From: Paenibacillus sp. 481 | GTDB lineage: Bacteria; Bacillota; Bacilli; Paenibacillales; Paenibacillaceae | Length of the DNA: 64,000 nt | Reading direction: 5' to 3' | NCBI RefSeq assembly: GCF_021223605.1 | Contig: NZ_CP075175.1 | Location: 1,387,001-1,451,000 of the forward strand | Part shown: positions 1 to 64,000 of the stretch, piece by piece | Layout of the letters: the number at the start of each line of letters is the position of its first letter | How positions within the stretch are numbered: position 1 is the stretch's first letter | The notes under the pieces: generated by a model | Database searches by the model: none | Told to the model about the DNA's origin: nothing | What the model saw: only the letters and a program-made list of their open reading frames with translations | Translations under genes and position numbers: made by a program

Positions 1-2891
1 CACCCCGCAGCTTCGTTAAGCTGGTAGGCAGATCCTTGCCGCACGATAAAATAAGACTGCGCTCGTGCGCGGCGATGCGGTTCCAATGCCGTCTGGAGCG
101 CGTTAAGCGCCACCTTAAAGTCACGGTTGGCCGCCTTTTCTGGCGCGTGGGGGAACAACAGAATAAGCAACTCTTCTTTAGTGAGCGGTTGATGTCGCTT
201 CGTAACGAGCAGTTGAAACAGCTCCTTCGCCTTCCCACGCTGCCAATCCTTATCCTCTAACTGTAGATCGCCTAGTCGGACTCGAAATAGTCCTAGCGTT
301 TCGATGCGCAAAGTGTACCCTGGATGGTATCCAAGCCGATCAAGTCCCCATTCACTTAGCAGTGAGGAAGCGTACCCTGCTTGAATATTTTGCTTAACAG
401 CTTCTATGAGCAGCGGAATCAACTGCTGCGTATCAGCAGGTCCGAACATCGTTCGCTGTACGAACAAAAAGCGGTAGCCTCGTTGATCGGCCTGCGCCAA
501 AAATCGCTCCATCACGAGCGCAAACGCTGGTTCCTCCTCCATGCGGTAAGTGACAATCGCCAGCCACATAAGCGACACCGTCGTTCCATAATGGTCGCCA
601 CACACTTCAAATCGATCCACACATTCACGGAACTGCCGCTCCGCTTCTGCTAACCGATCACCGTAAAACAGCGCGATCCCTATACTTAAGCTGATAAGCC
701 CCGCTAGCCATCCGTCTTGTGCCTGCTCTGCCTCATCCAGACCTCGTTGTCCATATCGCAAAGCCGTTTCCGTTGAACGAGCACGGCCGTACAATAAACA
801 TAGTCCCATCAACGGTTCAGCACTGCCGCGTCTGACGTCGAGCCGATCCATAATCGTGGACGCTGCTTGATAGCACTCGGAAGCCACATTCAATTCGTAC
901 ACGCCCATTAATGGAGCCGCATGCCCCATGCGCATCCAACCACAAGCTTCCACAAAAGGAGCACGCAGGCGGATGCCATGCATCATCGCTTTCTCTGCCT
1001 GCTCCTTCGCTTGTTCAGGCTGGCCTGCTAGGCTATGAATAAGCGACAGCAGCAAATCAACTTCGCGATGCGAGCGCGACAATGTTTTGCCATGAAAGCT
1101 CGCGCTCCGATAAAGCTCCCCTGCCTCTGCCTCTAATTGTTGCGCGCGCTCTAGTCGTGCTTTGGCTTCGCGCAACTTGCCTGTACGCAAGCATAATCTC
1201 GCTTCAAAAATAAGATCATTTCGATGAGGCAGCAGCTGCAGACTGCGCTCATACCATGCCTGCGCTTCAGTGCCACGACCTGCATTCAACATATTTTCAG
1301 CCATTAGCCCGTTCAGCCTTGCCAATTGCTCCTGTCGTTCACACGGCACTTGTCGCTTAACTTGCAAGGGACGTTCAAACGGCTGACCGCTCCTTCCAAC
1401 CGCCACCCCTTCTGGCAGCGATGAGGCAAGCGATACCGCCTCTTCGAGCAGCGGCCCTGCTTTGCCAGGCTGAATCGTGTCAAGGAATAGCATCGCCTGA
1501 CCTTCTAGGGCCGCAAGCCGTCCACGCATGTCCCCCATTAAGGATGCCTCTTGTTCCGCCAAGCGGTAATGTTCCTCGGCCGTGTCATATTGGCAGCGAT
1601 AACGATAAATATCACCCATCAGCACCCGTAAAAAGGGATATCGTGTCTGCACCCGCTCCGGCACGTGCCGCAAGCCATTATGGACAAGCTCCAGATGACC
1701 ACCTCTGATCAGCTCCACCCCTACTTGCTGCAACAGTTGTGCGGTCTCGTCTACATCTGCCAGCTCAAGCGCATGCGATAAAGCCATGTCATATCGTCCT
1801 CGGCCTACGAACACATGCATCGCTTGTCGATGCAGCGCGGCATGCCGCTCAGGCTGCCGCCGTAACTGATCACGCAGAAACTCGCGGAACAACGCGTGGT
1901 ATCTGAATTGATCCTCGCCAATCGCGGTCAAAAATCCATCCCCACACAGCTGCACAAGCAGCTCGTAAGACCCTTTTCGTCCCCCAATGGCGTCGCACCA
2001 TTCGCCTGTAAGCTCATCCAAAATGCTCGTTTCTAACATAAAAGTACGCATCAACGACATTTGCTTCTGAAACAGCTCCAACGCTAAAAATTGAAACAAG
2101 TCATGCATCGACTCCCGAGGCGCATTCAATATTTGCTCAAGTTCTAGCTGCCCTTTAGCATTCAGCAACTGCTGCCAAATGAGCTGTATCGCAATAATCC
2201 AGCCTTCCGTTTTGGTATAAATAAGACGGATCCGTTCCTTAGACAACGGATATTGATAATAATCATGGAACAGAACATCTATCTCTTCTTCCGTAAATGC
2301 TAAATCATTTGTGGTAAGCTCCAGCAAATGCCCCCGCAATCGCAGTACCGTCAGCTGCTCCCAACTCGGTCTGCGACGTGATGAAAGAACGAGTCGCAGC
2401 GTGTCTCCTTCCGGCAAAAAGGAAATGACCGTCTGCATCCACCGATCAATTGCAAAATGGTGCTCAACGAGGTGATAATCGTCAATGATGAGCAACGTAT
2501 GCTGTGGCAGATGAATAAGCTCGTTCAAGAAAATTTCAGCCAATGCTCCTGCATCGTCTTCAATCGCACCACTGCCACCTTTGCGCAGTTCAAGCAATAG
2601 CGCTTCTCCGAACTGGGGCACGATTTGCCGCAGCGCAGAGACTAAATGTTGTAAAAAGGGGTGGAGATCGTTGTCCTGTGCGGATACGCCATACCAGACG
2701 CATTGCATATCTGACGAACGTACATAGGAGGCTAACGCCGTCGTTTTTCCGTAGCCTGGACCCGAAGTCAACAATGTAATGGGCGTCCCCGTAAGCTGAT
2801 TAAGCCGTTTGGTCAAATGAGGGCGGTGCAGCAATTGTTTTTTTACGGGTGGCGGTGTCATTTTCAATTTAAGTATGTGCTCTTTATTCAT
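1..2891 (-). CDS. MalT-type ATPase / SARP-like transcriptional regulator, C-terminus cut by window edge
   Basis: A large signal-transduction ATPase regulator, open from an ATG at 2891 to the left edge (963 codons visible). A GGAAGGAAGGG ribosome site precedes the ATG. The N-terminal STAND/NB-ARC-like ATPase has Walker A GPGYGKTT at residues 44-51 and Walker B LLIIDD near 133-138, followed by the DDYHLVE context typical of MalT. A long helical TPR-like middle region follows. The last visible part, around LRIETLGLFRVRLG, matches the start of a winged-helix (OmpR/SARP) domain and probably leads into a BTAD segment, so DNA binding would be C-terminal and not of LuxR type. Family knowledge suggests ligand-triggered ATP-dependent activation. 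The inducer and target genes cannot be told from the window. The gene is truncated by the window, not visibly broken. Confidence 0.8.
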   Translation of the reverse strand, partial: MNKEHILKLKMTPPPVKKQLLHRPHLTKRLNQLTGTPITLLTSGPGYGKTTALASYVRSSDMQCVWYGVSAQDNDLHPFLQHLVSALRQIVPQFGEALLLELRKGGSGAIEDDAGALAEIFLNELIHLPQHTLLIIDDYHLVEHHFAIDRWMQTVISFLPEGDTLRLVLSSRRRPSWEQLTVLRLRGHLLELTTNDLAFTEEEIDVLFHDYYQYPLSKERIRLIYTKTEGWIIAIQLIWQQLLNAKGQLELEQILNAPRESMHDLFQFLALELFQKQMSLMRTFMLETSILDELTGEWCDAIGGRKGSYELLVQLCGDGFLTAIGEDQFRYHALFREFLRDQLRRQPERHAALHRQAMHVFVGRGRYDMALSHALELADVDETAQLLQQVGVELIRGGHLELVHNGLRHVPERVQTRYPFLRVLMGDIYRYRCQYDTAEEHYRLAEQEASLMGDMRGRLAALEGQAMLFLDTIQPGKAGPLLEEAVSLASSLPEGVAVGRSGQPFERPLQVKRQVPCERQEQLARLNGLMAENMLNAGRGTEAQAWYERSLQLLPHRNDLIFEARLCLRTGKLREAKARLERAQQLEAEAGELYRSASFHGKTLSRSHREVDLLLSLIHSLAGQPEQAKEQAEKAMMHGIRLRAPFVEACGWMRMGHAAPLMGVYELNVASECYQAASTIMDRLDVRRGSAEPLMGLCLLYGRARSTETALRYGQRGLDEAEQAQDGWLAGLISLSIGIALFYGDRLAEAERQFRECVDRFEVCGDHYGTTVSLMWLAIVTYRMEEEPAFALVMERFLAQADQRGYRFLFVQRTMFGPADTQQLIPLLIEAVKQNIQAGYASSLLSEWGLDRLGYHPGYTLRIETLGLFRVRLGDLQLEDKDWQRGKAKELFQLLVTKRHQPLTKEELLILLFPHAPEKAANRDFKVALNALQTALEPHRRARAQSYFIVRQGSAYQLNEAAG

Positions 2892-2964
2892 CCGCGCCCT
2901 TCCTTCCAACATTATCCTTCTGTTATTTTATCACAATTGGAAGGGCTTACATTCATATTTCAAA

Positions 2965-3001
2965 TAAAAAACAGCAGCTCGTCCGCAGACTAACCACTGT
3001 T
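2965..3001 (-). terminator. Rho-independent terminator after the acyl-CoA ligase
   Basis: On the minus strand a hairpin with arms at 2992-3001 and 2970-2979 (10 pairs including G-U) encloses a small GTC/GAC inner stem and is followed by a run of six T. It lies just after the stop of the acyl-CoA ligase gene. Confidence 0.7.
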
Positions 3002-3008
3002 CGATCTG

Positions 3009-4889
3009 TTACCTCTTAAATAAAGAACGCATCTGCTGTTTATCAAGCTTTCCAACGGATGTCTTCGGCATTTCATTCACAAATACGTAGCGCTTCGGAA
3101 CTTTGTACTTGCCAATCTGTAAGGAACAATGTTCGACTAAAAGGTCTGGTGTCAGCGCCGAATCTCTGGTCGCGACAATGACGGCAGCTACAACTTCCCC
3201 CCACTTATTATCGTTTAAGCCGATAACAGCAGCTTCCAGCACATGTGGATGCTGGAGCAGCAGTCGCTCGACTTCAAGCGGATACACATTTTCACCGCCC
3301 GTAATGATTAACTCTTTTTGTCGGCCAACAATGTAATAGTATCCCTCTTCATCACGCAGCGCCAAATCCCCTGTCATAAACCAGCCATTGCGAACGGACT
3401 TGTTCGTCTCTATAGCATTATTCCAGTAATAACTGAACAGATGACCGCCGCGTAAAGCAAGCTCTCCAACTTGATATGCCTCCTGTACATCACCTACGCT
3501 ATCTCCCTCGCCACTTATAATTCTAGCTTCGTTAAACAGCATAGGAACACCTATTGAGCCCCTTTTTTGTTGGGCGATCACCGGATCAATCACAAAGTTA
3601 TTTGGCCCTGATTCGGTTGCCCCATAGCCTTCTTTAAAGGATAGCTGCCTCTGCGCAAAGGCTTCATACACCGAGGCTGGGCATGGCGCACCGCCAGATA
3701 AAAATGTACGCATCTTAGCATACGATGCGGCCGCAAATGCGTTAGACGACACGAGCATATGATACATCGTCGGAACCATAAGCACGATGGTCGTACCCAT
3801 GCGCTCTAGCAGCTCGGCTGTACGCTCCGCCTCAAAAGAGCGCTCTAGTACAACCGTTCCACCGCTGACGAGAATCGGCAAGGTCAGCGCATTTAATCCG
3901 CCCGTATGGAACATGGGCAGCACCGTTACCGTCACATCCTGCTCCGATAACTGCCAGCTCACAATTGTATTCGTCGCATTGCACAAGACAGCGCGATGAC
4001 TGAGCACGACTCCCTTCGCTTTGCCTGTCGTGCCACCTGTGTAAATCATGATCCATGGTTGCTCAGCATGCTCATCGTTTGCAGCCGCTTCATTGTCATT
4101 GCGTTCAAGGCCAGCTGTCCTAGCGGCCTCAACGGCTTCTGATTCCTTCGTTGCTACAGCACTATCAACTGCCTCCGCTCGCTTCGTAGCCGTAGTTCTC
4201 TCAGCTACCCCTGCTCGCGTAGTTCCCTTACTTCGCTCAATTGCTTCTGCCCGCTGCGTTGCTTCAGTTCTCTCAGCCCCCCCTGCTCGCGTAGTTCCCT
4301 CACTTCGCTCAATTGCTTCTGCCCGTTTAGCCCCTTCAGCACTCTCAATTACCCACTCTCGCTTAGTTCCCTCAGCTGCATCTCCCGACGTATCTAAGTC
4401 AGCTAAGTCAGGAACAGCCGTAAGACAGAGACCTGACGGCAAGACCAACGTCTCAACCAACTGAACAATTTGCTCCATTCCACACGCTTCAACGAGCAGT
4501 AAGCTAGGTGTGCAATCGACCACGATTTCATTTAACTCCTGTGCATTTAGTCTCCAATTAAGCGGTACAAAGATCGCTCCAATCTGTCCACAAGCGAACA
4601 GCACCGCTAACACTGAAAAATGATTAGGCGCCAGCATCGCTACCCGATCACCTCGTTGAACGCCTTGTTCAACGAGCCAATGCGCAAGTTGAGACGCCCG
4701 TTGTCCTAACTCACCATACGACCAGCTCTCGCCAGTAGCACCGTCCACGACGGCAGTTCGATGTTGCGATATGCGGCAGCGGTGAGAAAACCATGTCGAA
4801 CCTAACGAATGAACGCTCAACCGAGTGCCGTGTGCTCTTCCGTGATCCTCTGCGCAATTAGACTGATTCGACGACAACGGCAATGCCAT
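3009..4889 (-). CDS. Class I acyl-CoA synthetase / AMP-dependent ligase with a repetitive insert
   Basis: An adenylate-forming enzyme that would activate a carboxylic acid with ATP and load it onto CoA. The ATP-binding loop reads [13 protein letters not shown], followed by the GYGATE adenine-binding motif, the TGD segment and a C-terminal KTSVGK-type catalytic lysine. An upstream in-frame GTG at 4904 would add five residues, but the ribosome site GGGAGGAGG lies inside those codons, so ATG 4889 (626 aa) is preferred. The family is usually about 490-550 aa. The excess is an Ala/Glu/Arg/Thr-rich insert of about 110 residues (roughly 167-277) just before the ATP loop. The start overlaps the 3' end of the thiolase gene by 32 bp, so the two are probably translationally coupled. 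MenE-like and fatty-acyl ligases are both possible; no other men gene is nearby, so a fatty or aryl acid substrate is the safer guess. Confidence 0.85.
4130..4396 (-). repeat. In-frame 72-bp repeats within the acyl-CoA ligase gene
   Basis: Two near-identical 72-bp units (4202-4273 and 4274-4345) are flanked by decayed partial units. They encode 24-residue repeats containing AEAIERS and GTTRAG. Unit length is a multiple of three, so gain or loss of units keeps the frame. Confidence 0.85.
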
Positions 4890-6042
4890 GCCCTCCTCCC
4901 ACACACAGTGCCGCTACGCCGTATCGAGCTTGGCGCCGTTTCAATTCGTGTAACAGCGTCACGAGTACACGAGCACCGCTCGCCCCAATCGGATGGCCGA
5001 GTGCGATCGCACCTCCGTTTACATTCACGCGCTCGACGTCCAACTCTAGCTCGTGAATAACAGCCAAGGCTTGCGCAGCAAACGCTTCATTAATTTCAAA
5101 CAAATCCATTTGCTGAAGCGCCAACCCTGCACGCTTCAGCGCTGCCTGAATAGCAGGCACTGGACCAAGTCCCATCCATTCTGGCTCCAAACCGACTACC
5201 GCCCAGCCACGGATGAGGCCTAGTGGCGCCGCTGCTTCATAAGCAGCTAACTGCTCAGGCGCGCATAGCATCAGCGCGGCAGCCCCATCGTTAATGCCCG
5301 ACGAGTTGCCTGCGGTCACAGACCCTGTCGGCACAAACGCGGGCTTAAGCTTGGCCAACGACTCGGCCGTCGTGCCAGCACGCGGATGCTCGTCGCGCTC
5401 CACCAAGCGTGTGCCACCTTTCCGCTCCGGCACACGAACCGCGACCAGTTCCGCCTGAAACCGTCCGGCGGCAATAGCAGCCTCCGCCCGCGCCTGACTT
5501 TGCGCGGCGAACTGATCCTGCGCCTCGCGGCTAATGCCGTATCGCGTTACAATGCGTTCTGCCGTGATGCCCATCGGTTGTTCAAGTAGCGCACAGGTCA
5601 GTCCATCTCGCTGCACGGAATCCAGCAGCACGCCATGGCCGTAGCGATATCCACCTCGCGCTTGTGTAAGCATATAAGGTGCTTGCGACATGCTCTCCAT
5701 TCCACCTGCAATAACAACGCTCGCTTCGGCGGTGCGGATGCTTTGCCCGCCAAGGATAACGGATTGCAGCCCTGACCCGCACACCAAATTCACGCTAGCC
5801 GCCGGAGCATGTACGGGCACTCCTGCTGTTAAAGCGGCTTGGCGTGCCGGATTTTGTCCCCCTCCGGCTTGCAATACTTGCCCCATCCAGACGTGTTCCG
5901 CACACGTAATCGGCACGCCTGCACGCAGTGCCGATTCTCTTATAACCGTTGCCCCTAATTGGGCTGCTGTCACATCTTTTAGCCCGCCCTGAAACGTACC
6001 AATGGGTGTACGCACCGCACTAGCTATTAAAATATCTTTCAA
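4858..6042 (-). CDS. Thiolase (acetyl-CoA C-acyltransferase)
   Basis: A 394-aa thiolase, the usual family length. It catalyses thiolytic cleavage of 3-ketoacyl-CoA or the reverse Claisen condensation of acetyl-CoA. The nucleophilic cysteine is C88 in [11 protein letters not shown]. The C-terminal active-site block is present as [17 protein letters not shown] (catalytic His) and ALCVGGGHG (second Cys). The start is a TTG at 6042 behind AGGGGGCG, and the protein opens with the expected [14 protein letters not shown]. The acyl-CoA ligase gene overlaps its 3' end, which implies an acyl-CoA degradation or modification operon. The sequence does not separate an acetoacetyl-CoA thiolase from a longer-chain 3-ketoacyl-CoA thiolase. 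Confidence 0.93.
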
Positions 6043-6414
6043 ATCAATCGCCCCCTGCTATCAACTTACTCATTTGATTCCATATCAAACTCCACAGCAA
6101 ATTCAACTCTGTCTATTAGTTAACAAGAAAGCAGTTGCAATTCAGTTGCATAGTAGGAGCTCAAGATGAGCGAGTCCATCAGCAATGGATAGACGGCGAT
6201 AATGTCTTTTAAAAGGTGGACACACACCATATAGCAGACAGCGGCCAACTTGCCATACAAAATAACCATATGCAGCATGAAATCACGCATTTTAGACTAG
6301 ATGTGGGAGTTGGAACAGACAGAGATACGTATCGTTCGCAAGAAAAGGTGTCTCCTATTTGAAAGACAGATCAGCTTACAATTCCTTATATAGTGGACAT
6401 AAATATGAAATGAA

Positions 6415-6464
6415 GTGACGTTGCGTGACTTTACGTGACGTAATGTGATATGATGCGATGCAAT
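6415..6464 (+). repeat. Five tandem 10-bp repeats, helically phased
   Basis: Consecutive decamers GTGACGTTGC, GTGACTTTAC, GTGACGTAAT, GTGATATGAT and GCGATGCAAT share a GTGA-like start at every 10 bp. A period close to one DNA turn would place the same bases on one helix face. The array lies about 370 bp upstream of the thiolase start. Confidence 0.7.
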
Positions 6465-6501
6465 TATTTCACAATTAAGTGGCATACAAAATATAAACCA
6501 C

Positions 6502-6558
6502 AAAAAAACAACCCCTTCACACCACGTGCTCGCTGCACGCGTTCATGTAAAGAGGTTG
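6502..6558 (-). terminator. Rho-independent terminator of the flippase operon
   Basis: The minus strand forms a long stem with arms CAACCTCTTTAC and GTGAAGGGGTTG, an inner GTGC/GCAC stem, and a run of seven T. It lies about 85 bp past the flippase stop. Confidence 0.85.
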
Positions 6559-6643
6559 CTATTTTAAATACCGATTCTAATCAACTCTAATCGATCTAAC
6601 TACTGATTCATTTTGTTGCGTATACTATCTTACTTATTAACCT

Positions 6644-8266
6644 CTAGCCTCTAGCTACGCTGCCCTGCAATCGCATTAACGGACGCAGTGCCTTCTGCAC
6701 CATTCGTGGGTACGAGCCAAGCTCGTCCTGCCGCACCACGCGGAACAAGACAAGACCAACAATGAATAACGCGACCACAACAACGCCAACTACACCTGCC
6801 GTTAAGAAGTAAGCTAACTTAGCCGGGATAAAGGCAACCGTTTGTTCGCCGAGCCACTCCACGCTGTACCCAACAGCACCCGCTAGCACGACTGCCATCA
6901 AGAAGCCAATCCAGCGCGTGCCAAGAACAGCGAATGGCACTACCTTTTTCATCACGCGCAGATTAAGCCACGTAATAATGAGGAAGCTGACCATCGTTCC
7001 AGCAATAATACCATAAATGCCAAACCAGTTAACGAGCACAAAGCTCATAATGAGCTTAATAATAATTCCGAATGTAACGCTTATCATCGCGATGTATGGT
7101 TTGCCCAGACCAATTAAGATCGAGCTAGACGTCATCATCGTAATTTGGAAAATGGTACCCAGCGTCAGCATCGCAATAATGGCTGACCCGTCTATCGTAC
7201 TGAACAGCAAGCCGTTAATCGAATATGCGGCTACTACAAGTGCAAGTACAATCGGCATGCCGCTCAAGACGGAAATCCGCATGGCCAACGTCGTCTGCCG
7301 CTGCAAATGGTTCATGTCCCGCTTGGCGTAAGCTGCCGATATAACCGGGATTAACGACGTGCTTAGTGCAATTGCCAAAATGGGCGGAATACCTGCGATC
7401 GACTGTGCACGCTGTCCAAGAATACCGTACATATGCTTCGCTGTTTCGACATCAATTTCGCGTGAAAGCAGCGGAATCGTAATCGATGTATCGATAAAGT
7501 TAACTGCTGGTACAGCCAACGAAGCGATAACAATAGGAATCGACATGGCAAATATCGATTTAAAAATGGTCTTCAGTGGCAGATGCTTCGCTCCTGCACG
7601 ACGGGCCTGTAGCCCAGCCATACGGTCTGCGGCACGCAGCTTGCGCAAGTAATACACCATAACGGCAAATGCGCCGATGCTGCCCAACACGCCACCAAAT
7701 GAAGCCCCTGCCGCTGTCCACGCTTGGGATGCATCACTCTGCATCAAAATATAAGCTAGGCCAATGGCCGTAAACACACGCAAAATTTGCTCTACAATTT
7801 GCGAAACACCGCTCGCCTGCATCATGTTGCGGCCTTGCGTGTATCCGCGCATCATGGCGAGTACAGGGAACAATAACAATGCCGGAGCCAAGGCGCGAAT
7901 AGCAGGCGCTGCTTCCGGCAATTGAATCAGGTTCGCGTACATTGGCGCGAGCACAATAAGCAGCGTCGTCATCACGACGCCGGAAATTAATCCAAATAGC
8001 AGGGAAGCATAATATACACGCTCAGCTTCTGCTGCTTTATTAAGCGCATAGCGCTCAGATACCATCTTACTTAGCGTACTTGGAATACCTGCCGTTGCTA
8101 TGGCAAGTATGACTAAATATACCGTTTGCGATGCCGCAAACGCAGCGTTACCTACCGAGCCAAGCATATGCTCTAGCGGTACACGCTGAAACAAACCGAG
8201 CACCCGCGCAACTAATGTTGCTGCGGCAATAATGAGCGTCCCCTTTATAAACGAATCCTTCGCCAA
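6644..8266 (-). CDS. MurJ/SpoVB-family polysaccharide or lipid II flippase
   Basis: A polytopic membrane protein of the MVF/MATE superfamily (COG2244) with about 14 hydrophobic segments and no soluble domain. Family members flip lipid-linked precursors such as lipid II across the cytoplasmic membrane (MurJ/YtgP) or act in spore cortex formation (SpoVB). The open frame extends to 8311, but TTG 8266 has an AGAAGG site seven bases upstream and gives LAKDSFIKGT, which matches how SpoVB-type proteins begin, so the 540-aa form is preferred. It is the last gene of a HAD phosphatase-DUF456-flippase string with short gaps and a strong terminator. The text alone does not decide between YtgP/MurJ and SpoVB subfamilies. 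Confidence 0.85.
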   Translation of the reverse strand: MAKDSFIKGTLIIAAATLVARVLGLFQRVPLEHMLGSVGNAAFAASQTVYLVILAIATAGIPSTLSKMVSERYALNKAAEAERVYYASLLFGLISGVVMTTLLIVLAPMYANLIQLPEAAPAIRALAPALLLFPVLAMMRGYTQGRNMMQASGVSQIVEQILRVFTAIGLAYILMQSDASQAWTAAGASFGGVLGSIGAFAVMVYYLRKLRAADRMAGLQARRAGAKHLPLKTIFKSIFAMSIPIVIASLAVPAVNFIDTSITIPLLSREIDVETAKHMYGILGQRAQSIAGIPPILAIALSTSLIPVISAAYAKRDMNHLQRQTTLAMRISVLSGMPIVLALVVAAYSINGLLFSTIDGSAIIAMLTLGTIFQITMMTSSSILIGLGKPYIAMISVTFGIIIKLIMSFVLVNWFGIYGIIAGTMVSFLIITWLNLRVMKKVVPFAVLGTRWIGFLMAVVLAGAVGYSVEWLGEQTVAFIPAKLAYFLTAGVVGVVVVALFIVGLVLFRVVRQDELGSYPRMVQKALRPLMRLQGSVARG

Positions 8267-8319
8267 GCGTTTCCCTTCTTTCCCTATGCTAGCCCAAACC
8301 ATCAAGTACAATTATTCGT

Positions 8320-8805
8320 TTAAAATACAAACACCCACAAAATAAATAGAATAATCATGGCGAACTGTAAAATAAATTTAACGACGATACTCGTAAACAA
8401 GCCCACCACAGCACCAACTGATGATTTAAGTGCTCTATTCATTTCCGAGCCTATAATGAGTTCTCCAATAATTGCACCTAACAAAGGCCCTAAAATGATA
8501 CCAAAGGCAGGAATGACGAACGGTCCAACGATAACTCCGATCGTACTACCTATTATAGATGCCTTTGAACCGCCAAACCGTTTCACACCCCAAGCGCTAA
8601 CGGCATAATCGGCCAAGAACAGCACAGCGACAATTAGTGTCTGTATCGTCCAGAAAAACCAGCCGAATGGCTCAAAGGAGAAGAAAAATCCATACGCAAA
8701 AAAGGCTGCGTATATCGCTAATGCCCCAGGTAAAATCGGGTAAATAGCCCCTGCCATACCTACGACAAACAGTGCGATAACGCTAATCCAACCGAGGATT
8801 TCCAT
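8320..8805 (-). CDS. DUF456 family membrane protein
   Basis: A 161-aa hydrophobic protein with four or five membrane segments and glycine-rich helices. A pattern such as GVIVGPFVIPAFGIILGPLLGA, shortened here to its GxxxG-rich core, is typical of DUF456. No catalytic residues are evident and the family has no settled function. It lies 25 bp after the HAD phosphatase gene and 53 bp before the flippase on the same strand, so co-transcription is likely. Confidence 0.8.
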   Translation of the reverse strand: MEILGWISVIALFVVGMAGAIYPILPGALAIYAAFFAYGFFFSFEPFGWFFWTIQTLIVAVLFLADYAVSAWGVKRFGGSKASIIGSTIGVIVGPFVIPAFGIILGPLLGAIIGELIIGSEMNRALKSSVGAVVGLFTSIVVKFILQFAMIILFILWVFVF

Positions 8806-8830
8806 TCAAACCCCACTCCTATTCAATTGT

Positions 8831-9568
8831 TTATGTTAAAATGTGTTGGCGAATGACTTGGGCAACGCCGTGCTCATTGTTTGTACTTACGACGACATCA
8901 GCCGCTTCCTTTACTTCATCTTGAGCATTTCCCATCGCTACACCGAGTCCTGCTTGCTGAATAACAGCCAGATCATTCAAACTGTCACCAACCGCAACGA
9001 CTTGAGACATATCAAGACCTAGCAATTCACACACCGACCGAATGCCGGAAGCCTTGCTAATGCCACGCGGGTTAATCTCAATATTTTGCAAAGAAGAATT
9101 AGTTAGTTCCAAACCACCCATTGCACGTAGTTCCGTTAAAATATGTTGAAGCTTTTGCTCATCTTCGGTAAAATAACCGAACTTCAGCCATTGTTCGCTA
9201 TCAATGTCCGCATTCCAATTTTCACGATTATACAACCGCTCGGTAGAATACGCCCAGAACCAAGAATCATACGTCTCAGATAGTTGAACCATCTTTTTCA
9301 TCGCATCGCGTTCTAGCAAGTGACGCACATGCAGTTCGTGCGGATTTCTCCATACCTCACTACCGTTGACCGTAACGACAGGGGCATCCAACTGGAGCTG
9401 CTCAATGTAAGACATCGCATTTTGAAGAGCTCGTCCCGTAGAGAACATAACCGTCACACCCGCAGCTCGTGCATCTTGAATCGCTGCTACTGTTTCGCTG
9501 CTAATATTGTGGTCGTCATCGAGAACGGTTCCATCCATATCTAGAGCCAGTAATTTATATTTACTCAT
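8831..9568 (-). CDS. Cof-type HAD-superfamily hydrolase
   Basis: A haloacid-dehalogenase-fold phosphatase of the Cof/YidA group, 245 aa. Motif I is LALDMDGTVLDDD near the N-terminus (nucleophile and acid Asp). Motif II is the FSTGR threonine region. Motifs III/IV are the SKASG lysine and VAVGDSLNDLAVI. The Cof-type C2 cap lies in the middle. Such enzymes dephosphorylate sugar phosphates, nucleotides or flavin precursors; the substrate is not predictable here. ATG 9568 is chosen over GTG 9580 because the protein then starts MSKYKLLALDMDGT as family members do. It appears to be the first gene of the operon ending in the flippase. Confidence 0.88.
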   Translation of the reverse strand: MSKYKLLALDMDGTVLDDDHNISSETVAAIQDARAAGVTVMFSTGRALQNAMSYIEQLQLDAPVVTVNGSEVWRNPHELHVRHLLERDAMKKMVQLSETYDSWFWAYSTERLYNRENWNADIDSEQWLKFGYFTEDEQKLQHILTELRAMGGLELTNSSLQNIEINPRGISKASGIRSVCELLGLDMSQVVAVGDSLNDLAVIQQAGLGVAMGNAQDEVKEAADVVVSTNNEHGVAQVIRQHILT

Positions 9569-9673
9569 GTTTGTCACCACACCATTCTTTTCGCTGTCAT
9601 ACGAGCATGCATTTCATGATTTACAGCAAATTTGCATAACGCCATTGTATCATAACGCCCTAAGCGCAACAAA

Positions 9674-9718
9674 GTTAAAAAAGGGTTTTGTCATTGCCAA
9701 AGCAACAACAAAACCCTT
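9674..9718 (-). terminator. Terminator of the metal ABC transporter operon
   Basis: Arms 9708-9718 and 9681-9691 are exact complements (AAGGGTTTTGT/ACAAAACCCTT). On the minus strand the stem is followed by a T run, about 20 bp past the last permease gene. Confidence 0.88.
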
Positions 9719-9739
9719 CTATGCTCAAACACGGTTCGA

Positions 9740-10621
9740 TTATACCGTCTGATCCACAAGCCGACGACGTTTCAACGCCCGCATTAACAAGCCGTGTGAC
9801 GGCGAGAAAATAAGGGCAATCACGAACAACACGCCTGCCACCGAGACCATCATGCCTGCAATGGAAGCGTCCAACCATGCAGCTGCATAATAGCCGACAA
9901 CCGCACACACAACGCCAATAGCGACACTGTACGCGATCATGACAGACAAGCGCTCTGTCAGCAGATAGGCTGTAGCTGCTGGCACAATAAGCATACCGAC
10001 TACAAGAATTGCACCTACGCTTTCAAAGGAAGCAACCGTCGTCATTGAGACGAGACCCATTAGCATGTAATGGAACAACGCTACCGGAATGCCACATGCA
10101 AGCGCCATGGCAGGATCGAACGCACATATTTTAAATTGCTTATAAAATAGACCTACTAGCAGGAGGATAGCAAGTAAGGTTACACCTAGTATCCAGACCG
10201 CTTTTGGAACTGTATCGATGCCAAATACACTGATCGTATTCCAATGTACATAAGCGATCTCTCCGAACAACACACAATCCAAGTCCAAATCCACTTGACG
10301 TGCATTCAAGCTGACGAGCACAACGCCAACTGCGAATAGGGCGGTAAATACGACCCCGATCGAGGCATCTGCCTGCACACCGCTGTTCTGAAACATTTGG
10401 ATCAGAAACACCGTGACTAAGCCGAGTACAGAAGCACCTAGCAGCATCGCAAATGAGTCACGTGTTCCGCTCATCATAAAGGCAATCACGATGCCTGGCA
10501 ATACCGAGTGGCTAATCGCATCACCGATCATAGACATTTTGCGCAGCACGAGGAAGCAGCCTAAAATACCGCATGTAATCGCCACGAGCGCGCCAGTAAG
10601 TATAATCCAAAAGTCTGTCAT
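9740..10621 (-). CDS. mntD: Metal ABC transporter permease (MntD-like)
   Basis: A 293-aa integral membrane permease of the ABC-3 family (ZnuB/MntC/MntD/TroD) with eight or nine hydrophobic helices. The ABC-3 signature region GDAISHSVLPGIVIAF follows the first helices, and ESVGAILVVGMLIVPAATAYLL is typical of the conserved C-terminal half. It would pair with the adjacent permease to form the membrane channel for Mn(II) or Zn(II). Its ATG overlaps the stop of the upstream permease by 4 bp (ATGA), a sign of translational coupling. The symbol is given by analogy to four-gene mntABCD operons. Confidence 0.82.
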   Translation of the reverse strand: MTDFWIILTGALVAITCGILGCFLVLRKMSMIGDAISHSVLPGIVIAFMMSGTRDSFAMLLGASVLGLVTVFLIQMFQNSGVQADASIGVVFTALFAVGVVLVSLNARQVDLDLDCVLFGEIAYVHWNTISVFGIDTVPKAVWILGVTLLAILLLVGLFYKQFKICAFDPAMALACGIPVALFHYMLMGLVSMTTVASFESVGAILVVGMLIVPAATAYLLTERLSVMIAYSVAIGVVCAVVGYYAAAWLDASIAGMMVSVAGVLFVIALIFSPSHGLLMRALKRRRLVDQTV

Positions 10622-11574
10622 AGCGAAGCCCCCTTCTGCACATGCGTCTGCTGCTCCGCGTTACGAACACGCTCGTTCTCCAATATAATTGCCCGATCAT
10701 TGTTGATCCGGTGCAGCCAACGCGCCAGTAGACCGCGGCGCGGTGCAAGCAGCACTGATACAACAAACACAAACGTTGCCGCTAACACGCTAACCGGACC
10801 CGTCGGCAAGTTGCTTACCGTAGCACTGACGAGCGTGCCGATAATCCCACTGATCGCTCCAAAAATTCCGCTCAACGTTACCATGACACCAAGCTTATCC
10901 GTCCAATAACGTGCGGACACCGCAGGTGTGATGAGCAGCGCTGCCATCAGTACGATACCGACAGCCTGAATACCGACAACGACTGCAATAACGGTGAACA
11001 ACATAAGCAATTGTTCCAGTACAGCTACTGGGAAGCCAAGCCCTCTCGCAAAGCCAGGATCAAAGCTAAGCAACTTAAACTCTTTGAACAAGAGCATCGA
11101 AGCAAGCACGATAAGCAGCGATACACCTATCATCATGTAAACATCGCTCTTCATCATCGAGGCTGCTTGCCCGAACAAAAATTTATCCAAGCCACTTTGG
11201 TTTCCGTTGCTCGAATGTTGAATTTGCGTTAATAATACGATTCCAACTCCAAAAAAGACCGATAATATAATGCCCATCGCTGCATCTGCTTTAATCCGCG
11301 TATAACGCGTGATCACGCTCATACTTGCTGTTGCCAACATCCCCGAAAGGAATGCTCCGAGAAAAAAGAGCGGTAACGACTTCACGCCTGTAAGCATAAA
11401 CGCGATACAAATGCCCGGTAGAGCTGCGTGCGCCAGCGTATCGCCCACGAGACTTTGCTTACGCAAATAGGCGAAACTACCCACAATACCACTCATTAGC
11501 CCGAGCAGCGTACAACCAATCAAGATCCACTGCGTGTTCGGATCCAATAATACACTCATCAGCCAGTCCAACAT
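10618..11574 (-). CDS. mntC: Metal ABC transporter permease (MntC-like)
   Basis: A 318-aa ABC-3 permease, paralogous to the next gene. GDTLAHAALPGICIAFML matches the conserved loop, and the C-terminal half has VGIQAVGIVLMAALLITPAVSARY. The hydrophilic C-terminal tail (residues about 285-318) is longer than in its partner. The gene starts 6 bp after the ATPase stop and overlaps the following permease by 4 bp. Two distinct permeases in one operon suggest a heterodimeric channel, as in the TroCD and MntCD systems. Confidence 0.82.
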   Translation of the reverse strand: MLDWLMSVLLDPNTQWILIGCTLLGLMSGIVGSFAYLRKQSLVGDTLAHAALPGICIAFMLTGVKSLPLFFLGAFLSGMLATASMSVITRYTRIKADAAMGIILSVFFGVGIVLLTQIQHSSNGNQSGLDKFLFGQAASMMKSDVYMMIGVSLLIVLASMLLFKEFKLLSFDPGFARGLGFPVAVLEQLLMLFTVIAVVVGIQAVGIVLMAALLITPAVSARYWTDKLGVMVTLSGIFGAISGIIGTLVSATVSNLPTGPVSVLAATFVFVVSVLLAPRRGLLARWLHRINNDRAIILENERVRNAEQQTHVQKGASL

Positions 11575-11580
11575 TGCTTA

Positions 11581-12366
11581 TCACCTCGATCCTACAATGA
11601 CAGCGCCATCCTGTGGACCGATTACCGTTAAGCGGCCCCCGTACGTTTGCTGCAACGTCTCTGTAGTAAATACGTCCTCGGTCGGTCCGTAGTCGATCAT
11701 ATCGACATTTAAGAGCATGACCCAATCGAAATATTCCTTAACGGTTGCCAAATCGTGATGGACGACGAGCACCGTCTTCCCTTGCTGCTTCAATTCATTC
11801 AACAAGTTGATAATCGCCTTCTCGGTCATCGCATCAACACCGACAAAGGGCTCATCCATAAAGTACAAATCCGCATTTTGCGCCAGCGCGCGTGCAAGAA
11901 AGACACGCTGCTGCTGCCCACCGGACAATTGGCTAATTTGACGCTGTGCAAAGTCAGCCATGCCAACTTTGGACAGGCAATCCATCGCAATCTCTTTCTC
12001 CTTTGCTCCAGGGCGCTTAAACCAGCCGAGATGCCCGTAACGTCCCATCATCACGACATCCAACGCGTTGGTCGGGAAATCCCAATCGACCGATTCACGC
12101 TGCGGCACATAGCCGACTCGCTTGCGCGTATCCGCATAAGGCTTGCCATAAATCTCGACATCGCCGCTAACTTTCGGGATCAGACCTAACACCGATTTAA
12201 TTAAGGTCGATTTACCCGCTCCATTGGGGCCGATAATACCGATCAATTTTCCTTCGGGAATTTCAAACGAAACGTTGCGCAATACGGGTTTTTTCTGATA
12301 AGCAACGGTCAACCCTTGCACACGCAATGGAGACTGTGATTGTTGTGAATGATTATATTGTGTCAT
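11581..12366 (-). CDS. mntB: Metal ABC transporter ATP-binding protein (MntB-like)
   Basis: A 261-aa ABC ATPase. Walker A is GPNGAGKS at residues 46-53, the Q-loop is [12 protein letters not shown], the signature is QLSGGQQQR, Walker B is [10 protein letters not shown], and the switch histidine is VVHHDL. The VDWDFP tail after the Q-loop is typical of the Mn/Zn (MZT) ATPase group. It powers uptake through the two permeases encoded directly downstream. The upstream gene is the substrate-binding lipoprotein, separated by about 96 bp containing a hairpin. Confidence 0.92.
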
Positions 12367-12393
12367 ATGACCTTCTCCTCCCTGCGATAGGAG

Positions 12394-12421
12394 CGAACAG
12401 CCAACATATCGTTGCTGTTCG
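12394..12421 (-). promoter_or_regulatory. Intercistronic stem-loop between mntA and mntB
   Basis: Exact 8-bp arms CGAACAGC (12394-12401) and GCTGTTCG (12414-12421) with a 12-nt loop and no T run follow. It could stabilise or process the message so that the abundant binding protein is made in excess. The role is inferred. Confidence 0.45.
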
Positions 12422-12462
12422 TTCCATCTTCCTCTATACGTTTAAGTTGTATGATGTCGTGT

Positions 12463-13431
12463 TTATTTCAAAGCGTTAACTATCGTATCCACATTATGAC
12501 GAACCATTCCGATATATGTGCCCTCTTTCGTTCCTGCTGGGCCCATCGCATCGGAAAAAATTTCACCGCCGATTTTTACGGCATGTCCTTTTTGCTTAGC
12601 TCCTTCAATTACTGCTTCAATTCCTTTCGTCGAGACGCTACTTTCCACAAATACCGCTTTGATCTGGTTGTCTACCAAAAAGTTACGCAGCTCCGATACG
12701 TCTTTGCTGCCATACTCGGATGCTGTACTCATCCCTTGCAGCCCGACTACTTTAATGCCGTACGCATCCCCAAAATAACCGAATGCATCATGAGCCGTTA
12801 CAAGTACACGACTCTTGTCTGGAATAAGCGCGATTTGTTCGCGAGCGTACGTATCAAGCTCTTGTAACTCCTTTAAATACGCATCCGCTTTACGCTTATA
12901 GTCGTCCGCATTTTTGGCATCCTTCTCGATGAGCGTATCGCGAATCACTTCCGTCGCTTTCATCCAATGCTGCACATTAAACCAAATGTGAGGATCATGG
13001 GAATCTACGCCAGCTGCCGGATCAGCCAGCAACTTCGCTACAGGTACATCTTTAGCTACCGCGACTGTCGTCTTATTTCTACTTAGCTTCTCAAATACGT
13101 CTACCATTTTTCCTTCTAGCAGCAATCCGTTATAAAAGACAATATCTGCTTGATCCAGCTTCTTGATGTCACCCTGCGATGCTTTGTAATAGTGCGGGTC
13201 TACACCCGGCCCCATCAAACTCTCCACGACCACATGCTCGCCGCCGATGTTCTGGGCAACGTCAGCAATCATCCCGATCGTAGCCGTAACTTTCAGCTTA
13301 CCATCAGCGCCGCTATCCCCTTCGGCCTTACTGTCCGCGCAGGCAGCTAATGCAAATACCATACTCAAAAATAAAATCGTCATCATAAATCGCTTTAGTG
13401 CCGAATTCCACTTTACCGGTTTCCCCTTCAT
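12463..13431 (-). CDS. mntA: Metal ABC transporter substrate-binding lipoprotein (MntA/TroA-like)
   Basis: A cluster A-I metal-binding lipoprotein of about 322 aa. The N-terminus has a basic stretch, a hydrophobic core and the lipobox ALAAC, so it should be lipidated and anchored outside the membrane. Metal ligands follow the TroA/PsaA order: His in DPHYY, His in DPHIWF, Glu in FVESSVS and Asp in IFSDAMG. The Glu/Asp pair and the lack of a His-rich loop favour manganese over zinc, though this is inference. ATG 13431 is preferred over GTG 13440 and TTG 13437 because GGGAG is then about ten bases away. It is the first gene of the four-gene transporter operon. An AT-rich palindrome (AAATATA-T-TATATTT, 13466-13480) lies upstream; it does not match MntR or Zur boxes I know. 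Confidence 0.9.
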   Translation of the reverse strand: MKGKPVKWNSALKRFMMTILFLSMVFALAACADSKAEGDSGADGKLKVTATIGMIADVAQNIGGEHVVVESLMGPGVDPHYYKASQGDIKKLDQADIVFYNGLLLEGKMVDVFEKLSRNKTTVAVAKDVPVAKLLADPAAGVDSHDPHIWFNVQHWMKATEVIRDTLIEKDAKNADDYKRKADAYLKELQELDTYAREQIALIPDKSRVLVTAHDAFGYFGDAYGIKVVGLQGMSTASEYGSKDVSELRNFLVDNQIKAVFVESSVSTKGIEAVIEGAKQKGHAVKIGGEIFSDAMGPAGTKEGTYIGMVRHNVDTIVNALK

Positions 13432-13672
13432 GCCCAACACTCTCCCATTAAATGTAATTATGATTAAATATATTATATTTTTACTTTACACAAGACTGTT
13501 GGTTAACATCCTCTTTGTTTATAATACACAAAAAAGTTTCATTGATGCAACTTTTTCGGTAAAAAAAAGGAAAAACTTTGCTGTATCGTATGCAGATGCA
13601 CGTGACTTGGTGCCGTTCCGCCTTGATACAACAAAGTTTTATGTGGTTTAAGCTTATATGTTGAGATACGTA

Positions 13673-15898
13673 TTAGTCACCGCGACGTGTGGTGTTTCCT
13701 GTGCTTTCGCCTGTGCCGCCTCGCGTATTGGCACCTGATCCTGCTGCACCACCAGTTGTACTTCCAGTTCCGTTCCCCGTAGAGTTCCCAGATGCATTAC
13801 CATTCGTGCCCGTGCCATTGCCGCTTGCTCCTGTACCAGTGCCAGTCGTACCTGTAGTACCCGACTGATCCGTCTTTGGCTTCTTCGGCACACCGTCCAA
13901 GCCGTACACATCATCATAAGCGTCAAAAATTTGACGCGCGATCGGCGCAGCACCGAAGGAACCGAAGCCGCCCTCTGGAATAACAATAGCCACGGCCAGC
14001 ACCGGATCTTTCGCTGGCGCATACGCGATAAATACAGCGTTGTCCACTTTGCCGCCTCCTGGAACCGGAGTCTCCGACGTACCTGTCTTACGAAGATAAT
14101 CATACTTGAAGCCGTCAAAGCCGTGGGATACACTCTTCATCCCTTGCTCGACCTTATTCCAATAGCGCTCCTCAATCTTGATTTCATCCAGCACTTCCGG
14201 CGTGAACTCTTTAACCGCTTTACCATTCGCATCGACAATTTTGCTTACAAATTGCGGCTTCAATCGCTTGCCATGAGTAGCTAACGTCGTCGTGAATTGC
14301 GCAAGCTGGAGCGTTGTATACTTAGCACCTTGACCAAACGAAGCAAAGGCAAGTGCAGATTGCTTCGAATTTTTCTCCGCCTCAGCCATATAGTCCTTGA
14401 TACCCTTTTGCTCGCCAGGCAATCCACTGCCAGTACTCACACCTAAGCCAAACGCTTCCATATATTGATCCCATATTTCCAGACCATCTTTCGCTTGACG
14501 TCCTAATAGCCGTTGACCAATCATATCGATCATAAAGGCATTAGAGGACACTCTTAGTGCTTCGGCTGCTTCAATCGAGCCATGCACTTTTCCGCCGGAG
14601 TTCTTAATTTGTCTCTCGTAACCTGTACGACCAATCGACGCATAACCACGGTCATAATAATATTCATTCAAGCCAAACAAGTTCTCTTGCAAGCCAATCA
14701 GTACCGATAATGGCTTGACCGTGGAACCGAGCGGAACTAACGAGCCCGGATGTCTGTTGCGATCCTTGCTGTCCTCATAAGGCGATGGCACATCTCGAAT
14801 GGCACCATTGTTCATATAGAACTTAATATCTTCATAATCGTCGCTACTAATCTGACCATTACGCCATACTTTCGGATCATAGTCAGGACTACTTACCATG
14901 GCAACAACATTGCCCGTCTTGACTTCCATCGCCACCGCGTATCCTGTACGCGCATAAGGCGCACGTTCAGAGCGATTCGAAGAGTTACGAATTTTCTTTA
15001 AATGCGTCGTCATCGCCTCTTCTGCACGCAGCTGAATATCACGATGCATCGTCATATGCACATTGTGGCCTCGTTCAGGCTTCGTCATTTCCATTTCACC
15101 GATAATGCTGCCCGCTACGTTGACAGGGAACTTTTTCACGCCATTCTTACCACGTAGTTCCTCTTGGTACATACGCTCGATTCCGTCGTAGCCGACAGTT
15201 TCATGCTCCAAATACCTTAACTCTTCAGGCAACTCGGCCCGATTCTTATAAAGGCTTTCATAATATTTATCAGTCGTACGTACGCCTCTAAATTTTTTCG
15301 TATAGCCGACGAGCTGGACCGCGATCGAATTCTCATCGTAGTTACGCACACTGTCCTCTACAATTTCGACACCTGGATACTCCGGCTTATGCTCCAAGAA
15401 ATAAGCAATTTCTTTCTTGGTCAGGCCTGTTTTGAGTAATCGAGGCACATACGTATAACTGTGCGCACCGTTCAAGTCCATTTTCTTGAAAATTTCCTCG
15501 GCAGTCAGCGGCTTTTGCGCTGGGTCGCCAAACTTTTTAAATAATTCAGCTAATTGCTTCGCGAGCTCTCTCGCCTCAGCTGTATTTTTCTCATTTTTAT
15601 GATACTTCTTCTCGATGTTGAAATAGAGAGATTGCGTCGAAGTCGAATAGGCGATCGGCTTGCCAGAAGCATCAATAATAGAACCGCGATGCGGTGGAAT
15701 CGCTGTAGTCTGATAGGCCAAATTAGCCTCTTGCTCTTTCAACTTAGGGCCTTCTACGAACTGTAAAATAGCTAAACGAACAATGAGTACCGTAAATACA
15801 AGAAAAGTTATGAAAAAAAATAAGTTCAACCGAAACGAAAAGTTTCGGCGATTGATGACTTCACGTTTCTGCGGATCGTTATCATGTGGATGACTCAA
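13673..15898 (-). CDS. Class B penicillin-binding protein (PBP2-type transpeptidase)
   Basis: A 741-aa peptidoglycan transpeptidase. A short basic N-terminus and one membrane anchor (about 24-46) are followed by the PBP dimerisation domain (RGSIIDASGKPIAYS near 71) and the transpeptidase domain. Active-site motifs are complete: STVK at 392-395 (nucleophile Ser392), SSN at 451-453 and KTGT at 604-607. From about residue 679 the protein ends in a low-complexity Gly/Thr/Ser/Asn tail of about 60 residues, probably a flexible extracellular extension. The family cross-links cell-wall peptides during elongation or sporulation. There is no PASTA domain. The gene appears monocistronic. Confidence 0.92.
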   Translation of the reverse strand: MSHPHDNDPQKREVINRRNFSFRLNLFFFITFLVFTVLIVRLAILQFVEGPKLKEQEANLAYQTTAIPPHRGSIIDASGKPIAYSTSTQSLYFNIEKKYHKNEKNTAEARELAKQLAELFKKFGDPAQKPLTAEEIFKKMDLNGAHSYTYVPRLLKTGLTKKEIAYFLEHKPEYPGVEIVEDSVRNYDENSIAVQLVGYTKKFRGVRTTDKYYESLYKNRAELPEELRYLEHETVGYDGIERMYQEELRGKNGVKKFPVNVAGSIIGEMEMTKPERGHNVHMTMHRDIQLRAEEAMTTHLKKIRNSSNRSERAPYARTGYAVAMEVKTGNVVAMVSSPDYDPKVWRNGQISSDDYEDIKFYMNNGAIRDVPSPYEDSKDRNRHPGSLVPLGSTVKPLSVLIGLQENLFGLNEYYYDRGYASIGRTGYERQIKNSGGKVHGSIEAAEALRVSSNAFMIDMIGQRLLGRQAKDGLEIWDQYMEAFGLGVSTGSGLPGEQKGIKDYMAEAEKNSKQSALAFASFGQGAKYTTLQLAQFTTTLATHGKRLKPQFVSKIVDANGKAVKEFTPEVLDEIKIEERYWNKVEQGMKSVSHGFDGFKYDYLRKTGTSETPVPGGGKVDNAVFIAYAPAKDPVLAVAIVIPEGGFGSFGAAPIARQIFDAYDDVYGLDGVPKKPKTDQSGTTGTTGTGTGASGNGTGTNGNASGNSTGNGTGSTTGGAAGSGANTRGGTGESTGNTTRRGD

Positions 15899-16001
15899 CG
15901 CCTATCATCCCTCCCTACAAGTATTGTTCAACTAAAATAGTTTACCATAGATGAAGACCGATCTTCAAAGCATGAACAGATGCTTTTTCATGTTTATGTT
16001 C

Positions 16002-17270
16002 TCAGTCTAGATTCGCCTCCGGCAGCAGCTTGTTCGGGATGTGCGTATCCGCAAAACGCGGCGGGTTAAACCAGTTGCCCGTACTCGCCCAAGTTGCATC
16101 AAGCGGCACCCATTTGCCTAGTTCACCTAGCCATACTTCGTTCCACGCATGCGGGCCGTACCCACCTTTGCCGTCATATCCCAATCCCGTGATCACACGC
16201 ACGTCTAGACCGACGGCACGCGCCATGACAGCGTAGAGTCGCGCATAATCAATGCAGACGCCTTCGCGCGTAGCAAATGTGTCCTGCGGCGTTTGCTCCT
16301 TCCATATACGCTTCGACTCATATTGGCGCACCTTGTCCCAGTCATAGCTTACGCGTGAGCCGACCCAATCATAGAGCAGCTTCGCTCGCTGCTCATCCGT
16401 ACGCGCATTTTTCGTGATTTGTACGGCTGCACCTTCAATATGCGACGGAATCTGATTATCGATCACTTCATATTTGCGCTGCATCAGCGCACTAAGCTCA
16501 CGCTCTGCCTCATGAGTGAACATCGGCAACCGCTGTGTTAAATACGATCCGATCAGCGGTTCAACCACTTGCTCTGCACCAGCACGGTAAGGCTTAGAGG
16601 CTTGAATCATCTCGCTTGCTGCTGAATGAGGCTGAAGCGTCACGTATGCCAGCAGCACCGTGATGACAATAAGCGCACGAACCATTCCGAGCATCCCGCC
16701 CAGTATAGCCCCGATGAATCGGCTGATCGCACGTGTAAAGAAACGGCCTTCACGCTGACGGTATGCCGCTGACCCTGTCCCTGCTCCCGTTCCGCTTCCT
16801 GTCCCTGCACCAGCCACACCCTTTACACGAGTCCCGCTAACTGAATGCGGGTTCGTCTGCATAAACAGCGGCACCCGATGAAGAACAAAGTCCATCAGCC
16901 AGATGAACAGCAAACGTACAAGAACATATACAAGCACAAACAGCAGGGCGACACGCCACAACGCTAAATCACGTAAGCTCAGTACGATCGTGTAGTAGGT
17001 CTGCTCAAGCCAAGATAATTGGCTACCAGGCAGCTCGATTTGCCGTTGTACAAGCCAACGCTGGACGATTGGGGACAACCACGCAGCCACCTTAAACGAA
17101 ATAAACAATGACAATAACGTTACAACAGACTCGATAACAAAAAAGAAGAGGTGCCGCATCGAGCTCGCAGCGCCCCTCTTCCCTCCTCGCAGCACGGATA
17201 CAAGGACGATGGCAGCTAAACCTATCGTCACCACATTTATGTTATCCACACGTTCTATCCATGCTGTCAT
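16002..17270 (-). CDS. Membrane-anchored transglutaminase-like protein
   Basis: A 422-aa protein. The N-terminal half has four hydrophobic helices in a CvpA-like arrangement, with a Gly/Thr-rich linker near residues 150-165. The C-terminal half is a transglutaminase-core domain with the triad visible: Cys in REGVCIDYA, His in GPHAWNEVW and Asp in VPLDATW. The family includes peptidases and protein cross-linking enzymes; with membrane anchors they often act on the cell envelope. The ATG overlaps the stop of the preceding membrane-protein gene (17267-17270), so they form an operon. The substrate is unknown. Confidence 0.83.
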   Translation of the reverse strand: MTAWIERVDNINVVTIGLAAIVLVSVLRGGKRGAASSMRHLFFFVIESVVTLLSLFISFKVAAWLSPIVQRWLVQRQIELPGSQLSWLEQTYYTIVLSLRDLALWRVALLFVLVYVLVRLLFIWLMDFVLHRVPLFMQTNPHSVSGTRVKGVAGAGTGSGTGAGTGSAAYRQREGRFFTRAISRFIGAILGGMLGMVRALIVITVLLAYVTLQPHSAASEMIQASKPYRAGAEQVVEPLIGSYLTQRLPMFTHEAERELSALMQRKYEVIDNQIPSHIEGAAVQITKNARTDEQRAKLLYDWVGSRVSYDWDKVRQYESKRIWKEQTPQDTFATREGVCIDYARLYAVMARAVGLDVRVITGLGYDGKGGYGPHAWNEVWLGELGKWVPLDATWASTGNWFNPPRFADTHIPNKLLPEANLD

Positions 17271-17698
17271 TTGTTCTGCTTCGCCGTCTGAATAAACTCG
17301 CGTACGGCCTCATTCAGTTCCCATTCACCGAGTGACACGCCACCGAACGTTACTCCCACTTTGCCGCTGTTCGGTTTTCCCGTCAACTCCAAGCTAGACG
17401 TTGAAATCGTATATGTGCCATTCTCATTTGCGGTAAATTTAGCTTTTTCAGCTTCTTCAACCATAGCCTGAATCGCTTGCTCTTTTAACTTCTGCACGGT
17501 TTCGTCTTTAACCGTAGTGACAACTTGATTCACATCATCCCACGTAAAGCCGCCATATACAGCAACTGCTGCAATGATAACGACGACCAACGCCCATTTA
17601 ATCATCGTCTTCACGAAGCTAACGACTACAAAGAGCACAATAAGAGCAATTAAGAAGAACAGCCAATTTTCCTTTAAGTATTCAAACCACATTTCCAT
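17267..17698 (-). CDS. Small membrane protein partnered with the transglutaminase
   Basis: About 143 aa. Two hydrophobic helices (roughly 10-50) are followed by a Lys/Glu-rich amphipathic segment and a short beta-rich tail (TYTISTSSLELTG). ATG 17698 is chosen over GTG 17707 because AGGTG is six bases upstream. I do not recognise the family. The 4-bp overlap with the transglutaminase gene suggests the products act together, perhaps as an anchor or regulator. Confidence 0.7.
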   Translation of the reverse strand: MEMWFEYLKENWLFFLIALIVLFVVVSFVKTMIKWALVVVIIAAVAVYGGFTWDDVNQVVTTVKDETVQKLKEQAIQAMVEEAEKAKFTANENGTYTISTSSLELTGKPNSGKVGVTFGGVSLGEWELNEAVREFIQTAKQNK

Positions 17699-17857
17699 CT
17701 CTATCACCTACTACCCTTTCTTAAAAAATAGTATACAACATCATCCATAGCATTCCCACATTTCACACCGGATAGAAGCACAGTGTCATAGTTAAAGTAC
17801 TAAGTTCGTCCCTTACAACGTACAAGTATACCATAGCAATATTGGAGGTGACCTTGC

Positions 17858-19027
17858 TTGCGCTCTGTGCTGTGGCTGTACTTATTTTTGTTTGTTGCTT
17901 TCTTTGATTTACACGCACAATATCCAATCCTAACACCATTCGCGATTTCGATTGGGGCTGCACCGTCCTTTATCGGGCTCATGATGGGCATATATTCGTT
18001 TACCCATCTGCCTGGAAACATTATGGCAGGCTACGGTGTTGATCGATTTGGCAGCCGCATCTTCATCGTAACGAGCTTAATGGGTGCTGGTGTCATTATG
18101 ATCCTGCAATCCTATGTAACGAACCCTTGGCAGCTGCTGGCGCTGCGCTCAGTCAGCGGCTTTGTTCTCGCCTTTTTATCACCGGCGTGCTTAGCCTTGC
18201 TTGCACGTTACGCTCGCGACCAAGTCCATCAAAGCAAGCTCATGGCTGGCAACGGGCTTATTCATACACTAGCATCGGTCGTATCACCCGCTGTGGGTGC
18301 TTATCTTGTCGCCAAAGTCGGGTTCGCGATGGCGTTCCAAGCTTTAGGCTGGGGCCTCGTCGTCATTGGCGCCCTCGCCATTTATATGATTCCAGAGCCA
18401 GCGCCAGTTGCACAAGCAACCCCCGCAGAATCAGCGGCGGCAGCTGACAAAAGCGCTGAAGCAGCGCTCGCTACGTCCGTACCGTGGCGCTTTTACTTGC
18501 TGCCGCTGGCTATCGCTTGCTCGCAAGGCATTTTATTTTTTGAGCTGCCACTAGTAGGCGATGCCTTACAATCCATTATGAAGACAGGGATGTTGTTCTC
18601 TGCCATTAGCTTAGGTGCTCTACTCACCCTTAGTCTTCTCTTTCTAAATCATTATCCGGCTTATTTCCGGACTTGGTCAGGAGCCTTTGTGCTGTCTTTG
18701 TTATTTTTCTGCTTAGCCATTCAATGGCCTGTCCCTCTGCTGGTGACTTTGTTTATGATCGGGATGACAAAAGGCATTATATTGCCCGCTTTATCCGCAC
18801 ATTTATTGCAATTAAGCGGCGGTCAGCGCTATGGTCGTATTTTTTCCATCCTATCCATCGCCTTTTCGATCGGTTCATTTTTAGGTCCGGTAATCGCGGG
18901 GCAGCTTCGAACCGTGATCTCACCCTACTTTATCGCCTTTCTCGTTCTGATGAGCGCCATTACACTGTTGCCAGCACGGGTACCTTTTCAACCACAGCCG
19001 TTGAAACCATCGCATCGCAGCACCTAG
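17858..19027 (+). CDS. Major facilitator superfamily transporter
   Basis: A 389-aa MFS permease with about 12 hydrophobic helices and a central Ala/Glu-rich loop near residues 188-210. The helix 2-3 loop contains GYGVDRFGSRIF, which corresponds to the MFS motif A region. TTG 17858 is the start, seven bases behind a perfect GGAGGT. It lies divergent from the transglutaminase operon, so that interval holds promoters for both sides. The substrate is not predictable; drug or metabolite efflux is a general possibility. Confidence 0.82.
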   Translation: MRSVLWLYLFLFVAFFDLHAQYPILTPFAISIGAAPSFIGLMMGIYSFTHLPGNIMAGYGVDRFGSRIFIVTSLMGAGVIMILQSYVTNPWQLLALRSVSGFVLAFLSPACLALLARYARDQVHQSKLMAGNGLIHTLASVVSPAVGAYLVAKVGFAMAFQALGWGLVVIGALAIYMIPEPAPVAQATPAESAAAADKSAEAALATSVPWRFYLLPLAIACSQGILFFELPLVGDALQSIMKTGMLFSAISLGALLTLSLLFLNHYPAYFRTWSGAFVLSLLFFCLAIQWPVPLLVTLFMIGMTKGIILPALSAHLLQLSGGQRYGRIFSILSIAFSIGSFLGPVIAGQLRTVISPYFIAFLVLMSAITLLPARVPFQPQPLKPSHRST

Positions 19028-19157
19028 TATGGCATTTACATTTACCCGGGCGATCAACCATCTTACAGCAATATAGGTAAATGCACAGCGCAACATCACC
19101 CCCCCGTCATAGTATACATTGTGTCAAACGACTATTCACGAAAGCGTGGTGAACCTA

Positions 19158-19319
19158 GTGGGACAATGTTTTAACCCATGTGGCGGCGGAGGTCCAGTTC
19201 CTACACCTTATGTTGGTGGAGTTAGCGGTTACGGTGGTGGTGGCTGGGGAGGCTTCAGCTTCATTCTCGTACTCTTCATTTTGCTCGTAATCATTATATG
19301 CGCTTGCGGTAAGTACTAA
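19158..19319 (+). CDS. YjcZ-like small glycine-rich membrane peptide
   Basis: A 53-aa peptide (if GTG 19158 is the start). It has a Cys/Gly-rich head with PCGGGG and YGGGGWGG, then one membrane helix rich in Ile, Leu and Val (FILVLFILLVIII), ending CACGKY. This matches YjcZ/YhcZ-type sporulation-associated small proteins common in Bacillales. In-frame upstream GTGs at 19119, 19146 and 19149 would lengthen it; GGTG ahead of 19158 and the family's short length favour the short form. Its own strong terminator follows. The function is unknown; spore or membrane association comes from family precedent. Confidence 0.7.
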   Translation: MGQCFNPCGGGGPVPTPYVGGVSGYGGGGWGGFSFILVLFILLVIIICACGKY

Positions 19320-19342
19320 GTCTCATCTCGCTCTCTCCTTAT

Positions 19343-19369
19343 GCGGCTTGCTATTAGCAAGCCGCTCTT
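19343..19369 (+). terminator. Terminator of the YjcZ-like gene
   Basis: Perfect arms GCGGCTTGC and GCAAGCCGC with a five-base loop, followed by CTCTTTGTTT, about 25 bp after the stop. Confidence 0.85.
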
Positions 19370-19470
19370 TGTTTGATTACGAGCCTTGCCATTGCATCGT
19401 GCGCAACGTTCCGTTACATTTGTGGTACACTACCCACATAGCCTACTTCATACTCAGGATGGTGAATCAC

Positions 19471-19824
19471 ATGGACATAGTTATTATTGTTGAAGGCAAA
19501 AATGACCGCAGTCGCTTGCGGCGACTCGTTAATGAGCACGTATACATCGTTTGTACGTACGGTACTTTAAGTACAGATCGAACAGAATCGCTACTTCGAG
19601 AAGTAGGTAGCCTGCCTGTCTATTTATTTATGGATAACGATGCTTCTGGCAAAAAAATTCGCGGAGTGCTAAGAGACGCGTTTCCTGACGCGGAGCATAT
19701 ATATACGAGACGAGGATATGCAGGTGTAGAAGGCACTCCAGACGAGTACCTTGTGCAAATGTTAGAAAAGGCAGGGCTAGAGGAGTATGTGATATACCCC
19801 GATCTAACCCCGCCTCTTGCCTAA
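19471..19824 (+). CDS. Toprim-domain protein (YusF-like)
   Basis: A 117-aa stand-alone Toprim fold. The catalytic Glu lies in IIVEGKNDRSRL and the paired acidic residues in YLFMDNDASGKKI, the metal-binding signature of topoisomerase/primase/OLD/M5 enzymes. The start at ATG 19471 follows AGGATGGTGA; the longer upstream frame lacks a site. Small Toprim proteins of Bacillales include YusF and the RNase M5 family; this one lacks the M5 C-terminal region. It could act on nucleic-acid phosphodiester bonds, but the role is not established. Confidence 0.8.
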   Translation: MDIVIIVEGKNDRSRLRRLVNEHVYIVCTYGTLSTDRTESLLREVGSLPVYLFMDNDASGKKIRGVLRDAFPDAEHIYTRRGYAGVEGTPDEYLVQMLEKAGLEEYVIYPDLTPPLA

Positions 19825-19846
19825 TTGCAGCTTGTGGTTGTAACCA

Positions 19847-20467
19847 TTATTTGATAATGCTCATAACATCTTTTACAATGCTCTCCGCCATCTGTGTTGG
19901 CGTAATGCTCACATCGTTAGCATTAATCAACTTACGAATTCGACCGTCCTGATCCACGAGCGTCACGTAGTTGGTATGCGTAAAGTTTCCGTCCTTGTCC
20001 TTAATCACTTTACTTCCGTTCTCGTCCATCATGTTCGCCGTTGCAGCTTCGTCGCCGCGCAAGAAGTACCAGCCAGATAAGTCAGCTTTGTTCTTTTGCG
20101 ACCACTCTTGCAACCTTTCGAGCGAATCGCGCTTCGGATCAAATGTAATGGAGACGATGTTGACATCCGTGCCAAAAACGCCCTTTTCCTTCAGCATGTC
20201 TTGCACTTGAGACAACATAAACGTTGTTGGTGGGCAGACGTCCGGACAGCTTGCAAAATAATAATAGAACAATTTCGCTTTGCCGTTCATGTCTTGCAGT
20301 GTAACCGTCTTTCCATCTACATTTTGCATCGAGAAGTCAGCAGCTTTCTTAATGACCGGTAACTCCGGTGTGCGAGGCCAATACAAATAGGCTGCCACTG
20401 CTGCAAAAATGACAACTAGTGTCATTAAAAAAATAGGTAATGGATAACGTTTTGCGAATTGTGCCAT
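19847..20467 (-). CDS. SCO1/SenC-type copper chaperone
   Basis: A membrane-anchored thioredoxin-fold protein (about 206 aa) needed in the family for delivering copper to the CuA centre of cytochrome c oxidase. One N-terminal helix (about 8-28) is followed by the Sco domain. The metal/thiol motif CPDVC is at C74 and C78 and the copper-ligand His is in FTHTNY (H164). ATG 20467 is preferred since GGGGGA lies inside the codons of the longer frame from 20482. It lies just after the heme O synthase gene on the same strand; both serve heme-copper oxidase assembly. Confidence 0.92.
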   Translation of the reverse strand: MAQFAKRYPLPIFLMTLVVIFAAVAAYLYWPRTPELPVIKKAADFSMQNVDGKTVTLQDMNGKAKLFYYYFASCPDVCPPTTFMLSQVQDMLKEKGVFGTDVNIVSITFDPKRDSLERLQEWSQKNKADLSGWYFLRGDEAATANMMDENGSKVIKDKDGNFTHTNYVTLVDQDGRIRKLINANDVSITPTQMAESIVKDVMSIIK

Positions 20468-20508
20468 CTTATAGTCCCCCATTTTTCGCTAACCGTTTAT
20501 TATTTTTA

Positions 20509-21438
20509 TTACTTACCTGTCGTATCTAAAATTAAAATAGCAAGTTGCAGCAACAGCACCGTGATGGACACCAAGAAGTTCTTTTTCGCCCACGCTGTCG
20601 TATCCTCCGCCTTAAAACCAGTCGTAATATGGTACAGCCAGTACAAATTAATCACAGTTCCTGCAATCGCATAAATGATGCCGACATACCCGTAACCATA
20701 AAACAGCCACGACAAGGGCAACAAACACGCAACATAAGGAAGCATCTGCCACTGCGTACGTCTAATCCCTTTCACTACGGGCAGCAATGGATAGCTAGCG
20801 GCACGGTATTCCTCCACTCGCCAAATCCCCAAAGCCCAGAAATGCGGCGGCTGCCAGAAAAATATTAGAGCAAAACATAATACGGCTCCAATATCGACCT
20901 GATTACTTACTGCAACGTAACCGATCACAGGCGGCATTGAGCCCGAGATAGCGCCTACTGAGGTACTCCATGTTGAGGAGCGCTTTAACCACAATGTGTA
21001 AATAACGACATAAACGAATACACCAACTACTCCGAACAAACCTGCAAGCGGATTAACAAGTAAAAATAGGACAGCAAGCCCTACGATCCCTAGCGCGATT
21101 GCGTACATCAGAACAACATAAGGCTGTAATCGTCCTGAAGGTAACGCACGATTACGTGTCCGTTCCATTTTCAAGTCGAAGTCGCGATCGAGATAGTTAT
21201 TAAAAACAGTCGAGGATGCCATTGTAAGTGTGGTGCCGATAAGCATCCACAGCAAGGTCATCCAAGGAATGTCCCATTTGGCTGCCACCCAGAAGCCCGC
21301 AAACGCTGCCATTAAGTTGGAGCGTATAATTCCAGGCTTCGTTAACAGAATAAGCTCCCTCAATAATCCGGACCGCATCGGTTCCGGTGAAACTATAACG
21401 GAATCTGAAGGAGCCCGATAGCTGATCTGTTTTTCCAC
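20509..21438 (-). CDS. ctaB: Protoheme IX farnesyltransferase (heme O synthase)
   Basis: A 309-aa UbiA-family prenyltransferase that would transfer a farnesyl group to heme B, giving heme O for terminal oxidases. Motif I is NNYLDRDFDLKMERTRNR (Asp-rich, Mg-diphosphate binding). The second Asp-rich loop is replaced by the usual CtaB segment WLKRSSTWS. About nine membrane helices are seen. GTG 21438 is the start, behind AAGGAGG. The downstream Sco gene supports the assignment. No other cta genes lie in the window, so the oxidase itself is encoded elsewhere. Confidence 0.93.
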   Translation of the reverse strand: MEKQISYRAPSDSVIVSPEPMRSGLLRELILLTKPGIIRSNLMAAFAGFWVAAKWDIPWMTLLWMLIGTTLTMASSTVFNNYLDRDFDLKMERTRNRALPSGRLQPYVVLMYAIALGIVGLAVLFLLVNPLAGLFGVVGVFVYVVIYTLWLKRSSTWSTSVGAISGSMPPVIGYVAVSNQVDIGAVLCFALIFFWQPPHFWALGIWRVEEYRAASYPLLPVVKGIRRTQWQMLPYVACLLPLSWLFYGYGYVGIIYAIAGTVINLYWLYHITTGFKAEDTTAWAKKNFLVSITVLLLQLAILILDTTGK

Positions 21439-21639
21439 GTGACCCGTTCCTCCTTGTTGTGTTCAAAAAAACATGCAGAAAATCCACTCCGATTGTCCTG
21501 CTGTATTTTTAATCATAGCAAAAATGCCCAACGCGTGACAATGACCCCGCAAATCGTTCATCAATTTGACAACCGATTGCATACGAATTGATGCCGTTTT
21601 GTTCACACATCTGACATTTTTAAAAAAATAATGTCGATC

Positions 21640-21930
21640 TTATATGCTGTTGAGCTGCTGGAACTCCCAAATATGTAGCTTGGACTTCCCACCTGGAATG
21701 CAGGCAGTCACCTGATCCCACTCGCTCGTTTCTTCTAATCTTAATGTTTTTATACGTATGTAATCCTCAGAGGTCGTATTCAGCCATTGTTCGACAAAGA
21801 CGTTCGGCTGATCCGTTCCTTCATACCATAGAACATCTTGCTTATATTGAAGCAACTGTTTCATGATGCTCAAATACGACTCTCGTTGCTCCGGATTGAT
21901 CCGATATTCAACAAACACGATTCGACTCAT
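21640..21930 (-). CDS. Small uncharacterised protein, possibly a dimeric alpha/beta barrel
   Basis: A 96-aa soluble protein beginning SRIVFVEYRINPEQRESYLS. The beta-alpha-beta look with Trp/Tyr-rich strands resembles ABM or NIPSNAP-like ferredoxin folds, but I cannot name a family. ATG 21930 follows GAGGAAG. It stands alone between ctaB and a divergently transcribed membrane gene. The codon pattern is like its neighbours, so it is probably a real gene. Confidence 0.6.
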   Translation of the reverse strand: MSRIVFVEYRINPEQRESYLSIMKQLLQYKQDVLWYEGTDQPNVFVEQWLNTTSEDYIRIKTLRLEETSEWDQVTACIPGGKSKLHIWEFQQLNSI

Positions 21931-22021
21931 CCTCTATGTCTTCCTCTCTTTATTTATTTAACCCCCGTCATAATTTGGAACAATATCGCTCACAATACAC
22001 TATGTAGGAGGTGTTGTAAAG

Positions 22022-23005
22022 GTGGACACCGGAACCCATTTTGTCGTCGGTCTCGGTCTGGCGGGTTTATCGCAAATCGACCCTGTTGTGGCTACACATT
22101 CCGCCACGGCTGGGGCTGTATTTCTGGGCGTCATACTAGGCTCGCAAGCTCCGGACTTTGATACGGCGCTCCGTTTAAAAAGCAACACGCTCTATGTTAG
22201 ACACCATCGTGGCTTCTCACACTCCATTCCGATGCTGTTCGTATGGACATTGCTCATCGCTGGCGTACTAACATGGGCGTTTGCAGGCTCATCCTTTCTC
22301 CATGTAGCGGGCTGGACGGGGCTAGCCGTCTGTTTGCACGTATTTATGGATATGTTCAACACATACGGCACACAAGCTGCTCGCCCTTTTTCAGAGCGCT
22401 GGATTTCGTGGAACATTATCTCCATATTCGACCCGTTTATTTTTGTAACCCATGTAACTGCGGTTGCACTGTGGGTGTTCGGACTAGCGGCACCGCGCAT
22501 TATTTTTCCGACGTTGTACCTGTTACTTGCCGTTTATTACGTATGGCGGACGCTCGCACATCGCCATTTATTGCGCAAGCTACCCACGTTGGATGCGGAA
22601 TTCCGTGCTGGTGAGACGTATACGTTAATTCCGACCGTGTCCATGACGAACTGGAACATCGTTAAACATTGTCATAACGGCGCATTTCGGATCGGAAACT
22701 TGAAACAGCGGAATTTGCAATGGTTTGAAACGGCAAAATGCGATCAGCACCCAGCCGTCGAGGCATCTAAACAGCATTCATGTGTGCAAGCGCTGCTCTA
22801 TTTCACTAGGTACGCTTGTGCAACTGTGCAAGAAACGGATTACGGCTATGCTGTACGCTGGGTCGATGTGCGTTATCGCCATCGCAAACAATATCCGTTT
22901 GTCGCCGTCGTATTGATGAATAAGCGTTACGACACGCTCGATTATTATATTGGCTGGATTAGCAATGAAAAAATGCAGCAGCGATATGGATTAGAAATGA
23001 AATAA
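22022..23005 (+). CDS. YfhP/YdjM-type membrane-bound metal-dependent hydrolase
   Basis: A 327-aa protein. The N-terminal 190 residues form the DUF457 membrane domain with the conserved metal-ligand pattern: TGTHFVVG, APDFDT, HHRGFSHS and HVFMDMFNTYGT (several His and Asp). About five membrane helices are present. The C-terminal 130 residues are soluble and less conserved. GTG 22022 is the start, behind AGGAGGT. B. subtilis YfhP is the closest named protein I recall; YdjM relatives are SOS-linked. The biochemical substrate is unknown. Confidence 0.82.
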   Translation: MDTGTHFVVGLGLAGLSQIDPVVATHSATAGAVFLGVILGSQAPDFDTALRLKSNTLYVRHHRGFSHSIPMLFVWTLLIAGVLTWAFAGSSFLHVAGWTGLAVCLHVFMDMFNTYGTQAARPFSERWISWNIISIFDPFIFVTHVTAVALWVFGLAAPRIIFPTLYLLLAVYYVWRTLAHRHLLRKLPTLDAEFRAGETYTLIPTVSMTNWNIVKHCHNGAFRIGNLKQRNLQWFETAKCDQHPAVEASKQHSCVQALLYFTRYACATVQETDYGYAVRWVDVRYRHRKQYPFVAVVLMNKRYDTLDYYIGWISNEKMQQRYGLEMK

Positions 23006-23031
23006 GGGATGGCATCATGCCATCCCTTTTT
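23004..23031 (+). terminator. Terminator after the YfhP-like gene
   Basis: Perfect 12-bp arms AAGGGATGGCAT/ATGCCATCCCTT followed by a T run; the stem starts within the stop codon. It is symmetrical enough to work also for the convergent VanZ-like gene. Confidence 0.9.
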
Positions 23032-23093
23032 CACATATTCGTGTACAGAACAGGGTGATAAGCCTGTGTGATACGCTTAAATTTAAGTTTGTA

Positions 23094-23603
23094 TTATTGA
23101 GACGAGTGCATGCTAACAGGGGTGGACGACGAATGTAAGCCGAGCTTATTTGCCAGCCATTTTCCAAGCATAAATCCGCAAAGACCACCGATACTGTTCA
23201 AAATAATATCATCAATATCAAATACACCGATCTGGGACAAACCTTGAATAAATTCAACACCGATAATGATGCTGAGCAAAAATAAGGCAAACACAATAAA
23301 GCGATTCCAACATTTCCACAACAAAGGCAAGCATACACCAAACGGGAAAAATAAAAGCAAGTTGCCGTATAAATTTTTGTAGGCAAATTGTTTCTGGACT
23401 AAAATGTATCTCTCTATTGTTCGAAACGGTGTTAAATTAGAGCGGATATGTGAGAAGTCGTTCCATAGCCACTGCTCATAATCGAGCAGTACTGATGCAC
23501 CTTCGCGGAACAACAGCAATTTAGCGATAATAGCGAGATAAATAAAAAAACTGGATACTAATAGCCTGCGCAGCCAACGATTGCTTACTTGATACATCCC
23601 CAT
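23094..23603 (-). CDS. VanZ-like family membrane protein
   Basis: A 169-aa protein with four or five membrane helices. The VanZ-like hallmarks are present: NLLLFFPFGVCLPLL, a Glu in GVEFIQ, and FDIDDIILNSIGGLCGFMLG near the C-terminus. VanZ homologues confer low-level teicoplanin resistance in one known case and are otherwise uncharacterised envelope proteins. It is transcribed toward the YfhP-like gene. Confidence 0.85.
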   Translation of the reverse strand: MGMYQVSNRWLRRLLVSSFFIYLAIIAKLLLFREGASVLLDYEQWLWNDFSHIRSNLTPFRTIERYILVQKQFAYKNLYGNLLLFFPFGVCLPLLWKCWNRFIVFALFLLSIIIGVEFIQGLSQIGVFDIDDIILNSIGGLCGFMLGKWLANKLGLHSSSTPVSMHSSQ

Positions 23604-23718
23604 TTCTCCAAACTAAACATTATGTATTCCTTTATGTTACCACTGTTAATGAAGAAATGAAAATTTATGAGTGTATGAATGAGTATGCATACGTATCGTT
23701 AGGCTCATTTTCGGAAAT

Positions 23719-23754
23719 TAAAAAAGCTGTTCCGCGCGCAGGAACAGCTTTTTG
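23719..23754 (-). terminator. Terminator of the first SASP gene
   Basis: Arms AAGCTGTTCC and GGAACAGCTT around GCGCGC, with a T run on the minus strand, about 20 bp after the SASP stop. Confidence 0.92.
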
Positions 23755-23771
23755 TGTGGTTTGCTATAAAA

Positions 23772-23993
23772 TTAGCGTCCAGCACCGCCGGACAACGATT
23801 GCTCGGCAATTTGGACAAGTCGCTTCGTAATAAAGCCTCCGATGGAGCCAGTATCACGAGTCGTATAGTTGCCATAGTAGCCATCTTGCGGAATTGGGAT
23901 ACCCAATTCCTGAGCAATTTCATACTTCAATTGCTGCAGGGCAGCAGTTGCTTGTGGAACAACCAAGTTATTCGAACGAGATTGATTGGACAT
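23772..23993 (-). CDS. Alpha/beta-type small acid-soluble spore protein
   Basis: A 73-aa DNA-coating spore protein. The germination-protease region is KYEIAQELGI, followed by the family motif GYYGNYTTRDTGSIGG and the C-terminal TKRLVQIAEQ. These proteins bind DNA in the forespore, hold it in an A-like form and give UV resistance. The start MSNQSRSNNLV follows GGGAGA. The protein is nearly identical to the second SASP in this window apart from both termini. Only a weak sigma-G-like promoter could be proposed upstream. Confidence 0.96.
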   Translation of the reverse strand: MSNQSRSNNLVVPQATAALQQLKYEIAQELGIPIPQDGYYGNYTTRDTGSIGGFITKRLVQIAEQSLSGGAGR

Positions 23994-24141
23994 AAAAGAA
24001 AATCTCCCTTCACAATGGCGGTTCTAATTGTTGCTGCAAGCTTGCAAACTTATTTTATCCGTTTCGCAACATGTTATACTAAAGAAAACGCCATCATCAG
24101 AAAATGTAAGGGAATGTCCTAATCGCAGTGAAGGAGAGATC

Positions 24142-24345
24142 ATGATGAGTAAAGGGTTAGCCCTTTGGTTTGCTTGCTCGACAATCGTACTACTAACAGC
24201 GCTGTCGATAACGATTAGCCACAATGGCTGGCTTGCGTTGTTGTTCGGTGTGCTCGCCTTTTGCAACACTGGCTTCGGATTTGCCGTTAAGGCAAAACAG
24301 CGCAGGCGCGCAGAAGCACAAGCGCAAAGTCAAGAACAGGCCTAA
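24142..24345 (+). CDS. Small hypothetical two-helix membrane protein
   Basis: A 67-aa protein with two membrane helices (about 5-25 and 30-48) joined by a short turn, then a basic/Gln-rich tail KQRRRAEAQAQSQEQ. ATG 24142 follows AAGGAGAG; the upstream part of the longer frame has no ribosome site. The family is not recognised. It is divergent from the SASP gene and convergent with trpS. Confidence 0.6.
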   Translation: MMSKGLALWFACSTIVLLTALSITISHNGWLALLFGVLAFCNTGFGFAVKAKQRRRAEAQAQSQEQA

Positions 24346-24402
24346 AAGGATGAGGTTACATACATGGAGTGCTTGCCGACTTCATGAGCGACGTGTCGCA
24401 AA

Positions 24403-24447
24403 GTAAGGGTGCAGCATGGTACCTTTTCAGACCACTTGCACCCTTAC
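24403..24447. terminator. Strong inverted repeat between convergent genes
   Basis: Exact 11-bp arms GTAAGGGTGCA (24403-24413) and TGCACCCTTAC (24437-24447) with a 23-nt loop. It lies between the stops of the small membrane gene and trpS, so a two-way terminator is likely, although neither side has a long T run. Confidence 0.5.
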
Positions 24448-24505
24448 ATTCACTCTACGTCTTGCATCTATAAGCTTCGTTAAGCGAGTTCTTCGTACAC
24501 GCAGC

Positions 24506-25498
24506 TTAACGCGGCATTACAAAGCCCATGCGACGCTTCACTTCATCAAGCGTTTGTTGCGCAGCCGCTTGGGCACGCTCCGCGCCACTTTTCAATACAT
24601 CGTGCAGTTCGCCAGATTTGCGAACCTCGTGATAACGCGCTTGCAGCGGTTCAATGAATGATGCTACTTGCTCTGCCAAGTCCTTTTTAAATGGCCCGTA
24701 CATTTGGCCATCATATTTAGCTTCGATTTCAGCAATACTTAAGTCGGAAGTATGTGCATAAATGCTCATCAAGTTGCTAATTTCCGGCTTATTAATTGGA
24801 TCGTACTTAACGACAGCTTCCATATCCGTCTTCGCACGGCTAATCTTTTTGCGGATAACGGCTGGATCATCAAGTAAAGCGATCAAGCTGCCGGCAACCG
24901 CGCTGCTCTTGCTCATTTTTTTGGATGCATCGTCCAACGACATAATGCGCGCGCCTACTTCTGGAATGTATGGCTGCGGAACCGTGAAGAAGTCCCCGAA
25001 GCGATGATTGAAACGATTCGCCAAGTCGCGTGTCAATTCCAAGTGCTGCTTCTGGTCATCGCCAACCGGAATAAGGTCTGCGTTATAAATTAAAATATCA
25101 GCTGCCATGAGTGCCGGATATACGAACAAGCCTGCGCCAACCGAATCTTTGCCCTCTGACTTATCTTTAAACTGCGTCATGCGCTCCAACTCGCCCATAT
25201 AACTGATCGTCGTCATCAACCAGCCGAGTTCTGCGTGCTGTGGTACATGCGACTGCATAAAGATAGCTGCCTTGTTCGGATCAATACCTGCGGCAAGATA
25301 CAGGGCAGCAACTTGCTCTGACTGCTCATGCAAAGCTGCCGGCTCTTGCGCCACGGTTATAGCATGAAGGTCGACGATCATAAAAAAGCATTCATGGTCG
25401 TGCTGCAACTTCACAAAGTTCTGCATCGCTCCAATGTAATTACCAATCGTAAGCTGTCCACTTGGTTGAATACCAGACAATACTCTTTTCATGTTCAT
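24506..25498 (-). CDS. trpS: Tryptophanyl-tRNA synthetase
   Basis: A 330-aa class Ic aminoacyl-tRNA synthetase that charges tRNA-Trp with tryptophan. The HIGH-equivalent is TIGN at 17-20 within SGIQPSGQLTIGNY. KMSKS is at 194-198, and DDQKQHLELTRDLA is the usual conserved helix. ATG 25498 or ATG 25492 could start it; AAGGAG is 4 or 10 bases away respectively. It is expressed from a T-box leader with a Trp specifier codon, so uncharged tRNA-Trp should raise transcription. An unusual heptamer array lies between the T-box terminator and the ribosome site. Confidence 0.97.
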   Translation of the reverse strand: MNMKRVLSGIQPSGQLTIGNYIGAMQNFVKLQHDHECFFMIVDLHAITVAQEPAALHEQSEQVAALYLAAGIDPNKAAIFMQSHVPQHAELGWLMTTISYMGELERMTQFKDKSEGKDSVGAGLFVYPALMAADILIYNADLIPVGDDQKQHLELTRDLANRFNHRFGDFFTVPQPYIPEVGARIMSLDDASKKMSKSSAVAGSLIALLDDPAVIRKKISRAKTDMEAVVKYDPINKPEISNLMSIYAHTSDLSIAEIEAKYDGQMYGPFKKDLAEQVASFIEPLQARYHEVRKSGELHDVLKSGAERAQAAAQQTLDEVKRRMGFVMPR

Positions 25499-25534
25499 AA
25501 CACTCCTTCAACAATTTATGATGTGCTTGCCTCA

Positions 25535-25716
25535 GCGTTGTGCGCTGTGCGTTGTGCGCTGTGCGTTGTGCGCTGTGCGTTGTGCGCTGTGCGTTGTGCG
25601 CTGTGCGTTGTGCGCTGTGCGTTGTGCGCTGTGCGTTGTGCGCTGTGCGTTGTGCGCTGTGCGTTGTGCGCTGTGCGTTGTGCGCTGTGCGTTGTGCGCT
25701 GTGCGCTGTGCGCTGT
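25535..25716 (-). repeat. 26 tandem heptamers in the trpS leader
   Basis: An uninterrupted run of 26 seven-base units. On the plus strand GCGTTGT and GCGCTGT alternate 12 times (a 14-bp period, 25535-25702), then two more GCGCTGT follow. It lies downstream of the T-box terminator and about 37 bp upstream of the trpS start, so it should be present in the read-through trpS mRNA as an A/C/G repeat without U. Frames across it are open only because of the repeat. Confidence 0.95.
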
Positions 25717-25778
25717 GCATCGAGCACACAACCTGCACATGCAACGCCAGCAAAGCCAAAACAACGTAAAAACAACGC

Positions 25779-26136
25779 AAAAAAGGCCTCTCTCCCAAAA
25801 GGGACGAAAGACCGTGGTACCACCCTCATTTGCTCACAGAACCACTTCTACACATTGTACATGCATACGTACGTGCAGTAGGTTGCATCCCAATAAACAT
25901 TCATGCACACCTATTCTGTGAACCTCTAACCCTTTAACGCAGGGATACGGCTAACCATACTTGCATCGACAGCTCGTTCTCGTTCAACCTGAACAAACTT
26001 ACCGCTTGCGTTCCTGTTCGCACTCCAAGGTCCATTCAGTCTTCGTATCCGCACCGATTCGCACCATCCATCGGCTCTCTGCAGCATCAAGCGAAGCTTA
26101 CTTGTCCTTATCATCGTTTTCATTCGATTTGTGTTA
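25779..26136 (-). promoter_or_regulatory. T-box riboswitch, tryptophan-specific, controlling trpS
   Basis: On the minus strand a T-box leader can be followed end to end. Stem I has GATAAGGACAAG and GAGAGCCGATGG elements, and the specifier loop is GAATGGACC with codon TGG at 26034-26032. The conserved T-box AGGGTGGTACCACGG is at 25826-25812. The competing intrinsic terminator is at 25813-25779 (GGUCUUUC/GAGAGGCC stem and six U). Uncharged tRNA-Trp would pair at TGG and at the T-box bulge and block the terminator. Confidence 0.95.
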
Positions 26137-26142
26137 GGCATT

Positions 26143-26171
26143 AGAATAACGAACTACATTCATTTTGTCAA
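26143..26171 (-). promoter_or_regulatory. Sigma-A promoter of the trpS leader
   Basis: A -35 TTGACA (26171-26166), a 17-bp spacer and a -10 TATTCT (26148-26143) on the minus strand, placing the start near 26136 just before stem I. Confidence 0.85.
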
Positions 26172-26245
26172 ATATTTGTTGCAGCACGATATGACACAGC
26201 TTAATCGTTCTGGTATCATTAAAGCAAAAAAAGGAGCTAAACCAT

Positions 26246-27220
26246 ATGTATCAGGTAACAAAAGGACAATGGAACGGCTACGAAACGATTATTTTGCATA
26301 GCGAAAAATTAGAGGCTACAGTGCTACCCGGCCTAGGCAATAATGTTATTCGCCTCTGGGATAAGATTGCGGAGCGTGAAGTGCTCCGCACGCCAGCAGA
26401 GCAAGATCTTGATTACTATATGACGAAGCCATATCACTTCGGAATTCCGATGCTAATGCCTCCTGGACGTATTCGTCGTGGACGTTTTACGTATGCAGGT
26501 GTGCAGTATCAATTCGACCAAAATACAGCGAATGACAACCACATCCACGGTCTGCACCGCACGCAAGCTTGGACAGTAACAGCAACCGAAACGACAGATA
26601 CACATAGTGCCGTTACTTGTGTGTTCAACACAGCTGACGACGCTGATTGGATGCGTCAATACCCAACCCCACTACAACTCACGATGACGATGACCTTATC
26701 CAACGGTACGCTAACACAAGCTTTAACAGTGACCAATAAAGGCGAGCAGCCTGCGCCATTCGGCTTCGGCACGCACACTTGGCTGCAAATTGATGGCGAA
26801 CCTGAGCGCTGGACCGTTAAGGTACCTGTAACAGGTATTTACGAGCTAGACGAAGAGCTAATTACGACTGGAACAACGGCACCTCTGGGCCAATATGAGC
26901 AGCTCATTAACGGTATGAACTTGAAAGGCACCGATTTTGATACGGTGTTTAGCAAAGGAGAGCACAAACCAGAAGCTTTATTAACGCGTGATGACGGCTA
27001 CACGATCCGCTATTCAGGCAACGAGCCGTACTTTAAACACTGGGTGCTGTATACGCGCGGTGTCGCAGAAGAAATCATTTGTATCGAGCCGTACACTTGG
27101 CTGACTGACGCACCAAATTTACCATTTGACGATGAAACGACCGGTCTTATCGATTTGAAACCTAACGAGCCGGTTACGCTTGTGTTGGACTTAAGCGTTC
27201 AACATGCTGAACAGAACTAA
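26246..27220 (+). CDS. Aldose 1-epimerase family protein
   Basis: A 324-aa protein of the galactose mutarotase fold, interconverting alpha and beta anomers of sugars. Conserved blocks are the PGLGNNVIRLWD strand, FGIPMLMPPGRIRRGRF (substrate arginine region), NHIHGLHR with the active-site His, FGFGTHTW with the second His, and a C-terminal Glu in EIICIEPYTW. ATG 26246 lies nine bases behind AAGGAG. It is divergent from trpS and monocistronic, with its own terminator. The sugar specificity is not evident. Confidence 0.88.
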   Translation: MYQVTKGQWNGYETIILHSEKLEATVLPGLGNNVIRLWDKIAEREVLRTPAEQDLDYYMTKPYHFGIPMLMPPGRIRRGRFTYAGVQYQFDQNTANDNHIHGLHRTQAWTVTATETTDTHSAVTCVFNTADDADWMRQYPTPLQLTMTMTLSNGTLTQALTVTNKGEQPAPFGFGTHTWLQIDGEPERWTVKVPVTGIYELDEELITTGTTAPLGQYEQLINGMNLKGTDFDTVFSKGEHKPEALLTRDDGYTIRYSGNEPYFKHWVLYTRGVAEEIICIEPYTWLTDAPNLPFDDETTGLIDLKPNEPVTLVLDLSVQHAEQN

Positions 27221-27270
27221 CTAATCAGCAACCCGCAACGATCCACTCACATGTTCATATCGTCATTCAA

Positions 27271-27309
27271 AATGCCAAGCGGAATCCAATTCCGACTTGG
27301 CATTATTTA
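27271..27309 (+). terminator. Terminator of the aldose epimerase gene
   Basis: Nine-base arms AATGCCAAG/CTTGGCATT extended by CGGAAT/ATTCCG, followed by ATTT, 50 bp after the stop. Confidence 0.85.
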
Positions 27310-27334
27310 CATGACCTCACCTTAACCTTTCCTC

Positions 27335-27363
27335 GCATATTTCCACTCTATCGACCCATAATA
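27335..27363 (+). promoter_or_regulatory. Sigma-G promoter of the second SASP gene
   Basis: GCATA at 27335-27339, a 17-bp spacer, then CATAATA at 27357-27363. This fits the forespore sigma-G consensus as I know it and lies 24 bp before the SASP start, ahead of a GGAGGTG site. Confidence 0.8.
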
Positions 27364-27386
27364 ACTATCACAAGGAGGTGAACAAC

Positions 27387-27620
27387 ATGCCTAACCAACA
27401 AGGTGGTAGCCGTTCGAACAACTTGGTTGTTCCACAAGCGACTGCAGCATTGCAACAATTGAAATATGAAATTGCGCAAGAGCTAGGTATTCCTATTCCG
27501 CAAGACGGATACTACGGAAACTACACTACGCGCGATACAGGTTCTATCGGTGGTTTCATTACGAAGCGCCTCGTCCAAATTGCAGAGCAGCAATTAGCAG
27601 GTGGCCGCTCTAGTCGTTAA
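27387..27620 (+). CDS. Alpha/beta-type small acid-soluble spore protein (second copy)
   Basis: A 77-aa SASP. It carries the same core as the copy at 23772-23993 (KYEIAQELGI, GYYGNYTTRDTGSIGG, TKRLVQIAEQ) with a different head (MPNQQGGSRSNN) and tail (QLAGGRSSR). ATG 27387 is eight bases behind GGAGG; a GTG at 27378 overlaps that site and is not used. It should be made only in the forespore from the sigma-G promoter directly upstream. Protein identity to the paralogue is very high while codons differ, pointing to purifying selection and not a recent duplication. Confidence 0.97.
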   Translation: MPNQQGGSRSNNLVVPQATAALQQLKYEIAQELGIPIPQDGYYGNYTTRDTGSIGGFITKRLVQIAEQQLAGGRSSR

Positions 27621-27668
27621 TCGCCAAACCTATTCGTGTCCATCTATACTTAGTATTAGCTAATGGCA

Positions 27669-27711
27669 AAGAAGCTCCCAACGTATTTACGCTGCGAGCT
27701 TCTTCGTTTTT
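27669..27711 (+). terminator. Terminator of the second SASP gene
   Basis: Arms AAGAAGCTC/GAGCTTCTT with an inner ACGT/GC pairing, followed by CGTTTTT, 50 bp after the stop. Confidence 0.85.
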
Positions 27712-27750
27712 ATGCAATGGCGACTGAATATGTATGTAAATAGCGTGAGT

Positions 27751-28185
27751 TTAGCTTGCTCTAGGCATCTGTCGATAACTTGGAAGTTGTTCATTTTCAA
27801 GCATATGAACTAAATTGTAGTTGGATTCAAACCAAATATGAACCATCATGGAGCCTTTTTTTACGGAAAAGTCGAACGAAATCTCGCCGTGTGTCCATTT
27901 CTTCTTCCGTTTCAACACGTCAATGGCCATTTGCCGCAGCGTCGAAACATGTAGTCTGCTCAGGCCCTCTGGAATAGGTTTCATAACTCCATCACGACAC
28001 TCTAGAGCATCGTGCTTGACTCCGAATTTACCGATAACATCATTTCGAATACATACGACAATTGTTCCACCCGAAAGACCAATTAACTCTGACTCCAGCT
28101 CTTCCATAACAAGACTCAGCTGTCTTGCTAAAGGCAAATGACTAACTTTACCCACAACATCCCTCCAACTAAATACAAAATCCAT
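27751..28185 (-). CDS. Uncharacterised 144-aa cytosolic protein
   Basis: A mixed alpha/beta protein without membrane segments or recognised motifs. It starts MDFVFSWRDVVGK, has a central beta region (GTIVVCIRNDVIGKFG) and a basic patch KRKKKW near residue 95. The frame is clean and codon use resembles neighbours. It is flanked by terminators and convergent with the SASP gene, so it is transcribed alone. I cannot assign a family or function. Confidence 0.6.
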   Translation of the reverse strand: MDFVFSWRDVVGKVSHLPLARQLSLVMEELESELIGLSGGTIVVCIRNDVIGKFGVKHDALECRDGVMKPIPEGLSRLHVSTLRQMAIDVLKRKKKWTHGEISFDFSVKKGSMMVHIWFESNYNLVHMLENEQLPSYRQMPRAS

Positions 28186-28367
28186 ATAATAGAATTAAAT
28201 GGCTCATATCCCCATTATAAGATCGTTTATACTTTCATTCAACACAAATTTACAAAATCCCCCTCAAAATATCATATTTTTTTCCGTTTATCCGACAGGA
28301 TTCTTCATGAATCATTCTAAATGTTCTACTGTTCCACAGGCCCTCTAACGAATGACCTGCAACATGC

Positions 28368-28397
28368 AAAAAAGCGGCCCCGTTATGGGACCGCTTG
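28368..28397 (-). terminator. Terminator of the PepF-MFS operon
   Basis: The minus-strand stem AAGCGGTCCC/GGGGCCGCTT with an ATAAC loop and a run of six T, about 20 bp after the MFS stop. Confidence 0.9.
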
Positions 28398-28416
28398 TCT
28401 TATACCTTAAACTTAA

Positions 28417-29601
28417 CTATTTCGCGTTAGGCATTAACTTTTCAGACGCTTTTTCACGGAAGAATCGCCATATCAAGAAACCGACTGCACCTAGTGCTGC
28501 ACACACTGCGCCAAACAAATACATCGCAGTACCGCCATATGCTTCTTGAAGCGCTCCACCCGCTGCTCCGCCTGCCAAACCAGCCAAGCCTAGGAACACC
28601 ATACCAAGCAAAGCTTGGCCTGTTGCTGCCAATTGCTGTGGCAACACGTTCGACACGAATTCAATCGCCACAACCCAGAGTGCCACATACGTAAATGCAT
28701 GGGCAAATTGCAAGGCGATAACGACCCATGGATCGGTTACGAATGCATATAGCAACCATCTACCTACGTACAAGAACGATACGACGGTCAGCATCACCAA
28801 CATCCGATCGCGACGCATAATACGTCCCATTACAGCAAAGCCAATAATTTCACTTAAGCCTGCTACAGCCCATGCCCAAGATACTTGGGCAGTGGAAGCA
28901 CCAAGATCACTCAAATGAAGCGACAGCAAACCGTCGTTCATCCGGTGCGGCATGGCCACTAGAAAAATCAAACCGAAGAAGATCAGCAAGGACGGCATGC
29001 TAAGTGCTTGACGAACAACTTTCCAGCTTATAGCAGGTTCCGTTCCGGCTGTAGGTTCAACCTTCGGCTCTTTAAGTAAGAACATACCGATAAGCAGACC
29101 GCCCCAAATCGGCAAGTACATCCACATTAACGAGTCAACGCCGCCCCACAGGTCAAAATATTGACCAAGCACGAGCGCTGTAATCGTGAAACCAACCGAG
29201 CCCCACAGTCGAATATCACTGTAGGACGTGTTGGCAGCTGCGGCTGTTTTGACCGATAGCGTATCTAAGAGCGTTACTGCTGGCAAGAAGCAAATATAGA
29301 GCACGAGCAAGCTAACAGCAGCCATCATACGTCCCGTGGACAAGAATAAGCATGCAGCCGCAAGCCCTTTCGCAATCCACAAGCCGTACAGCAGCGGCTT
29401 CGTAGCCTTAATTCGATCACTCCATACGCCTACGATCGGCTGCGCGAACATAGCCAAAAACGGCCCCAGCATAAGTAATGTTCCGACTTCTAGCGAGTCA
29501 AATCCCCGATCACTTAGTAACAGTGGCAAATAAGGGATTAACAGCGCATTTGTCGAATAAAATAAAGCGGTAAACAATTTCAATAAACCATTTGACGTCA
29601 A
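28417..29601 (-). CDS. MFS transporter, PPP/nucleoside-H+ symporter-like family
   Basis: A 394-aa permease with 12 hydrophobic helices. The start (KLFTALFYSTNALLIPYLPLLL) and GPFLAMFAQPIVGVWSDRIK are typical of the LacY/PPP (3-phenylpropionate) MFS branch. TTG 29601 is the start, behind AGAGGAAG. It follows the oligoendopeptidase gene by about 57 bp on the same strand and is followed by a strong terminator, so the two are probably one transcript. The substrate is unknown; a peptide or aromatic acid would fit only loosely. Confidence 0.83.
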   Translation of the reverse strand: MTSNGLLKLFTALFYSTNALLIPYLPLLLSDRGFDSLEVGTLLMLGPFLAMFAQPIVGVWSDRIKATKPLLYGLWIAKGLAAACLFLSTGRMMAAVSLLVLYICFLPAVTLLDTLSVKTAAAANTSYSDIRLWGSVGFTITALVLGQYFDLWGGVDSLMWMYLPIWGGLLIGMFLLKEPKVEPTAGTEPAISWKVVRQALSMPSLLIFFGLIFLVAMPHRMNDGLLSLHLSDLGASTAQVSWAWAVAGLSEIIGFAVMGRIMRRDRMLVMLTVVSFLYVGRWLLYAFVTDPWVVIALQFAHAFTYVALWVVAIEFVSNVLPQQLAATGQALLGMVFLGLAGLAGGAAGGALQEAYGGTAMYLFGAVCAALGAVGFLIWRFFREKASEKLMPNAK

Positions 29602-29658
29602 AACAAACTTCCTCTCTACTCACATATCCGAACTTATTATATCTATATTTGAATATGG

Positions 29659-31449
29659 TTACTCTGTCATTTTTAAGAACTGATCCACGTCTTGCAACGT
29701 AACATCAATTGCACTCTGCCAGAAATCTGGCTTCGTTAAATCAACGCCTAGATGCTTCTGCGCCAGATCCTCAACCGTCATGCTGCCCGTATCGCGCAAG
29801 AGCGCGTCATACTTGTCCGCAAACGATGCGCCCTCTTCAAGCGCACGTGCGTATAAGCCTGTACTGAACAAGTAGCCGAACGTGTAAGGGAAGTTGTAGA
29901 ACGCAACATTTGTAATATAAAAATGAAGCTTCGACGCCCAGAAATGCGGGTGTACGGAACCAAGCGCTCCACAGTATGCTTCCTGTTGCGCTTCTTCCAT
30001 CAACTGACACAGTTGATCCGTTGTCAGTAGACCTGATTTACGCTGCTCATAGAACCGCGTTTCGAACAAGAAACGTGCATGAATGTTCATGTAGAATGCG
30101 ATGGAGCGCTGAATTTTGTCTTCAAGCAACGCCAATTTCTCCTGCTCATCCTTCGCTTCTTTAACAGCCGAATCAGACACGATCATTTCAGCGAACGTAG
30201 AAGCGGTTTCCGCAACGTTCATCGCATACTTTTTGCTAAACGGAGGCAGATCCTCCATTACATATGTATGATATCCGTGTCCAAGTTCATGCGCCAACGT
30301 CGAGACATTGCTAGGCGTGCCTGCATAAGTCATAAAAATACGAGACTGACCGCTAACTGGCATCGACGTACAGAACCCGCCTGGGCGCTTGCCTGGGCGA
30401 TCTTCCACTTCGATCCAATCGTTGTCAAATGCATGCTCTGTATAGTCAGCCAGCTTGGAGCTGAACTTACGGAATTGCTCGACGATAAAGCTTGCGCCCT
30501 CATCGTAAGAAATAGTAGCTTGTGTGCTGCCAAGTGGCGCATCAACATCGCACCAAGAAAGCTTTTCAACACCAAGCAGCTTCGCTTTGCGCTCCAAGTA
30601 TTTCACGAATGCAGGCTTGTTGCGTACAATCGTGTCCCACATTGCATCCAACGTTGCTTGCGACATGCGATTATAATCGAGCGGCTCTTTCAATACATTT
30701 TCCCAGCCACGATGCTCGTACAACTTCAATCGGAAGCCCGCGATGCGATTAAGCGCATCTGCACAGAAATCCGCTTTCTCACTCCATGCTTCTTCCCACT
30801 GCTCGAACACACGCTCACGCACTTCACGGCTCGGACTAGACAACTTGTTGTGCGCTTGTCCAGCCGACAACTGCGTTACCTTGCCATCTTCTTCGTGATC
30901 AATGCGAATGTGAGAAACAATCGTATTGTACAACTGGCCCCAGCCATGGTAGCCATCAATTGCTAAGTCGCCAGCAAGTGCTTCTTGCTCTGGTGGCAGC
31001 TTTTCCTGTGCTTCCTTGCGACGTTCCGTCAGATTAAAGGCGATATCTGCAATGTCAGGCAATGCTAAGAAAGTATTCCATACATCGTCCGGCATTTGAC
31101 GGACAAGTTCACTATAATTCGTACTCACCGTAAGCAAGCTTGCACTAATCGACTGCACACGGCCGTGTAATTGCACGGCTTTCTTATCTTTTGTATTCGC
31201 TGCACACAGGCAGGAAATAAACGATGAGGCCTCACCTAAACGTACAAACACATCTTGTAATTGCTGCGTGATATGTACAAGCGAATTTGTCGCTTCAACT
31301 GATTGCGGAGACTCTGTTTCGCTTACAAGAGTTCCTAGCGCTGCTAATTGTTGTTCAACTTCAGCCAAAAATTGTTGCAAAGCCTCAGAATCGGAACCAC
31401 CTGCAAAAAACACTTCCAAGTCCCAAGTTTGGTTTAACGGATGTTTCAT
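29659..31449 (-). CDS. pepF: M3-family oligoendopeptidase F
   Basis: A 596-aa zinc metallopeptidase of the PepF clade that degrades short peptides in the cytoplasm. The zinc site is HELGHGYH (HExxH) in STLAHELGHGYHTYV, with the third ligand Glu in NVAETASTFAEM. The N-terminal helical PepF domain (NQTWDLEVFF at the start) is complete. ATG 31449 follows AAAGGTG; a GTG at 31458 gives three extra residues and has no good site. It is the first gene of a two-gene unit with the MFS permease. A long plus-strand frame at 30079-30966 is its shadow. Confidence 0.95.
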   Translation of the reverse strand: MKHPLNQTWDLEVFFAGGSDSEALQQFLAEVEQQLAALGTLVSETESPQSVEATNSLVHITQQLQDVFVRLGEASSFISCLCAANTKDKKAVQLHGRVQSISASLLTVSTNYSELVRQMPDDVWNTFLALPDIADIAFNLTERRKEAQEKLPPEQEALAGDLAIDGYHGWGQLYNTIVSHIRIDHEEDGKVTQLSAGQAHNKLSSPSREVRERVFEQWEEAWSEKADFCADALNRIAGFRLKLYEHRGWENVLKEPLDYNRMSQATLDAMWDTIVRNKPAFVKYLERKAKLLGVEKLSWCDVDAPLGSTQATISYDEGASFIVEQFRKFSSKLADYTEHAFDNDWIEVEDRPGKRPGGFCTSMPVSGQSRIFMTYAGTPSNVSTLAHELGHGYHTYVMEDLPPFSKKYAMNVAETASTFAEMIVSDSAVKEAKDEQEKLALLEDKIQRSIAFYMNIHARFLFETRFYEQRKSGLLTTDQLCQLMEEAQQEAYCGALGSVHPHFWASKLHFYITNVAFYNFPYTFGYLFSTGLYARALEEGASFADKYDALLRDTGSMTVEDLAQKHLGVDLTKPDFWQSAIDVTLQDVDQFLKMTE

Positions 31450-31583
31450 GCTACACACACCTTTCTCAAGTTGAAGTCGGTATTGTTCGGTTGGTATGGT
31501 TTGCGTTTGTATTTTCGACCATCACCGTGTATAACTAAACTATATCATTATACATCTTTTATGACTAAAGGAGGAGGATGAAG

Positions 31584-31817
31584 TTGAGACCGTTACAAAT
31601 ATCAGCTGACACCGCGTTGAAGCTATCCAAAGCACTTGGTATCCCATTGGAGCACTTGATGCATACGCCGCAGCATATTTTATTGCAGAAGCTATCACAG
31701 CTTGCGCAAGAAGAAACAGCTGCACAAGCAGAAGCGCAATCTCAAGAAACGCAAGCAACGGAGCGTAAAGACGAACAAGCCGCTATTTCGGAATCAAGTG
31801 AGGACAGCAAATCATGA
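31584..31817 (+). CDS. yycC: YycC-like protein with an acidic tail
   Basis: A 77-aa protein. The first 45 residues (RPLQISADTALKLSKALGIP, then MHTPQHILLQKL) match the small YycC family of Bacillales, which is usually only about 50 aa. The remaining 30 residues are Glu/Gln/Ala/Ser-rich and likely disordered. TTG 31584 is nine bases behind AAGGAGG; ATG 31578 is also possible but too close to that site. Its stop overlaps the next start by 4 bp (31814-31817). The function is unknown. Confidence 0.78.
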   Translation: MRPLQISADTALKLSKALGIPLEHLMHTPQHILLQKLSQLAQEETAAQAEAQSQETQATERKDEQAAISESSEDSKS

Positions 31818-32041
31818 TTCCATTAGCCAACACGCTGCCTTACGATGAACAAATGGGGGACATTATTGCACAGTGTCCTTTTTGCGGACAAGATCATGTC
31901 CTGCTGCCACTCAAGCCGAAAGACATCACTATTATCCAAGGCGGCAAAAAACATTTGCTCGTCTTTCCATGCTGCCATCATCGTGTAACGATTGTTGATG
32001 CCGATCAAGACTATTTGTTGGCAAACTGCGCCATAAGGTAA
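31814..32041 (+). CDS. Small zinc-ribbon-like protein
   Basis: A 75-aa protein with one likely zinc site: CPFCG near residue 21 and FPCCHH near 52. Short beta strands lie between them. It overlaps the YycC-like gene by ATGA, so it is translationally coupled. It could bind nucleic acid or a partner protein, but no family was recognised. Confidence 0.68.
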   Translation: MIPLANTLPYDEQMGDIIAQCPFCGQDHVLLPLKPKDITIIQGGKKHLLVFPCCHHRVTIVDADQDYLLANCAIR

Positions 32042-32160
32042 AGCCCCTTCTGCTTCTGCTAACGATGGGATATACAACCTGTACACTCTGTACCTATTGT
32101 TTATCCTTGTCGTTATCGTGACAGGGGGCTTCACCGCTCGGTGTTCCATTTCACAATGAA

Positions 32161-32898
32161 TTAACCCGATATATACTTTAATTTCGTACTCTTTTCTTCC
32201 AGCTTCACATCTGGTTCACCTAGCTTATCCGCAGCCATCCGCTCCCGCATCACTACCCATTGCTCACGGGCAGCGCGAATCACAGAAGCATCCATAATCC
32301 GCTTATCATGAATGATACGGGCAAAACATTTTGCGGCATCGTTATATTGGCTCAGTCGCAAATGCATTTCCCCGATCATGTAAATAAGCTTCGCATCATT
32401 TTGATCGCGCCACTCTTGCTCGTACGTGTTAATGTAAGCATCAAGCGCAAATTGCAAATAACGCTTCTCTAGCTCTTCTGCACCGCGATAACGAAATAAC
32501 CAAGCCATATGATGAAGCAATCCGGCTATGACACGTTGACTCTCCGAAATAGCTTGCGCTGTAACTAGCGCCAATTGATACGTCTCCAACGCTATTTCCC
32601 ATGAACGCTCACCACCATATTCACGTGATTGCCATTGCTTAGCTACCTTCGCTTCAAACGCAACACGTTGATGCGGAAGCCAGCGTTTGGTTGCATGCTC
32701 TGTTGAGGCACAGCCACATTTGGGACATACCCGCACAACGTAAAAATCAGGGTTAGGTCTGTCCTCTTTATAATGAGGACAAAAGTCACTATCCATTTTA
32801 TAAGGCCGCTTGAAGCTCGAACGCACTCGTGAAGTTTTGAATGTATGCTCACAGTACGGACAATCTGCATCGATTTGGAATAGCGCTTCTATTATCAC
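32161..32898 (-). CDS. DUF2225 family protein
   Basis: A 245-aa protein. An N-terminal treble-clef or zinc-ribbon region has CPYCEHTFKTSR, then DFCPHY and VCPKCGCAST. The rest is helical and TPR-like (YQLALVTAQAI, FALDAYINTYE, EMHLRLSQYNDAAKCFARII). These features fit DUF2225, a Firmicute family of unknown function. It starts 18 bp after the globin gene on the same strand, so the two are likely co-transcribed. Confidence 0.83.
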   Translation of the reverse strand: MIIEALFQIDADCPYCEHTFKTSRVRSSFKRPYKMDSDFCPHYKEDRPNPDFYVVRVCPKCGCASTEHATKRWLPHQRVAFEAKVAKQWQSREYGGERSWEIALETYQLALVTAQAISESQRVIAGLLHHMAWLFRYRGAEELEKRYLQFALDAYINTYEQEWRDQNDAKLIYMIGEMHLRLSQYNDAAKCFARIIHDKRIMDASVIRAAREQWVVMRERMAADKLGEPDVKLEEKSTKLKYISG

Positions 32899-32916
32899 GG
32901 AAGTTCTCCTCTTCTG

Positions 32917-33297
32917 CTAAGGTGTATTTACAAAATGATAGGCTGGCCCCGATAAACGCTGGATAACCATATCCGCCAACTCATTATCCATCCCAATTTC
33001 GTCTAACGCCTCGCGCATACATTGTAGCCAAGCATCCGCTTTTTCACGTGTAATCGGAAACGGCATATGTCGAGCGCGCATCATCGGATGTCCATACTGC
33101 TCTGAGAACAGCATCGGCCCACCAAAAAATTGGGACAAGAACATATATTGTTTTTCGATGACCGGATCAATATCTTCCGGAAAAAGTGGGCCAATCAACG
33201 GATTTGCCTGCACTTTCGGATAAAAAGCTTCAACGATTTGGCGAACACCTGCTTCGCCGCCAACCGCTTCATATATGGTTTGATTGTATTTTTGCAT
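32917..33297 (-). CDS. Truncated hemoglobin, group II (HbO-like)
   Basis: A 126-aa 2-over-2 globin. The proximal heme ligand is H77 in RARHMPFPI, tyrosine B10 is Y26 in EAFYPKV, and group II tryptophan G8 is W89 in ADAWLQCM. The length is typical. The family binds oxygen or NO and is often linked to thiol/NO stress in Bacillales (YjbI is the B. subtilis member, near the spx-linked yjbH). Here the partner downstream is the DUF2225 gene. Confidence 0.94.
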   Translation of the reverse strand: MQKYNQTIYEAVGGEAGVRQIVEAFYPKVQANPLIGPLFPEDIDPVIEKQYMFLSQFFGGPMLFSEQYGHPMMRARHMPFPITREKADAWLQCMREALDEIGMDNELADMVIQRLSGPAYHFVNTP

Positions 33298-33499
33298 CGT
33301 CTACTCCTTAATACGCGTTAATCGTTAATGGTTACAAAAAAAGTGCTTTTTTGGTTTAAGTGTATAGGCAAATAGTATCATTTATCTGATGCCGACGAAA
33401 GGCTCATTTTTATGAACACATCCTTGTTTCATTCCTAATTGATCCGATGTGCCTAATCAGAGCATACAATCACCGTCATTCGCTATGCTTAACGTAAAC

Positions 33500-33529
33500 A
33501 AAAAGACGCTGATTAACATTCAGCGCCGT
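33500..33529 (-). terminator. Terminator downstream of a 30-codon gene
   Basis: Minus-strand arms CGCTGA/TCAGCG with a seven-base loop followed by TCTTTTTG, about 20 bp past the microprotein stop. It gives that small ORF its own transcription unit. Confidence 0.75.
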
Positions 33530-33549
33530 ACTGTATCGAATGAATATGT

Positions 33550-33642
33550 TTAGCTTTCCCAATCCTCTTCCGGTGGACCCATTAAAGATTCCCGAATGAC
33601 GTAGACGAAAGCGCAAACAAGGATGCCTGCTATTATGCTCAT
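33550..33642 (-). CDS. Candidate 30-aa single-pass membrane microprotein
   Basis: ATG 33642 to TAA 33550 encodes 30 residues: a hydrophobic N-terminal helix (SIIAGILVCAFVYVI) followed by an acidic, Pro-rich end (GPPEEDWES). AGGGGTG is six bases before the ATG, and a T-tailed hairpin follows the stop, so ribosome site, ORF and terminator are all in place. A second ATG at 33648 is too near the ribosome site. It fills what is otherwise a 570-bp gap. I do not recognise a family; short single-helix proteins of this kind often bind larger membrane complexes. Confidence 0.6.
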   Translation of the reverse strand: MSIIAGILVCAFVYVIRESLMGPPEEDWES

Positions 33643-33871
33643 TCCCATCACCCCTTACCGACGGATACGCATTTCATCGTTCTCTATCCTTATCTTATCA
33701 TAATCTTTCCCAGAAAAATACGCGATCATGCAACCGGTTTCTTTACATTTTGATTACAGAATGAAGACAAAATGCTTTGCGCTTACTAAGCATGAATAAG
33801 AGGGCTTGTTCATATGTTGGAGTGATACGTTTAACGTAACACATGATGTATGTCGAGGAAGGAGTTGACGC

Positions 33872-35164
33872 ATGCGCACCAACTATCGGACACGCCTAAG
33901 CACGCTAGTTATAGCGTGTTTGTTTAGCGCAGCGCTGCTGCTAATGATCCAGCACCCCTCTGTCGTCATGTCCGCGGCTGCGCGTGGCGTATCGATATGG
34001 TGGGATGTGCTTTTTCCGTCACTGCTTCCGTTCTTTATTATATCTGAAGCGTTGCTTGGGTTCGGGATCGTCCATTTCATCGGCACGCTATTAGACCCGG
34101 TGATGCGGCCACTGTTTCGTGTGCCGGGAGTAGGGGGATTTGTCGTGGCGATGGGTTACGCCTCCGGCTATCCCGTAGGGGCAAGGCTGACGACCCGATT
34201 GCGTATGCAGGGCCTGATCTCACGCGAAGAGGGCGAACGACTTGTCGCATTTACGACGACGTCTGATCCGATATTTTTGATTGGCGCTGTATCCGTCGGA
34301 TTTTTTGGCGATGCTGGCTTAGCTGTCACGCTCGCTTTGGCTCATTATTGTTCTGGCTTGCTCGTTGGTGTCCTGATGCGTTTTCACGCTTATCGGTCTC
34401 CGCTTACACAGCAACAAGAGAGCAACGATCACGAACCTAAAGCAACGCATTCGCGGCAGCGTAAATGGTCTAATTCGATTCTGTTGCGAGCATTTTATGC
34501 GATGCATGAAGCACGTCAGCAAGATGGCCGCCCGTTAGGCACATTATTGAAGGAAGCCATTGAATCTTCGTTAAAATTAATGGTCGTCGTTGGGGGCCTA
34601 GTCGTCTTTTTTTCTGTCCTGTTAGAGCTGCTTGCTACTGTTGGCATTATGAATGTGTGGAACGTACTGCTGCAAGCCGTACTGGGAGCCTTGCATTTAC
34701 CCGCTACGCTGGCTGCATCGTTTTCTGGCGGACTGTTCGAAGTCACGCTCGGGGCTAAAGAGGCGGGCGCTGCCGCAACGGCCGGTGTCCACGCGCAAGT
34801 GGTTGCGGCGGCGTGGATATTATCTTGGGCTGGCCTATCTGTCCATGCACAAGTGGCTAGCATTATGAACCAGACAGACTTACGCTACACGCCATTTTTA
34901 GTAGCTCGATTGTTGCACAGTATGATAGCTGCTGTTGCCGCCTATTTTATATATCCACTAGCGCAGCTGTGGCAGCCACAATTGGCGGCCTGGTTGCCCA
35001 ACAGCGGCCTAACTGTCACTGAATATTCGGTGTGGACGATGGCACAGCAAGCTTTGCTCACCGGGTTATGGTGGAGCTTGATTCTTTTAGCCATTTTACT
35101 CACTGTATCTTTGCTGATTCATCTGATTCGGCAGGTAAGGGTCCTTTTTTTTACGAAAAAATAA
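33872..35164 (+). CDS. ylbJ: Sporulation integral membrane protein YlbJ
   Basis: A 430-aa polytopic protein with the GATE (nucleoside-recognition) architecture. Helical hairpins include GYASGYPVGAR and TSDPIFLIGAVSVGFFG, and the C-terminal repeat has LFEVTLGAKEAG. YlbJ in B. subtilis is a mother-cell (sigma-E) membrane protein needed for normal spore cortex and heat resistance. ATG 33872 follows AAGGAG. I looked for a sigma-E promoter upstream and found no convincing match. It stands alone between the microprotein and NAD kinase genes. Confidence 0.88.
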   Translation: MRTNYRTRLSTLVIACLFSAALLLMIQHPSVVMSAAARGVSIWWDVLFPSLLPFFIISEALLGFGIVHFIGTLLDPVMRPLFRVPGVGGFVVAMGYASGYPVGARLTTRLRMQGLISREEGERLVAFTTTSDPIFLIGAVSVGFFGDAGLAVTLALAHYCSGLLVGVLMRFHAYRSPLTQQQESNDHEPKATHSRQRKWSNSILLRAFYAMHEARQQDGRPLGTLLKEAIESSLKLMVVVGGLVVFFSVLLELLATVGIMNVWNVLLQAVLGALHLPATLAASFSGGLFEVTLGAKEAGAAATAGVHAQVVAAAWILSWAGLSVHAQVASIMNQTDLRYTPFLVARLLHSMIAAVAAYFIYPLAQLWQPQLAAWLPNSGLTVTEYSVWTMAQQALLTGLWWSLILLAILLTVSLLIHLIRQVRVLFFTKK

Positions 35165-35327
35165 CGGAACACACACGAAACCGTAGCGAAACGTTATCTA
35201 TTGATAACGCGCAAACATCGGTGTAATCGAATATGGCGATTGTTTTCCATGAGCAGAACGTATAATATGAAAATGAAGTTTTTTTGATACTGCTCATTAT
35301 ATCCCGTACCAAAAAGGAGCTAACACC

Positions 35328-36161
35328 TTGAGATACGCTGTTTTACATCGAGGCGATGAACTATCTGCTTCCTTGACGAATCGTTTTCACGAACTGGCTG
35401 CTGCTCATGGGCTTACACGAGATGAATCTCACCCTGAAATTGTTATTTCAATTGGTGGGGACGGAACGATGCTGCAAGCATTTCATCAATACTTTCCGAT
35501 ATTGGATTCAACGTCATTTGTAGGTATTCATACAGGTCATCTTGGATTTTTTGCGGATTGGAAAGCAGACGAACTTGAACTGCTTGTTCAATACATGGCT
35601 GACAATATGCAGCAGGAACGAGTCGCTCCACGTACAGCGAAGTATCCGTTAATTGAGCTGGAAATCGATGGCGACGATGATATACCGAAGACGTTTATCG
35701 CTTTAAATGAGTTTACCCTTAAAGGGCTAGACGGCACACTAGTTGCCCAAATCGACATTAACGACCAGTTGTTTGAGATGTTCAGAGGCGATGGCATTTG
35801 TGTATCTACACCATCAGGAAGCACAGCCTATAATAAAAGTCTTGGCGGAGCTATGGTGCATCCTTCAATTGAATCCATTCAAATCGCCGAAATCGCTTCC
35901 ATTAACAACCGTGTGTATCGCACACTTGGTTCACCATTAATTTTACCTAAGCATCATTCCTGTAATATTTTCTCGCGCAAAAAGCAGCGGCTGCTGCTGA
36001 CGGTCGATCATCTTACTTTTCCGGTCGAAAATTTACGGTCCATCCGCTGCCGTGTTGCGAGTCAAAAAGTGACTTTTGTTCGCTATCGTCCTTTCCCGTT
36101 CTGGAATCGTGTTCGTGAAGCGTTTCTTGGCTACGACGAGAACGGGTGTCAAATCACGTAA
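35328..36161 (+). CDS. nadK: NAD kinase
   Basis: A 277-aa ATP-NAD kinase (PpnK family) that phosphorylates NAD to NADP. GGDGT is at residues 43-47, with the catalytic Asp. The second motif is the glycine-rich NAD site STPSGSTAYNKSLGG. The length equals the short cytosolic Firmicute form. TTG 35328 is the start, about eight bases behind AAGGAG. A long hairpin terminator follows and also serves the convergent YutD-like gene. Confidence 0.96.
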   Translation: MRYAVLHRGDELSASLTNRFHELAAAHGLTRDESHPEIVISIGGDGTMLQAFHQYFPILDSTSFVGIHTGHLGFFADWKADELELLVQYMADNMQQERVAPRTAKYPLIELEIDGDDDIPKTFIALNEFTLKGLDGTLVAQIDINDQLFEMFRGDGICVSTPSGSTAYNKSLGGAMVHPSIESIQIAEIASINNRVYRTLGSPLILPKHHSCNIFSRKKQRLLLTVDHLTFPVENLRSIRCRVASQKVTFVRYRPFPFWNRVREAFLGYDENGCQIT

Positions 36162-36178
36162 CTGCATAGGATCACGCA

Positions 36179-36234
36179 CAAAAAGCCCTTGAAATCGACG
36201 CATGCTTACTCATGCCGTCTGATCATAGGGCTTT
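36179..36234. terminator. Two-way terminator between nadK and the yutD-like gene
   Basis: Outer arms AAAGCCCT/AGGGCTTT and inner arms GACGCATG/CATGCCGTC. A T run follows on the minus side and CACCTTTT on the plus side. Confidence 0.82.
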
Positions 36235-36291
36235 CACCTTTTCGTGCATATGAAAGTTTACAACTCCGCATCGTTCACGTCATGCAAAGCT

Positions 36292-37320
36292 TTAGTGCGT
36301 GGTGCGAGCGTCTTTTGTATCTTTCGCTTCTTGCGTAGGTCTTGTCTCTTGAGTAGCCTTAGCTTCTTGCGCAGGTCTTGTCTGCTGAGCAGCCTTAGCT
36401 TCTTGCGTAGGTCTTGCCTGTTGAGCAACCTTCGCTTCTTGCGTAGGTCTTGTCTCTTGAGCAACCTTAGCTTCTTGCGCAGGTCTTGCCTGTTGAGCAG
36501 CCTTCGCTTCTTGCGTAGGTCTTGTCTCTTGAGTAGCCTTAGCTTCTTGCGTAGGTCTTGCCTGATGAGCAGTCTTAGCTTCTTGCGTAGGTCTTGCCTG
36601 ATGAGCAACCTTCGCTTCTTGCGCAGGTCTTGAGCCTTGAGCACTCTTCGCTTCCGAGGCTGCTTTCGTTTCTTGAGCTGCCTTCGAATCTCGCTGTTCT
36701 CTGCCTTCACGGTTATCTTTCACGTCTTTAGCCTCACGTGAATCGCGGTCCTTGCCTGTACCACGTCCTTCACGAGCTTGTTCGGAACGCGAAGCTCCTT
36801 GGTAGCCGGATTTACTGTGCGGCTTCTGACGAGTACGCTGCCGATTAGGCTTGCGCTCACTTGGCACAGCAGCTGTCGTAGCCTCTGGCGCGTTCGCCTT
36901 CGGTTGAAGCGAGATACCTTGCGGTTGAGGTGCAGCTTGATCAGCAGTTCCGTGTTCAGCAGTGCTGCCTTCTTCTAAAGCAGCAGCTCCTTCTTGCTCT
37001 CCGCTCCAATCGCTCTCCTCAGTTGGCGGACGCCAACGCGCGTCTTTGTTGCTCACTTTTTCCAAAATAAAATAAGCGCAACCAAAATTGCAATACTCAT
37101 TCACATAATCCATCACACTCGAAAATGAGGATTCTTTCGTTGACTTTGGGTGATTGTCCTTAAAAAAGCCCTTTAGCCGCAATTGGCTATAGCCCCAATC
37201 TCCCAATATGTAGTCATACCGCTCCAGCACCTCGCTGTAGCGATCGCGAAACGCCTCAGGGTTCCACGCCGTTCTATGTTCGTGTACAAGATCGTACATT
37301 TTTCCGCCGATATGAATCAC
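36292..37320 (-). CDS. yutD: YutD-family protein with a long repetitive tail
   Basis: The first 90 residues are a complete YutD (DUF1027) domain: YDLVHEHRTAWN, RYDYILGDWGYSQLRLKGFF and EYCNFGCAYFILEK. B. subtilis YutD is about 100 aa; here the protein runs to 342 aa through a basic, Gln/Ala/Lys/Arg-rich tail. Residues 231-338 are nine 12-residue repeats of the type RPTQEAKAAQQA. GTG 37320 is the start, behind AAGGAGG. It lies next to lipA, the same order as the yutB(lipA)-yutD neighbourhood of Bacillus. The tail looks disordered and cationic and could bind RNA or the cell surface; that is a guess. Confidence 0.87.
   Translation of the reverse strand: MIHIGGKMYDLVHEHRTAWNPEAFRDRYSEVLERYDYILGDWGYSQLRLKGFFKDNHPKSTKESSFSSVMDYVNEYCNFGCAYFILEKVSNKDARWRPPTEESDWSGEQEGAAALEEGSTAEHGTADQAAPQPQGISLQPKANAPEATTAAVPSERKPNRQRTRQKPHSKSGYQGASRSEQAREGRGTGKDRDSREAKDVKDNREGREQRDSKAAQETKAASEAKSAQGSRPAQEAKVAHQARPTQEAKTAHQARPTQEAKATQETRPTQEAKAAQQARPAQEAKVAQETRPTQEAKVAQQARPTQEAKAAQQTRPAQEAKATQETRPTQEAKDTKDARTTH
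36307..36630 (-). repeat. Nine in-frame 36-bp tandem repeats in the yutD-like gene
   Basis: Contiguous 36-bp units encode RP(T/A)QEAK plus five variable residues. There are no spacers, so this is not a CRISPR array. Open frames on other strands here are by-products of the repeat. Confidence 0.93.
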
Positions 37321-37378
37321 TGCCGCGAATCCTCCTTCCCCGGTCGTTCATCCGATACGCGGGCGGCTAAGATTACGA

Positions 37379-37411
37379 TGTCGCCGATTCGATAACGACT
37401 AATCGGCGACA
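37379..37411 (-). terminator. Inverted repeat 13 bp after the lipA stop
   Basis: Exact 10-bp arms TGTCGCCGAT and ATCGGCGACA with a 13-nt loop. No T run follows, so it may slow or protect transcripts between lipA and the yutD-like gene instead of ending them. Confidence 0.45.
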
Positions 37412-37423
37412 TTCTCGCAAATC

Positions 37424-38311
37424 TTATACCTTAGCAGCTGCCAACGTTGCCGTTGCAGACTTCGTCTGCTCGTGCGCATGGTACGAGCTTCGTACCATTG
37501 GACCCGACTCAACGTGGCTGAAGCCGCGCTTCAAACCTTCTTGTTTCAATACTGCAAACTCATCTGGATGGTAATATTTATCTACGCGCAAGTGCTTAGG
37601 CGTCGGTTGCAAATATTGACCCAATGTCAAAATATCGCAGCCAATTGCACGCAAATCGTCCATCGATTTCAAAATTTCATCCCACTCTTCGCCTACACCA
37701 AGCATAATGCTCGATTTCGTCGGAATGTCTGGGTTCATTTCTTTAGCACGTCTCAATAGCTCCAACGAACGCTCGTATTTCGCTTTCGCACGAACGCGAT
37801 CAGACATACGTTCTACTGTCTCAATATTGTGGTTCATAATGTCTGGCTTCACATCCATAACCACTTGCAACGCATCCTTGTTGCCCATAAAGTCTGGAAT
37901 AAGCACTTCAACGGTGCACAATGGAAGACGCTTCCGAACAGCTCGTACCGTTGCAGCGAAGATCGATGCACCACCGTCACTCAAATCATCACGTGCTACT
38001 GACGTGATAACTGCGTGACGAAGTCCCATCTTCTCAGCCGCTTCCGCTACGCGTTCTGGCTCTTCGAGATCGAGCTCAGTAGGCATGCCCGTATTGACAG
38101 CACAAAATCGGCACGCACGCGTACAAATGCTGCCCAAAATCATGAACGTAGCCGTACGATTCGCCCAGCACTCGTATATGTTAGGACAACGCGCTTCTTC
38201 ACAAACGGTATGGAGCGTTTTAGAACGCATCATCTCTTTGATTTCTGTGTAGTTCTCACCCGTGGTCAGTTTAATGCGTATCCAGTCGGGCTTTTTTTCT
38301 TTTGGCTTCAT
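37424..38311 (-). CDS. lipA: Lipoyl synthase
   Basis: A 295-aa radical SAM enzyme that inserts two sulfurs into octanoyl groups of lipoyl domains. The auxiliary 4Fe-4S cluster is bound by C37, C42 and C48 ([13 protein letters not shown]). The radical SAM CxxxCxxC is C63, C67 and C70 (CTRACRFC). A typical C-terminal RSSYHA serine motif is present. The length matches the family. It is divergent from the M23 peptidase gene and upstream of the yutD-like gene on the same strand. Confidence 0.98.
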
Positions 38312-38472
38312 GGAGCTGACCTTCTTTCTCTGTTCGCTTACCTTGACCTAATTATAGATTATACCATGAACCTAATAAAATCCATACCTCCGTGTTCCTT
38401 TGGATAAAAAGCTCAACAACGCGCATTATAAATGTAAATAAGATTAAGAAACTGGAACAAGGAGGGCTTCTC

Positions 38473-39615
38473 TTGGGACGCAGAAGTGTTATCGTAATGA
38501 GTTTACTTGCTGCAATGTTGTGGTGTGGACAAGCAATCACACCAGCAAGTGCATACGCATGGATAGCAGGCGGAAATAAGCAGGCTCTTGCTTCTAATAA
38601 AGCGCTGCACGTGGAACCGAAATCATCTGAAGGGGATAAAGATAAATCTGCATTTTTATGGAGAGACGTACGGCTGTTATATGAAAAAATAAGTGCAACT
38701 ACCGGCATTCCTTGGTATCGCTTAGCCGCCATCGATCAGTATGAGCGAACGTTAACGAGAGCGAATCCTAAACATAGAGCGCATCCTGAACGCAAAATTG
38801 GCATTTATATTGAACCTCCAAAGTGGGCCGGCATGCTGAATCCAGATTGGGAAGATCGCAATCCGCGCTCCATCTCGATTTTTAAGGGCTTGGGTCGAGA
38901 CGGCTCCGGTGACGCTAAAGCGGAATACAATAACGATGACGATTTACTCTACAGCTTAGCGGCATATATTGGCTCATTTGGCTTAGGTGAAGATGACTTC
39001 GGTATCGGATTATGGAACTATTATCACAACCCACGAGCGGTGCAGCGCATAAAGCAGTTTGCACGCATTTACGAGCATTTTGACCGATTGGACTTGTACG
39101 GTTCGGCATTTCCGCTTCCGGTTTCCGCTGTCTATTCTTACCGTAGCACGTGGGGAATGGGCCGACATTATGGCGGATTCCGTATTCATGAAGGAACGGA
39201 TATATTTGCTCCGCATGGCGTGCCTGTGCGCAGCACTTCGTACGGAATCGTCGAGATTAAAGGATGGAATCGGTACGGGGGTTGGCGGATCGGCATTCGT
39301 GATTTAAACAATATTTATCACTACTACGCTCATCTGTCCGGCTTCGAAAAAAATATGAAGTTAGGCGATATCGTCGTCCCAGGTCAGCCGATCGGATGGG
39401 TTGGTAGCTCAGGGTACGGCAAGCCTGGCACATCGGGAAAATTCCCGCCTCACTTGCATTTCGGCGTGTATCGGGATCGTGGGCTGCTTGAGTATGCGTT
39501 TGATCCGTATCCTTTGTTGCGCAAATGGGAATCGAGCGATATTCGCCAGTTTAAGCAAGAGAAAAAGGAGCGTGAAAAAGCGAAGCAAGTCAAGAAAAGT
39601 TCGCCTGCTTCGTAG
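38473..39615 (+). CDS. Secreted M23-family peptidase
   Basis: A 380-aa exported protein. TTG 38473 is the start (eight bases behind AAGGAGGG); the longer frame from 38392 lacks a site. A signal peptide (hydrophobic VIVMSLLAAMLW, cleavage near PASAYA) is followed by a helical region resembling a lytic-enzyme lobe. The LytM/M23 domain has zinc ligands in RIHEGTD (HxxxD) and HLHFG (HxH). Such enzymes cut peptidoglycan cross-bridges or act as activators of other hydrolases. The C-terminus is Lys-rich. It is monocistronic with its own terminator. Confidence 0.9.
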   Translation: MGRRSVIVMSLLAAMLWCGQAITPASAYAWIAGGNKQALASNKALHVEPKSSEGDKDKSAFLWRDVRLLYEKISATTGIPWYRLAAIDQYERTLTRANPKHRAHPERKIGIYIEPPKWAGMLNPDWEDRNPRSISIFKGLGRDGSGDAKAEYNNDDDLLYSLAAYIGSFGLGEDDFGIGLWNYYHNPRAVQRIKQFARIYEHFDRLDLYGSAFPLPVSAVYSYRSTWGMGRHYGGFRIHEGTDIFAPHGVPVRSTSYGIVEIKGWNRYGGWRIGIRDLNNIYHYYAHLSGFEKNMKLGDIVVPGQPIGWVGSSGYGKPGTSGKFPPHLHFGVYRDRGLLEYAFDPYPLLRKWESSDIRQFKQEKKEREKAKQVKKSSPAS

Positions 39616-39640
39616 GCGGCCCGGATATGCGTTTTCGAGC

Positions 39641-39666
39641 AAAAAGCCCGCAGCGATGCGGGCTTT
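39641..39666 (+). terminator. Terminator of the M23 peptidase gene
   Basis: Ten-base arms AAAGCCCGCA/TGCGGGCTTT with a GCGA loop, flanked by A and T runs so it can act in both directions. Confidence 0.9.
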
Positions 39667-39683
39667 AGTCGTTGTTGATATGA

Positions 39684-39725
39684 GGCTATGAGCTATGAGC
39701 TATGAGCTATCGGCTATGGGGTATG
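39684..39725. repeat. Six tandem heptamers near the yunB stop
   Basis: Six contiguous seven-base units of the type (A/G)GCTATG lie between the M23 terminator and the yunB-like stop codon. The last two are decayed. Confidence 0.85.
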
Positions 39726-39741
39726 GGACAGCCCCTTGTTT

Positions 39742-40920
39742 CTAGTTCCCTTCATTTGAAGGCGTGAAACCCTCCGTATTAGCTCCCCCGCCATCGCCAC
39801 TCCCTTGCGATTCAGGACGCTGCGGCACTACAATGGGGCCCAAAGGGTTCATTGTAGTCGGGCTCGTTGAGTTCGTTGGGTTCGTCGAATGCGTCGGGCT
39901 CGTCAGGTTCGTTGAATGCATCGATTGCGACGGAACGGACGTGGCCGGATGGGATGTCGTCGGATGAGAGTTATTGCTAATACCGCCACTTTCATTAGAT
40001 GGCGCTGGCGGTGGTCCAGCATGAGCATCCGTGCCAGCGGCAGGCGGCTGCATCGGCAGTGACAATGGCGGGGCCTGCTCGCGATTGTTGCCAACTGGCC
40101 GACCTGAGCCGTCGTAATAGTACATCGGCACGTCGCCGACAACGAGCAAATACGAAATCGGAATTTCGGTTTCCACCACTTCCGGTTCCAAATCAAAAGG
40201 AATGACGATGGACACCTCCTCCACGATTTTGATATACACTTCAACTAATACCATGTTAATGCCCACATTGATCGGCCTCGTCTTCAAATCGACTTTGACG
40301 ACGCCATGCGGTTCCATCTTAATCGGCACACGTGGGCCAAATGAGGCAATAAGCGGACTGCCTAGTGCTTGGCCGACCGGGATATGATCATTTATCATCC
40401 CAAGCTCTTTGAGTGACGACTGAACGATATTCACCGTATCAGCCGTTATGCGCATATGCTCATTGTAGTTCAGAACAAAGCTTGTCACCTTGCCACGTGA
40501 ATCCGTCTTCCAATCCACTAATTTATCAATTTTTCTATCCTTCATCACTTCATTCGTAATCGCTTTATTAATCGCTTGCGTGGCAATTTGTTTCACACGT
40601 ATTTTGGCAAGATGCATAATCGGGCCACGCAAATGACGATCAACGTAGACGAATAATTGTACGGATAGAAAAAAGAAGATGACGAGCGCAATAAACCAAG
40701 CTTTACGTTTGCTGCGCGGCTTCCCCGGACGACTGTACCATCTTGGTGAGCGTGGCTTTGCTTGTTGTTTGAAGCTGCTAACCGTCTCTACGCGGTTGCG
40801 CCGCGTTGGCCATCTCCAACTAGAGCCCCAGCGTTTCGTCCTCCCCGCTTTCCATGCATGCAGCAACTGCCCCAACAGCGTGCCGCCTCCACGCCAACCT
40901 TTCGGTCGCCATTTGCTCAA
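39742..40920 (-). CDS. yunB: Sporulation protein YunB-like, with extended N- and C-terminal regions
   Basis: About 392 aa. After a basic N-terminal region (about 70 residues) comes one membrane helix (AWFIALVIFFFLSVQLFVYV) and the YunB domain: AINKAITNEV, GKVTSFVLNYNEH, VPIGQALGSP-like text (here VPVGQALGSPLIASFGPRVP) and a paired-strand region ending in SYLLVVGDVPMYYY. YunB is a sigma-E-dependent protein of B. subtilis that affects spore formation. TTG 40920 is seven bases behind AGAGGAGG; ATG 40926 is too close and 41019 has no site. The C-terminal 90 residues are low-complexity Pro/Thr/Ser/Asn. Confidence 0.85.
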   Translation of the reverse strand: MSKWRPKGWRGGGTLLGQLLHAWKAGRTKRWGSSWRWPTRRNRVETVSSFKQQAKPRSPRWYSRPGKPRSKRKAWFIALVIFFFLSVQLFVYVDRHLRGPIMHLAKIRVKQIATQAINKAITNEVMKDRKIDKLVDWKTDSRGKVTSFVLNYNEHMRITADTVNIVQSSLKELGMINDHIPVGQALGSPLIASFGPRVPIKMEPHGVVKVDLKTRPINVGINMVLVEVYIKIVEEVSIVIPFDLEPEVVETEIPISYLLVVGDVPMYYYDGSGRPVGNNREQAPPLSLPMQPPAAGTDAHAGPPPAPSNESGGISNNSHPTTSHPATSVPSQSMHSTNLTSPTHSTNPTNSTSPTTMNPLGPIVVPQRPESQGSGDGGGANTEGFTPSNEGN

Positions 40921-41270
40921 CCGCATCCCTCCTCTAGCTGCACATCTGGCCTGTACGTACGTATACGTTCCCAGTTTATGCAACCCATTTGCAAAAAAGA
41001 AGACGGGCTCGTATTTCATACAACAGTGAAGTTCGTTTAAGATTTATCTCCGAAAATGAGCAAACCCTCCATTTATACCGCAACGTTGATCTAAATTGGA
41101 ACGATTTCATTAATGGATCACAACTTCTTTTTTCCAATTAAATTGGTCAATTCCCCCAAGCTTCCACACGGATCGTTAACGAATTATAGGCATTTTTTGT
41201 AGTGTAGGACAAAGGGCAGCTGGTATACTTAGCTCATAAAGCTAGTCCATAGGAAAGAAGGGTTACCTGG

Positions 41271-42428
41271 ATGCAACTAGAATTATACGCGAGTGAATAT
41301 AAAGTGACAGCGGAAGGCATAACGGTAGCGCTACTGCCCAAGGAATTCGCTCTTTTTCAATTTCTCTACCGTAACAGCGATCGTACATTCAGCCGGGAAC
41401 AGCTGCTGGATAACGTATGGCCGTTGGAATATCCGGTTGAACGGACGGTGGATGATCATATATACAGGCTGCGTAAGAAGTTGCGTCCTTTTATCGATCT
41501 GGAGATCAAATCGGTCCGTGGATTAGGGTACCGCCTGACCGTGTTGCGTCCAAAGACTGCTGAGCAAGCGAACCCTACTACCCAAGATCCAGAGTTGTAT
41601 GACGCAATGCGGGATGTATTCGGAAAATACCATCAATACGGCCAAGGTCGTTCGATGTTGACCCTCGCACGCCAACAGGATGTGCTTGGCTATGAGCTAG
41701 ATCCGTTTTATTCCGTCTATGTCCATTTTGTACAAGGCGATCTGGAATGGTTGCTCCATACCGACGAGGTTCCACTGAGCGAACGCATCTATTGGCTACT
41801 GTTGTTCTATCTTTTTTCGGGCGACCCGAAGCAGAAGCTTGTATTTTGTGAGCAAATACTTGCGAAGAAACGGTTGTCCCCTGACCGGCAACTAGAAATG
41901 GAGATTCTCAACATCCTTGATCTGTATACCATGGCAGGCAAGCCTGATGCAGCGCTGGAGCGGTTGATGATGAGTCATTCGGTGATTACCGATCCCATTT
42001 ATGAGAATTTCAGACCACAAACGGCGATCACAGAAATGTTTGTAAACCTCGTTGTAGGAGCCGAAGAGAATGAGCTGAGAAAAATGGCGGAGACGATTGA
42101 AGTTGACATTTTGCCTAGCAAGCCTTTTCTGCGTGAAGTTGGGAGTTACAAGGTGGTCAAGGGGCTTTGGATGTTACAGCGTCAAGAATGGCGTGAAGCG
42201 GAGAAGTTATTGGACGAGGGGCTGCACATTTTGGACAAGTCCGGCTTTGTTCCGATACGGCTGTTTGCCCTAATCCGAATTCATTATTACTGTGGCCTGT
42301 TTCCGCCAAAAAAAGAGTTGCAGCAAAAATACATCGATAAGTATGCGGAAGTACAGGAGCAGATCGGTTTCAATAAGCTGTCAGGGCCGCTGGAAGCTAC
42401 GCTACAAAATGTACTAAACCGCTTCTAA
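41271..42428 (+). CDS. OmpR/SARP-type winged-helix regulator with a helical-repeat domain
   Basis: A 385-aa one-component regulator. Residues 1-92 form a Trans_reg_C winged helix: LLPKEFALFQFLYRN (helix 1), SREQLLDNVWP, TVDDHIYRLRKKLRPF (recognition helix) and SVRGLGYRLTV (wing). There is no phosphoacceptor receiver domain. Residues about 105-385 are all-helical and TPR/BTAD-like, perhaps for ligand binding or dimerisation. An extended -10 (TGGTATACT at 41222-41230) lies upstream. The following gene is an MFS transporter, and a seven-copy 11-bp repeat, the geometry used by this DNA-binding domain, lies between them. Control of the transporter is a strong inference. Confidence 0.82.
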   Translation: MQLELYASEYKVTAEGITVALLPKEFALFQFLYRNSDRTFSREQLLDNVWPLEYPVERTVDDHIYRLRKKLRPFIDLEIKSVRGLGYRLTVLRPKTAEQANPTTQDPELYDAMRDVFGKYHQYGQGRSMLTLARQQDVLGYELDPFYSVYVHFVQGDLEWLLHTDEVPLSERIYWLLLFYLFSGDPKQKLVFCEQILAKKRLSPDRQLEMEILNILDLYTMAGKPDAALERLMMSHSVITDPIYENFRPQTAITEMFVNLVVGAEENELRKMAETIEVDILPSKPFLREVGSYKVVKGLWMLQRQEWREAEKLLDEGLHILDKSGFVPIRLFALIRIHYYCGLFPPKKELQQKYIDKYAEVQEQIGFNKLSGPLEATLQNVLNRF

Positions 42429-42445
42429 CCTACTTTGGATGGTGG

Positions 42446-42522
42446 TCTGATCATTCTCTGATAATGTTCTGATGGCGCTGTGATCATACTTTAATGATGC
42501 TCTGATAATCCTCTGACATTTC
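42446..42522 (+). promoter_or_regulatory. Seven tandem 11-bp operator-like repeats upstream of the MFS gene
   Basis: Seven consecutive 11-bp units start at 42446, 42457, 42468, 42479, 42490, 42501 and 42512, each resembling TCTGATNATNN. The best are TCTGATAATGT and TCTGATAATCC. OmpR/SARP winged helices bind direct repeats at 11-bp period. The last heptamer (42512-42518) ends 8 bp before TACAGT (42527-42532), a possible -10 element. Confidence 0.75.
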
Positions 42523-42535
42523 TCCGCTACAGTAG

Positions 42536-42554
42536 GTTCATACCCTTTATGAAC
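42536..42554 (+). repeat. Inverted repeat before the MFS start
   Basis: Exact arms GTTCATA and TATGAAC around CCCTT, 25 bp upstream of the MFS start and inside the presumed leader. It could be a second operator or a leader hairpin. Confidence 0.5.
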
Positions 42555-42579
42555 TTATTGTGATTCGGAGGAATACCTA

Positions 42580-43887
42580 ATGACAACTACTCAACAAGCA
42601 GGAACAAGCCTGCTTCGTAACAAAGTATTTAGGCGTGTATATAGCGCTTATGCTTCAGCAACCTTCGGAGACTGGTTCGACATGTTGGCTATTCAGGTGC
42701 TCGTAGGTTATCGTTGGCATGCCAGCCCGCTCATGCTGGCCCTAATCCCGATCGCCATCGCACTGCCTAATATTTTGCTCGGTTCCGTTGCAGGTGTCGC
42801 TGCCGATCGGCTGAACAAGCTGAAGCTGATGCGAATGTGCGATCTGCTCACGGCAGTCTTAACGTTGCTCGTGTTGCTCGCTCCAAATATGTGGTGGCTG
42901 CTTTCCTTGCTTATGTTGCGTTCGGCCATCTCAACGTTAAACGTGCCCGCTCAGCAGTCGCTAACACGTAGCATCGTAAGAGAGGATCAACTGCTGCAAG
43001 CTACTTCACTCAACGGGATCGTGAATCAAGGTTCCAAGATCGCTGGGCCTTTATTGGGCGGCGTCGCTTTATCCTTCCTGTCGCCACAATGGTGCATTTT
43101 GATATGCGCCTGCTTCAGGGTCGGTGCTTATATCCTCTTGCTCACCGTCAAGGACGCAGAGGTGATAAACATCAAGAAAGAAGTTCAGGGGGAATCCCTC
43201 TCCGTATCTGCAACAGAGCAACGAGTTCCGCTACGTACGATGTGGAAAGAAGGATGGAGCTTTATTTTCCATAGCAGACTGCTGTTCAACACGATGCTAT
43301 TCGGGATAACTGGGGCACTCTCTATCCAGATGATCGATTTTCAGTTCACCAGCCTCTTTCGGACCATTGCTCCCCAGCAAGAATCTTTGCTCGGTTGGTT
43401 AGTTGCAGCATCAGGTGTAGGTGCCATAACGATCATTACGGCGATGAACAAAATGAACCGTGAATCGGGTTATGGTTGGAAATTTGGTAGTGGCTACGTG
43501 CTGATAGGCATATCTGTGGCAGGACTGGGATTACTCGAGCCTGGCGTATCGGTTCTTCCTGTATTGATACTAGGGTTCGTAATGGGCTTGGGCAACGGCA
43601 TATTTATGATTACTTTCAGCTATTGCCTGCAAAAAGAGACACCTCCACATATGACAGGCCGTGTATTCGGGATTCAGAGCACCATCCTAGGAACGATTAT
43701 GATTGGAGCACCCCTGCTTGGCGGAACCTTGGTGCAAGCTATCGGCCCGATGCAAACATTTTTAATGATCGGAATTTTAGTTGCCGTGCTAGGTTTGTTG
43801 GGCATTTTGTTCGGCAATCTGTTGTGGCCTACGTCCAAAGTAGTGAACAGAGACCGCGCTTTGGAGCATTCGATGGGTGGAGCATAG
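42580..43887 (+). CDS. MFS efflux transporter, DHA3-like
   Basis: A 435-aa permease with about 12 helices. NKVFRRVYSAYASATFGDWF at the start, GVAADRLNKLKLM in the motif A loop, and GPLLGGVALSFLSPQW plus HMTGRVFGIQ in the second half are typical of the DHA3 (MefA/tetracycline-V-like) drug-efflux branch. ATG 42580 follows CGGAGGA. It lies after the winged-helix regulator with the 11-bp repeat array between, so export of a compound sensed by that regulator is plausible. A terminator follows at 43967. Confidence 0.85.
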   Translation: MTTTQQAGTSLLRNKVFRRVYSAYASATFGDWFDMLAIQVLVGYRWHASPLMLALIPIAIALPNILLGSVAGVAADRLNKLKLMRMCDLLTAVLTLLVLLAPNMWWLLSLLMLRSAISTLNVPAQQSLTRSIVREDQLLQATSLNGIVNQGSKIAGPLLGGVALSFLSPQWCILICACFRVGAYILLLTVKDAEVINIKKEVQGESLSVSATEQRVPLRTMWKEGWSFIFHSRLLFNTMLFGITGALSIQMIDFQFTSLFRTIAPQQESLLGWLVAASGVGAITIITAMNKMNRESGYGWKFGSGYVLIGISVAGLGLLEPGVSVLPVLILGFVMGLGNGIFMITFSYCLQKETPPHMTGRVFGIQSTILGTIMIGAPLLGGTLVQAIGPMQTFLMIGILVAVLGLLGILFGNLLWPTSKVVNRDRALEHSMGGA

Positions 43888-44216
43888 AAATATAACCGAC
43901 ATCATGTAGATTCCATGCACCTATATGAACCTGTTCACCATTCCTATCCTTCAAAAACAGTTTAGAGGCCAGCTGCTAATTGCAGTTGGCTTTTTATGTG
44001 GGAGGAGCTCAAACGCAGCACTACAGCTACTTACATGTCGACTGTCCAACTAGTCCATAGAAGAACAGCACAATCTTGAACATCGTGAAATAAAGCATCG
44101 CCAATTCCATTTTGTTCAATTACAATCATGTTGTAGTCATGATATCCATTCACGCTATACCTACAAAAGTAAGTGATTGTTCAAACATTACTTTATGATG
44201 GGAGTGTGCTGTTAAA
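43888..44216. other. Noncoding interval between two membrane-protein genes
   Basis: Contains the MFS terminator (43967-43996). The rest (44000-44216) shows no gene; promoter elements of the next gene should lie here but no strong consensus was seen. Confidence 0.6.
43967..43996 (+). terminator. Terminator of the MFS efflux gene
   Basis: Stem GCCAGCTGC/GCAGTTGGC with a TAATT-type loop, followed by five T. Confidence 0.88.
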
Positions 44217-44795
44217 ATGAAGCAACTACGGATTCCTTTATTTTTACATGATGTGTTCGGTGAGAAGCAGTCTATGGCGTCGATCTTGTCCATCCTGCTT
44301 TTTGGCGGGCTGTTAACCACTGCATTATATGTGCTATTTCCTGCGTTAACGGACCAATTACCGTTGTGGCGTACCGCACTGGCATTACTACTTATTTTCG
44401 ATATTTTTTCTGGGTGTATAGCTAATTTCACTGCTTCAACCAGCAACTTTTATGCGGCAAGAAAAACGAATCGAATCGTATTTATTGCGATACATGCCCA
44501 CATCATCCTTGTTGCACTTCTATTAGATACACATATATGGTACTCGATTGGGGTGTGGGCGTATACAATTGCAGGGGCTTTAATCGTGAATGCGCTACTC
44601 GGCAAACGATCACAACTGCATGTTGCAGGCTTACTTCTATCTGTGGGCCTGGGTGGGATGCCACTGTTGCCAAATATACAGCCCTATATGTTGACTATCT
44701 TTTTATTGTTTATGCTTAAAGTGTTATTTAGCTTTGCAGTGGATCATTATGGTAAAGGAATAAATAACAAGGGTGAAGAAGCGTCTAATAATTAG
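44217..44795 (+). CDS. Uncharacterised multi-pass membrane protein
   Basis: A 192-aa protein with five or six hydrophobic helices. It begins KQLRIPLFLHDVFGEKQ and carries a polar loop NFTASTSNFYAARKTNR between helices 2 and 3. No family is recognised. The stop overlaps the convergent HxlR gene by 4 bp (44792-44795). Codon use is like the neighbours. Confidence 0.68.
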   Translation: MKQLRIPLFLHDVFGEKQSMASILSILLFGGLLTTALYVLFPALTDQLPLWRTALALLLIFDIFSGCIANFTASTSNFYAARKTNRIVFIAIHAHIILVALLLDTHIWYSIGVWAYTIAGALIVNALLGKRSQLHVAGLLLSVGLGGMPLLPNIQPYMLTIFLLFMLKVLFSFAVDHYGKGINNKGEEASNN

Positions 44796-45190
44796 GAATT
44801 CTCTTCGTTATCCATGTCCTTGTCACGCTTGTCAGCCGCCCTATTACACTGATCCTTATAGGATTCACCCCATTGCTTCAAAAGCACAAGAATAGGCTCC
44901 AACGTTCTTCCGAACTCGGTTAACGAATACTCCACTTTCGGTGGCACTTGCTGATATACCTCACGGTGAATAACGCCGTCCTCTGCTAGCTCCCTTAGTT
45001 GCAAGGTCAACATGCGCTGCGTAATATGGGGACAAATTTTACGGAGTTCATTAAATCGTTTCGTACCGTCCATCAGATGATACAGTAAAATACCTTTCCA
45101 TTTTCCGCCGATAATATCAAGTGTAAACTCAACGGGACACGCTTCTCCATTAGGTGCATCGCCAAATCTCCTTTTACGGACAGTCATCAT
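44792..45190 (-). CDS. HxlR/DUF24-family redox-responsive regulator
   Basis: A 132-aa winged-helix regulator. The family core is complete: CPVEFTLDIIGGKWKGILLYHL, RFNELRKICPHITQRMLTLQLREL and PKVEYSLTEFGRTL. The conserved N-terminal cysteine (C18 in GEACPV) is the residue that senses quinone or disulfide stress in YodB, HypR and related proteins. It lies downstream of a nitroreductase gene on the same strand, the pairing seen for HypR/HypO in B. subtilis, so control of the nitroreductase is a reasonable inference. A terminator separates the two genes. Confidence 0.9.
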   Translation of the reverse strand: MMTVRKRRFGDAPNGEACPVEFTLDIIGGKWKGILLYHLMDGTKRFNELRKICPHITQRMLTLQLRELAEDGVIHREVYQQVPPKVEYSLTEFGRTLEPILVLLKQWGESYKDQCNRAADKRDKDMDNEENS

Positions 45191-45290
45191 TCATGCACTC
45201 CTTTACGTATAAAAAATGGAACCTACCTAGCAAATTTGAGCGTAGTTACACCATTGTAGTTTACCACACTGCCCACACTACCACGTTAAT

Positions 45291-45314
45291 AAAAAAAGGC
45301 AGCGCGCGGCTGCC
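45291..45314 (-). terminator. Terminator of the nitroreductase gene
   Basis: Stem GGCAGC/GCTGCC around GCGC followed by seven T on the minus strand, about 40 bp after the stop. Confidence 0.88.
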
Positions 45315-45352
45315 TTCTCCTATTTTTTAGCGAGCTAGTGAGTGCTAAGGTG

Positions 45353-46024
45353 TTAGTCCACCCACTCCACGATGTGTTCCATCGCTTGTCTCGTTTTGGG
45401 ACGAGGCTCTTGAATTCGATATCCGAATGCAACCATGCAAGCAACCCCGAAATGACCCGTAAGTATTCCTTCTTCCTGTAAAATGTGCTCTACTTTCTCT
45501 TTGTGGAACCCTTCCACAGGGCAGGAATCGATTCCGATCTGCGCAGCTGCAGTCATCATATTGCCCAAAGCGATATACGTTTGGCGACTGCCCCATTCAA
45601 AGACAATTCTTTCGTGCTCAAGCAACTTAAAATCATCTTCGAGAAATTTGTGATAGACCTCTCCTTTGAGTTGCTGGATGTCCGCTGGAAGCTGCTGAAC
45701 TTCTGTTATCATCCGTTGGATATGCTCAGAATTCGCCATCAAATCGGCCTTCGTACGAGAGAGCATTATTACAAAATGGCTCGATGTTGGCAATTGTTTT
45801 TGGGCTCCATATGTGACCGGAAGCAGCTTGTCGCGCAGTTCCGAGTTCTGGACGACAACAAATTTCCAAGGCTCAAACCCGAACGAGCTTGGGGATAAAC
45901 GTCCCGTTTCCAAAATAAACTCAAAGTCGGCGGCGCTTATCTTTTTCGCGGGATCAAATTCCTTGCAAGCATGGCGAAATTGATGCGCCTCCATAATCTG
46001 ATCTTTTACGTTTTGCATGTTCAT
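45353..46024 (-). CDS. NAD(P)H-dependent nitroreductase family oxidoreductase
   Basis: A 223-aa flavoenzyme of the nitroreductase fold. FMN-binding features are the RHACKEFDP arginine near residue 18, RLSPSSFGFEPWKFVVV near 42-58 and a C-terminal FGVACMVAFGYR. Close relatives (YfkO/HypO, YdgI) reduce nitro-aromatics or quinones. Two ATGs (46024 and 46018) fit the GGAAGGGG site equally. The HxlR-family regulator downstream suggests induction by electrophile stress. Confidence 0.88.
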   Translation of the reverse strand: MNMQNVKDQIMEAHQFRHACKEFDPAKKISAADFEFILETGRLSPSSFGFEPWKFVVVQNSELRDKLLPVTYGAQKQLPTSSHFVIMLSRTKADLMANSEHIQRMITEVQQLPADIQQLKGEVYHKFLEDDFKLLEHERIVFEWGSRQTYIALGNMMTAAAQIGIDSCPVEGFHKEKVEHILQEEGILTGHFGVACMVAFGYRIQEPRPKTRQAMEHIVEWVD

Positions 46025-46204
46025 TTCCCCTTCCGCTCTCGTTATTCCAGTTCATAAGCACAGTGTAGATTATGGATAAAAATATTAACAGTACGCACAT
46101 TTTTGGTATATAGTATTCATTTGTATACCGTAGACTGCAGCTTGCCCGCAGCTCGTGCGCAGCTTTTTCGCAGCCTATTTGTTGCGTGTTCAATGTGCCG
46201 CTAG

Positions 46205-47761
46205 TTAGTCTCCATTCGTTTGCTCGTATGCACGTAGCAGTTCCTCTACAGGTATACCGTTAATTTTCATCCCCGAAATGTTGCACTGATCGATATTTAC
46301 GTTCGACAGATTGCTCCCGCGTATCTCCGTCCCACGTAGATCACATCTTTCAAATGTCATAGGCGTATGGGAGGCGCCTAGATTCGTATCGTGAAAGCGA
46401 ACCCCATCTAAAGAAACCAGCGCTATTTCACTATTGCTCAATCTCAAATCAGCAAGCAGGACGTTAGTGAGATTCATATTTTTAAATGTAGAGTGACTTA
46501 GATTGCAGTCCGTAAATTGGCTGCCGCTTAGATTGCTGTTGCTGTAACAGGCTTTTTCCACGTTCATTTTGTAAAAATCAGCCCCATTCATGGCGCAGCT
46601 CTCAAACTGCGTATGCGAAAGGTTCTGATCCTTAAATTTCGATGGAGCAGTAGCTGAATGCTCGACGTTTCCAGCCATTATTTTTTCGTACACGTACTCA
46701 TCCTCCGACTCATACGTCCGCACGTAGCCCGCTTTTTCATAGAAAAAATGATTGTTAATTTGCCTGCTCGACGTCTCCAATCTCCACTCTTCAACAGCTG
46801 GGAATTCACTTTCAATGAATGCAATGGCCTTGGAACCCAATCCTCGCCCCTGATAGCTCGGATCAATAAAGATCTTATCGAGTCTGGCATGTCTTTTGCC
46901 CGAAGATTCGACCGAGATGCCACCGATTATTGTTCCTTCTATTCCTCCTAATACAATCGCGTAATAATCCAATTCCCGAGTCAAGTACCTGTGCATTTCC
47001 AGCGAATCGTAGCCAGGCGGACGAAGGTTGCTGTCCGGGGCTCCATCACCTGTATGCCACTTCTGGATCTCCTGATCAAACGTCCTTTTCATCAAAGCTG
47101 AAAGTTGTGCAGCATCTTCAATTTGTGCTCTGCGAAACTGAATCATCATATTGTTGATGTCCCCTTCGGTTTCTTCCGTTTTTTCCGTTTCTTCTGTTTC
47201 TTCTGTCTCTTCGGCTTCGTGTGCTGTATGTTTTCTCATTTCAAAATAGTCGTATTCCTGCTGGTCTGCTAGCTTCGTTAGACGAATATGATCAAACCCC
47301 GCCTTTTCCACTACTCTTCGTGAAGCCACATTAAACGGTTTGACGATAGCAACAATTCGAGCAAGCTCTGTGTTGGCAAAGACAAATGAGGCGATCGCTC
47401 GAACTACGCTTGTCGTGTACCCCTGATTTCTGTAATCCTTTGAAATGGCATAAGCAACTTCTCGAGCTGCCGGATCTAATAAGTCATTTGGAAATACGCC
47501 ACACCAGCCAATGAGTCGCTTGTCCTCCTTGTGCTCCACCGCCAGTAAGATTTGCACATTGTGAGGATCAAACTTCTCGTAGCTGCCTACCACAAACGAT
47601 AAAAATTGCTCAAGCTGCTCCTCCGTCATGTTCCAATCCGGTAATATGTCCGTAATCTCTGATTGTCTTGTCAGTTGATGCAATTCTTCATAGTCGGCTG
47701 TTGAAAATGTCCGCAAACGGATTGAATCAGTGTCGATCGTGAATGTATGTGTATGGTTCAT
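46205..47761 (-). CDS. Tandem GNAT acetyltransferase fused to a pentapeptide-repeat domain
   Basis: A 518-aa three-part protein. Residues about 10-178 are a RimJ/L-type GNAT domain with the acetyl-CoA loop RNQGYTT (111-117). A Glu/Thr linker (about 182-200, TEETEE type) follows. Residues about 205-362 are a second GNAT with QGRGLGS (304-310). Residues about 375-500 are pentapeptide repeats (SNLSG, CNLSH, MNLTN, TNLGA, CDLRG, SNLSN) that should form a beta-helix. ATG 47761 follows AGAGGTG; the longer frame reaches 47833 through a terminator hairpin and is not used. Drug modification and pentapeptide target protection are both known resistance themes, so an antibiotic-resistance role is plausible but unproven. 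It is transcribed behind an attenuator-like leader. Confidence 0.85.
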   Translation of the reverse strand: MNHTHTFTIDTDSIRLRTFSTADYEELHQLTRQSEITDILPDWNMTEEQLEQFLSFVVGSYEKFDPHNVQILLAVEHKEDKRLIGWCGVFPNDLLDPAAREVAYAISKDYRNQGYTTSVVRAIASFVFANTELARIVAIVKPFNVASRRVVEKAGFDHIRLTKLADQQEYDYFEMRKHTAHEAEETEETEETEKTEETEGDINNMMIQFRRAQIEDAAQLSALMKRTFDQEIQKWHTGDGAPDSNLRPPGYDSLEMHRYLTRELDYYAIVLGGIEGTIIGGISVESSGKRHARLDKIFIDPSYQGRGLGSKAIAFIESEFPAVEEWRLETSSRQINNHFFYEKAGYVRTYESEDEYVYEKIMAGNVEHSATAPSKFKDQNLSHTQFESCAMNGADFYKMNVEKACYSNSNLSGSQFTDCNLSHSTFKNMNLTNVLLADLRLSNSEIALVSLDGVRFHDTNLGASHTPMTFERCDLRGTEIRGSNLSNVNIDQCNISGMKINGIPVEELLRAYEQTNGD

Positions 47762-47803
47762 CGTTAAGCACCTCTTGTGTAATTGATTGTTGGTTATGGG
47801 TAC

Positions 47804-47837
47804 AAAAAAAACGGAGTGCCTCAAAAAAGGCACTCCG
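47804..47837 (-). terminator. Intrinsic terminator between promoter and GNAT-fusion gene
   Basis: Exact nine-base arms CGGAGTGCC (47837-47829) and GGCACTCCG (47820-47812), an eight-base loop and eight T. It lies 42 bp upstream of the start codon and downstream of the promoter, so it can stop transcription before the gene. Confidence 0.92.
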
Positions 47838-47943
47838 CAAGTATAGGTACATACTTAGCCCGAAGTTCCTTGTAATGGGTCAAGAAGACACACGTATCCC
47901 GTTAACTAAATAGATAACGAAATTTAGGTGTTCTCTACGTCCA

Positions 47944-47961
47944 CTACAAGGATTCTGGCAT
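47944..47961 (-). CDS. Candidate leader peptide ORF (MPESL)
   Basis: Five codons, ATG CCA GAA TCC TTG then TAG, preceded by GGAAGGAG twelve bases upstream (a long spacing). Its last codons form the 5' arm of the leader stem. This position is what ribosome-mediated attenuation needs. The start could instead be a non-AUG codon in another frame. Confidence 0.4.
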   Translation of the reverse strand: MPESL

Positions 47962-47998
47962 AAGCTATGAATTCTCCTTCCAATATAAACCTATGTGT

Positions 47999-48027
47999 AT
48001 TTTAATCGATTGCTGGATTTTTGTAAA
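47999..48027 (-). promoter_or_regulatory. Sigma-A promoter of the GNAT-fusion leader
   Basis: -35 TTTACA (48027-48022), a 17-bp spacer, -10 TAAAAT (48004-47999). Transcription would start near 47993, giving a leader of about 230 nt to the start codon. Confidence 0.8.
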
Positions 48028-48045
48028 CGCTTTATTGAAATCCGA

Positions 48046-48927
48046 TTATGGCGATACTTGCGTATAATGCGCCACAACAAATTCACGAAACGCTTGGGCC
48101 GCAAGCGATAAATATTGTTTCTCTCGCCACACCAAGTGAGGTGTCCACTGACAAGCCGGCTCTTCAATATGAAGCAGATTAAGCGGCGGTATTTCGCGCT
48201 TGGCAGCTATCGGCAGAAACGCGACACCAAGACCCGCCCGAACCAAACTGCTAATAGCTGCGGGCTCGTCACCTTCGCAAATAATGTTCGGGATAAACCC
48301 CGCTCGATGACAACATTCATCAGTAATTTTACGGAAGCTATACCCTGCCTTCAAATTAATGAACGGGTCATTGGCCACTTCGCTAAGCCGAATACGGCTG
48401 CGGCCTGCAAGGCGATGTGTAGGTGGCACAGCCAGTACCATTTCTTCAGTCTGTAGTGGTAAATTAACGATTCCAGGTCGTTGAATAGATGCCGTGGCGA
48501 GACAGAAGTCGATTTCGCCTTTTTCGAGTAATTCAATCTTCATGTCCTCGGTAATGGCTTGCGTAATGCGAAAGTTCACGTGCGGATGCAAGGCTAAAAA
48601 AGGCCCTAAAAAATCAGCTACGCGATACAAGGTAGTTGTCGCCAGTAAAATACTCCCCCGCTCCAATCCCGCTAAATCCTCCAATTCGCGCCGACCTTCT
48701 TCCAGCTCCCCAAGCGCATTGTTCACCTTTTTGAGAAAAGCTTTGCCGAACACATTGAGCCGGATTTGTCGCCCGATCCGATCAAACAGCGGTACCCCTA
48801 AATCCTCTTCCAAACGTGCAATCATCACGCTGAGAGCTGGCTGGGCGATATGTAGCTCACGCGCTGCCTTGGTCATATGTTCGGTACGGGCAACGGTTTG
48901 AAAATATTTGAGTTGCAGCAAGTCCAT
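48046..48927 (-). CDS. LysR-family transcriptional regulator
   Basis: A 293-aa LTTR. The winged HTH is at residues 1-60 (LLQLKYFQTVARTEHMTKAARELHIAQPALSVMI, given in short form as its typical helix pattern). It is followed by the linker helix and a two-lobed effector domain with DFCLATA and GLGVAFLP. It is divergent from the arylamine N-acetyltransferase gene (172 bp between starts), the classic arrangement for a LysR regulator and its target. The inducer is unknown. Confidence 0.9.
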   Translation of the reverse strand: MDLLQLKYFQTVARTEHMTKAARELHIAQPALSVMIARLEEDLGVPLFDRIGRQIRLNVFGKAFLKKVNNALGELEEGRRELEDLAGLERGSILLATTTLYRVADFLGPFLALHPHVNFRITQAITEDMKIELLEKGEIDFCLATASIQRPGIVNLPLQTEEMVLAVPPTHRLAGRSRIRLSEVANDPFINLKAGYSFRKITDECCHRAGFIPNIICEGDEPAAISSLVRAGLGVAFLPIAAKREIPPLNLLHIEEPACQWTPHLVWREKQYLSLAAQAFREFVVAHYTQVSP

Positions 48928-48956
48928 CCATCATTTCCACCTTTAATCCATATAAA

Positions 48957-48975
48957 AATCATTATGAGTATGATT
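48957..48975. promoter_or_regulatory. Candidate LysR operator in the divergent region
   Basis: Inverted repeat AATCAT-N7-ATGATT, 30 bp upstream of the LysR start. Dyads of this size with an AT-rich core are usual LTTR sites. Confidence 0.4.
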
Positions 48976-49111
48976 ATAAATTATATATTTTTAATTATCT
49001 AAAAATCACCTTACACTATACATGTACCTTTGCTCTAGACTAATGAAGTCCCCATTTCATTCATAAATAGTATTCACATAACCATTTTAATAAAAAGGAT
49101 TGGTGATCAAG

Positions 49112-49870
49112 TTGAACGTGCAAACTTATTTGGATCGTATTCAAGCTACCAAGAAAGACGAAGTCAGTCTCGACTATTTATCCCATCTGCAAAAACAGCA
49201 TGTGCTCAACGTCCATTTTGAAAATCTTGATATTATGTCAAAAAAGCCTCTCTCCTTGCAGGTCGAGGATCTGTATCACAAATTGGTACATGCACAGCAA
49301 GGCGGGGTGTGTTACGAACTGAACGGGTTATTTGTTCATTTGTTACAAGAGCTCGGCTTTCACGCTTATCTAATGGCAGCAACTGTACATGTAGGCAATG
49401 GAGTCTGGGCCTTGGAACATGGCCATTTGTTTAGCATCGTACCGCTTGAAGGTAAGGAGTATGTGGTTGATGTAGGATTTGGGGGCAACTGCCCACGCCT
49501 ACCTGTTCCGCTGAATGGGGAGGAAGTCGTTGATAGCGATGGGACTTATCGCGTCATGAAAAACGAGGCCGACTCCATGTTCTATTTGCAGAAGAAGAGT
49601 GACGGCGAGTATGAAACGCTATATCGCTTTGAGACGCCTTCGCAGCGCTGGAATTTGGACACGATACACCCTGTTTGTGTGCTGACGGAAACGGCGCCTG
49701 AGTCCATGTTTAACAAGATGTATTTCTTGTCCCGAGTGACGGAGAACGGGCGCATTACGCTGTTAGGGAATACGTTAATTACTGTCAATGGTCAGGAAAA
49801 AACGAAGCAAAAGCTTGAGGAGCATGAGATTGCGGAAGCGGTTCAGCGCTACTTTGAGTTGACGGTTTAA
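49112..49870 (+). CDS. Arylamine N-acetyltransferase
   Basis: A 252-aa NAT enzyme that moves acetyl from acetyl-CoA to arylamines, hydrazines or arylhydroxylamines. The Cys-His-Asp triad is C67 (GGVCYELNG), H105 (EHGHLF) and D120 (VVDVGFGG), with the spacing (38 and 15) of the classic 69-107-122 triad. TTG 49112 is five bases after GGTGA; TTG 49100 and GTG 49103 are alternatives. It is divergent from the LysR gene, which may control it. In Bacillales such enzymes detoxify aromatic amines; in actinomycetes some form amide bonds in rifamycin-type products. Confidence 0.93.
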   Translation: MNVQTYLDRIQATKKDEVSLDYLSHLQKQHVLNVHFENLDIMSKKPLSLQVEDLYHKLVHAQQGGVCYELNGLFVHLLQELGFHAYLMAATVHVGNGVWALEHGHLFSIVPLEGKEYVVDVGFGGNCPRLPVPLNGEEVVDSDGTYRVMKNEADSMFYLQKKSDGEYETLYRFETPSQRWNLDTIHPVCVLTETAPESMFNKMYFLSRVTENGRITLLGNTLITVNGQEKTKQKLEEHEIAEAVQRYFELTV

Positions 49871-49922
49871 CAAGACGCAAAGCTTGTATAGACTAATCAA
49901 AGGAATATACAAGCATCTAAAT

Positions 49923-49976
49923 AGGGCGATAGAAACGTTCTTAGCCAACAATTCGTACACTATCGCCCTTGTTTTT
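49923..49976. terminator. Two-way terminator between NAT and the SAVED operon
   Basis: Ten-base arms AGGGCGATAG/CTATCGCCCT followed by TGTTTTT on the plus strand. A second inverted repeat, GCTTGTATA/TATACAAGC (49882-49914), precedes it. Both lie between the convergent stops. Confidence 0.75.
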
Positions 49977-49985
49977 ATACCACAA

Positions 49986-51479
49986 CTAAATCAGGCAAGC
50001 CGGAACATAGCCTGGGTGCTGAAAATCAAACACTTGTATTGGACCTACAGCTGTTAAATGATGTCCAACAAAGACTGCTACGCTTATCGGACAGTTTAGA
50101 TATAAATCAATGTGTTCAATCCCTCGTTGTTTCAAATCATCCACAATGGCCTTCACTTTCACGGCATAAGCGACCGCCTGCTCTGCGCTTGCGATGCTAT
50201 CATGTCCTACTCCAGTCGGAGGAAGTACATTGATTAATGTATGGTATTGAACATTCGTTTGCTTCAAATGAGCATGCACTGGCTCTTTAATATCCCTAGT
50301 AACGCTAAGTACCAAAATAGCGCGTGAACTCTTTAAATCATTTCCTATCCATATGTCGGGCGACACTATAAACGAAGGATCAGACTTTAATGACGACCAA
50401 ATGTACTCCCCTTGCTCTATTTCAATAATTGCTCCTCTTACACGTGAAAATCTACTTCCAATTAGAACCCCACCAGACAAGCAAATCTTCGTGTATATGC
50501 GTATGTAACCTTGCGTAGCAGCTCGGTTCTGCGCCCAGTGATCAGCAGCACTCTCCAATGCTGTGGTCATCGCACTCCAATTCTCTCTAGAAGGCAGCTT
50601 CCTTGGTGAGGCATAGACACCAAAATATTCGCGCCAATCCAACTCGACTTGCGGTTGCTCCGCATACTGCTGTTTATCGTACCCGTGAATATGAAATATC
50701 ATAGGTGTAGGCTTTGTCGCCTGTGATTCCATCGTCTTTTGCACAAAATCACGAATCGTTTTGTATGCCGTACTACTAGGATCGGCCTTACAAATGCTTG
50801 AATGATCCTCATCAACATTCACAACATCTGCACCCAAATATAGCGGAGTGGAAGAAGCCTCTGCTACGACTCTATCCCGCGCTCCGCGCAGTGCAAGCTG
50901 TGAGATGTCGTGTTTCAACTTCTCGGGCAGCTTCTCTGTCCCGCCCCGATACACATACTTGTTCCAGCTAGCCTCTAATTGAGCCAAATGAGGGCTGTTT
51001 TTGCGCAACGATTGTAATTGGCGATTAACCGTCCATTTTGGAAAGACATTAGCCAGCCCAGATCCGTGGAAGGGAACAGATAAATAAACAGCACCCTTTA
51101 TTGATTTTAAGTTGTCCTCATCAAAATCTTCGTAACGATTCACAATATATTGCTGCACCACTAATCCACCCATACTGTGCGCTACGAAAACAATATCCTT
51201 TCCTTTTAAATCCACCTGAATATCCCCGTGTAGCAGCTCTGCTACCGTCTTGAAATCATATTGTAGCGGCTTAAAGCCTGTCCGATAACCATAACTGTAA
51301 ATCTCCGCATCAAGCAACGATGGATCTTGCCCGAGTAATTCCATCATGGTTGGGGATTGCTCACATTTCCTCCATGTGCCATGAGGGTCGCCCGCTAAAC
51401 CATGTACAAAAATAACCGCAAGCTTGCTTTTCGTCGATCGAGAAACTACTTTTATTAGCCTTGCTTTCTCTACGCCCAT
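49986..51479 (-). CDS. Alpha/beta-hydrolase (lipase-like) fused to a SAVED nucleotide-sensor domain
   Basis: A 497-aa two-domain protein. Residues about 18-250 form a PGAP1/LipA-like alpha/beta hydrolase: oxyanion segment FVHGLAGDPHGTW, nucleophile elbow AHSMGG (Ser102), a candidate acid Asp202 and His226 in DEDHSSICK. Residues about 265-497 match SAVED: WREYF, the SGGVLIGSRF and IIEIEQGEYIW strands, and the ending YLNCPISVAVFVGHHL ... PIQVFDF. SAVED binds cyclic oligonucleotides in CBASS effectors such as Cap4 and triggers the attached enzyme. The ATG is 15 bp after the DAC gene stop, with GAGGG eight bases upstream, so the pair is one operon. Predicted action: membrane-lipid or ester hydrolysis on nucleotide binding, causing abortive infection (inference). 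Confidence 0.85.
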   Translation of the reverse strand: MGVEKARLIKVVSRSTKSKLAVIFVHGLAGDPHGTWRKCEQSPTMMELLGQDPSLLDAEIYSYGYRTGFKPLQYDFKTVAELLHGDIQVDLKGKDIVFVAHSMGGLVVQQYIVNRYEDFDEDNLKSIKGAVYLSVPFHGSGLANVFPKWTVNRQLQSLRKNSPHLAQLEASWNKYVYRGGTEKLPEKLKHDISQLALRGARDRVVAEASSTPLYLGADVVNVDEDHSSICKADPSSTAYKTIRDFVQKTMESQATKPTPMIFHIHGYDKQQYAEQPQVELDWREYFGVYASPRKLPSRENWSAMTTALESAADHWAQNRAATQGYIRIYTKICLSGGVLIGSRFSRVRGAIIEIEQGEYIWSSLKSDPSFIVSPDIWIGNDLKSSRAILVLSVTRDIKEPVHAHLKQTNVQYHTLINVLPPTGVGHDSIASAEQAVAYAVKVKAIVDDLKQRGIEHIDLYLNCPISVAVFVGHHLTAVGPIQVFDFQHPGYVPACLI

Positions 51480-51494
51480 TATATTTTCCCTCGT

Positions 51495-54068
51495 TTACTC
51501 TTCGTCTTCTGGCTGTTGCTTCTCTAAACCAGCCGCTACTAAGGGATGGCTAGGATCCAATTTTGCACCATGTTCCTCTAGCAGCTTTTTAAGAGCCTCG
51601 CTATCGCGATGTTCACTTCTCTTTTCAAAGTAACTGTCTTGAGCATGGAAAAATAATGGGATGCCCTCTTTAATAAGCTCCGCTATTAAATCAATAGTAT
51701 ATTGTTGTGATTTTATTAATTCAGAATCTATATAATCATCAATAGCGGCCTTCCAATTTCCCATTGACTTGTATAAGTCACCTCGATTTTGATAGAGTAT
51801 ATGATTTCTAAAGAGCGAATCAATTTTCTGCATTTCTATTGATTTTGTAAAATCAGCCAATGCTCTGTTGAAGTAATCTTTCTTTGTAGCTCCTTTAGTC
51901 CCAATTCCAACTTCATAAAGTGAAATCCCGCGGATAGTATAAAGGCCAATAGTAATCTCCGATTCCGCACCGTGCTGGAATACATGTTCAATACCCTTCA
52001 AAGTTTTCATGTAATATTCATGCTTTTTTTCATCCTCGTCTTGAATACTTCTAGCATAATTTAAATATGATAAGACCAGAAGAAGATAATCTGAGGTATA
52101 TTTACTATTAACTTCATATCCCTTTTCGTAAAATTCGGCAGCCTGTAAATATCGTGATTTTACATAGAAGGTAAATGCGAGCTTGAAATAGTGTTGAGGA
52201 TCGATTTCTGTCTCCTTTGCAAATTGTTGAAGTTGCTTCTCGCAATCTTGCAGCTTTTCTTCACTATCTTCATTATCATCTTTGATGTGAGTAATCATAT
52301 CCCCAACCAATTGCCGAATAACAGCTTCATTTACACGCTCTGGAATCAGATTGACCATCCCATCCTCGGAAATGATCGCAATAACGCAAGGCTTGTTACG
52401 ATCTTTTAGTTTTTTTAAATAACGATATGCAGAATGAAACCTCGCACCACGACTTGCATCTCCTAGACTCTCATGTGCAAGCCCATCAAGAATCACGCCA
52501 ATAGCATGACAAGATCCAGTGGTATCAAAATAAATCGCACCGTCAATAGATGTAAGGTGTTTAATAAATGTCGGGCTTATTTCCGTCGGAAAAATTGGTG
52601 TAGACTGTTTTTGCAGCTTTTTCAACTCAGCTTCCGCAGTTTCAGGGTCTGTAATTACCACCATTGTACCGCTTTGCTGTTCAGTCGCTTTCTTAATGAC
52701 AAGCCCCAGTTTTTCAATTTGTTCATCTGTAACAGTGATAGACTCCGCGTTCTTAAATTGGCCCCTCATTGTTCGTTTAAACAGTTCAGATGTGAAGCCT
52801 CCTGACGCAATTACTGGGTTTTTAAATGATATACCTATTAACTTCTGAGGCACAATTTCTAAATTAGTGGTCATTTTAAATATCCTTGATTCATCTTCAG
52901 CAACAACACGAGCATCTGTACTTGGCTTTTCCTCAGTTGTTATAAGTAGCAAATCATATTTGGATAATCCCTTAAACTCTACTTTGAACACGAGATTATT
53001 GGCTAACTCGCTCCAGTTGATTGTCCCTACTCCATAAATGCCTTTGTCATCTGCAATCAAGTACAAATCGCTCTCATTGTTCGTAAGCTCAAGAAGCTTT
53101 CGGATGCGTCGGGCATCCTCTAATTGAATAGGTTGATGATTTTGAAACTTAATCGAGAAATGAATGAGATCACTGTTTGCCAGCAAATTCTCATTTATAA
53201 TTAACATACACCCAAAGGGGCTCTCACCCTCATACGTTCTTGTTGAAATGCCATCGATTTTTTCAAGCAAGTTGTTTATATAATTCTGGTTTCTCACCCT
53301 TTCCGATAAATCAATGTAATGACCAGAGACATTGCTTAAACTTTGCTCACATATGATAAACTCCTGAATTTTCCCAAAAAATAAACGGGCCATTCGCTGA
53401 AGGAACTGAGCACTATTTTCTTTATACTTGCTTTCAAGTTCAGTATCTTCATTAAGAAATAATAAATCGTTATCGCGAAATACCGTGTAGTAGTCTAGAA
53501 AATAATAATCTAGGACCATTCTAATAAAGGACATTTGTGGTCTTTCAAGAAAAATATTTCTTGTATTAGCATCGACATACTCAATTGATAGAATGTATTT
53601 CATCTGAGAAATTTCTTTATCTTGCTTAATAATAAAGGAGTTAGTGTATAAAATATTCCACTCATAAAAGTCTTGTTTAATCGGAGAAACATAATTTTTC
53701 CCCAAATCAACTCGATTCTCTAGGGCAGCTTCATCAGGTACACTAGAATTTTGACTTATTTCAGATGACTGAATTACTTCAAGCTCAACTTGACTTATAT
53801 CTGTATTCAGATTCTTCAGGGGGAGGCCAAGTTTTTTGAAAACCTCATCGGGTTCCTTAAATTCTTCTTGAATGACCTTCGTGTTTCGGCCACCTTCACC
53901 GCTTAACACACTTTTGACCCGAAGTGTTTTAATACAATTTCTCTTCTCATCTAATACGAGTGCATACAATTTCAAATCCAATCTATCATCAAGATTACGC
54001 AAAATTTGCTCCAGATTTCCATATACCGTCTTATTTATTTGTTCAAACTCCTTCAAAAAACCTACCAT
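51495..54068 (-). CDS. DAC (diadenylate cyclase)-domain protein with N-terminal sensor region and TPR tail
   Basis: An 857-aa protein. Residues 1-400 are an unrecognised, probably sensory region. Residues about 420-590 read as a DisA_N-type cyclase domain: TMVVITDP, the DGA motif at 509-511 (SIDGAIYFD), a GARFHSAYRY block at 541-550 where DisA has GTRHRTA, and AIISEDGMVNLIP. Residues about 620-800 are TPR-like. The RHR triplet of DisA/CdaA is RFH here, as expected of the divergent, sensor-linked DAC proteins. The likely role is making c-di-AMP or a related cyclic nucleotide that the SAVED partner senses. The gene looks more AT-rich than flanking core genes, suggesting transfer. ATG 54068 lies tight against AAAGG, so TTG 54056 is a possible alternative start. 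Confidence 0.8.
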   Translation of the reverse strand: MVGFLKEFEQINKTVYGNLEQILRNLDDRLDLKLYALVLDEKRNCIKTLRVKSVLSGEGGRNTKVIQEEFKEPDEVFKKLGLPLKNLNTDISQVELEVIQSSEISQNSSVPDEAALENRVDLGKNYVSPIKQDFYEWNILYTNSFIIKQDKEISQMKYILSIEYVDANTRNIFLERPQMSFIRMVLDYYFLDYYTVFRDNDLLFLNEDTELESKYKENSAQFLQRMARLFFGKIQEFIICEQSLSNVSGHYIDLSERVRNQNYINNLLEKIDGISTRTYEGESPFGCMLIINENLLANSDLIHFSIKFQNHQPIQLEDARRIRKLLELTNNESDLYLIADDKGIYGVGTINWSELANNLVFKVEFKGLSKYDLLLITTEEKPSTDARVVAEDESRIFKMTTNLEIVPQKLIGISFKNPVIASGGFTSELFKRTMRGQFKNAESITVTDEQIEKLGLVIKKATEQQSGTMVVITDPETAEAELKKLQKQSTPIFPTEISPTFIKHLTSIDGAIYFDTTGSCHAIGVILDGLAHESLGDASRGARFHSAYRYLKKLKDRNKPCVIAIISEDGMVNLIPERVNEAVIRQLVGDMITHIKDDNEDSEEKLQDCEKQLQQFAKETEIDPQHYFKLAFTFYVKSRYLQAAEFYEKGYEVNSKYTSDYLLLVLSYLNYARSIQDEDEKKHEYYMKTLKGIEHVFQHGAESEITIGLYTIRGISLYEVGIGTKGATKKDYFNRALADFTKSIEMQKIDSLFRNHILYQNRGDLYKSMGNWKAAIDDYIDSELIKSQQYTIDLIAELIKEGIPLFFHAQDSYFEKRSEHRDSEALKKLLEEHGAKLDPSHPLVAAGLEKQQPEDEE

Positions 54069-54381
54069 CCTTTCAAAAAGAGCCCCTTTTTATAATTCAA
54101 ACATAGAAATAATTACCTATTTATTTTAACATAGGATGTCATATTATTAGCTGATTTTTAGATATTTGATTGCATGTTCATCCCCTGACAACTCATGGAC
54201 TTCGAATAATCTATGAATGACTTTGTAAAAGTCAACCAAGCAAGCTATAATCTCCTCAACAACATCTATGTAGGAGGATTTCTTATGATGCATCCACAGA
54301 AAGTCCCTCGTTAGGCCCGTGGCCCGCCATTTATGCATTAGTGTGAACTCAACCAAACTATTAAAAGGGAGATACGCGCTA

Positions 54382-55164
54382 ATGATGAACATAAATGGCC
54401 CAATGAAAATGTCGCGAAGCGAAAGGCTTCAAACATGCCATGAGATTGCGGAGAGATTACATGAGGTTTACGGGGAGCGAATCATAGCCATCGGGGTCTA
54501 CGGCTCTGTTTCCAGAGGTACGGACGGCCCTTTCTCCGATATCGAGATGTTCTGTGTACTAGGCGAGCCTAGTGAGTCTAGTACGCCCATTGAATTCAGC
54601 TATGAATGGTCTTCGGGGCCTTGGAAAGCGGAAGTGAACGTGTGCAGCGCGGACGTACTGCTTGAAAACGCCTCTACGGTGGATGGCGAATGGCCGTTGA
54701 CGCACGGCCCTTTCTTTGCTCCACTTTGTCTATATGATCCGAAGGGCTTTTTTCCAACATTGAAGGAAGCCGCCGAATCACCAACCAAGGAGGATTTCAG
54801 GCATGCCATCAACGAAACACTTGTTGGTGAAATGTACGAGTTTATCGGCAAACTTCGAAACATACATCTGAATGGCCCTCACACCTACTTGCCCTACTTG
54901 GCTATGCAGTTTGCGCAGTACGGTGCGATGTTAGTGGGATTGCACAATCGGAAGCTGTTCACTACTGGCGCCATGGTTCTGCCAGAGGCATTGGAGCTGC
55001 CGAATCTCCCTGACGGATTCGATGATGTTGCGAGGATGGTCATGTCCGGTGAATTAACCGATTCGTCGAGGATCGTTGCAGCCTGTGAGCGTTTTTGGAG
55101 TGGTCTTGAGGAATGGGCTGTTGAAAATGGGTACGTCATTCATACCGCGCGAATTCCTTTCTGA
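54382..55164 (+). CDS. ANT(4')-I-like aminoglycoside nucleotidyltransferase
   Basis: A 260-aa protein resembling kanamycin nucleotidyltransferase (ANT(4')-Ia, about 253 aa) over its whole length. It has NGPMKMSRSERL at the start, GVYGSVSRGTDGPFSDIE (catalytic GS plus Asp/Glu), WKAEVNV, WPLTHG, LRNIHLNGPHTYLP, AMLVGLHNR and a terminal ARIPF. The enzyme transfers AMP from ATP to the 4'-hydroxyl of kanamycin, tobramycin or amikacin. ATG 54382 follows GGGAG by ten bases. It is divergent from the DAC-SAVED operon. Divergence from the plasmid form suggests an intrinsic chromosomal version. Confidence 0.92.
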   Translation: MMNINGPMKMSRSERLQTCHEIAERLHEVYGERIIAIGVYGSVSRGTDGPFSDIEMFCVLGEPSESSTPIEFSYEWSSGPWKAEVNVCSADVLLENASTVDGEWPLTHGPFFAPLCLYDPKGFFPTLKEAAESPTKEDFRHAINETLVGEMYEFIGKLRNIHLNGPHTYLPYLAMQFAQYGAMLVGLHNRKLFTTGAMVLPEALELPNLPDGFDDVARMVMSGELTDSSRIVAACERFWSGLEEWAVENGYVIHTARIPF

Positions 55165-55249
55165 GCAAACGAAGTAGCACAGCCACTCACGTCCAGCAAC
55201 ACGTGGCTGAACTGGATCGAACGGACCATCCGGCAGCCTATGTTGAACT

Positions 55250-55283
55250 GTCCCTTCCGCCATAACGGCGGAGGGACTTTGCT
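55250..55283 (+). terminator. Terminator of the ANT(4')-like gene
   Basis: Arms GTCCCTTCCGCC/GGCGGAGGGAC with one bulge and an ATAAC loop, followed by TTTGCTTT. Confidence 0.75.
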
Positions 55284-55369
55284 TTGTGCAGCTAAGCCGC
55301 CTCATAAGCAAAAGCCCCTCCAGATCACTCATCGCTATTCCCCAACACGGCTCCAATTACCACCTGCCA

Positions 55370-56428
55370 TTAACTCTGCAACTGATAAGCCTTGATCAAC
55401 ATCTGCGTGTTCTTCTCTTTTTCAACAATAAACTCATTCACGTAATCGTTGCCGTTCCGGCGGTTGAATGCATCCGCTAATGCAGCAATCTCTTGATCCA
55501 GCCAATCCAGCGTCACACGATCATCTTCAGCAAGCTTCCTTCTACGCTTTTTCCTATGCCACTCCCTGAGAAAAATGCGCACGGAGAGAAAATAATTAAA
55601 TTTATCCCAGCCCACTTTGCTTTCCAAACCGTAACGAATCGTGTCATTGTAGATTTTCACGGCCTTGTCCATACTTGTCACCGTATAAAACTCCAGCATC
55701 ATGCCATGCTCCTCGAGAAAGCGCGGTCCTTTAATGACCCGATATGCTTTCTTCGCAATCGAAGCAGCCTGCTCATACTCTTTCATTTTCAATAACGGGA
55801 TGATCACTTGGCTGAACGTATTTTGCGGTATCGTACTACAAACCATCTTGCCGTTGAGTATGGGCTTCACCGTTTGCAAGCCCTTCTTGACATGATTAAT
55901 GCGGAAGCTGTAGATGCCAAACATGTTCTGCTCACAAGCCTTGCAATCTGCCAAATCATCCCTAGGCGTAGACCGCCACAGTTTATAATATTGTGCAGCC
56001 TCTGAAATCATCCCTTGTGATAACAAGTAGTTCACTTTCTTATGATAGTAAGGCCGTAAATTATAACCGTATTTCAAGCATCGCTCTTTAAAATCCTCGA
56101 AAATGGAATCAACCTGCGCCAAGCTGAACTCGGGCATCCGCCACATATCGTTGATCACCCATTTATAATGCCACATCAAATAATACTGGGAGTACGCGCT
56201 AGGTGTACGATCATACTTCGACAAGCACCATGAGAAAGCGACTAGCATCCGCTCCAAGTAACCTATATCTACCGCGGCGGTCATATAGTCCATCCGGACG
56301 TTGTAAGCATCCTCTTCCGTCATATATCGGTCGGCAATTGCAATCATTTCCTCTAGAACAGCCAGTTTCTGCTTGCTATCCGGCATATCCCAGCTCACAC
56401 GTCTTAGTTCATTGAATCGATCCCTCAT
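55370..56428 (-). CDS. Helical-repeat partner of the divergent HSP90-like protein
   Basis: A 352-aa all-helical protein with TPR-like pairs (KLAVLEEMIAIADRYM, MISEAAQYYKLW, EYEQAASIAKKAYRVI). A CxxC pair (DCKACEQN) lies near residue 162, and a basic KKRRRKL stretch near 294. No known domain is certain. The ATG overlaps the stop of the HSP90-like gene by 4 bp, so the two are coupled. Many HSP90 partners are TPR proteins, so a cochaperone or client role is a reasonable inference. Confidence 0.7.
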   Translation of the reverse strand: MRDRFNELRRVSWDMPDSKQKLAVLEEMIAIADRYMTEEDAYNVRMDYMTAAVDIGYLERMLVAFSWCLSKYDRTPSAYSQYYLMWHYKWVINDMWRMPEFSLAQVDSIFEDFKERCLKYGYNLRPYYHKKVNYLLSQGMISEAAQYYKLWRSTPRDDLADCKACEQNMFGIYSFRINHVKKGLQTVKPILNGKMVCSTIPQNTFSQVIIPLLKMKEYEQAASIAKKAYRVIKGPRFLEEHGMMLEFYTVTSMDKAVKIYNDTIRYGLESKVGWDKFNYFLSVRIFLREWHRKKRRRKLAEDDRVTLDWLDQEIAALADAFNRRNGNDYVNEFIVEKEKNTQMLIKAYQLQS

Positions 56429-58206
56429 CGCCCCACCTCTGTTACCCCATCGAGACCCCGATTCATGAACTTCAACAGCGATTCATTCATCATCTTTAGC
56501 TCCGTCGGCCCCATCGCATAATTGCCTAACAACAAAGCTTGCGTGTAGAACAGCTCGATGCCAGCCTTCCGCAATTCAGGATCATGAGAAGCCATCACCT
56601 TACGCACCATCGGATTGTTGAAGTTATAACAAATGCGGGCATAATGTTGCCCGTACATTTCACTTCGAATCACGCGAACGACATCCGCAAAGAGCGGATT
56701 CGCCTCTTTTTCAGTCTCGTCCGTTATGTTCAAAAAATTCGTTTCCTGATCAGTGTTATACAACACTGGAATATCCGCAGGTTCGAACCATCTAGTCAAC
56801 GAACGACATTGAAATCTGTCCAGCAGCGCATCTGACTGTTCGAGAAACGGCTGCACATAAAGCTTCTCTTCACGATCCAGCTCTTCAAAGCGACTAGCGA
56901 ATTCCAAAATATGAAGAATATCCACCTCAACGTCCGCCACTTCCGTTACACGCCGCACAAGATCAAGATCGTGGACATATCCACCATTTACGACCAACAA
57001 ATTTTGCGCCTTCGCAACACGGGCAACTTGCCTGAACTCATCGAGTGAAGCCGTAATTAAAATCGACGAATGATCGCGCAAAATATCCGCCATTTTCATA
57101 TCACCGTAAGACGTCTCGAAGCTCAAATGCTTGATGAACAAAGAGTACAAATCGTCATCCTCCACGGCCATTGCTTTAATAGAAGCGTAGTGGACACGGA
57201 CAATTCGTTCGAACAGCTTCGGATCATTTTCGAATAAGTCGATTAAGTAGTTCTTAATACATTCCCCAAGCTCCGCTTGTACCGCAAAGAACAGATCGTT
57301 CTCCTGAAAAGCTTCCCTAGACGCCGTTGGGCGCAAGCTGTCGGTATTCATAATGCCATTTACGAAAAAGGCCCACGGCGGCAAGATGTTGCTCATTTTG
57401 TCGGATAGGAGCATATTTTTTAAATACACATGATGCTTCTTCTCATCCTGCAAACTAACCGCATACGGGAGAATATGTGCTATACCGGTAACACCGCCAA
57501 TTACAGACGTTAACGGGATAATATCCATAGGCTTGGAGTAATGGATACTTTCGATATAATCCAGCGCTTCTTGCTTGTCCATGTTCCATGGCGGGTTCGT
57601 GACGTTAACTTTGCGTTCGTATTTGTCTTCTATTAATAAGATCGGAATCGGCAAAAACTGCCCGTATTTCTCCAGCAGCTCGCTCACCTGGTAATACTCA
57701 AAATACTCCTCGTATTCCGGCTTAGCCTTCAAAAACACCGTCGTCCCAATGGGGACGTTCCGTTTGATTTTGTTGATCGAGTACGTTCCGTCCGGCTTCC
57801 CGCGCCATTCCAGCGCGTCACCTTCAAGCGCCGAACGCGTAATCAGCACAATCTCATCACTCACAACGAAACAAGACAACAGACCAACGCCAAACTGACC
57901 GATAAAATCGTCTGCGCCGTCCTGATCGCCCCTTTTGGTGGAGCTGCCGATTCTCGCAAGAAACTGCTCGATTTCTGATTCCGTCAGCCCGCAGCCATTG
58001 TCAGAGAACGATAGCGTATGAGCAGACGCAAATACTTCCACTTTTACCGTTTCATCAAAAGGTTGCCCCAGCCGTCTCCGCGCCGTAACCGCATCTACCC
58101 CGTTCTGAAGCAGCTCACGAATAAACACGCCAGGGTCCGAGTAGAGATGATTAGATAACAAATCTATGATGCCTTGCAAATTCACTTGAAAGTTCATATT
58201 AGTCAT
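56425..58206 (-). CDS. Divergent HSP90-family (HtpG-like) ATPase
   Basis: A 593-aa GHKL ATPase. The Bergerat fold has Asn35 in RELLQNGVDAV (RELISNASDA in classical HtpG), DNGCGLTE at 69-76 and GQFGVGLLSCF at 103-113. The middle domain carries the catalytic loop DSLRPTASREAFQ. The C-terminal region is shorter and unlike canonical HtpG. ATG 58206 follows GAGG; the frame up to 58242 lacks a site. It is clearly distinct from the ordinary HtpG that starts 4 kb downstream in this window. Its helical partner is translated directly after. Similar pairs exist in other bacteria as far as I recall, without an established role. Confidence 0.88.
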   Translation of the reverse strand: MTNMNFQVNLQGIIDLLSNHLYSDPGVFIRELLQNGVDAVTARRRLGQPFDETVKVEVFASAHTLSFSDNGCGLTESEIEQFLARIGSSTKRGDQDGADDFIGQFGVGLLSCFVVSDEIVLITRSALEGDALEWRGKPDGTYSINKIKRNVPIGTTVFLKAKPEYEEYFEYYQVSELLEKYGQFLPIPILLIEDKYERKVNVTNPPWNMDKQEALDYIESIHYSKPMDIIPLTSVIGGVTGIAHILPYAVSLQDEKKHHVYLKNMLLSDKMSNILPPWAFFVNGIMNTDSLRPTASREAFQENDLFFAVQAELGECIKNYLIDLFENDPKLFERIVRVHYASIKAMAVEDDDLYSLFIKHLSFETSYGDMKMADILRDHSSILITASLDEFRQVARVAKAQNLLVVNGGYVHDLDLVRRVTEVADVEVDILHILEFASRFEELDREEKLYVQPFLEQSDALLDRFQCRSLTRWFEPADIPVLYNTDQETNFLNITDETEKEANPLFADVVRVIRSEMYGQHYARICYNFNNPMVRKVMASHDPELRKAGIELFYTQALLLGNYAMGPTELKMMNESLLKFMNRGLDGVTEVGR

Positions 58207-58323
58207 GGCGATCCTCGTCATTTTGTATAGGATAACTTGCAATTTTTATTATATCAAAAGCGGAAGAATTTAGGTTGCGGGGTGGATATATTTTCATTCA
58301 TAGATGGCTCGCAAATAAAAACA

Positions 58324-58350
58324 AAACCACCCCTGACGATGGAGTGGCTG
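58324..58350 (-). terminator. Terminator of the transglutaminase-like gene
   Basis: The minus-strand stem AGCCACTCC/GGGGTGGTT with two G-U pairs, then TTGTTTTT, 25 bp past the stop. Confidence 0.8.
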
Positions 58351-58373
58351 TGATAATAAAATTGGATATGGAT

Positions 58374-58982
58374 TCAAATCTCTGTAGGCAGACCGTGAAG
58401 ATACATGTCAGCACAAGCTGTATGACTTTTCAGGGTCTCTATTGTCTGTGCGTTAGGATTCACATAGATGGTGGGATAATCAATTTCACCGTAATGTTCT
58501 CGTATCGAAAAAGCCAGCTGTTCCTTATCGACTGAGAACTGTGCGTCTACTCCCTTTTTGTTACCACGAGCATCTACTCTGATCCAGCGCTTTAACGATT
58601 GGATGTACACAGCATTTAGAGCATGAATGCAGTACCCTGTATCGGGTGTGTCACCTAAGGTGAGTCTTTGATAGCAAAATCCCGTAGGAATCCCTTTGCT
58701 CCTTAAAATGGCACATAGCAAGTTCGATTTTGCGTAGCAGATGCCTTCTTTAAAATAGAGTACCTCGGATGCTTTGCACGTAACGCGTGAGCTTTGAATG
58801 TCTATGGAGTGGTTGATTTGGTCACGGACAAATGCGAATGATTGTTGGATGAATTCGATTTCGTGTGTAGTGGATTCGTGGAGTTGGTCGGCTGTTTCTT
58901 TTATAGAGAGATGGTGATAGTCGATTTCTTCTGTGGCTGCCAAGTAATCAGCTAAGATGTTGGATTCACAGATTAATTGCAT
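58374..58982 (-). CDS. Soluble transglutaminase-like cysteine protein
   Basis: A 202-aa protein with a transglutaminase-core fold. Cys lies in EGICYAKSNLLCAILRS, His in CIHALNAVYI and Asp in WIRVDARGNK, in the usual order. There is no signal peptide or membrane helix, so it is cytosolic. The family includes peptidases and amidases such as peptide:N-glycanase relatives. It has its own terminator before the HSP90-like gene on the same strand, so it is probably a separate unit. The substrate is unknown. Confidence 0.85.
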   Translation of the reverse strand: MQLICESNILADYLAATEEIDYHHLSIKETADQLHESTTHEIEFIQQSFAFVRDQINHSIDIQSSRVTCKASEVLYFKEGICYAKSNLLCAILRSKGIPTGFCYQRLTLGDTPDTGYCIHALNAVYIQSLKRWIRVDARGNKKGVDAQFSVDKEQLAFSIREHYGEIDYPTIYVNPNAQTIETLKSHTACADMYLHGLPTEI

Positions 58983-59139
58983 TGGTTGTCACCTGTTGTC
59001 ACCTTTCGAATGTGAATTTGTATACCTCTCATTCAATGCTGCATGTTTTTTCGTTTGATTCGGGTGTTACGGATAAAAGAACATTTCCTGCTTCGTGACT
59101 AAGATAAGCGTTAGCACGAATTCCAATTTTACAAAACAC

Positions 59140-59682
59140 TTATAAGTTTTCCAAAAGTATTTCGCAGTTTTTTTCATGAATCTTATCTATAATTTTCACA
59201 AATGTATCGTAAGCATCTTTTATAGATTGTTCTGCGGATAAATTTTTGCACGTGATCTCATAGAAGCTATCAGTCGTTTCACTGACATCAATATAAACAG
59301 ATATATCTATATCTTCAAAATGATTCATAACAACTTTCTGCATCATCTCAAAATATTGTTCGATGCCGCATAAACTTCTCCATTTCGATGGTTGTAGAGT
59401 AGTAAGAATACCTATTTCACATTGATTCGATTCACTATCTTTGGATAATAAAAAATCTACGTCAATATCGCCTTTTTGAACGTCAACAATAATAGTTGAC
59501 ACTTCTTCTGGCAAGCTTCCAAGCTCTGTTAGTGATACCTTCTCATATGCATAATAGTCCTTAACATAAATTTCAGCCCAATTACCAATCAGATCGATAG
59601 AAACCTGAGTTGAACTAAAATGAATATTCTCTACCATAAGAGTTGCTTCTTTGGAGCCCTTCGTTTTTAAAATGGTAAACAC
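59140..59682 (-). CDS. Uncharacterised 180-aa protein
   Basis: An acidic alpha/beta protein with no recognised motif. It starts near FTILKTKGSK, with beta-rich text (STIIVDVQKGDIDVDFLLSK) and a helical C-terminus. GTG 59682 is nine bases from AGGAGAG; GTG 59691 abuts that site. AT content is higher than in the core genes, as in other genes of this island. The function is unknown. Confidence 0.55.
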   Translation of the reverse strand: MFTILKTKGSKEATLMVENIHFSSTQVSIDLIGNWAEIYVKDYYAYEKVSLTELGSLPEEVSTIIVDVQKGDIDVDFLLSKDSESNQCEIGILTTLQPSKWRSLCGIEQYFEMMQKVVMNHFEDIDISVYIDVSETTDSFYEITCKNLSAEQSIKDAYDTFVKIIDKIHEKNCEILLENL

Positions 59683-59924
59683 ATGAATCACCTCTCCTAG
59701 TCAGCGATATAAACAGAAATATTTTTCATGTTCGATGCTAGTAAGTTTCAATTGTAGTAATTGAATATATCATACCATATACTGGTTTATACGTTAACTG
59801 GTGTTTCCACACGGAAGTCCCACTTCTAAAACGCACAAAAAATCATTTACACACTTGGAGCCCAATGATAAAATCCAATTAATGTATTTATTTGGAACTT
59901 ATCTAGCCGAAGGAAGGTGAACAT

Positions 59925-61115
59925 GTGAGCCGCAAAATGACACCTTTGGGAGAACTGCTGCAACAATACAGATTCAGAGCAAATATGACTCTAGCATCTC
60001 TAGACAGTAAGGTAGGCGTATCAAAAGGAAGCTTGTCTAGAATTGAAACTGGTGAAACGAAGAAACCGGACTTCAAAATCGTTGAAGCCGTTGCAGCCGT
60101 TCTAAACATTCCATATGCGGAATACGTTTCAGCATATATCGAAATAGAAAAGAAACCGGATATCCTGCTAGGAATTTTAGAAACAGCCGTTTCATCTCCA
60201 CAGCATGCACCAATAGCCCCCAAGATAGCAACTAAATTTCTTGAGACAGAAAAAGAAGACAGTGTAGAATTAGTAGCAAAATTGTATTCAACAACGAATC
60301 TCATTGAGGACACCTCTATAAGAATCTCTCTATATAAGAGTATTGTCGACTACTCACGCAGCCATGGTATTATGCCCTATATTGCGCGAGGCTTATTTCA
60401 AACCTATATGATTGAACGGAATGATTTCAGCAAGTTAGAGGTTTCTTATCAATCGGGTAAAAGTATATTAGCATATGTTGGTTTCTTAAGTACTGATGAA
60501 CAGTTAAAGCTTTATTACTCTTTAGCAAATCATGCCTATGGCCTTATGATTTACAACGAATCCATTGAATTTAGTAGAATAGTTATTGAAATCGACATTG
60601 CCAAAAGCCAATTAAGTGCCCATGCTACATTTAATATTTGCAACTGTTATTATTATTTAAATGATTTTGAAACAAGTAAAACATATCTTGTTCTGTACCA
60701 AAATTATTCATATTCTTTTGTTGAAGACAATGTCGCATTCATGACGGGTTGCATAAACGGACGAATGGGGGAAATTGATTTAGGCATTAATCAATTAGAA
60801 CAATATGTAAAAAACACATCTGAATTTAATCTTGTGTATGCAGTTACCATGCTTATGGATTTGTATGTATGTAAAGCAGACTTTGATTCTGCTAGAAAGC
60901 TACTTCAGTACGTAGCCGAAATGAAAAAATCCATGAATAACAAGTATACTGCACCTGATAAAAAAGCTAGACTAGCGTATTTTTATCAATTGGCTGGGCA
61001 TGCACTACTACCACTGGATGTCGAACAAGCTTTTGATTATTATTTGGATAGCGCCATAGAGTATATGAAAATAGGACTATATGACGCGGCTAAAAAAGTA
61101 CTTATTCCAGTATAA
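59925..61115 (+). CDS. XRE-TPR regulator of RNPP/Rgg/AimR type
   Basis: A 396-aa protein. Residues about 5-65 form an XRE helix-turn-helix (LGELLQQYRFRANMTLASLD, VSKGSLSRIETGETKKP in two overlapping motifs). The remaining 320 residues are TPR-like helices with Tyr/Asn-rich repeats (ICNCYYYLNDFETSKTYL). This architecture is that of peptide-sensing regulators (PlcR, NprR, Rgg, AimR). GTG 59925 follows GGAAGGTG. A 24-codon hydrophobic ORF and a small XRE gene follow within 650 bp, and a decayed copy of this gene and its upstream region lies at 61922-62245. Peptide quorum sensing is a plausible but unproven role. Confidence 0.8.
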   Translation: MSRKMTPLGELLQQYRFRANMTLASLDSKVGVSKGSLSRIETGETKKPDFKIVEAVAAVLNIPYAEYVSAYIEIEKKPDILLGILETAVSSPQHAPIAPKIATKFLETEKEDSVELVAKLYSTTNLIEDTSIRISLYKSIVDYSRSHGIMPYIARGLFQTYMIERNDFSKLEVSYQSGKSILAYVGFLSTDEQLKLYYSLANHAYGLMIYNESIEFSRIVIEIDIAKSQLSAHATFNICNCYYYLNDFETSKTYLVLYQNYSYSFVEDNVAFMTGCINGRMGEIDLGINQLEQYVKNTSEFNLVYAVTMLMDLYVCKADFDSARKLLQYVAEMKKSMNNKYTAPDKKARLAYFYQLAGHALLPLDVEQAFDYYLDSAIEYMKIGLYDAAKKVLIPV

Positions 61116-61445
61116 ACTCCACGCCCCAAGCACACCAAGCGGTGACACTTTGCGATAGAATAGAATCCGACTAATCATTTGATTCCCTTCCCAATCCTGC
61201 TTCTTTTTAAATCACAACATTACCCCCTAAATACATTTTCTTTTATACGAATTAAAAACATTCATGACCATAGTAGAGTTGTATATTCTATTATGGTCAT
61301 CTTCAATTATAAATTACGCCCCCTTAAATAGGTAAAATATGGACAAAAGTTTCGCAAAATTTTTAAACTTTTTATTTTGCCCAACTTCATTTACACTCAC
61401 GCTAGATAAAAAATCGACTTAACCCTACTGAGGAAACTAACAGCT
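61116..61445. other. AT-rich interval after the XRE-TPR gene
   Basis: About 330 bp. It holds the long inverted repeat at 61264-61300 and probably the promoter of the short peptide ORF. No other gene was seen. Confidence 0.55.
61264..61300. repeat. Inverted repeat between the regulator and the peptide ORF
   Basis: Fourteen-base arms ATGACCATAGTAGA (61264-61277) and TCTATTATGGTCAT (61287-61300), fully paired in RNA with one G-U, nine-base loop. No T run follows, so it may be an operator dyad or an mRNA element. Confidence 0.7.
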
Positions 61446-61520
61446 ATGCTAGACGAACAAAATAGTTTCAAAATGCATCTTGTTATCTTACTTATTCAAG
61501 TCTTAATAGGTGCTTTCTAG
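61446..61520 (+). CDS. Candidate signalling peptide ORF, 24 aa
   Basis: ATG 61446 to TAG 61518-61520. The polar head MLDEQNSFK is followed by a hydrophobic tail MHLVILLIQVLIGAF. GAGG lies twelve bases before the ATG, which is far. The shape recalls the short hydrophobic peptides (SHP) recognised by Rgg regulators and lies 330 bp after an XRE-TPR gene on the same strand. A chance ORF is possible. Confidence 0.4.
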   Translation: MLDEQNSFKMHLVILLIQVLIGAF

Positions 61521-61556
61521 ACCTAGAGAATCATCACTAAGAAGAGGGAGAACATA

Positions 61557-61757
61557 ATGAATCAGCTAAAATGGCTAATAAAAATCCGAGGATGCAGAAC
61601 CCAACAGGAAGTAGCTCTATTGTCAGGTATTAAAAGAAGTTCCTACTCGAATATTGAGACAGGAAGACGCGTACCTAGTGTTCGCGTAGCCAAGAATCTT
61701 GGACAAACTCTCGCTTTTAAATGGCAGCGCTTTTTTGAAGATGACTACACCCTTTGA
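61557..61757 (+). CDS. Small XRE-family DNA-binding protein
   Basis: A 66-aa protein made of one XRE helix-turn-helix: WLIKIRGCRTQQEVALLSGI, RSSYSNIETGRRVPSV and KNLGQTLAFKW. AGAGGGAGA precedes the ATG by about seven bases. It is 36 bp downstream of the peptide ORF, so the two may be co-transcribed. Small XRE proteins of this size often repress mobile or accessory genes. Confidence 0.8.
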   Translation: MNQLKWLIKIRGCRTQQEVALLSGIKRSSYSNIETGRRVPSVRVAKNLGQTLAFKWQRFFEDDYTL

Positions 61758-61921
61758 GAAAGTTGTGTAGCGTACTAAACCAGATGGAGCTAGTGAGTCT
61801 ATCTGGTCTTTTCAATGTGATTTTAAGAATAAAATGTATGTGATTAAAACAGTTTTTGATCTGCAATTCAATTTTACTCACCGCCACCCAAATATATTGA
61901 AATAAACAAAATTAGGTTTGC

Positions 61922-62245
61922 ATACTTGGAGTCCGAGGGTAAAATGTGATCGAATTATTTATTTTTTATTTATCCGAAGGAAGGCGAACATGCGAACCGC
62001 GAAACTACACCTTCGGGAGAGTTTATACAACGATACAGGCAATTTCCTCCGTTCTTAACATCCCCTTTACAAAACACGTTGAAAAACACATCGAAATAGA
62101 GCAAAAATCTAAAGCCCTGAAACCATTTTAGACATGGCAATCACAACTAAAAACTTATCAATAGCCCTACGAGTGCAACAAATTTTCTGGTAACCGTACG
62201 GAGAGATAGTTTAAAATTAGTAGAACAGCTGTATTCCACAACAAC
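61922..62245 (+). pseudogene. Decayed partial copy of the XRE-TPR regulator
   Basis: Sequence collinear with 59852-60298. The upstream block (ACTTGGAG then TAAAAT), ribosome site GAAGGAAGG and first codons are recognisable. The GTG start has become GCG, about 80 bp of the HTH are missing, and later blocks (TTCTTAACAT, ATCGAAATAGA, CAATAGCCC, GTATTCCACAACAA) follow with stops and deletions. The intact gene lies 2 kb upstream, so this is a degenerate duplicate. Confidence 0.8.
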
Positions 62246-62277
62246 ACCCGCTCTAGCTTTCGCCAGAAACGGGTGTT
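62243..62277 (-). terminator. Terminator of htpG
   Basis: Arms AACACCCG/CGGGTGTT with an inner TCTGGC/GCTAGA stem and GAAA loop; the minus strand continues GTTGTTG. It lies about 22 bp past the htpG stop. Confidence 0.65.
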
Positions 62278-62298
62278 GTGCGGGACGTATTTCGATAA

Positions 62299-64000
62299 TT
62301 ACACCATGATTTTGCAAATATCATTCGTAAATTCAACCGGATCATTGATCGGCAAGCCCTCGATCAGCAACGCTTGATGGTACAACAAACTCGTGTACAA
62401 ATTCAGCTTCTCTTTATCCGTCGCATAAGCATCCTTCAGCGATTGGAACACCTCATGGTTGATGTTAATTTCCAGCACCTTGTCCGCCTTCACATCTTGT
62501 GCGTTCGGCATTGCTTTCAATATTTTTTCCATCTCAATCGTCAGTTCGCCTTCAGTAGACAAGCATACCGGATGCGTCTTCAAGCGTTTCGACGCGCGGA
62601 CGCTTTTCACTTTGTCACCCAGCGCAGCCGTCATATGCTCGAACAGATCCTTGTTCTCGCTTTCTTCTTCCGCAGACGATTGCTCATCTGCATCCGGTTC
62701 AATACCTAGATCACCGCTCGATACGGACTTAAATTCTTTCTCTTTGTAGGACATGATCATCTTGATTGCGAACTCATCAATATCGTCCGTGAAATATAAA
62801 ATTTCATATCCTTTATCCGATACGATCTCCGTCTGCGGAAGCTTCTCGATACGTTCAATCGATTCACCAGACGCATAATAAATATATTTTTGCTCTTCCG
62901 GCATTCTCGACACATACTCATCCAACGTAACTAGCTTCTTCTCCGCCGACGAGTAGAACATGATCAAGTCTTGTAAAACGTCTTTGTGCGTACCGTAATC
63001 GCTGTATACGCCGTATTTCAATTGTTTGCCGAAAGCCGTGTAAAATTGCTCGTACTTTTCTCTTTCGTCCTTCAACAAGCTTTGCAACGCACCTTTGATC
63101 TTGCTCTTAATGTTCTTTGCAATCAGAGTCAATTGACGATCATGCTGCAACATTTCACGGGAAATGTTAAGCGACAAATCCTCAGAATCGACCATCCCTT
63201 TGACAAAGCCAAAATAGTCAGGCAGCAAGTCCGCACACTTGTTCATAATCAATACGCCGTTCGAATACAACTCCAAACCTTTTTCGTATTCCTTCGTGTA
63301 ATAGTCAAATGGTGTATTTTCCGGAATAAACATAATCGCGTTATAGACAACCGCACCGTCAGCACTAATATGAACATGCTTAAGCGGCTTATCAAAGCCG
63401 TAGCGCTTTTCTGCATAGAAGTTATCGTAATCTTCTTGAGTTAGCTCGCTCTTATTTTTCCGCCAGATCGGCACCATGCTATTTACCGTTTGTTCCTCGG
63501 TATACTCCTCAAGCTCTTCCTCGCTGCCTTCTTTAGGTCTTTGACCTTTGGCATCCATCTTAATTGGATAACGAATAAAATCAGAATATTTTTTAACGAT
63601 CGCTCTTAAACGATACTCTTCCAAATACTCATCGTAGTTATCATCTTCGGTGTTCGGTTTAATTTTCAACGTAATGACAGTTCCAGCAGACTCCTTCTCA
63701 AATGGCACGACTGTATAGCCATCTGCACCCTTGGACTCCCACTTGAATGCCTCATCACTGCCAAACGCCTTGCTTATTACCGTAACAACATCCGCCACCA
63801 TAAAGGCAGAATAAAATCCGACCCCGAATTGGCCGATAATGTTGTGTCCGTCTTTCTGCTCATTTTCTTTCTTAAAGGCTAACGAGCCGCTCTTGGCGAT
63901 GACGCCCAAGTTATTTTCAAGCTCTTCCTTCGTCATCCCGATTCCTGTATCCGTGATCGTCAACGTTCTATTCGCTTTATCTGCGGTCACTTTCACATAA
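62299..64000 (-). CDS. htpG: Molecular chaperone HtpG (HSP90), N-terminus beyond window
   Basis: The last 566 codons of canonical bacterial HSP90; the frame is still open at the right edge, so the GTG at 63996 is not the start. Visible motifs are [13 protein letters not shown] (DxGxG), [14 protein letters not shown], the middle-domain catalytic loop [12 protein letters not shown], and a complete C-terminal dimerisation domain ending in NDICKIMV. The protein should be about 620-630 aa. It is an ATP-driven chaperone of the cytosol. It lies outside the accessory island and is clearly different from the divergent HSP90-like gene at 56425. Confidence 0.97.

Follow-up and report, generated by a model that had tools for sequence, protein, structure and literature searches.

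The window analysed here, a 64,000-nucleotide stretch of the Paenibacillus sp. 481 genome, contains a run of 11-bp direct repeats lying between a regulator gene and an exporter gene, which raises the question of what these repeats do and which protein reads them. A sequence-only reading had taken them for an operator like those of SARP and OmpR-type proteins, placed before an efflux gene. Our comparison of related loci indicates that the array is very probably the operator of the upstream-encoded regulator and would form, together with the -10 element, an activator-dependent promoter of the exporter. The features of the locus are listed below.

41271-42428, plus strand: regulator gene, 385 aa, with an N-terminal PhoB/OmpR-type winged helix (residues ~1-91) and a C-terminal all-helical TPR superhelix (~102-383)
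42424-42522, plus strand: direct-repeat array, with clear units at 42446-42522 and degraded units at 42424-42445
42424, plus strand: unit 9 (degraded), TCTAACCTACT, 5 of 6 matches to TCTGAY, regulator TAA stop inside
42426-42428, plus strand: regulator stop codon TAA, within unit 9, in the phase where relatives carry TC[TGA]T
42435, plus strand: unit 8 (degraded), TTGGATGGTGG, 4 of 6
42446, plus strand: unit 7, TCTGATCATTC, 6 of 6
42457, plus strand: unit 6, TCTGATAATGT, 6 of 6
42468, plus strand: unit 5, TCTGATGGCGC, 6 of 6
42479, plus strand: unit 4, TGTGATCATAC, 5 of 6, imperfect
42490, plus strand: unit 3, TTTAATGATGC, 4 of 6, imperfect
42501, plus strand: unit 2, TCTGATAATCC, 6 of 6
42512, plus strand: unit 1 (promoter-proximal), TCTGACATTTC, 6 of 6
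42501-42522, plus strand: promoter-proximal pair TCTGATAATCC TCTGACATTTC, the part kept in relatives, putative core activator site
42519-42527, plus strand: gap of 9 nt between the last TCTGACA core and the -10
42528-42533, plus strand: -10 element TACAGT, read from sequence, with no -35 at spacers 16-18
42567-42572, plus strand: ribosome binding site GGAGGA, read from sequence
42580-43887, plus strand: exporter gene, 435 aa, MFS, H+ antiporter/macrolide-efflux-like branch (Pfam, NCBIfam)

Organisation of the repeat array

Read directly from the sequence, the array is composed of nine units in one register, seven clear and two degraded, and five of the nine carry a perfect TCTGAY. The sequence-only reading had described seven contiguous 11-mers; the unbroken register is borne out, whereas units 3 and 4 depart from the consensus, and units 8 and 9 had been missed. 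Its end at 42532 also falls one base short of the end of the -10. TRF calls the repeat at 42446-42516 with period 11 and 6.5 copies. The best sum of seven units spaced 11 bp apart reaches 39 of 42 in the array; the same measure gives 26 for the opposite strand of the window and 24-26 for 20 mononucleotide shuffles.

The gene downstream of the array is predicted to encode an MFS exporter, as had been proposed. The protein matches the Pfam families MFS_1 (6.1e-35) and MFS_3 (3.5e-19), and the NCBIfam models TIGR00900 (1.6e-42) and Mef(C) (7e-17), the latter two both under the curated cut-off.

Other repeats are present elsewhere in the window. Thirteen copies of the 14-bp unit GCGTTGTGCGCTGT, 99% identical by TRF, occupy 25535-25718 between the minus-strand gene 24506-25498, presumably tryptophanyl-tRNA synthetase-like, and the gene 26246-27220, which we take to be sugar-epimerase-like. 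The minus-strand gene 36292-37320 encodes a protein with a long tail of ~12-residue repeats of the RPTQEAKAAQ type, with 36-bp DNA repeats at 36326-36632, and imperfect 36/72-bp tandem repeats lie at 4177-4374.

Conservation of the regulator, site and exporter

A protein search of 98 genomes found 23 regulator homologues matching beyond the winged helix (the window's own included, one partial), and a scan of named genomes added 24 further homologues from Paenibacillus, Fontibacillus, Saccharibacillus, Cohnella, Brevibacillus, Halobacillus, Jeotgalibacillus, Salipaludibacillus, Alkalihalophilus and Bacillus. These 47 homologues correspond to 43 loci distinct at the site, leaving out L086 (winged helix only) and L053, L057, L060 and L070 (duplicate site sequences); L020 (partial) was excluded from alignment A1, and L069 (frame past the stop) and L086 from A2 and A3. 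Although the loci were picked by protein and not by motif, 42 of the 43 carry TCTGAY-N5-TCTGAYA at the 3' end of the regulator gene, the pair being scored as present at 11 or more of 13 positions. The sole locus lacking the pair (L073, Brevibacillus panacihumi) also has no exporter beside the regulator, and a search of this set for orthologous loci that keep both genes and have lost the repeat, which would have spoken against an operator, yielded none.

The association extends over larger genome sets. The pattern CTGAY-N5-TCTGAYA-N9-TANNNT, allowing no mismatch, has 73 matches across the order, in 71 of 198 genomes and nearly always one per genome, compared with six matches of the reversed-pattern control. 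Sixty-eight of the 73 lie at the regulator, comprising 57 of 61 newly fetched loci (same strand, regulator end at or near the site) and 11 from the protein search. Among the 62 genomes covered by both searches, the site is found in 16 of 16 with the regulator and in 1 of 46 without it; at the exceptional locus (L220 in G022), neither regulator nor exporter is nearby. At the class level, 71 of 398 genomes match, against four for the control. The regulator lies within 400 nt of the site in 27 of the 50 new class loci, and the other 23 are divided among five sites before M29 peptidases, two before an M32/M3-like protein, three before an MFS gene and 13 unlinked ones, which appear to be chance matches or sites of another kind.

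Of the 39 genomes of the Brevibacillus-like family, 32 match the C-terminal profile of the regulator. Allowing up to one mismatch, 28 of the 32 have the site at the regulator; in G541 it is ~665 nt away, and in G254 (L276/L299), G470 (L277) and G346 (L292) it is present only before a remote MFS gene. Since the site still precedes an MFS gene where the exporter is away from the regulator, it appears to track the target gene. No exact site occurs in the seven regulator-less genomes of this family.

These distributions bear on whether a different OmpR/PhoB-type response regulator reads the site, with the neighbouring regulator as a bystander. Each genome encodes many winged-helix response regulators (19 scored matches are listed in most), and the site resembles a pho box. 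However, site and regulator come and go together, as the counts of 16 of 16 against 1 of 46 and the seven regulator-less Brevibacillus-family genomes show, whereas generic response regulators are present in both genome groups. A bystander role is therefore very improbable.

Within the window's genus, the exact site occurs in one of 19 genomes, together with one variant (L014 in G016), so the module is accessory there. Unit-pair scans of L001-L023 and L053-L076 detected no second site upstream of the regulator, only distant stray weak pairs (L022, L061), and we accordingly dropped an autoregulatory reading. At L188 (G502), the regulator frame has no winged helix (profile match at 112-375 only) and is still followed by the site, representing either a deletion of the DNA-binding domain or an assembly error. 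At L240/L253 (G572), the gene order differs, being site, exporter, regulator. The module is widespread across Bacilli and apparently undescribed; we found no description of it in the open-access literature.

Architecture of the putative promoter

In the proximal unit, seven of the eight columns C-T-C-T-G-A-Y-A are conserved in 42 of 42 loci and the first T in 41, while the gap and the outer flank are variable. The last TCTGACA core of the window ends at 42518 and TACAGT begins at 42528, leaving 9 nt between them; the spacing of 8 bp given previously is obtained only if the core is taken as 8 bp. TACAGT itself is a weak -10, matching the consensus at four of six positions. All 42 loci have TANNNT at offset 9, 41 by script and the window as the 42nd, where the script took the outermost pair and the innermost pair was used instead; offsets 0-8 and 10-13 give three matches altogether in these loci. 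A -35 element was not found at spacers 16-18 in the 42 loci, the mean match being 0.7-1.6 of 6 against a background of 1.44. Conservation at 42 of 43 loci, the constant gap and the missing -35 thus lend comparative support to an operator of the SARP/OmpR kind before the efflux gene, to which we infer that the regulator binds.

The same geometry bears on the sign of regulation. Local regulator-exporter pairs are often repressor pairs, and a long array would cover the promoter well, so that the regulator could coat the array and the -10 region and be released by the exported compound. Against such a repressor, the promoters of 42 loci have no -35 and would have little drive once derepressed, and the repeats end upstream of the -10, overlapping it at no locus. 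Moreover, tandem binding of OmpR-type proteins at such a distance is the activation geometry of PhoB and SARPs, as far as the excerpts of PMC10936776 and PMC4415409 describe it. We regard repression as improbable. Activation is favoured from geometry, by analogy, and a bound repressor could also fix the spacing.

A perfect 7-bp inverted repeat, GTTCATA-CCCTT-TATGAAC, is located at 42536-42554, directly 3' of the -10. The inverted repeat, and the overlap of the array with the regulator stop codon, would fit repeats that function at the RNA level or form the 3' end of the regulator message, as a terminator or a leader hairpin. However, no terminator was called at the array. The inverted repeat lacks conservation, since 5 of 42 loci reach P<=0.05 and the folding z averages -0.1, and direct repeats with the period of one helical turn, at a constant distance from the -10, suggest binding at the DNA level. 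A leader hairpin was rejected on these folding values, and we consider a function in RNA extremely improbable.

Structure of the regulator

As the sequence-only reading had it, the upstream gene encodes a winged-helix regulator devoid of a receiver domain: the sole Pfam match is Trans_reg_C (9.3e-21, residues 19-89), and no Response_reg match was obtained in the window regulator or 24 homologues. The AlphaFold2 model has a pLDDT of 91.2 (94.0 for the C-terminal part alone). It matches OmpR-type domains across residues 1-93, and residues 93-385 are predicted to form a TPR superhelix. In the recognition helix RTVDDHIYRLRKK, residues R58, T59, V60, D61, D62, H63, Y65, R66 and R68 are invariant among 24 homologues with identities down to 27%. 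The invariant residues are matched by an invariant operator, which supports the view that this regulator reads the array.

The C-terminal part is less readily assigned. TPR profiles of Pfam match up to 8 of the 24 homologues at E<=1, the TPR_MalT profile matching five, and the BTAD profile (presumably PF03704) is absent from the 23 Pfam families matched by the 24 homologues at this threshold. The top structural neighbours are TPR subunits of the APC/C (Z 16.0, rmsd 3.7, 250 residues), followed by Rap with pheromone (Z 14.8, rmsd 4.3-4.4, 250-252 residues), AimR (Z 13.3, rmsd 5.1, 225 residues), MalT domain III (Z 12.8, rmsd 4.6, 249 residues), PlcR (Z 12.2, rmsd 4.8, 191 residues) and NprR (Z 11.3, rmsd 6.2, 245 residues). 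Helical repeats reach high Z by chance, and the APC/C subunits score as high as the peptide receptors, so the likeness to peptide receptors is a lead only. Foldseek gave no significant match for the C-terminal part (best E 0.065), and no solved relative of this domain was found by sequence similarity. Among the small ORFs listed adjoining the regulator, none was recognised as a propeptide gene from the ORF listing alone.

Possible additional targets of the site

In the Brevibacillus-like family, a further site, exact or with one mismatch, precedes an M29 aminopeptidase gene in 20 of the 32 regulator-carrying genomes (16 found first and four more later) and in none of the seven without it.

Before M29 genes in 20 Brevibacillus-like genomes: site loci L181, L183, L185, L189, L225, L284-L291, L294, L297, L298 and L300-L303

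Five of these peptidases were identified by Pfam (E 7.8e-47 to 1.9e-51) and the others were recognised by similar N-termini. No M29 site was seen in the remaining 12 of the 32 genomes. The seven regulator-less genomes encode nine M29 paralogues with no site (best 3-6 mismatches); those compared with the query share no more than 62% identity with it and may represent different paralogues. For this reason, and given the 12 genomes, the peptidase link was rejected as proof of peptide sensing. At L168, L176 and L293, the site precedes a protein of 490-500 aa; the two that were scanned show weak M32 or M3 peptidase similarity under the cut-offs, and the protein is possibly an undescribed peptidase-like family.

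In the genome that contains the window, the array is the sole occurrence of the full pattern with zero mismatches, and the single match with one mismatch lies on the opposite strand, within an open frame of 820 codons. Allowing up to two mismatches gives 33 matches; 19 loci were examined (L034-L052), of which L039 is the array itself. The other 18 comprise 13 within a large open frame and five outside, and no peptidase or exporter was recognised behind these five. A regulon in this genome was rejected on the single exact site and on the near-matches, of which the 18 examined gave no recognised target. Likewise, no peptidase-linked site was found among the exact and the examined mismatch matches.

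Variation in unit number

Across 120 distinct exact sites preceded by the regulator, the number of units is two in 99, three in 17, four in two, five in one and nine in one, the window, so the array does exceed the usual two or three copies, as had been noted. The 27 sites counted as having no regulator in compiling this set are an upper bound, as loci fetched later were left out of the regulator scan. The regulator stop codon lies within unit -2 as TC[TGA]T in 55 of the 120 sites and in phase 2 in 65. In 20 it directly follows unit -1, and the operator there encodes the final residues of the regulator.

The nearest relatives, L002-L004 (76, 76 and 66% identical), have three units each. The distance from the stop codon to the exporter ATG is 151 bp in the window and 85 bp in L002, a difference of 66 bp or exactly six units. 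The array may thus have grown in register from an ancestor with three units; alternatively, units may have been lost in the relatives.

Such an exact difference would also arise if only the two proximal units matter and the rest are a neutral slippage expansion, now decaying, which is compatible with the operator reading for the core. Relatives presumably work with two units, the outer units 8 and 9 are badly degraded and units 3 and 4 imperfect, and, as far as the excerpt of PMC5930380 goes, a fourth heptamer brought no substantial gain with Streptomyces PimR. On the other side, the hexamers of the nine units keep 48 of 54 consensus positions against 25 of 45 majority positions in the spacers, as counted by eye and with the hexamer itself chosen as the conserved part, and the 11-bp register is kept throughout. 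Higher retention in the hexamer is as expected under selection on contacted bases. We consider neutral expansion a serious possibility, though less likely than not; the array may be decaying, with only two functional units.

Comparison with known regulators

Among the closest known counterparts are the SARPs of Streptomyces (AfsR, ActII-4, DnrI, PimR). They share with the regulator an N-terminal OmpR-type winged helix devoid of a receiver and a helical C-terminal domain, and in both systems tandem 11-bp direct repeats take the place of the -35 near the -10 (42 of 43 loci here). In the excerpt of PMC10936776, the repeats of SARP promoters lie 8 bp from the -10, compared with 9 nt in the window, and two AfsR protomers bind next to each other on a pair of 11-bp repeats (-40 to -19) overlapping the -35, contacting the first 8 bp of each unit and leaving about 3 free. 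The ~8 contacted base pairs per unit correspond to the eight conserved columns of the TCTGAY site. There are also differences. SARPs belong to actinomycetes and biosynthesis clusters, whereas the present unit belongs to Bacilli and would serve an exporter and, in places, peptidases; its regulator has ~290 aa of C-terminal TPRs with no BTAD match, and its site has the core TCTGAYA, a gap of 9 nt and up to nine units. Given the missing BTAD match, we do not file the regulator as a SARP, and it is not an actinobacterial cluster regulator. No SARP chain is among the structural matches listed for the C-terminal part, which does not thereby exclude a BTA-like fold.

The DNA-binding domain has the same fold as in PhoB/PhoP, and PhoB (1gxp) is 40% identical across 93 residues, with the recognition helix RTVDVHIRRLRKA in place of RTVDDHIYRLRKK. 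In E. coli, according to the excerpt of PMC4415409, two 11-nt repeats with the motif CTGTCAT bind PhoB, which contacts sigma70. This motif is one base from the CTGAYAT of the present site, which likewise has two 11-nt units. In contrast to PhoB/PhoP, the regulator has no receiver domain, and is thus not a response regulator, and no kinase; it would use a TPR sensor and act locally on one or a few targets rather than on a regulon. By analogy, it would work like both SARP and PhoB-type activators. The solved Mycobacterium tuberculosis PhoP complex, as far as the entry 9ji5 was available, contains six PhoP molecules, suggesting that long tandem assemblies are possible.

In its C-terminal half, the modelled regulator resembles the RRNPP receptors (Rap, PlcR, NprR, AimR), which also possess a TPR superhelix (fold Z 10-15, with the APC/C scoring as high). 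It differs from them in carrying a Trans_reg_C winged helix instead of HTH_3 (PF01381), in having no sequence similarity to solved members and in the absence of a recognised adjoining propeptide gene. MalT is alike in the TPR_MalT profile and in domain III, as described above. MalT possesses an NTPase and a LuxR-type HTH, neither of which is present in the window protein by Pfam.

Proposed mechanism and implications

The activator-promoter reading follows from an anatomy like that of AfsR and PhoB, with eight conserved columns per unit, no -35 and a fixed -10. The regulator would sense a cytoplasmic ligand through its TPR domain and, once ligand-bound, associate with the TCTGAY repeats in head-to-tail order, with a single winged helix for each 11-bp turn. 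At the promoter-proximal units, two protomers would occupy the position of the missing -35 and keep sigma/RNA polymerase at the -10, in the manner of PhoB and AfsR. Production of the exporter would follow, and the exporter would remove the compound. In the window, the seven extra units may recruit further protomers beside the core pair, raising occupancy at low regulator levels or steepening the switch.

A peptide or peptide-like compound is the most plausible ligand, judging from the fold likeness of the modelled C-terminal part and the peptidase targets in Brevibacillus-like genomes; a site shared by an exporter and by cytoplasmic peptidases would suit such a ligand. More speculatively, the regulators may represent an unrecognised class of one-component peptide sensors in Bacilli, combining a PhoB-type winged helix with an RRNPP-like TPR receptor, binding peptides (imported or endogenous) or peptide antibiotics, and switching on an exporter and cytoplasmic peptidases from TCTGAY arrays, with the repeat number as an evolutionary threshold dial. 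We hold this wider proposal to be possible, though rather doubtful as a whole. The RRNPP_Detector survey, in the excerpt of PMC10075063, flagged DNA-binding receptors by PF01381 and equivalent HTH models, a criterion under which receptors with a winged helix would have gone unmarked as transcription factors.

Our analysis highlights a conserved regulator-operator pair, present in Paenibacillaceae, Brevibacillus-like and other Bacilli genomes, whose unusually clean consensus (C)TCTGAYA-N9-TANNNT locates target genes across genomes. Similar promoters in which the number of units ranges naturally from two to nine provide a ready test of tandem sites for an OmpR-type activator. If the C-terminal domain binds peptides, these regulators would constitute a new receptor class.

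Follow-up and report, generated by a model that had tools for sequence, protein, structure and literature searches.

The window, by which we mean the whole 64,000-nucleotide stretch of Paenibacillus sp. 481 DNA that was analysed, carries a gene for a protein with two GNAT acetyltransferase domains and pentapeptide repeats (Acetyltransf_3, 6e-28; Acetyltransf_1, 4e-22; Pentapeptide_4, 6e-18), and in front of this gene lies a leader whose parts are collected in Table 1. A preliminary description of this DNA had read here a promoter, a short ORF (MPESL), an anti-antiterminator of 12 bp that uses the last ORF codons as its 5' arm, an 11-nt segment for which the terminator 5' half is an alternative partner, and a T8 terminator 42 bp before the start codon; we found all of these elements where it had placed them, on the minus strand, the alternative pairing with one mismatch and a computed duplex energy of -12.2 kcal/mol (AAGGAACTTCG/CGGAGTGCCTT).

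Table 1. Parts of the leader before the GNAT-GNAT-pentapeptide gene (window positions) and its other copies in the host genome (genome positions).
Feature	Position	Strand	Remark
Leader site	between LysR-type gene 48046-48927 and GNAT-GNAT-pentapeptide gene 46205-47761	-	
Promoter-like TTTACA-17-TAAAAT	48027-47999	-	10/12 consensus match
Leader Shine-Dalgarno GGAAGGAG	47981-47974	-	kept among leaders
Leader ORF ATG CCA GAA TCC TTG TAG (MPESL)	47961-47944	-	homologous ORFs have 4-6 codons
Anti-antiterminator stem, 5' arm TCCTTGTAGTGG	47952-47941	-	overlaps codons 4-5 and stop
Apical part of hairpin	47940-47879	-	variable in length and sequence
Anti-antiterminator stem, 3' arm CCATTACAAGGA	47878-47867	-	12-bp stem with TCCTTGTAGTGG
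Antiterminator segment AAGGAACTTCG, 11 nt	47871-47861	-	overlaps 3' arm of the stem
Antiterminator partner CGGAGTGCCTT, the terminator 5' half	47837-47827	-	pairs with AAGGAACTTCG, one mismatch
Intrinsic terminator hairpin	47838-47811	-	
Terminator T8 tract	47811-47804	-	42 nt upstream of main-gene ATG (47761)
Main-gene Shine-Dalgarno AGAGGTG	47775-47769	-	
Regulated gene, 518-aa GNAT-GNAT-pentapeptide-repeat protein	46205-47761	-	
L098	G000:C1:2252550-2252712		before SDR oxidoreductase
L239	G000:C1:1478773-1478952		before P-loop protein of unknown function
L238, fourth copy	G000:C1:5482959-5483103		stop TAA changed to TCA; GNAT pseudogene downstream

Two other parts of the window deserve mention in their own right. 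A two-gene unit (49986-54068, minus strand) encodes an 857-residue protein with a DACNH sensor, a DisA-type diadenylate cyclase (DAC) and TPRs, together with a 497-residue alpha/beta-hydrolase-SAVED protein; it looks like a CBASS-like defence system, one that would employ a DAC enzyme. A T-box leader (RF00230, 105 bits; 25797-26123, minus strand) precedes a tryptophanyl-tRNA synthetase-like gene (24506-25498), and a tandem repeat of the CGCACAACGCACAG type lies between the two.

Could the leader be an accident of base composition? Its fold has a z-score of -6.6, and none of 200 shuffles is equally stable. Taken alone, the terminator and promoter motifs occur no more often than in shuffles; across 36 non-redundant leaders, a promoter motif with at least 9 of 12 matches stands upstream in 75%, as against 16% of mononucleotide shuffles. 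The anatomy of the leader is not due to chance, as its conservation, its in-frame ORF, its covariation and the computed switch show, and it is to these that we now turn.

Within the genus, a DNA search yielded two full-length leaders with 73-74% identity: the first precedes a GNAT-GNAT gene that lacks pentapeptide repeats, the second a broken copy. The sole full-length relative of the protein that a scan of genome contigs found, in Paenibacillus kobensis, is preceded by the same leader, its stem and peptide having diverged; a plasmid search gave no full-length relative. A covariance model of these four leaders (R1: the window, the two genus leaders and P. kobensis), trained on leaders of GNAT genes only, matches 92 of 396 genomes of the host's family at E <= 0.01 and further families of the order, and it picks up leaders of SDR oxidoreductase, FusB-like, ABC exporter and hydrolase genes with E-values of 1e-7 to 1e-20, which, like all E-values from these models, are rough because the calibrations were short. 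A second model (R2, 22 diverse leaders, cut-off E <= 0.001) matches 134 of the 396 family genomes, in 12 of 19 genera, and 57 of 399 genomes drawn evenly from the host's class, in 29 of 146 genera, the weakest of these matches (L209-L211) being doubtful; additionally, it recovers leaders of APH-like and zinc-ribbon/S4 genes, both of which were absent from its training set. We judged L209-L211 (E about 5e-5 to 6e-4) to be chance matches, took plus-strand matches at the same loci for the mirror image of near-palindromic stems, and set aside an alignment fitted to the covariance model (A3) as too gappy. In Rfam 15 no family reaches its gathering threshold for the window leader or for 20 homologous loci; the IS102, suhB and P31 matches at a lax threshold are all sub-threshold and were taken as chance. 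A search of the open-access literature found no published description of the leader family, which is separate from the vmlR attenuator and apparently undescribed so far.

This distribution bears on the plainest of the alternatives, namely that the structure is an accident around the terminator of the upstream LysR-type gene. The terminator does lie 3' of the LysR-type gene, and in relatives an unrelated gene ends in similar CGGAGTGCC hairpins, but those other hairpins come without the leader, whereas the leader is kept in its entirety ahead of acetyltransferase genes in other genomes and ahead of unrelated genes. Whole-leader conservation rules out a plain LysR-gene terminator, and we give this reading next to no credence. 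The CGGAGTGCC hairpins of L007-L011, which had seemed to be relatives, are in fact ordinary terminators after a membrane-protein gene.

A four- to six-codon ORF with a Shine-Dalgarno sequence is found in 72 of 73 first-round leaders, the remaining one reading AUG-UAA; the 60 loci of the second round comprise the three chance matches, one decayed leader (L238), one with an eight-codon ORF in a different frame (L187) and, for the rest, leaders with a short ORF. The encoded peptides include MPESL, MPVTL, MPDFS, MAGTL, MGDIL, MWTSL, MWNTLK, MPTTTL and VAVVCL, for which the usual pattern is M-P/W/A/G-x-x-Leu-stop. Among the 36 non-redundant leaders, the ORF is 4, 5 or 6 codons long and starts with ATG (34), GTG (1) or TTG (1); its last residue (for MWNTLK-type ORFs, the residue that precedes the additional Lys) is leucine in 31 (TTG 23, CTG 4, CTT 4), with Thr or Ser before it in 20. 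The leucine bias is in part imposed by pairing with the 3' arm. The Thr/Ser-Leu-stop ending resembles contexts reported for phenicols and oxazolidinones, a resemblance that we treat as a lead only. An ORF shrunk to start and stop alone (AUG-UAA) is seen in L101 (leader at locus 501-656), before an SDR gene, and constitutes a natural test of how important the peptide is.

Since ORF length shifts in whole codons and starts are confined to ATG, GTG and TTG, the ORF is probably translated. The same observations, and the persistence of the reading frame, speak against the view that the leader is a riboswitch or binds a protein and that its ORF is incidental. Such a leader would account for the strong conserved structure with its apical domain; in the leaders of RimJ-type GNAT genes, however, that domain is reduced to some 17-26 nt, and there is no Rfam match among the loci searched, such that we regard this alternative as very improbable. 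A third alternative is an amino-acid attenuator that senses scarce charged tRNA for leucine, proline or tryptophan. It could appeal to the usual leucine at the last codon and to the frequent proline or tryptophan at codon 2, but codon 2 varies (Pro, Trp, Ala, Gly, Arg, Cys), and both hallmarks of amino-acid leaders, repeated codons for the sensed residue and a matching pathway gene, are absent: the leader ORFs hold no codon runs, and no gene of leucine, proline or tryptophan biosynthesis is among the downstream genes found. Its probability is, in our estimate, a shade lower still than that of an incidental ORF.

The preliminary description had proposed RNA folding with covariation across homologous leaders as a check, and had held that a lack of conservation of the alternative stems would speak against an attenuator. 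With the check carried out, dozens of leaders show conservation and covariation of the stem, the antiterminator and the terminator. In the stem that contains the ORF, 93% of cells are paired, and at 6 of the 11 pairs both sides have changed somewhere. Terminators differ between groups (GCGGAGTGCC, GCGGACACC, GCGAATACC, TGCAGTTACC, GCGGCGAATCC); the antiterminator segment, which overlaps the 3' arm, varies in step with them. In 25 leaders, the antiterminator pairs with its own terminator at -12.9 kcal/mol on average and with swapped terminators at -10.2, a difference that 0 of 20,000 permutations reached; in just over half of the 25, no other segment of the leader pairs better with the terminator, and the median fraction of better segments is 0. 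The antiterminator is mutually exclusive with both the anti-antiterminator stem and the terminator.

We modelled the switch by folding the RNA as far as the terminator loop and representing a ribosome by hiding the RNA up to AUG+15, the 3' arm being set by hand from the conserved motif in 14 leaders. With this crude stand-in, which is an RNA deletion and not a co-transcriptional simulation, the expected number of antiterminator pairs in the 36 non-redundant leaders rises from 1.7 in the free RNA to 10.2 with a ribosome at the AUG and 9.4 with one at the last codon. All 36 gain more than two pairs with the ribosome at the AUG and are thus predicted to flip on ORF occupancy; for shuffled leaders, the mean gain is 0.15 pairs. 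The gain increases as the mask moves across the ORF, with its maximum at AUG+15, and the window leader goes from 2.3 to 12.3 pairs.

From sequence and computation, that is, from anatomy, conservation, the in-frame ORF, covariation and the predicted occupancy-driven switch, we conclude that the leader is very probably a ribosome-mediated transcription attenuator, in which ORF translation, real switching and antibiotic induction are the steps that we infer. By default, a ribosome would translate MPESL fast and depart, or none would load; the 5' arm, together with the leader ORF, would then pair with the 3' arm and mask the antiterminator segment, the terminator would form, and transcription would end 42 nt before the GNAT-GNAT-pentapeptide gene. 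Under induction, a ribosome stalled on the five-codon ORF would cover the 5' arm, and the freed AAGGAACTTCG would pair with the terminator 5' half, allowing RNA polymerase to read into the gene.

What genes are controlled in this way, and what signal would open the switch? Of 124 tallied leaders from both rounds, 120 precede genes whose products fall into twelve groups: SDR oxidoreductases (35), window-type GNATs (27), RimJ-type GNATs (16), zinc-ribbon/S4 proteins (12), APH-like kinases (7), Eis-type GNATs (6), serine hydrolases (6), FusB-like proteins (5), ABC exporters (2), DUF1062 proteins (2), an M29 peptidase (1) and a P-loop protein (1). The FusB-like group is of the EF-G-binding kind (NCBIfam fusF, 5e-32; Pfam EF-G-binding_N, 1e-17), the kinases match APH (3.5e-15), the zinc-ribbon proteins match S4 (6e-8), and an exporter is like drrA (5e-62), under the NCBIfam cut-off for that name. 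No ABC-F gene is among the downstream groups found. The zinc-ribbon proteins that follow L181-L184, L188, L191-L193, L204, L206, L207 and L212 probably carry an S4-type RNA-binding domain at the C-terminus; they are candidate ribosome-binding protection factors, and the open-access literature yielded no study of them.

Homology of the leader, with E-values down to 1e-20, before proteins that are not homologous means that the leader was duplicated or passed from one gene to another. The host genome itself holds three apparently intact copies, those of the window, L098 and L239. In a fourth, L238, leader and GNAT gene have both decayed, as expected if selection maintains leader and gene jointly.

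That the inducer would be a ribosome-targeting drug is well motivated by vmlR, by the other very short uORFs that precede ABC-F genes and by the genes behind the leaders, of which FusB-type EF-G-binding proteins, APH-like kinases, GNATs and an exporter point to translation inhibitors. The main competing view is a sensor of translation state that is not specific to drugs, in which any slowing of ribosomes on the mini-ORF, through stress at initiation, elongation or termination or through starvation, opens the switch before general stress enzymes. Very different genes behind the same leader, SDR oxidoreductases and a peptidase included, would suit such a sensor, as would the idea that very short uORFs stall ribosomes with little sequence context (PMC10201436). 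We nonetheless find it rather unlikely, as the FusB-like EF-G-binding, APH-like kinase and zinc-ribbon/S4 groups look specific to translation inhibitors, and the M-x-x-x-Leu-stop pattern is maintained with synonymous leucine codons.

Standing, as it does in many Bacilli, before ten or more unrelated kinds of enzyme and ribosome-protection genes, the leader may flag many antibiotic-response genes that have yet to be described. A bolder proposal, which we put forward tentatively and at somewhat less than even confidence, is that one homologous attenuator family with a conserved, five-codon M-x-x-T/S-Leu-stop sensor joins ten or more unrelated gene families into a resistance regulon that spans the Bacilli and is T-box-like; the uORF would encode an arrest peptide specific to a drug class that has no matched leader, with arrest perhaps at the stop codon or close to it, and the uncharacterised genes that follow (those of zinc-ribbon/S4 proteins, SDRs and RimJ-type GNATs) would be new resistance or ribosome-protection factors. 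Should the inducer be identified, the leader would provide a sequence tag for intrinsic resistance genes of Bacilli that await description. The leaders would also be a natural set of minimal arrest peptides, usually of four to six codons, with which to ask how stalling depends on drug and sequence.

The layout was originally likened to those ahead of vmlR, bmrCD and erm/cat genes, and these parallels differ in closeness. In erm/cat leaders, a drug-stalled ribosome rearranges stems and mostly frees the main-gene Shine-Dalgarno sequence, and the arrest peptides are longer; erm control being mainly translational, whereas antitermination is proposed here, the analogy is a loose one. It is also loose for bmrB-bmrCD, where 50S inhibitors bring about ribosome-mediated transcription attenuation through a 53-residue leader peptide whose coding region holds both the stem-loops and the terminator (PMC4191407). 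The new leader lacks this feature, as over 100 nt separate the end of its ORF (47944) from the terminator. The close mechanistic match is the vmlR leader of Bacillus subtilis, for which uORF translation and lincomycin induction were shown experimentally (PMC9226507). Both leaders have a very short uORF with its own Shine-Dalgarno sequence within an anti-antiterminator hairpin, an overlapping, doubly exclusive antiterminator and a terminator before the gene, which would place the new family in the uORF-attenuator class; stalling on the vmlR uORF gives read-through, and the same step is what we infer here. Unlike the M-P/W/A/G-x-x-Leu peptides of the new family, the vmlR uORF is MIN, with variants MDN, MDK and MRK, the main-gene Shine-Dalgarno sequence is also sequestered (PMC9226507), and the vmlR gene encodes an ABC-F ATPase. 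Uorfs of three to four codons steer cplR, vmlR2 and lsaA by attenuation as well, with the consensus MR[I/M], MK[L/Q] and MAGN, each before an ABC-F resistance gene (PMC10201436). The new leaders stand outside this vmlR/cplR/vmlR2/lsaA group in both downstream gene and uORF consensus, the likeness of MAGN in lsaA to MAGTL of SDR leaders being superficial only. Known uORF attenuators have mostly been described gene by gene, often before ABC-F genes; here, a single leader family, with a covariance model of its own, is common to many unrelated genes. In this it is like the T-box (RF00230), which is also one leader family before many genes with alternative terminator and antiterminator. The T-box senses uncharged tRNA directly and needs no ORF, and the new leader fails the RF00230 model; in distribution, however, it resembles T-boxes more than it does one-gene attenuators.
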